NCBI GenBank assembly: GCA_018813805.1
Contig: JAHJAP010000069.1
Coordinates: 1-10,270, forward strand
Source: Patescibacteria group bacterium
GTDB taxonomy: Bacteria; Patescibacteriota; Patescibacteriia; Patescibacteriales; GWC2-42-12
Reading direction: 5' to 3'
Length of the DNA: 10,270 nt
In this document: positions 1 through 10,270 of the stretch, one piece after another
How the letters are laid out: every line of letters begins with the position of its first letter
Position numbering within the stretch: position 1 is the stretch's first letter
Made by a program: the position numbers and the translations under genes
Notes under the pieces: model-generated
What the model saw: only the letters and a program-made list of their open reading frames with translations
Told to the model about the DNA's origin: nothing
Databases searched by the model: none

Positions 1-2
1 AA

Positions 3-137
3 TACGCTAACCAAATCCATATAAGAGCAGCAAGGTTGGCAAATGAAAGACATAACGCAGGAATACAAGCGGGAGATAAAATAAAATATTTATATGTATG
101 TCAAAAATTAAAAATATTATTGCTCGTGAAATTTTAG
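3..137 (+). CDS. possible 3' end of an upstream gene (partial, unidentified)
   Basis: One forward frame is open from the left edge to a TAG at 135-137, overlapping the first 40 bases of eno in another frame. Up to about position 98 the codons look coding-like (many GCA, GAT, GAA, GGA) and the peptide, which includes IHIRAARLANERHNAG and QAGDKIKYLYV, looks like real protein. The last 13 residues are simply eno read out of frame, so the true gene may be truncated or frameshifted near 75-98. The pattern 'H-hydrophobic-R-A-A ... G-D-K-I-K-Y-hydrophobic' faintly recalls the C-terminal region of family B DNA polymerases; this is a weak impression from memory. With only 44 codons visible, it could also be a chance open frame. 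Confidence 0.3.
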   Translation, partial: YANQIHIRAARLANERHNAGIQAGDKIKYLYVCQKLKILLLVKF

Positions 138-1381
138 ATTCACGGGGAAATCCAACAATTGAAACAAAGATTATTTTAAATAATAATATGGAAGTCAAGG
201 CTAGTACACCTTCTGGCGCTTCAACTGGCGCGCATGAAGCAACCGAATTGCGTGACAATGATCAAAGATATGGCGGCTTTGGCGTGTTAAAAGCTATTAA
301 AAATATTGAAAGTAAAATTGTGCCAAAACTAATAGGAATAGATGCAACTAAACAAGAATATATAGACAATTTAATGATAAAATTAGATGGAACAGAAAAT
401 AAAAGCAAATTAGGAGCTAATGCTATTTTGTCAGTTTCTTTGGCTTGCGCGCGCGCTGGTGCATTGGTTACCAAACAAGAATTGTATGAATATATAAATA
501 AAAGTTATGAGTTGCAAGTTACGAATTACAAACTTCCAACTCCTTGTTTTAATGTTTTTAATGGCGGCAAGCATGCTGATACTAATTTGGATTTTCAAGA
601 ATTTATGATTATACCTTATCAGCATTTAGAAAAAAAAGAAAATAAAAGTTTTTGTGAAAAAGTTAGAATGGGAGCAGAAATTTTTCATGAATTAGGCAAG
701 GTATTAAAGCAAGCTGGTTTTGACACTGACGTTGGCAATGAAGGCGGTTATGCGCCAGATATTGTTTCTAGCATTCAAGCAATTGAATTAATTATGGCAG
801 CAGGTATTCGAGCTGGTTATACTGCTGGAAAAGATTTTGGTTTAGGAATTGATGTTGGTTCATCAGGTCTTTATGATCAGCAAACAAAAAAATATATTTT
901 TAAATTAGATAGAGCTTATTTTACTAATACAACTTTAATAGGTCTTTATTATGAATGGTTGAGAAAATATCCAATTATTTATTTAGAAGATGGTTTAGCT
1001 GAAGATGATTGGCAGGGCTGGCATGAATTAACAAAAGAATTAGGCAAAGAATTGCTTGTAGTTGGCGATGATTTATTTGTTACCAACGAACAGCGTTTGC
1101 GACAAGGATTAAAAGAAAAAGTTGCTAATGCTATTATAATTAAGCCAAATCAAGTAGGCACTTTAACTGAAACAATTAATTGTGTAAAATTAGCGCAAAA
1201 GCATAATTATAAAATTATAGTTTCTCATCGTTCAGGCGAAACTGTTGATGATTTTATTGCTGATTTAGCAGTAGCTGTTAATGCTGATTATATTAAAGCT
1301 GGCTCATTGTCACGAGGAGAAAGAATAACAAAATATAACAGGCTTATGGAAATTGAAAATAATTTGAAATTGTTTTTATGA
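98..1381 (+). CDS. eno: enolase (phosphopyruvate hydratase)
   Basis: Converts 2-phosphoglycerate to phosphoenolpyruvate in the cytoplasm; Mg-dependent. At 427 aa it is near the usual length (E. coli 432), with a slightly short C-terminus. The N-terminal domain begins REILDSRGNPTIE (res 10-22) and has the substrate loop PSGASTGAHEA (38-48). Expected barrel residues are present: the general acid E215 in VGNEGGYAP (usually GDEGG, here N), metal ligands D252, E297 (LEDGL) and D324 (GDDLFVTN), base K349 (IIIKPNQVGTLTE), H377 in SHRSGET, and K400 in IKAGSLSR. The usual D-x-A-A-S-E motif after D252 reads D-V-G-S-S-G. Residues about 136-146 are encoded by a heptanucleotide repeat in a length-variable loop. 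The start at 98 is the only ATG that gives a full N-terminus, as an in-frame stop lies at 77-79. No Shine-Dalgarno is visible. The stop overlaps the next start (ATGA), so the two are probably cotranscribed. Confidence 0.97.
   Translation: MSKIKNIIAREILDSRGNPTIETKIILNNNMEVKASTPSGASTGAHEATELRDNDQRYGGFGVLKAIKNIESKIVPKLIGIDATKQEYIDNLMIKLDGTENKSKLGANAILSVSLACARAGALVTKQELYEYINKSYELQVTNYKLPTPCFNVFNGGKHADTNLDFQEFMIIPYQHLEKKENKSFCEKVRMGAEIFHELGKVLKQAGFDTDVGNEGGYAPDIVSSIQAIELIMAAGIRAGYTAGKDFGLGIDVGSSGLYDQQTKKYIFKLDRAYFTNTTLIGLYYEWLRKYPIIYLEDGLAEDDWQGWHELTKELGKELLVVGDDLFVTNEQRLRQGLKEKVANAIIIKPNQVGTLTETINCVKLAQKHNYKIIVSHRSGETVDDFIADLAVAVNADYIKAGSLSRGERITKYNRLMEIENNLKLFL
503..534 (+). repeat. degenerate heptanucleotide repeat inside eno
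   Basis: About four and a half units of a 7-base repeat run through the coding sequence: AGTTATG, AGTTGCA, AGTTACG, AATTACA, then AACT. Since 7 is not a multiple of 3, the protein period is also 7, giving Y-E-L-Q-V-T-N followed by Y-K-L. The reverse complement contains ATTCGTAA, also found in the gpmI-murJ spacer at 4623-4630. It sits in a loop where enolases vary in length, so it should be tolerated. Confidence 0.6.
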
Positions 1382-2973
1382 TTAAAATAGAAAATAAAAA
1401 AAGTATTCTTCCAATGATTCTTATAATTCTTGATGGCTGGGGTATTACAAAACCCGGTCTTGGCAATGCGACAACTTTAGCAAAAACACCAACAATAAAT
1501 GGGTTAACAAAAAAATTTCCTTCAACTGCGCTTTTTGCTCATGGCAAGCATGTTGGATTGTCATCTGAGCAACCAGGCAATAGCGAGGCTGGGCATATGA
1601 ATATCGGCGCTGGCAGAATAATTAAACAAGACTCTGTTATAATTAATAATAGTATTAATGATGGAACTTTTTTTAAAAACCCAGCTTTTATTGAAGTTAT
1701 AAAACATATTAAAAACAATAAAAGCAAACTTCACTTAATGGGCTTGATTTCCAATTGTGCGAGCGCGCATAGCGACCCAAAACATCTTTTGGCTTTGTTA
1801 ACTTTAATTGAAAAATATCAAGTTAAAGAAGTTTATTTACATTTATTTACTGATGGTCGCGATTCCCCAAAATATTCTTCTTTAAAATTAATTCAAGAAA
1901 TAAAAAAGATTTTAAAAAATAATGAATGTATAGCCACTGTAATGGGCAGATTCTATGCCATGGATAGAAAAAAGAAATGGGAAAGAACTGAAAAAGCTTA
2001 TGAAGCCCTAGTTAATGGAATAGGTAAACAGGCAAACAGCGTTGAAGCAGCAATTACAGAAAATTATAATTGTAAAAGAAGTGATGAATTTATTGAACCT
2101 TATATTATTTGTAAGAATGGCAAAATAACACCGCGAATTAGCGATAATGATGGTATTATATTTTTTAATTTAAGGTCAGATCGCGCCAGACAATTAACCA
2201 AAATATTTGTACAAAGAGAATTTTGTGAATTAAATAAAATTTGTTTTAATAGAAAAAAATTTTTAAAAAATGTATGCTTTGTTGCTATGACTGATTTTGG
2301 TCCAGATTTAGGTAGCATTCTAACTGCTTATCCTAGCTCTGATATTAAAAAAACCTTGCCAATGATTCTTAAAAAATTAAAACAGCTTTATTTAGCTGAA
2401 ACTGAAAAATATGCCCATGTTACATATTTTTTTAATGGAGGTTATAGTAATGCCGTTGATGATGAAGTAAGAATGGTTTTGCCATCTCCTGATGTTGGAT
2501 CATATAAAAAAACTCCGATTATGAGTTCTGATAAATTAACAAAGCAAATAATTATGAATTTAATTGGAAAGAAAGATAAAAATCAAAATAACTGGCAATA
2601 TGATTTTACATTGCTTAATTTTGCAGCTCCAGATATGATTGGCCATACCGGGGATTTATCAGCTGGGATTAATTGTTGTCATCAGGTTGATAAATATTTA
2701 GATCAAATAGTTCGGGCTTATCTCAAGGTTAATGGAACAGTTTTAATTACTGCTGATCATGGTAATATTGAAGAAATGATTAATCCAAAAACCGGAGAGA
2801 TTAATACTGAACATTCTGTTAATCAAGTACCTTTTATTATTGTTAATAAACAATTAAAAAATAAAATTAAACTTAGATCAAACGGAATTTTAGCAGATAT
2901 TGCGCCAACTATTTTAGAATTACTTAGTTTAAAACAGCCAAAAGAAATGAGAGGAAAAAGTTTAATAAAATAA
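1378..2973 (+). CDS. gpmI: 2,3-bisphosphoglycerate-independent phosphoglycerate mutase, divergent copy 1
   Basis: Alkaline-phosphatase-superfamily mutase that interconverts 3- and 2-phosphoglycerate through a phosphoserine intermediate. The 531 aa are slightly longer than typical (about 510). Metal and phosphoserine residues are all present: D19 (ILDGWG), S69 (PGNSEAGH), D419 and H423 (PDMIGHTG), D460 and H461 (TADHGN), H479 (EHS). Substrate-side residues are partly kept: H131, R161 (DGRDSP), R191 and R197 (GRFYAMDR), R266 and R269, K344 (ETEKYAHVTYFFNGG). Several usually conserved segments differ from the family and from the next gene: SNCASAHSD for the GGVHSH loop, DRKKKW for DRDxxW, NLRSDRARQ for NFRPDRARQ, and TPIMSS for the usual PEMSA. 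It overlaps eno by four bases (ATGA) and is probably translationally coupled. It is likely a functional metalloenzyme, but substrate preference could have shifted relative to copy 2. Confidence 0.92.
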   Translation: MIKIENKKSILPMILIILDGWGITKPGLGNATTLAKTPTINGLTKKFPSTALFAHGKHVGLSSEQPGNSEAGHMNIGAGRIIKQDSVIINNSINDGTFFKNPAFIEVIKHIKNNKSKLHLMGLISNCASAHSDPKHLLALLTLIEKYQVKEVYLHLFTDGRDSPKYSSLKLIQEIKKILKNNECIATVMGRFYAMDRKKKWERTEKAYEALVNGIGKQANSVEAAITENYNCKRSDEFIEPYIICKNGKITPRISDNDGIIFFNLRSDRARQLTKIFVQREFCELNKICFNRKKFLKNVCFVAMTDFGPDLGSILTAYPSSDIKKTLPMILKKLKQLYLAETEKYAHVTYFFNGGYSNAVDDEVRMVLPSPDVGSYKKTPIMSSDKLTKQIIMNLIGKKDKNQNNWQYDFTLLNFAAPDMIGHTGDLSAGINCCHQVDKYLDQIVRAYLKVNGTVLITADHGNIEEMINPKTGEINTEHSVNQVPFIIVNKQLKNKIKLRSNGILADIAPTILELLSLKQPKEMRGKSLIK

Positions 2974-2988
2974 TAGTTTTAAATGCAA

Positions 2989-3014
2989 AATTTCTAAATT
3001 ATAATTTAGAAATT
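2989..3014. repeat. 26-nt perfect palindrome between the two gpmI genes
   Basis: The sequence from AATTTCTAAAT through TATA to ATTTAGAAATT is its own reverse complement over 26 bases, allowing an 11-bp stem with a 4-base loop. Five T's follow at 3016-3020. It resembles an intrinsic terminator in layout, but the stem has only two G-C pairs and the next start is 12 bases downstream, so strong termination is doubtful. It also reads as 7-base units (AAATTAT at 2996-3002 and again at 3010-3016), linking it to the heptamer repeats in neighbouring spacers. Confidence 0.5.
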
Positions 3015-3025
3015 ATTTTTATATT

Positions 3026-4618
3026 ATGTCTAAAAAACAAAATATTCGTCCTAAGCCAGTAGTTTTAATGGTGTTAGATGGTTGGGGGGTGGCCCAGCCA
3101 TACAGTGGTAATGCTATTACTCAGGCAAATATTCCTAATATTAATAATTATATTGCTCAATATCCTGCAATGACAATTAAAGCTTCTGGCGAAGCCGTTG
3201 GATTGCCTTGGGGCGAGCCTGGCAATAGCGAAGTTGGACATTTAAACTTGGGTTTAGGTAAAATTTTTTATCAAACTTTATCTAAAATTAATAAAACTAT
3301 TAGTGATGATAGTTTTTATCAAAATACAAAACTATTAGCAGCTATTTCTCATATTAAAAAGAATAAAACAAAACTGCATTTATTTGGCCTAGTTTCTAAT
3401 GGTGGAGTACATTCTTCAATTGATCATTTAGAAGCTTTGTTAGTTTTAGCTAAAATGCATGAAGTTAAACAACTTTATATTCATGTTATTTTAGATGGAC
3501 GAGATGCGCCATATAATAGTGGAATTGATTTTATAAAACAAGTTGAGCAAAGTTTAGTAAATAATAAATTGGGTAAAATTGTTACTTTAGTTGGTCGTTT
3601 TTATGCTATGGATAGAGATAATCATTGGGATAGAACAAAAAAAGCTTATGAAGCAATGGTTTTGGGAAAGGGAAATAAAAATCAATCAGTTGTTGCTGCT
3701 ATTGCAGAAAGTTATGAGAAGAAAATTTTTGATGAAGAATTTTCTCCAACAATTATTTGTGAAAATAAACAACCAGAAGGATTAATAGAGGATAATGATG
3801 CTGTTATTTTTTTTAATTTTCGTCCTGATCGCGCTCGGCAAATTACAAAAGCTTTTGTTTTGCCTGGCTTGAATAAATTTAAGCGAGAAAATTTTTTAAA
3901 AAATTTATTTTTTGTTTGTTTTACTGAGTATGAAAAGGCTTTGCCTGTACAAATTGTTTTTGAACCAGAAATAAATGAATTCACATTAGGTGAAACTATA
4001 GCGCGAGCTGGTTTTACTCAATTAAGAATAGCTGAAACGGAAAAATATGCTCATGTTACTTATTTTTTTAACGGTGGGAAAGAAACTAAATCTTTAAATG
4101 AAGATCATATTTTAATACCTTCGCCAAGAGTAGCTAATTACGAAGTAAAGCCTGAAATGTCAGCGCTTGAAATAACTAATAGACTTATTGAAGAAATTAA
4201 TAGTGAAAAGTATGATTTTATTTTAGTAAATTTTGCTAATGCTGATATGATTGGTCACACTGGTAATTTAAAAGCAACTATTCAAGCAATAGAATTTCTT
4301 GATAAGTGTGTTGATAAAATAGTTAAATTAGTTCTTTCTAAAAATGGTTTGATTTTTATTACTGCTGATCATGGAAATGCCGAAAGTATGTTTAATATGC
4401 GAACAAATGCAATAGACAAAGAGCATTCTAATAATCCAGTGCCTTTTATTGTGGTTGGTAAACAATATGAAGGTAAAAATTTAATCAAGCAAGTTGTGCC
4501 AGGGAATGATTTAAGTCTTATTCATCCACAAGGTATTTTATCAGATGTTGCTCCGACTATACTTAAAGCTATGGATATAAATAAACAAGAGGAAATGACA
4601 GGATATAGTTTAATTTAG
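3026..4618 (+). CDS. gpmI: 2,3-bisphosphoglycerate-independent phosphoglycerate mutase, canonical copy 2
   Basis: Same reaction as the preceding gene, 3-phosphoglycerate to 2-phosphoglycerate, feeding enolase. The 530-aa protein follows the family pattern more closely than copy 1: D18 (VLDGWG), phosphoserine S68 (PGNSEVGH), H129 in SNGGVHSSIDHL (the second His of GVHSH is Ser), R159 (DGRDAP), R191 and R197 (GRFYAMDRDNHWDR), R266 and R269 (NFRPDRARQ), K340 (AETEKYAHVTYFFNGG), PSPRVANYEVKPEMSA, D407 and H411 (ADMIGHTG), D448 and H449 (TADHGNAE), and H467 (EHSNNPVPF). Phosphatase and mutase domains are both complete. The two copies align along their whole length but are strongly diverged, so the duplication is old or one copy was acquired. 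This copy is the better candidate for the housekeeping mutase. The ATG at 3026 has no Shine-Dalgarno; the spacer to copy 1 is 52 bases. Confidence 0.95.
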   Translation: MSKKQNIRPKPVVLMVLDGWGVAQPYSGNAITQANIPNINNYIAQYPAMTIKASGEAVGLPWGEPGNSEVGHLNLGLGKIFYQTLSKINKTISDDSFYQNTKLLAAISHIKKNKTKLHLFGLVSNGGVHSSIDHLEALLVLAKMHEVKQLYIHVILDGRDAPYNSGIDFIKQVEQSLVNNKLGKIVTLVGRFYAMDRDNHWDRTKKAYEAMVLGKGNKNQSVVAAIAESYEKKIFDEEFSPTIICENKQPEGLIEDNDAVIFFNFRPDRARQITKAFVLPGLNKFKRENFLKNLFFVCFTEYEKALPVQIVFEPEINEFTLGETIARAGFTQLRIAETEKYAHVTYFFNGGKETKSLNEDHILIPSPRVANYEVKPEMSALEITNRLIEEINSEKYDFILVNFANADMIGHTGNLKATIQAIEFLDKCVDKIVKLVLSKNGLIFITADHGNAESMFNMRTNAIDKEHSNNPVPFIVVGKQYEGKNLIKQVVPGNDLSLIHPQGILSDVAPTILKAMDINKQEEMTGYSLI

Positions 4619-4621
4619 CAT

Positions 4622-4657
4622 GATTCGTAATTCATTTATACATCATTCATCATTCAT
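4622..4657. repeat. heptanucleotide repeat in the gpmI-murJ spacer
   Basis: The 48-base spacer is almost entirely built of 7-base units: GATTCGT and AATTCAT at 4622-4635, an irregular unit, then CATCATT twice plus CAT at 4641-4657. A run of eight T's follows (4659-4666) directly before the murJ ATG. No ribosome-binding site or promoter is recognisable. Confidence 0.65.
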
Positions 4658-4666
4658 GTTTTTTTT

Positions 4667-6307
4667 ATGATAAAACGTTTATTTAATGGAGAAATAAATA
4701 GCATTACTGCGGCAGCGTTATTAATAGGAACGTCTTCTTTGCTTAGTCGTTTTTTAGGAATTTTTCGTGATAGAATTTTGGCTGGACAATTTGGCGCTGG
4801 CGATACCCTGGATATTTATTATGCTGCTTTTCGTATTCCTGATTTAATTTTTAATTTATTAATATTAGGAGCTTTATCAGTTGGTTTTATTCCAATTTTT
4901 ACTAATTTAATTAAACGTCCATTAGAGAGAATTCGTTCTTTATTTAATAATGATCACAAAGAAGCTTGGGAATTAGCTAGTAATGTTTTAAATATTTTAG
5001 GTTTAGGTTTATTAATTTTATGCGGATTAGGAGTAATTTTTGCGCCATTAATTATAAAATTAATTACTCCGGGCTTTAATTTAGAAAAAATGGATTTAAC
5101 TATTAATTTATCTAGAATTATGTTTTTGTCTCCGATTTTTTTAGGGATTTCCGCTGTACTTGGTGGTATTTTGCAATCGTTTAAAAGATTTTTTGTTTAT
5201 TCATTATCCCCGATTTTTTATAATATTGGCATAATTATCGGAGCTTTATATTTAGTACCGATTTGGGGAATTTATGGTTTGGCATGGGGCGTTGTATTGG
5301 GTGCTTTTGCTCATTTTTTAGTTCAATTACCAGCCGTTATAAAATTAGGATTTAAATATTCTTTCAAATTTGATTTTAAAAATAAAAATGTTAGACAAAT
5401 TGGCGCGATAATGGCGCCAAGAACAATGAGCTTGGCTATTTCACAGATTAATTTAGTAGTAATAACTATTATTGCTTCAACTCTTTCTAGTGGGTCATTG
5501 ACAATTTTTAATTTTGCTAATAATTTGCAATTTTTTCCAATTAGTATATTTGGCATTTCTTTTGCCATTGCTGCTTTTCCAACCCTGTCAACAACGGCTT
5601 TTGATAAAAAAAGTTTAGTTAAAAATATTTCTTTAGTAACACGTCAAATTTTATTTTTTATTATACCGGCAACAATACTTTTAATTACTTTGCGAGCCCA
5701 AATTATTCGCGTTATTTTGGGTACAGGGCAGTTTAATTGGCAAGATACTATTTTAACAATTGATACTTTGGGCTTTTTTTCACTATCTCTTTTTGCTCAG
5801 TCATTAATTCCTTTGTTAGTTAGAGTTTTTTATGCTCGGCATGATTCTAAAACGCCGTTTATTGTTGGTTTAATTACATCAATGGTTAATATTTTATTGT
5901 CATTATGGTTGTCTGACTTGTTAGGTATAGCTGGTTTGGCGTTGGCTTTTTCTTTGTCTAATATTCTTAATTTAATAATGCTTTGGTTGATACTGCATTA
6001 TAAAATTGGCTCATTAGATGAATTAAGAATTTTATTTTCTACTATTAAATTTTTTGCCGCAGCAATGGCTTGCGGCGCTGTTATTCAAGGAATGAAATTG
6101 ATTATTTGGCAATATATTGATATGACTAAATTTTGGGGAGTTTTAACTCAAGGTGCAATAGCTGGATTAATTGGTTTTTTTGTTTATTTATTAATTTGTT
6201 TATTTTTGCAAAGCGAAGAATTATTTGACTTTTGGGCTTCAATTAAACGACGTTTGTCCTGGAGCAAGGCAGAAACATCAGATCAAGGCGAGGCGCGAGG
6301 AATTTAG
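4667..6307 (+). CDS. murJ: MurJ/MviN-family lipid II flippase
   Basis: Polytopic inner-membrane protein of the MOP exporter superfamily that moves the peptidoglycan precursor lipid II to the outer face. The 546 aa are rich in hydrophobic segments consistent with about 14 membrane helices. The N-terminal signature is clear: SRFLGIFRDR (res 27-36), FGAGDTLDIYYAAFRIPD (42-59) and LGALSVGFIPIF (67-78). Further family segments are PGFN (135-138), APRTMSLAISQIN (250-262) and FANNLQFFPISIFGISFA (283-300). Against remembered E. coli MurJ, R18, R24 and D39 correspond to R28, R34 and D49, but R52 aligns with F62, and D269-R270 with N285-N286. An Arg at 252 lies in a membrane segment and could partly compensate. 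The charged C-terminal tail (about 525-546) is encoded by a GC-richer patch. The start ATG follows a T8 run with no Shine-Dalgarno. The stop is immediately followed by the next reading frame. Confidence 0.93.
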   Translation: MIKRLFNGEINSITAAALLIGTSSLLSRFLGIFRDRILAGQFGAGDTLDIYYAAFRIPDLIFNLLILGALSVGFIPIFTNLIKRPLERIRSLFNNDHKEAWELASNVLNILGLGLLILCGLGVIFAPLIIKLITPGFNLEKMDLTINLSRIMFLSPIFLGISAVLGGILQSFKRFFVYSLSPIFYNIGIIIGALYLVPIWGIYGLAWGVVLGAFAHFLVQLPAVIKLGFKYSFKFDFKNKNVRQIGAIMAPRTMSLAISQINLVVITIIASTLSSGSLTIFNFANNLQFFPISIFGISFAIAAFPTLSTTAFDKKSLVKNISLVTRQILFFIIPATILLITLRAQIIRVILGTGQFNWQDTILTIDTLGFFSLSLFAQSLIPLLVRVFYARHDSKTPFIVGLITSMVNILLSLWLSDLLGIAGLALAFSLSNILNLIMLWLILHYKIGSLDELRILFSTIKFFAAAMACGAVIQGMKLIIWQYIDMTKFWGVLTQGAIAGLIGFFVYLLICLFLQSEELFDFWASIKRRLSWSKAETSDQGEARGI

Positions 6308-6333
6308 TGCTTGATCAACAATTTGAAATTTTA

Positions 6334-6354
6334 TTTATAATTTATAATTCATTG
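6334..6354. repeat. heptanucleotide repeat at the murJ/ATP-grasp junction
   Basis: TTTATAA occurs twice in tandem (6334-6347), followed by TTCATTG; in another phase the units read AATTTAT then AATTCAT. It lies just before the ATG at 6358, in the position occupied by similar repeats before murJ and between the gpmI copies. This supports treating 6308-6357 as a spacer rather than coding sequence. Confidence 0.5.
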
Positions 6355-6357
6355 TTT

Positions 6358-8733
6358 ATGATAGATAATCAGTTAAGTGGTAAAACAATTCTTTTAGTTA
6401 ATACAGGATCAATTAAGAAAAAATTTATTTTGCAAAAGATAAAAAAGTTCGGTTTGGTTGTTGTTTGTTTAAATAAAGAAAAAAATTGGGCCTGTCCTTA
6501 TGTTGATCATTGGATTTTAGCTGACAATACTAACATTGCTGAGGCGATTCAAGCAATAAGGGAATTTATTTCCAATATTCCTCAAGTAAAAATTGATGGG
6601 GTATTAACATTTTGGGAAGACGATGTTTTGTTAACAGCGAAAATTATAAATAAATTTAATTTTATTGGTGTTGATTTTAATGTTGCCAAGAAAATTAGAA
6701 ATAAATTTTTGTATAGAGAATTTTGCCAAGAGAACAACTTGCCAGCGCCAGAGCATATTTTATTAAAATCAATTGAAGATATACAAAAATTGCCTGAAAC
6801 ATTTAAATTTCCGGTTGTAATAAAACCAGCCTTTGGTTCTAGTAGCGCTTATGTTGTTAAAGCAGATGACAAAGAGCAATTAATTGATACTTATAAGTAT
6901 ATTAAAAAAAATATTTCAATTAATACAGAAAGTTCATTAGTTGAAGGGATGGATATTTTTGTTGAAGAATATATTGCTGGAGATGAAGTTGATATTGATA
7001 TTGTTTTGCAAAATGGTAAAATTAAATTTTATTCAATTACTGATAATTATCAAACCAATGAGCCGTTTTTTATTGAAACAGGTTTTTCAATTCCATCTAG
7101 TTTGTCAAATAAAAATCAACAAGATTTGATTGAAATGGCAGAAGTTAATTTAGAAAAGCTTGGAGTGCAAAATGGCGTAATTCAGTTTGAAGCTAAATCA
7201 ACGAAAAATGGTCCTGTGCCAATAGAAATTAATTTAAGAATGGGAGGGGATGAAGTTTATTCTTTTATTAAAGGCGCTTGGAATGTTGATTTAATCGAAA
7301 GCGCTGTTAAAATTGCTTTAGGTATATATATACCACAAATAAAAAAACTAGAAATGCCGTGTAAGTATATAACAGGAATGGATTTTTTATCTGATAATTC
7401 AGGTGTTTTATCTCAATTAGATATAAATGAAGAAATACATAAAAAAGATTATCTTGAACAATTACATTTTTTTAAAAAAGTTGGGGATCCTATTTTAGTT
7501 CCGCCTGAAGGTTATGAATATTTAGGCTGGATTACAGTATCAGGTCATAGTCTTCCTGATGCGCGAGATAAATTAAAAGAAGCTTTAAAATATATAAAAT
7601 ATGAAGTTGCAAAATTTACTCAAGATTCTTTAATTGGAAAAACATTAAGAAAAAATAGTTTTTCCTATGCTTCACTTAACACTGAAATAATAGTTAAGGC
7701 AGCTAAGATGGAAAAAGTTAAAAAAATAAAAAGAGAAGATCAAAGAAGTTTGCATATTGGTATTGTTGGAAATGCTAATGAAAATGAAGATATTTTATTG
7801 GCAAGGAGTTCATTTGAAATCAGTAAAAATATTATTAAAGCATTAAAAGAAAGAAAATATTGCGTTAGTTTTTTTAATTTTAATAATATAGAAAAAGCTT
7901 TTAATGAACTTAAATCAAGTAATGTTGATTTGGTTTTTAATGTTTGTGAGAAAATTAATAATTCAAGTTTATTAAAACCATGCGCGATTGCTTTATTAGA
8001 TATGCTTCAAATTCCATATATTGGTCCAAATTCATTAATTTTAAGTTTATGCATGGATAAGATTAGAGTAAAAAAATTATTAACTTTTCATAATATACCT
8101 ATTGCAAAATGGGATTATGCCTACGCAATTGATGATGAAATAAATAAAGATTTAGAATTTCCATTAATTGTTAAGCCAGCTAATATTGATAACTCATTTG
8201 GCATTGATAATAAATCTGTTGTAACAGATCAATATGAATTAAAAAAACAATTGAAAAAAGTAATTATTGATTTAAACAGCCCTGCCTTAGTTGAGGAATA
8301 TATAGATGGTGATGAATATAATGTTTCAATTCTTGGGAGTGAAGAAGAAGGTGATCTTAGGGTTTTGCCATTATCACGTTCAATTTTTAAAAATATGCCT
8401 GATAAACAATGGCATATTTATACTTATCAAAAAGAATATGCAAATAATATTATTATACAACAACCAGCAAAAAATATTAATAAAAAATTAGAAACTTTAA
8501 TTACGGAAATAGCTTTAGATACTTACAATATTTTTGATTGTCAAGACTATGCTAGTATTAAAATTAGAGTGGATAAAAATGACAATCCTTATGTTTTAGA
8601 AATTAATCCAAGCCCTTCACTAATTCATCACAACAATTGTCTTTTTAAAGTCGCAAAATTGATACGTATGGAATATGGGGATTTACTTGAGGAAATAATT
8701 ACTATGGCAATTAAACGCTATCAGCAAAAATAA
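6358..8733 (+). CDS. fused double ATP-grasp ligase (amino-acid ligase-like + D-Ala-D-Ala ligase-like)
   Basis: Residues are numbered from the alternative GTG at 6307 (808 aa); the preferred ATG at 6358 is residue 18. Module 1 (about 26-450) resembles carboxylate-amine ligases of the BacD/carnosine synthase type: N-terminal strand KTILLVNTG, ATP-site K173 in VVIKPAFGSSSA, FVEEYIAGDEVDIDI (218-232), Mg-binding IQFEAKS and PIEINLRMGGD (E295, E307, N309, R311), then a C-terminal lid-like part with GWITVSGHSLPDAR (407-420). Module 2 (about 482-808) resembles D-alanine-D-alanine ligases: DLVFNVCE (541-548), IPYIGPNS (569-576), MDK (583-585), K623 in PLIVKPANIDNSFGI, LVEEYIDGDEYNVSIL (661-676), DYASIKIRVD and PYVLEINPSPSL (E765, N767). 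Each module appears to retain an ATP site, suggesting two successive ATP-dependent amide or peptide bond formations; substrates are unknown. No signal peptide or membrane segment, so cytoplasmic. The GTG at 6307 overlaps the murJ stop and has GAGG at 6297-6300, but residues 1-17 come from the repeat spacer, so I prefer 6358. Confidence 0.88.
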   Translation: MIDNQLSGKTILLVNTGSIKKKFILQKIKKFGLVVVCLNKEKNWACPYVDHWILADNTNIAEAIQAIREFISNIPQVKIDGVLTFWEDDVLLTAKIINKFNFIGVDFNVAKKIRNKFLYREFCQENNLPAPEHILLKSIEDIQKLPETFKFPVVIKPAFGSSSAYVVKADDKEQLIDTYKYIKKNISINTESSLVEGMDIFVEEYIAGDEVDIDIVLQNGKIKFYSITDNYQTNEPFFIETGFSIPSSLSNKNQQDLIEMAEVNLEKLGVQNGVIQFEAKSTKNGPVPIEINLRMGGDEVYSFIKGAWNVDLIESAVKIALGIYIPQIKKLEMPCKYITGMDFLSDNSGVLSQLDINEEIHKKDYLEQLHFFKKVGDPILVPPEGYEYLGWITVSGHSLPDARDKLKEALKYIKYEVAKFTQDSLIGKTLRKNSFSYASLNTEIIVKAAKMEKVKKIKREDQRSLHIGIVGNANENEDILLARSSFEISKNIIKALKERKYCVSFFNFNNIEKAFNELKSSNVDLVFNVCEKINNSSLLKPCAIALLDMLQIPYIGPNSLILSLCMDKIRVKKLLTFHNIPIAKWDYAYAIDDEINKDLEFPLIVKPANIDNSFGIDNKSVVTDQYELKKQLKKVIIDLNSPALVEEYIDGDEYNVSILGSEEEGDLRVLPLSRSIFKNMPDKQWHIYTYQKEYANNIIIQQPAKNINKKLETLITEIALDTYNIFDCQDYASIKIRVDKNDNPYVLEINPSPSLIHHNNCLFKVAKLIRMEYGDLLEEIITMAIKRYQQK

Positions 8734-8782
8734 AAAAATTAATTAAGTTTATTAAATAAATAGTTTGTTGGGAATGCAATAT

Positions 8783-8811
8783 TTGACCTAAATTTTTAAT
8801 TTTGGTAAATT
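8783..8811 (+). promoter_or_regulatory. possible sigma70-type promoter
   Basis: TTGACC at 8783-8788 (five of six to TTGACA) is followed after exactly 17 bases by TAAATT at 8806-8811 (four of six to TATAAT). It lies in the longest spacer of the window, about 70 bases upstream of the ATG at 8882, where a separate transcription start is expected. A better -10 box, TATACT at 8812-8817, has 23-base spacing and is less likely with this -35. AT-rich DNA yields such matches by chance. Confidence 0.3.
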
Positions 8812-8812
8812 T

Positions 8813-8828
8813 ATACTCGAAAGAGTAT
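8813..8828 (+). promoter_or_regulatory. GAAA-tetraloop hairpin in the leader of the 8882 gene
   Basis: ATACTC (8813-8818), GAAA (8819-8822) and GAGTAT (8823-8828) form a perfect 6-bp stem with a GNRA-type loop closed by C-G, a stable RNA motif. A shorter similar element, CTC-AAAA-GAG, lies at 8842-8851. The stretch 8829-8870 is clearly richer in G and C than the surrounding spacer. Together they may be a structured 5' leader. No poly-T tract follows, so it is not a terminator, and I recognise no riboswitch class. Confidence 0.3.
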
Positions 8829-8881
8829 TTGGCGACAGACCCTCAAAAGAGCATTTCTAATAAGCCCATAAAAATAGTGAT

Positions 8882-10216
8882 ATGAATAATATAATACAAA
8901 AAAATAGAACAACACAAAAAATTTTTGAATTAAAAAAATTTTTATTTATTTCTTTTGAAAGTTTAAGCGGAGATTTGGCATGGAGTTTAGTTAAGGAGGG
9001 CCATGAAGTAAAAGTATATATTGAGGCTAAAAGCGATGTTGATGTTTATGATGGTTTTGTAGAAAAAGTTAGTTCTTGGGAAGATTATAAAGACTGGGCT
9101 GATGTTATAATATTTGATGATGTTGGCTTTGGCTCAATAGCTGAAAAATTACGAAAACAAGGAAAGTTAGTTATTGGTGGCAGTATTTATACTGATGAAT
9201 TAGAAATAGATCGAGAATTTGGCCAGTCTGAAATGAAAAAAAACGGGATTAATGTTTTACCAAGTTGGCAATTTAATAATTATGAAGACGCTATTGAATT
9301 TATTAAAACTAATCCCAGCCGTTATGTTTTTAAGCCTAGCGGCAACGTATCTTCTAACAGCAAGGGATTATTATTTTTAAGTCAAGAAGAAGATGGAAGG
9401 GATTTACTTGAGATTTTAGAACAGAACAAGGATGTTTGGAAGAAAAAAGCGCCTTTATTTTTACTTCAAAAATATATTACAGGCGTAGAAATAGGTGTAG
9501 GAGCTTTTTTTAATGGTCATGATTTTATTTATCCGATCAATGTAAATTTTGAGCATAAAAGAATTTATCCTGGTAATATTGGACCATTTGCAGGAGAAAT
9601 GGGAACATTAATGTATTGGAGTTCGCCTAATAATTTATTTAAAGTAACAGTAGAAAAAATGTTGCCTGCATTACAGCAATCAGGCTATATTGGTTATGTT
9701 GATATTAATTGTATTGTTAATGGTAAAGGGGTTTATCCCTTGGAATTCACAACTAGATTTGGTTACCCTACAATTCCAATTCAATTAGAAGGTATTCTTA
9801 CTCCGACAGGAGAGTGGTTGTACAAAATGGCTAAAGGCGAAAATTTTGAATTAAAAACTAAAAAAGGTTTTCAAATCGGCGTTAGAATTTTAGTAGAATC
9901 ATATTTTTCAAAAGATAACGATTCGGAAATTGTTAAATTGTATCATGATTTAGCAATTTCTTTTAAAAATCATAATAATTTAGATGGGGTGCATATTGAA
10001 GATGTTAAAAACGATAAAGGCATTTGGCGCGTTGCTGGTGCTTCAGGATGTTTATTGGTGATTACTGGTGATGGCACTACCGTAGAAGATGCTAGGCGGT
10101 TAGTTTATAATAGAGTAAAAAATATTATTATTCTTAATATGATTTATAGAACAGATATTGGTTCTAGATGGGCAATTGACAGCGATCGTCTTCATACTTG
10201 GGGTTATTTAAGATAA
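8882..10216 (+). CDS. PurD-like ATP-grasp ligase of unknown substrate
   Basis: A 444-aa cytoplasmic ATP-grasp protein with the layout of glycinamide ribonucleotide synthetase (PurD): an N-terminal Rossmann-like part (FLFISFESLSGDLAWSL, res 20-36; KEGHEVKVYI, 38-47), the segment LVIGGSIYTDELEIDREFG (96-114), ATP-site K151 (YVFKPSG), LLQKYITGVEIGVGAFFNG (194-212), FEHKRIYPGNIG and GEMGT (223-242), VDINCIVNGKGVYPLEFTTR (273-292) with metal-type E288, and a C-terminal domain with AGASGCLLVITGDGTT (385-400) and YRTDIGSR (422-429) as in PurD. The N-terminus differs from typical PurD (no GxGGREHA), and LEFTTRFGYP replaces the usual EFNxRFGDPE, losing the Asn and Asp. No purine genes are nearby. I therefore call it a PurD-related ligase, with true PurD activity unlikely but possible. 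The ATG at 8882 lacks a Shine-Dalgarno and is separated from the preceding gene by 148 bases, so it may have its own promoter. Confidence 0.85.
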   Translation: MNNIIQKNRTTQKIFELKKFLFISFESLSGDLAWSLVKEGHEVKVYIEAKSDVDVYDGFVEKVSSWEDYKDWADVIIFDDVGFGSIAEKLRKQGKLVIGGSIYTDELEIDREFGQSEMKKNGINVLPSWQFNNYEDAIEFIKTNPSRYVFKPSGNVSSNSKGLLFLSQEEDGRDLLEILEQNKDVWKKKAPLFLLQKYITGVEIGVGAFFNGHDFIYPINVNFEHKRIYPGNIGPFAGEMGTLMYWSSPNNLFKVTVEKMLPALQQSGYIGYVDINCIVNGKGVYPLEFTTRFGYPTIPIQLEGILTPTGEWLYKMAKGENFELKTKKGFQIGVRILVESYFSKDNDSEIVKLYHDLAISFKNHNNLDGVHIEDVKNDKGIWRVAGASGCLLVITGDGTTVEDARRLVYNRVKNIIILNMIYRTDIGSRWAIDSDRLHTWGYLR

Positions 10217-10270
10217 TTTTTCATGAAAAGCATTTTGTGGTTATTCTAAGCAAAAAATTTATATAATATA

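Follow-up and report, generated by a model that had tools for sequence, protein, structure and literature searches.

A LAL-Ddl ATP-grasp fusion of Patescibacteria whose Ddl-type module has a changed catalytic centre in one lineage

The window, that is, the whole 10,270-nucleotide stretch of DNA analysed here, belongs to a Patescibacteria genome (G000; 93% complete, 121 contigs) and carries on its plus strand a MurJ gene (4667..6307), a gene for a fusion of two ATP-grasp modules (6307..8733) and a gene for a 444-residue PurD-like ATP-grasp protein (8882..10216), both neighbours being assigned by profile matches. Inspection of open reading frames found the fusion frame intact and single, with 808 codons from GTG 6307. 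The protein may instead start at ATG 6358, giving about 791 residues, a start favoured because the other 119 sequences lack residues at positions 4-13 and because M18 hardly varies among 72 sequences; a GAGGA stretch directly before GTG 6307 keeps the GTG start possible. The PurD-like gene is the only candidate partner that adjoins the fusion in the window, and it scores below the NCBIfam purD cut-off (88.5 against 288 bits). It lies directly downstream of the fusion in three settings (the window, L024 and L050). A coupling of the two genes was considered and rejected, leaving a plain adjacency, as G003, G009 and G011 have close relatives of the PurD-like gene but no fusion. The protein is matched by 6526 of 8000 scored candidates, and syntenic MurJ/PurD-like loci in G003 and G009 have no fusion, MurJ standing directly beside the PurD-like gene in G009.

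Profile searches showed that the frame encodes two non-identical ATP-grasp modules matching different families, as an earlier note made from the letters alone had proposed; its order, BacD or L-amino-acid-ligase (LAL) type first and Ddl type second, is supported by Pfam, solved-structure and fold searches. The LAL-type module 1 (6364..7617, about residues 20-437; domain, structure and motif matches) includes a C-terminal LAL_C2 subdomain (7387..7608, residues 361-434; PF18603, E 3.9e-9). In the predicted model it is followed by a linker (7618..7743, about residues 438-479), of which residues 446-463 have pLDDT below 50, and then by the Ddl-type module 2 with its changed catalytic centre (7744..8724, about residues 480-806; domain, structure and residue comparison). 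The pTM of the whole predicted structure, 0.59, is too low to place the modules relative to each other. The joining of the two modules is a real fusion; a chance join is ruled out by 728 homologues (out of 7995 candidates scored, with E 0.001 as the upper limit), the best 120 of which all carry both PF13535 and PF07478, a count that includes the window's own protein (P0002) and a partial record of 702 residues (P0102). These homologues are spread over many Patescibacteria lineages and DPANN MAGs, and eight of 61 genomes, the window's included, bear the fusion. The fusion query alignment (A1) used 13 of the 120 listed proteins, and the other query alignments 15 of 26 MurL-like ORFs (A2), 12 of 17 (A4) and 15 of 21 (A5); scripted gene calls were the longest non-overlapping ORFs. 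A description of the fusion was not found in the open-licence PMC literature searched, in keeping with the earlier note, which did not recognise the combination as a characterised enzyme, and as far as that literature goes the family is unstudied.

Residues 131-434 match the Pfam profiles ATP-grasp_4 and LAL_C2, the latter above its curated cut-off (37.1 against 29.4 bits). The solved structure nearest to module 1 by sequence is the ligase BL00235 (3vot; query 80-420, E 7.5e-26), which also takes ranks 1-2 in a fold search with the whole predicted model (TMt 0.85-0.87, rmsd 3.2-3.6, identity 22%), where ligases of the module-1 type lead among the 50 matches listed. All seven motif residues are kept in the window's copy: K173, which we take to be the ATP-grasp lysine, E220, E227, R311, and E295, E307 and N309, presumably the E/E/N metal-ligand motif. 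They are constant in 170 of 186 distinct sequences, the exceptions being N309 to G or A in 16, E220 to Q in two and R311 to Q in one. Homology and intact motifs thus place module 1 with the L-amino-acid ligases and suggest that it forms dipeptides.

Module 2 matches Dala_Dala_lig_C (PF07478) over residues 607-799 (E 1e-31; 110.5 bits against the Pfam cut-off of 24), and D-Ala-D-Ala ligases are the closest solved relatives of query residues about 563-803; it falls below the NCBIfam Ddl cut-offs (TIGR01205, 135.6 against 245.65; NF002378, 174.9 against 243). Three residues are changed in comparison with the Ddl structure 3r23 and with the best 120 of the 728 matches, the window's own copy being included in the counts. 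Codon 710 (8434..8436) encodes E, where 3r23 and 113 of the 120 have K; codon 750 (8554..8556) encodes S, where 3r23 and 105 have R; and codon 752 (8560..8562) encodes K, where 3r23 has D and 108 have E. We take the Ddl lysine and arginine aligned to 710 and 750 to be catalytic and position 752 to be the first of three metal ligands in the Ddl fold, the others presumably being E765 and N767. The neighbouring K709 might partly replace the lysine lost at 710. The sampled ATP-site residues K585, K623, E664 and E670 are retained, as are E765 and N767. The motif residues named in the earlier note (K173, E307, N309, K623, E765 and N767) all lie where it had placed them, and its claim of two complete modules holds for module 1 only. 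It had named loss of a nucleotide or metal site as an outcome that would speak against its reading. That outcome is seen in part: in module 2 the metal site is damaged, but the sampled ATP-site residues are kept. To judge from these substitutions, the catalytic centre of module 2 seems to be lost in the window's copy, although the altered residues could instead reflect new chemistry.

The window's copy belongs to a clade of five members (P0002-P0006), all with the window's changes at 750 and 752; position 765 is K in P0005 and P0006 and D in P0003 and P0004. In nine of the ten pairs within this clade the module-2 distance exceeds the module-1 distance by a ratio of 1.5-2.3 (0.17-0.23 against 0.09-0.13, so that module-1 distances are about half), the tenth pair, P0003/P0004, being nearly identical. 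Pairs without clade members have median ratios of 0.77-0.93 across five distance bins. The pairs are not independent, and not every clade pair stands out, since the 5-95% range of the background ratio reaches 2.1 in the 0.1-0.2 bin. Nine positions of module 2 were sampled across the family, and 142 of the 186 distinct sequences carry the commonest, Ddl-like residue at every one of them; the window's copy departs at three. The proposal that the fusion makes a tripeptide-like product in two steps is therefore plausible for the family. For the window's copy, two active modules are unlikely: the intact frame, the retained ATP-site residues and E765/N767, and the Ddl-like majority speak for them, but the residues at 710, 750 and 752, the further changes at 765 within the clade and the faster divergence of module 2 speak against them.

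Change in module 2 has recurred. A quick tree placed at least 11 changes at residue 750 and at least 14 at residues 752/765/767; it held 97 rows (92 different) and had many weak branches, and some changed rows (L065, L066 and L077) are gapped or uncertainly aligned near residues 710 or 750. Because 13 of the 14 rows added to the tree were added for being changed, the proportions of changed rows (34 of 97 and 21 of 97) should not be read as rates.

Neighbours of the fusion were counted on the same strand within 6.5 kb in 65 entries whose flank extends for 3 kb or more to one side or both. This set includes the window, omits identical proteins and entries with less than 3 kb on both sides, and counts L031 twice for its two fusion copies. 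It was preferred to a set of 88 loci because that set holds six genomes twice (L002/L014, L003/L019, L004/L025, L006/L027 and L007/L045 by identical proteins, L008/L062 by coordinates); removing duplicates cost the 65-entry set the longer-flanked copies of some clusters (L014, L025, L027 and L045). MurL-like genes were found in 20 entries, LysA-like genes in 17, GNAT genes in 15, a third ATP-grasp gene in 14, standalone LAL-like genes in nine and dipeptide-epimerase-like genes in seven; 20 of the 65 had none of the tracked neighbours, and such absence is weak evidence because no locus extends beyond 10 kb from the fusion and many contigs stop before that. Aminotransferase and SET proteins are also among the fusion's partners in other genomes. 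Relatives of L-Ala-D/L-Glu epimerases and LysA-like decarboxylases often cluster with the fusion elsewhere, and L025 and L081 are fusion copies each with its cluster. Such recurrent clusters suggest an unstudied small-peptide pathway.

The NCBIfam MurL model was matched by 11 of 15 MurL-like members (best E 9.6e-12), and the L025 member scored 30.3 bits against the MurL_Xanthmoales cut-off of 700. Strong MurL-like matches occur in three of the 61 relatives, all three with the fusion. Five of the eight fusion-bearing genomes among the 61, the window's included, gave no MurL-like match, and two genomes without the fusion (G013 and G032) gave weaker partial ones. The MurL-like neighbours have a predicted QueC-like fold, mainly about residues 135-430 (the five best matches having TM-scores, normalised by query length, of 0.32-0.41); a solved-structure search with their alignment returned two matches only, at E 0.09, and was kept out of the evidence. 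Neither MurL-like nor LysA-like partners were found in G000, so the pathway suggested by other genomes may not run there.

An extra ATP-grasp gene beside the fusion goes with a changed residue 750 as a trend, not a result. Residue 750 was changed in 13 of 20 entries with such a gene and in 7 of 45 without (raw Fisher p 2.5e-4); the raw p was 0.0016 for any of the five residues and 0.03 for 710/752/765/767. Corrected for relatedness, eight independent pairs gave on average 4.4 in the same direction, 0.8 in the opposite and 2.9 without a difference (median p 0.22), and median p was 0.625 for the metal residues 752/765/767 and 1 for residue 750 against epimerase genes.

We favour, at a probability of roughly 60%, the reading that the window's copy is an L-amino-acid ligase whose Ddl-like half is non-catalytic, most of the family being probable two-step ligases. 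The fusion would be a cytoplasmic peptide ligase whose module 1, to judge by homology and intact motifs, uses ATP to turn the carboxylate of one amino acid into an acyl phosphate and couples this with the amine of another. Module 2, derived from a Ddl-type ligase, probably adds a further unit to this product in most of the family; in the window's lineage, where the catalytic metal/oxyanion centre seems to be lost, its role is most likely confined to binding, holding or regulating. Elsewhere, a MurL-like ATP-dependent epimerase, an L-Ala-D/L-Glu-type epimerase or both would probably stereo-invert the product, and LysA-like decarboxylases and additional ATP-grasp ligases would further trim or extend it, so that it ends as a small peptide with an inverted residue, unrelated to D-Ala-D-Ala.

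More tentatively, and with less than even confidence, the fusion could be the central enzyme of an as yet undescribed pathway that makes small peptides non-ribosomally and is patchy in Patescibacteria and DPANN archaea. The LAL module would make a dipeptide, the MurL-like, adenylating enzyme of QueC-like fold would invert its C-terminal residue, and the Ddl-type module or a separate ATP-grasp protein would extend it; the built-in Ddl module would tend to lose its catalytic centre when a separate extender joins, the window's copy being one case. The genomes of Patescibacteria and DPANN are very small, and few specialised metabolites are known from these organisms. The ligases, epimerase relatives and decarboxylases recurring beside the fusion across many of their lineages suggest a self-made small peptide, perhaps, speculatively, for host contact or the cell surface, and the family offers repeated catalytic-centre changes in one module and expressible proteins such as L025 and L081.

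It is improbable that the fusion, instead of being a peptide ligase, is a two-module ligase of purine type or akin to carbamoyl phosphate synthase. Its tandem architecture and PurD-like neighbour fit that idea, as do fold-search ranks 4-13, held by carbamoyl phosphate synthetase chains, and the GAR-synthetase-like 4dim in third place; but the synthetase alignments have an rmsd near 27 A, far worse than that of the single-module 3vot, LAL_C2 is present, the CPSaseII_lrg model, whose cut-off is 1027 bits, gives 61.3, and genes near the fusion in other genomes look like those for amino-acid and peptide enzymes. We give equally little weight to the idea that the whole gene is being lost in the window's lineage, as a copy that was acquired recently or stands isolated, lacks its pathway and sees module 2 decay first. 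The missing partners, the changed module 2 and the fusion-free syntenic loci in G003 and G009 would suit it; the intact frame, the lengths of the five clade members (791-808 residues), their constant module-1 motifs and their smaller module-1 distances argue against it.

In G000 no Ddl-type match lies outside the fusion, only two Mur-ligase matches were found, and a MurF-like protein falls short of the TIGR01143 cut-off (223.5 against 288.6 bits). A peptidoglycan role argued from such gene counts was dropped, since several fusion-free relatives also lack Ddl and the assembly is in 121 contigs. That the fusion makes D-Ala-D-Ala for peptidoglycan in place of the missing Ddl is very improbable: the MurF-like protein and MurJ are present, but the damaged module is the Ddl-like one, same-family genomes lack both a PF07478 match and the fusion (G001, G003, G004, G006 and G007, two of them at least 95% complete), which unties the missing Ddl from the fusion, other fusion genomes (G016, G017, G018, G036, G045, G046 and G059) have a separate Ddl-type match, and the family occurs in MAGs of DPANN, a group not known to have murein.

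Among known systems, the L-amino-acid ligases BL00235 (3VOT, the best match by sequence and by fold), RizA (4WD3) and BacD/YwfE (3VMM, 3WNZ) share fold, ATP-grasp motifs and LAL_C2 with module 1. Their chains of about 390-475 residues have one module, behind which the fusion adds a Ddl-type one. Module 2 resembles D-Ala-D-Ala ligases (TIGR01205, PF07478) over about 300 residues; in the window's copy, unlike Ddl, the K, the R and the metal ligand D are replaced. The large subunit of carbamoyl phosphate synthetase likewise has two tandem ATP-grasp modules, but the halves of CarB stem from internal duplication, according to the part of PMC11915815 consulted, whereas the fusion modules match different families. 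Graspetide clusters of Candidate Phyla Radiation bacteria, which modify ribosomal precursor peptides as described in the excerpt of PMC8939145 consulted, share ATP-grasp peptide chemistry and the broad bacterial group; what sets the fusion apart, in a comparison made at the level of domain models, is its match to those of LAL and Ddl. In the alternative peptidoglycan pathway of MurD2/MurL, as presented in the portions of PMC8788868 and PMC5808125 consulted, a ligase adds L-Glu and an ATP-dependent epimerase follows. Similarly, a ligase gene stands near a MurL-like gene on one strand in the 20 entries counted above, but here the ligase is LAL-Ddl and not a Mur ligase, and the MurL-like scores are well below the MurL cut-off; a murein role of this kind is argued against by the DPANN members and the separate Ddl-type genes. 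The portion of PMC5808125 consulted calls the mechanism behind MurL's ATP use and AMP release unclear; a QueC-like PP-loop fold, if the prediction were true of MurL itself, would explain both.

The fusion is encoded by an uninterrupted ORF of 808 codons at 6307–8733 on the plus strand. From the alignments, the ATG at 6358 appears to be a likelier start than the GTG at 6307, which overlaps with the MurJ stop codon and has a GAGGA stretch ahead of it, because every listed homologue except the window's own copy (119 of 120) lacks residues at positions 4–13 of the window protein and M18 is almost invariant in a 72-sequence alignment. Domain searches placed ATP-grasp_4 and LAL_C2 matches at residues 131–434 and a Dala_Dala_lig_C match at residues 607–799. 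By sequence, the closest solved protein to the first half is the L-amino-acid ligase BL00235 (3vot), and those closest to the second half are D-Ala-D-Ala ligases. The best fold match of the AlphaFold2 model (mean pLDDT 88.3, pTM 0.59) was also 3vot; because the pTM is low and residues 446–463 are weakly modelled, it gives no firm mutual placement of the two modules.

This fusion is a member of a protein family and no accident. A total of 728 proteins matched among 7995 scored, and both PF13535 and PF07478 were present in the 120 listed homologues (the best 120 of the 728, with the window's own copy and one partial record, P0102, included). The nearest other protein in the 72-sequence alignment shares 86% identity with the window's copy. 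A scan of a species-genome collection yielded at least 493 relatives, and the 80 that were kept come from many Patescibacteria lineages and from MAGs of Woesearchaeota, Nanoarchaeota and Diapherotrites. One MAG with a Bathyarchaeota label and one with an Omnitrophota label gave a single match each, in both cases on a contig no longer than about 5 kb. The distribution is patchy: counting the genome that carries the window, the fusion occurs in 8 of the 61 genomes around it (one copy split over two contigs) and, at E 1e-60, in 17 of 379 across the phylum, the latter including one match to the Ddl-like part only (G202) and two that aligned only to model position 672 (G118 and G146).

In module 1, the L-amino-acid-ligase-type half, K173, E220, E227, E295, E307 and R311 are invariant in all 120 listed sequences and N309 is present in 118; across 186 distinct sequences, the module-1 motifs are unchanged in 170. 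The commonest residue set at all nine sampled positions of module 2, the Ddl-type half, is found in 142 of the same 186. In the window protein, E710, S750 and K752 align by sequence with the K, R and D of Ddl 3r23, which we take to serve in Ddl as catalytic lysine, oxyanion arginine and first metal ligand, respectively. Among the listed sequences, K occupies position 710 in 113, R position 750 in 105 and E position 752 in 108, and the window's copy departs from the commonest residue at each of the three. S750 and K752 are common to the five closest proteins (P0002–P0006, the window's own copy first), with position 765 being D in P0003 and P0004 and K in P0005 and P0006. In P0007 and P0008, which are next in relatedness, E752 is retained but position 750 is N or S and position 710 is D. 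Since these two are partly changed and P0002–P0006 more so, the loss of module-2 residues looks stepwise.

Of the 10 pairs within P0002–P0006, nine showed module 2 diverging 1.5–2.3 times as much as module 1 and the tenth was nearly identical; median ratios for pairs without these members were 0.77–0.93 over five distance bins. The background 5–95% range was 0.46–1.43 at module-1 distances of 0.02–0.1 (23 pairs) and 0.43–2.1 at 0.1–0.2 (88 pairs), so that only some of the clade pairs lie outside the background, and the sequence pairs compared are not mutually independent. The window's module 2 retains the ATP-site residues K585, K623, E664 and E670. Together with the changes at 710, 750 and 752 and the faster divergence, this suggests that module 2 is most likely non-catalytic yet still folded. 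The best reading of these sequences is that the fusion here combines an L-amino-acid ligase with a non-catalytic Ddl-like half, a half that is probably catalytic in most relatives.

If a separate ATP-grasp neighbour relieved module 2, changes in module 2 would be commoner beside one. The raw counts agree, with residue 750 changed in 13 of 20 cases with such a neighbour versus 7 of 45, but a test that takes relatedness into account does not (median p 0.22). The aligned third-ATP-grasp neighbours from other genomes (e.g., L084:9567–10895) have an invariant Q159, presumably at the place normally taken by the ATP-grasp lysine, and keep E287, N289 and R291.

The neighbourhood of the window's copy differs from that in other genomes. 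A genome search found no relatives of the MurL-like and LysA-like neighbours in the window's genome, and third-ATP-grasp matches there were weak, two falling in the fusion and the others in a PurD-like gene and one further place. The PurD-like ATP-grasp protein downstream of the fusion scored 88.5 bits against a purD cut-off of 288. In two genomes of the same family (G003 and G009), enolase, two phosphoglycerate mutases, MurJ and the PurD-like gene occur in order without the fusion, with extra ORFs in G003, so this locus has undergone either a gain or a loss of the fusion. At two further loci (L024 and L050), the PurD-like gene again directly follows the fusion. The consecutive phosphoglycerate mutase (iPGM) genes at 1378–2973 and 3026–4618 both exceed the TIGR01307 cut-off, and the tandem pair is retained in G003 and G009. 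In the PurD-like protein (8882–10216), E-F-T replaces E-F-N, which we take to be the metal motif of GAR synthetases; the protein belongs to a large Patescibacteria family that is often named phosphoribosylamine-glycine ligase, though it scores far below that model.

Other proteins near the fusion or in related genomes were also observed. For a MurL-like protein (L025:9844–11223), the predicted fold is a QueC/QatC-like PP-loop fold, and its family alignment contains invariant cysteines; on this modelled fold and these cysteines, MurL, too, may be an adenylating enzyme of the PP-loop type. SET-domain proteins, which are rare in bacteria, recur beside the fusion (L002:3961–4707, L015:6748–7206 and others), their two clusters, c13 and c22, occurring at 7 and 6 loci, respectively, in a set of 88 that contains duplicates. 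Another type of fusion, about 800 aa long and with two tandem Ddl-like modules, is found in the same family of genomes (L102:5114–7525, L103:5703–8084 and L104:2140–4686, in G005, G008 and G010), adjoining an ORF that is presumably seryl-tRNA-synthetase-like; the whole L102 protein scored 314.7 bits with TIGR01205, in three stretches and over the cut-off.

A murein role for the LAL-Ddl fusion is unlikely, as it is the Ddl-like half that is damaged, a Ddl-type match apart from the fusion exists in seven fusion-bearing relatives from the order, and five genomes of the same family have neither a Ddl-type match nor the fusion. Searches of open-licence PMC papers found no description of the fusion or its cluster. 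Each half of the fusion is a known kind of enzyme, and the surrounding pathway may be new.
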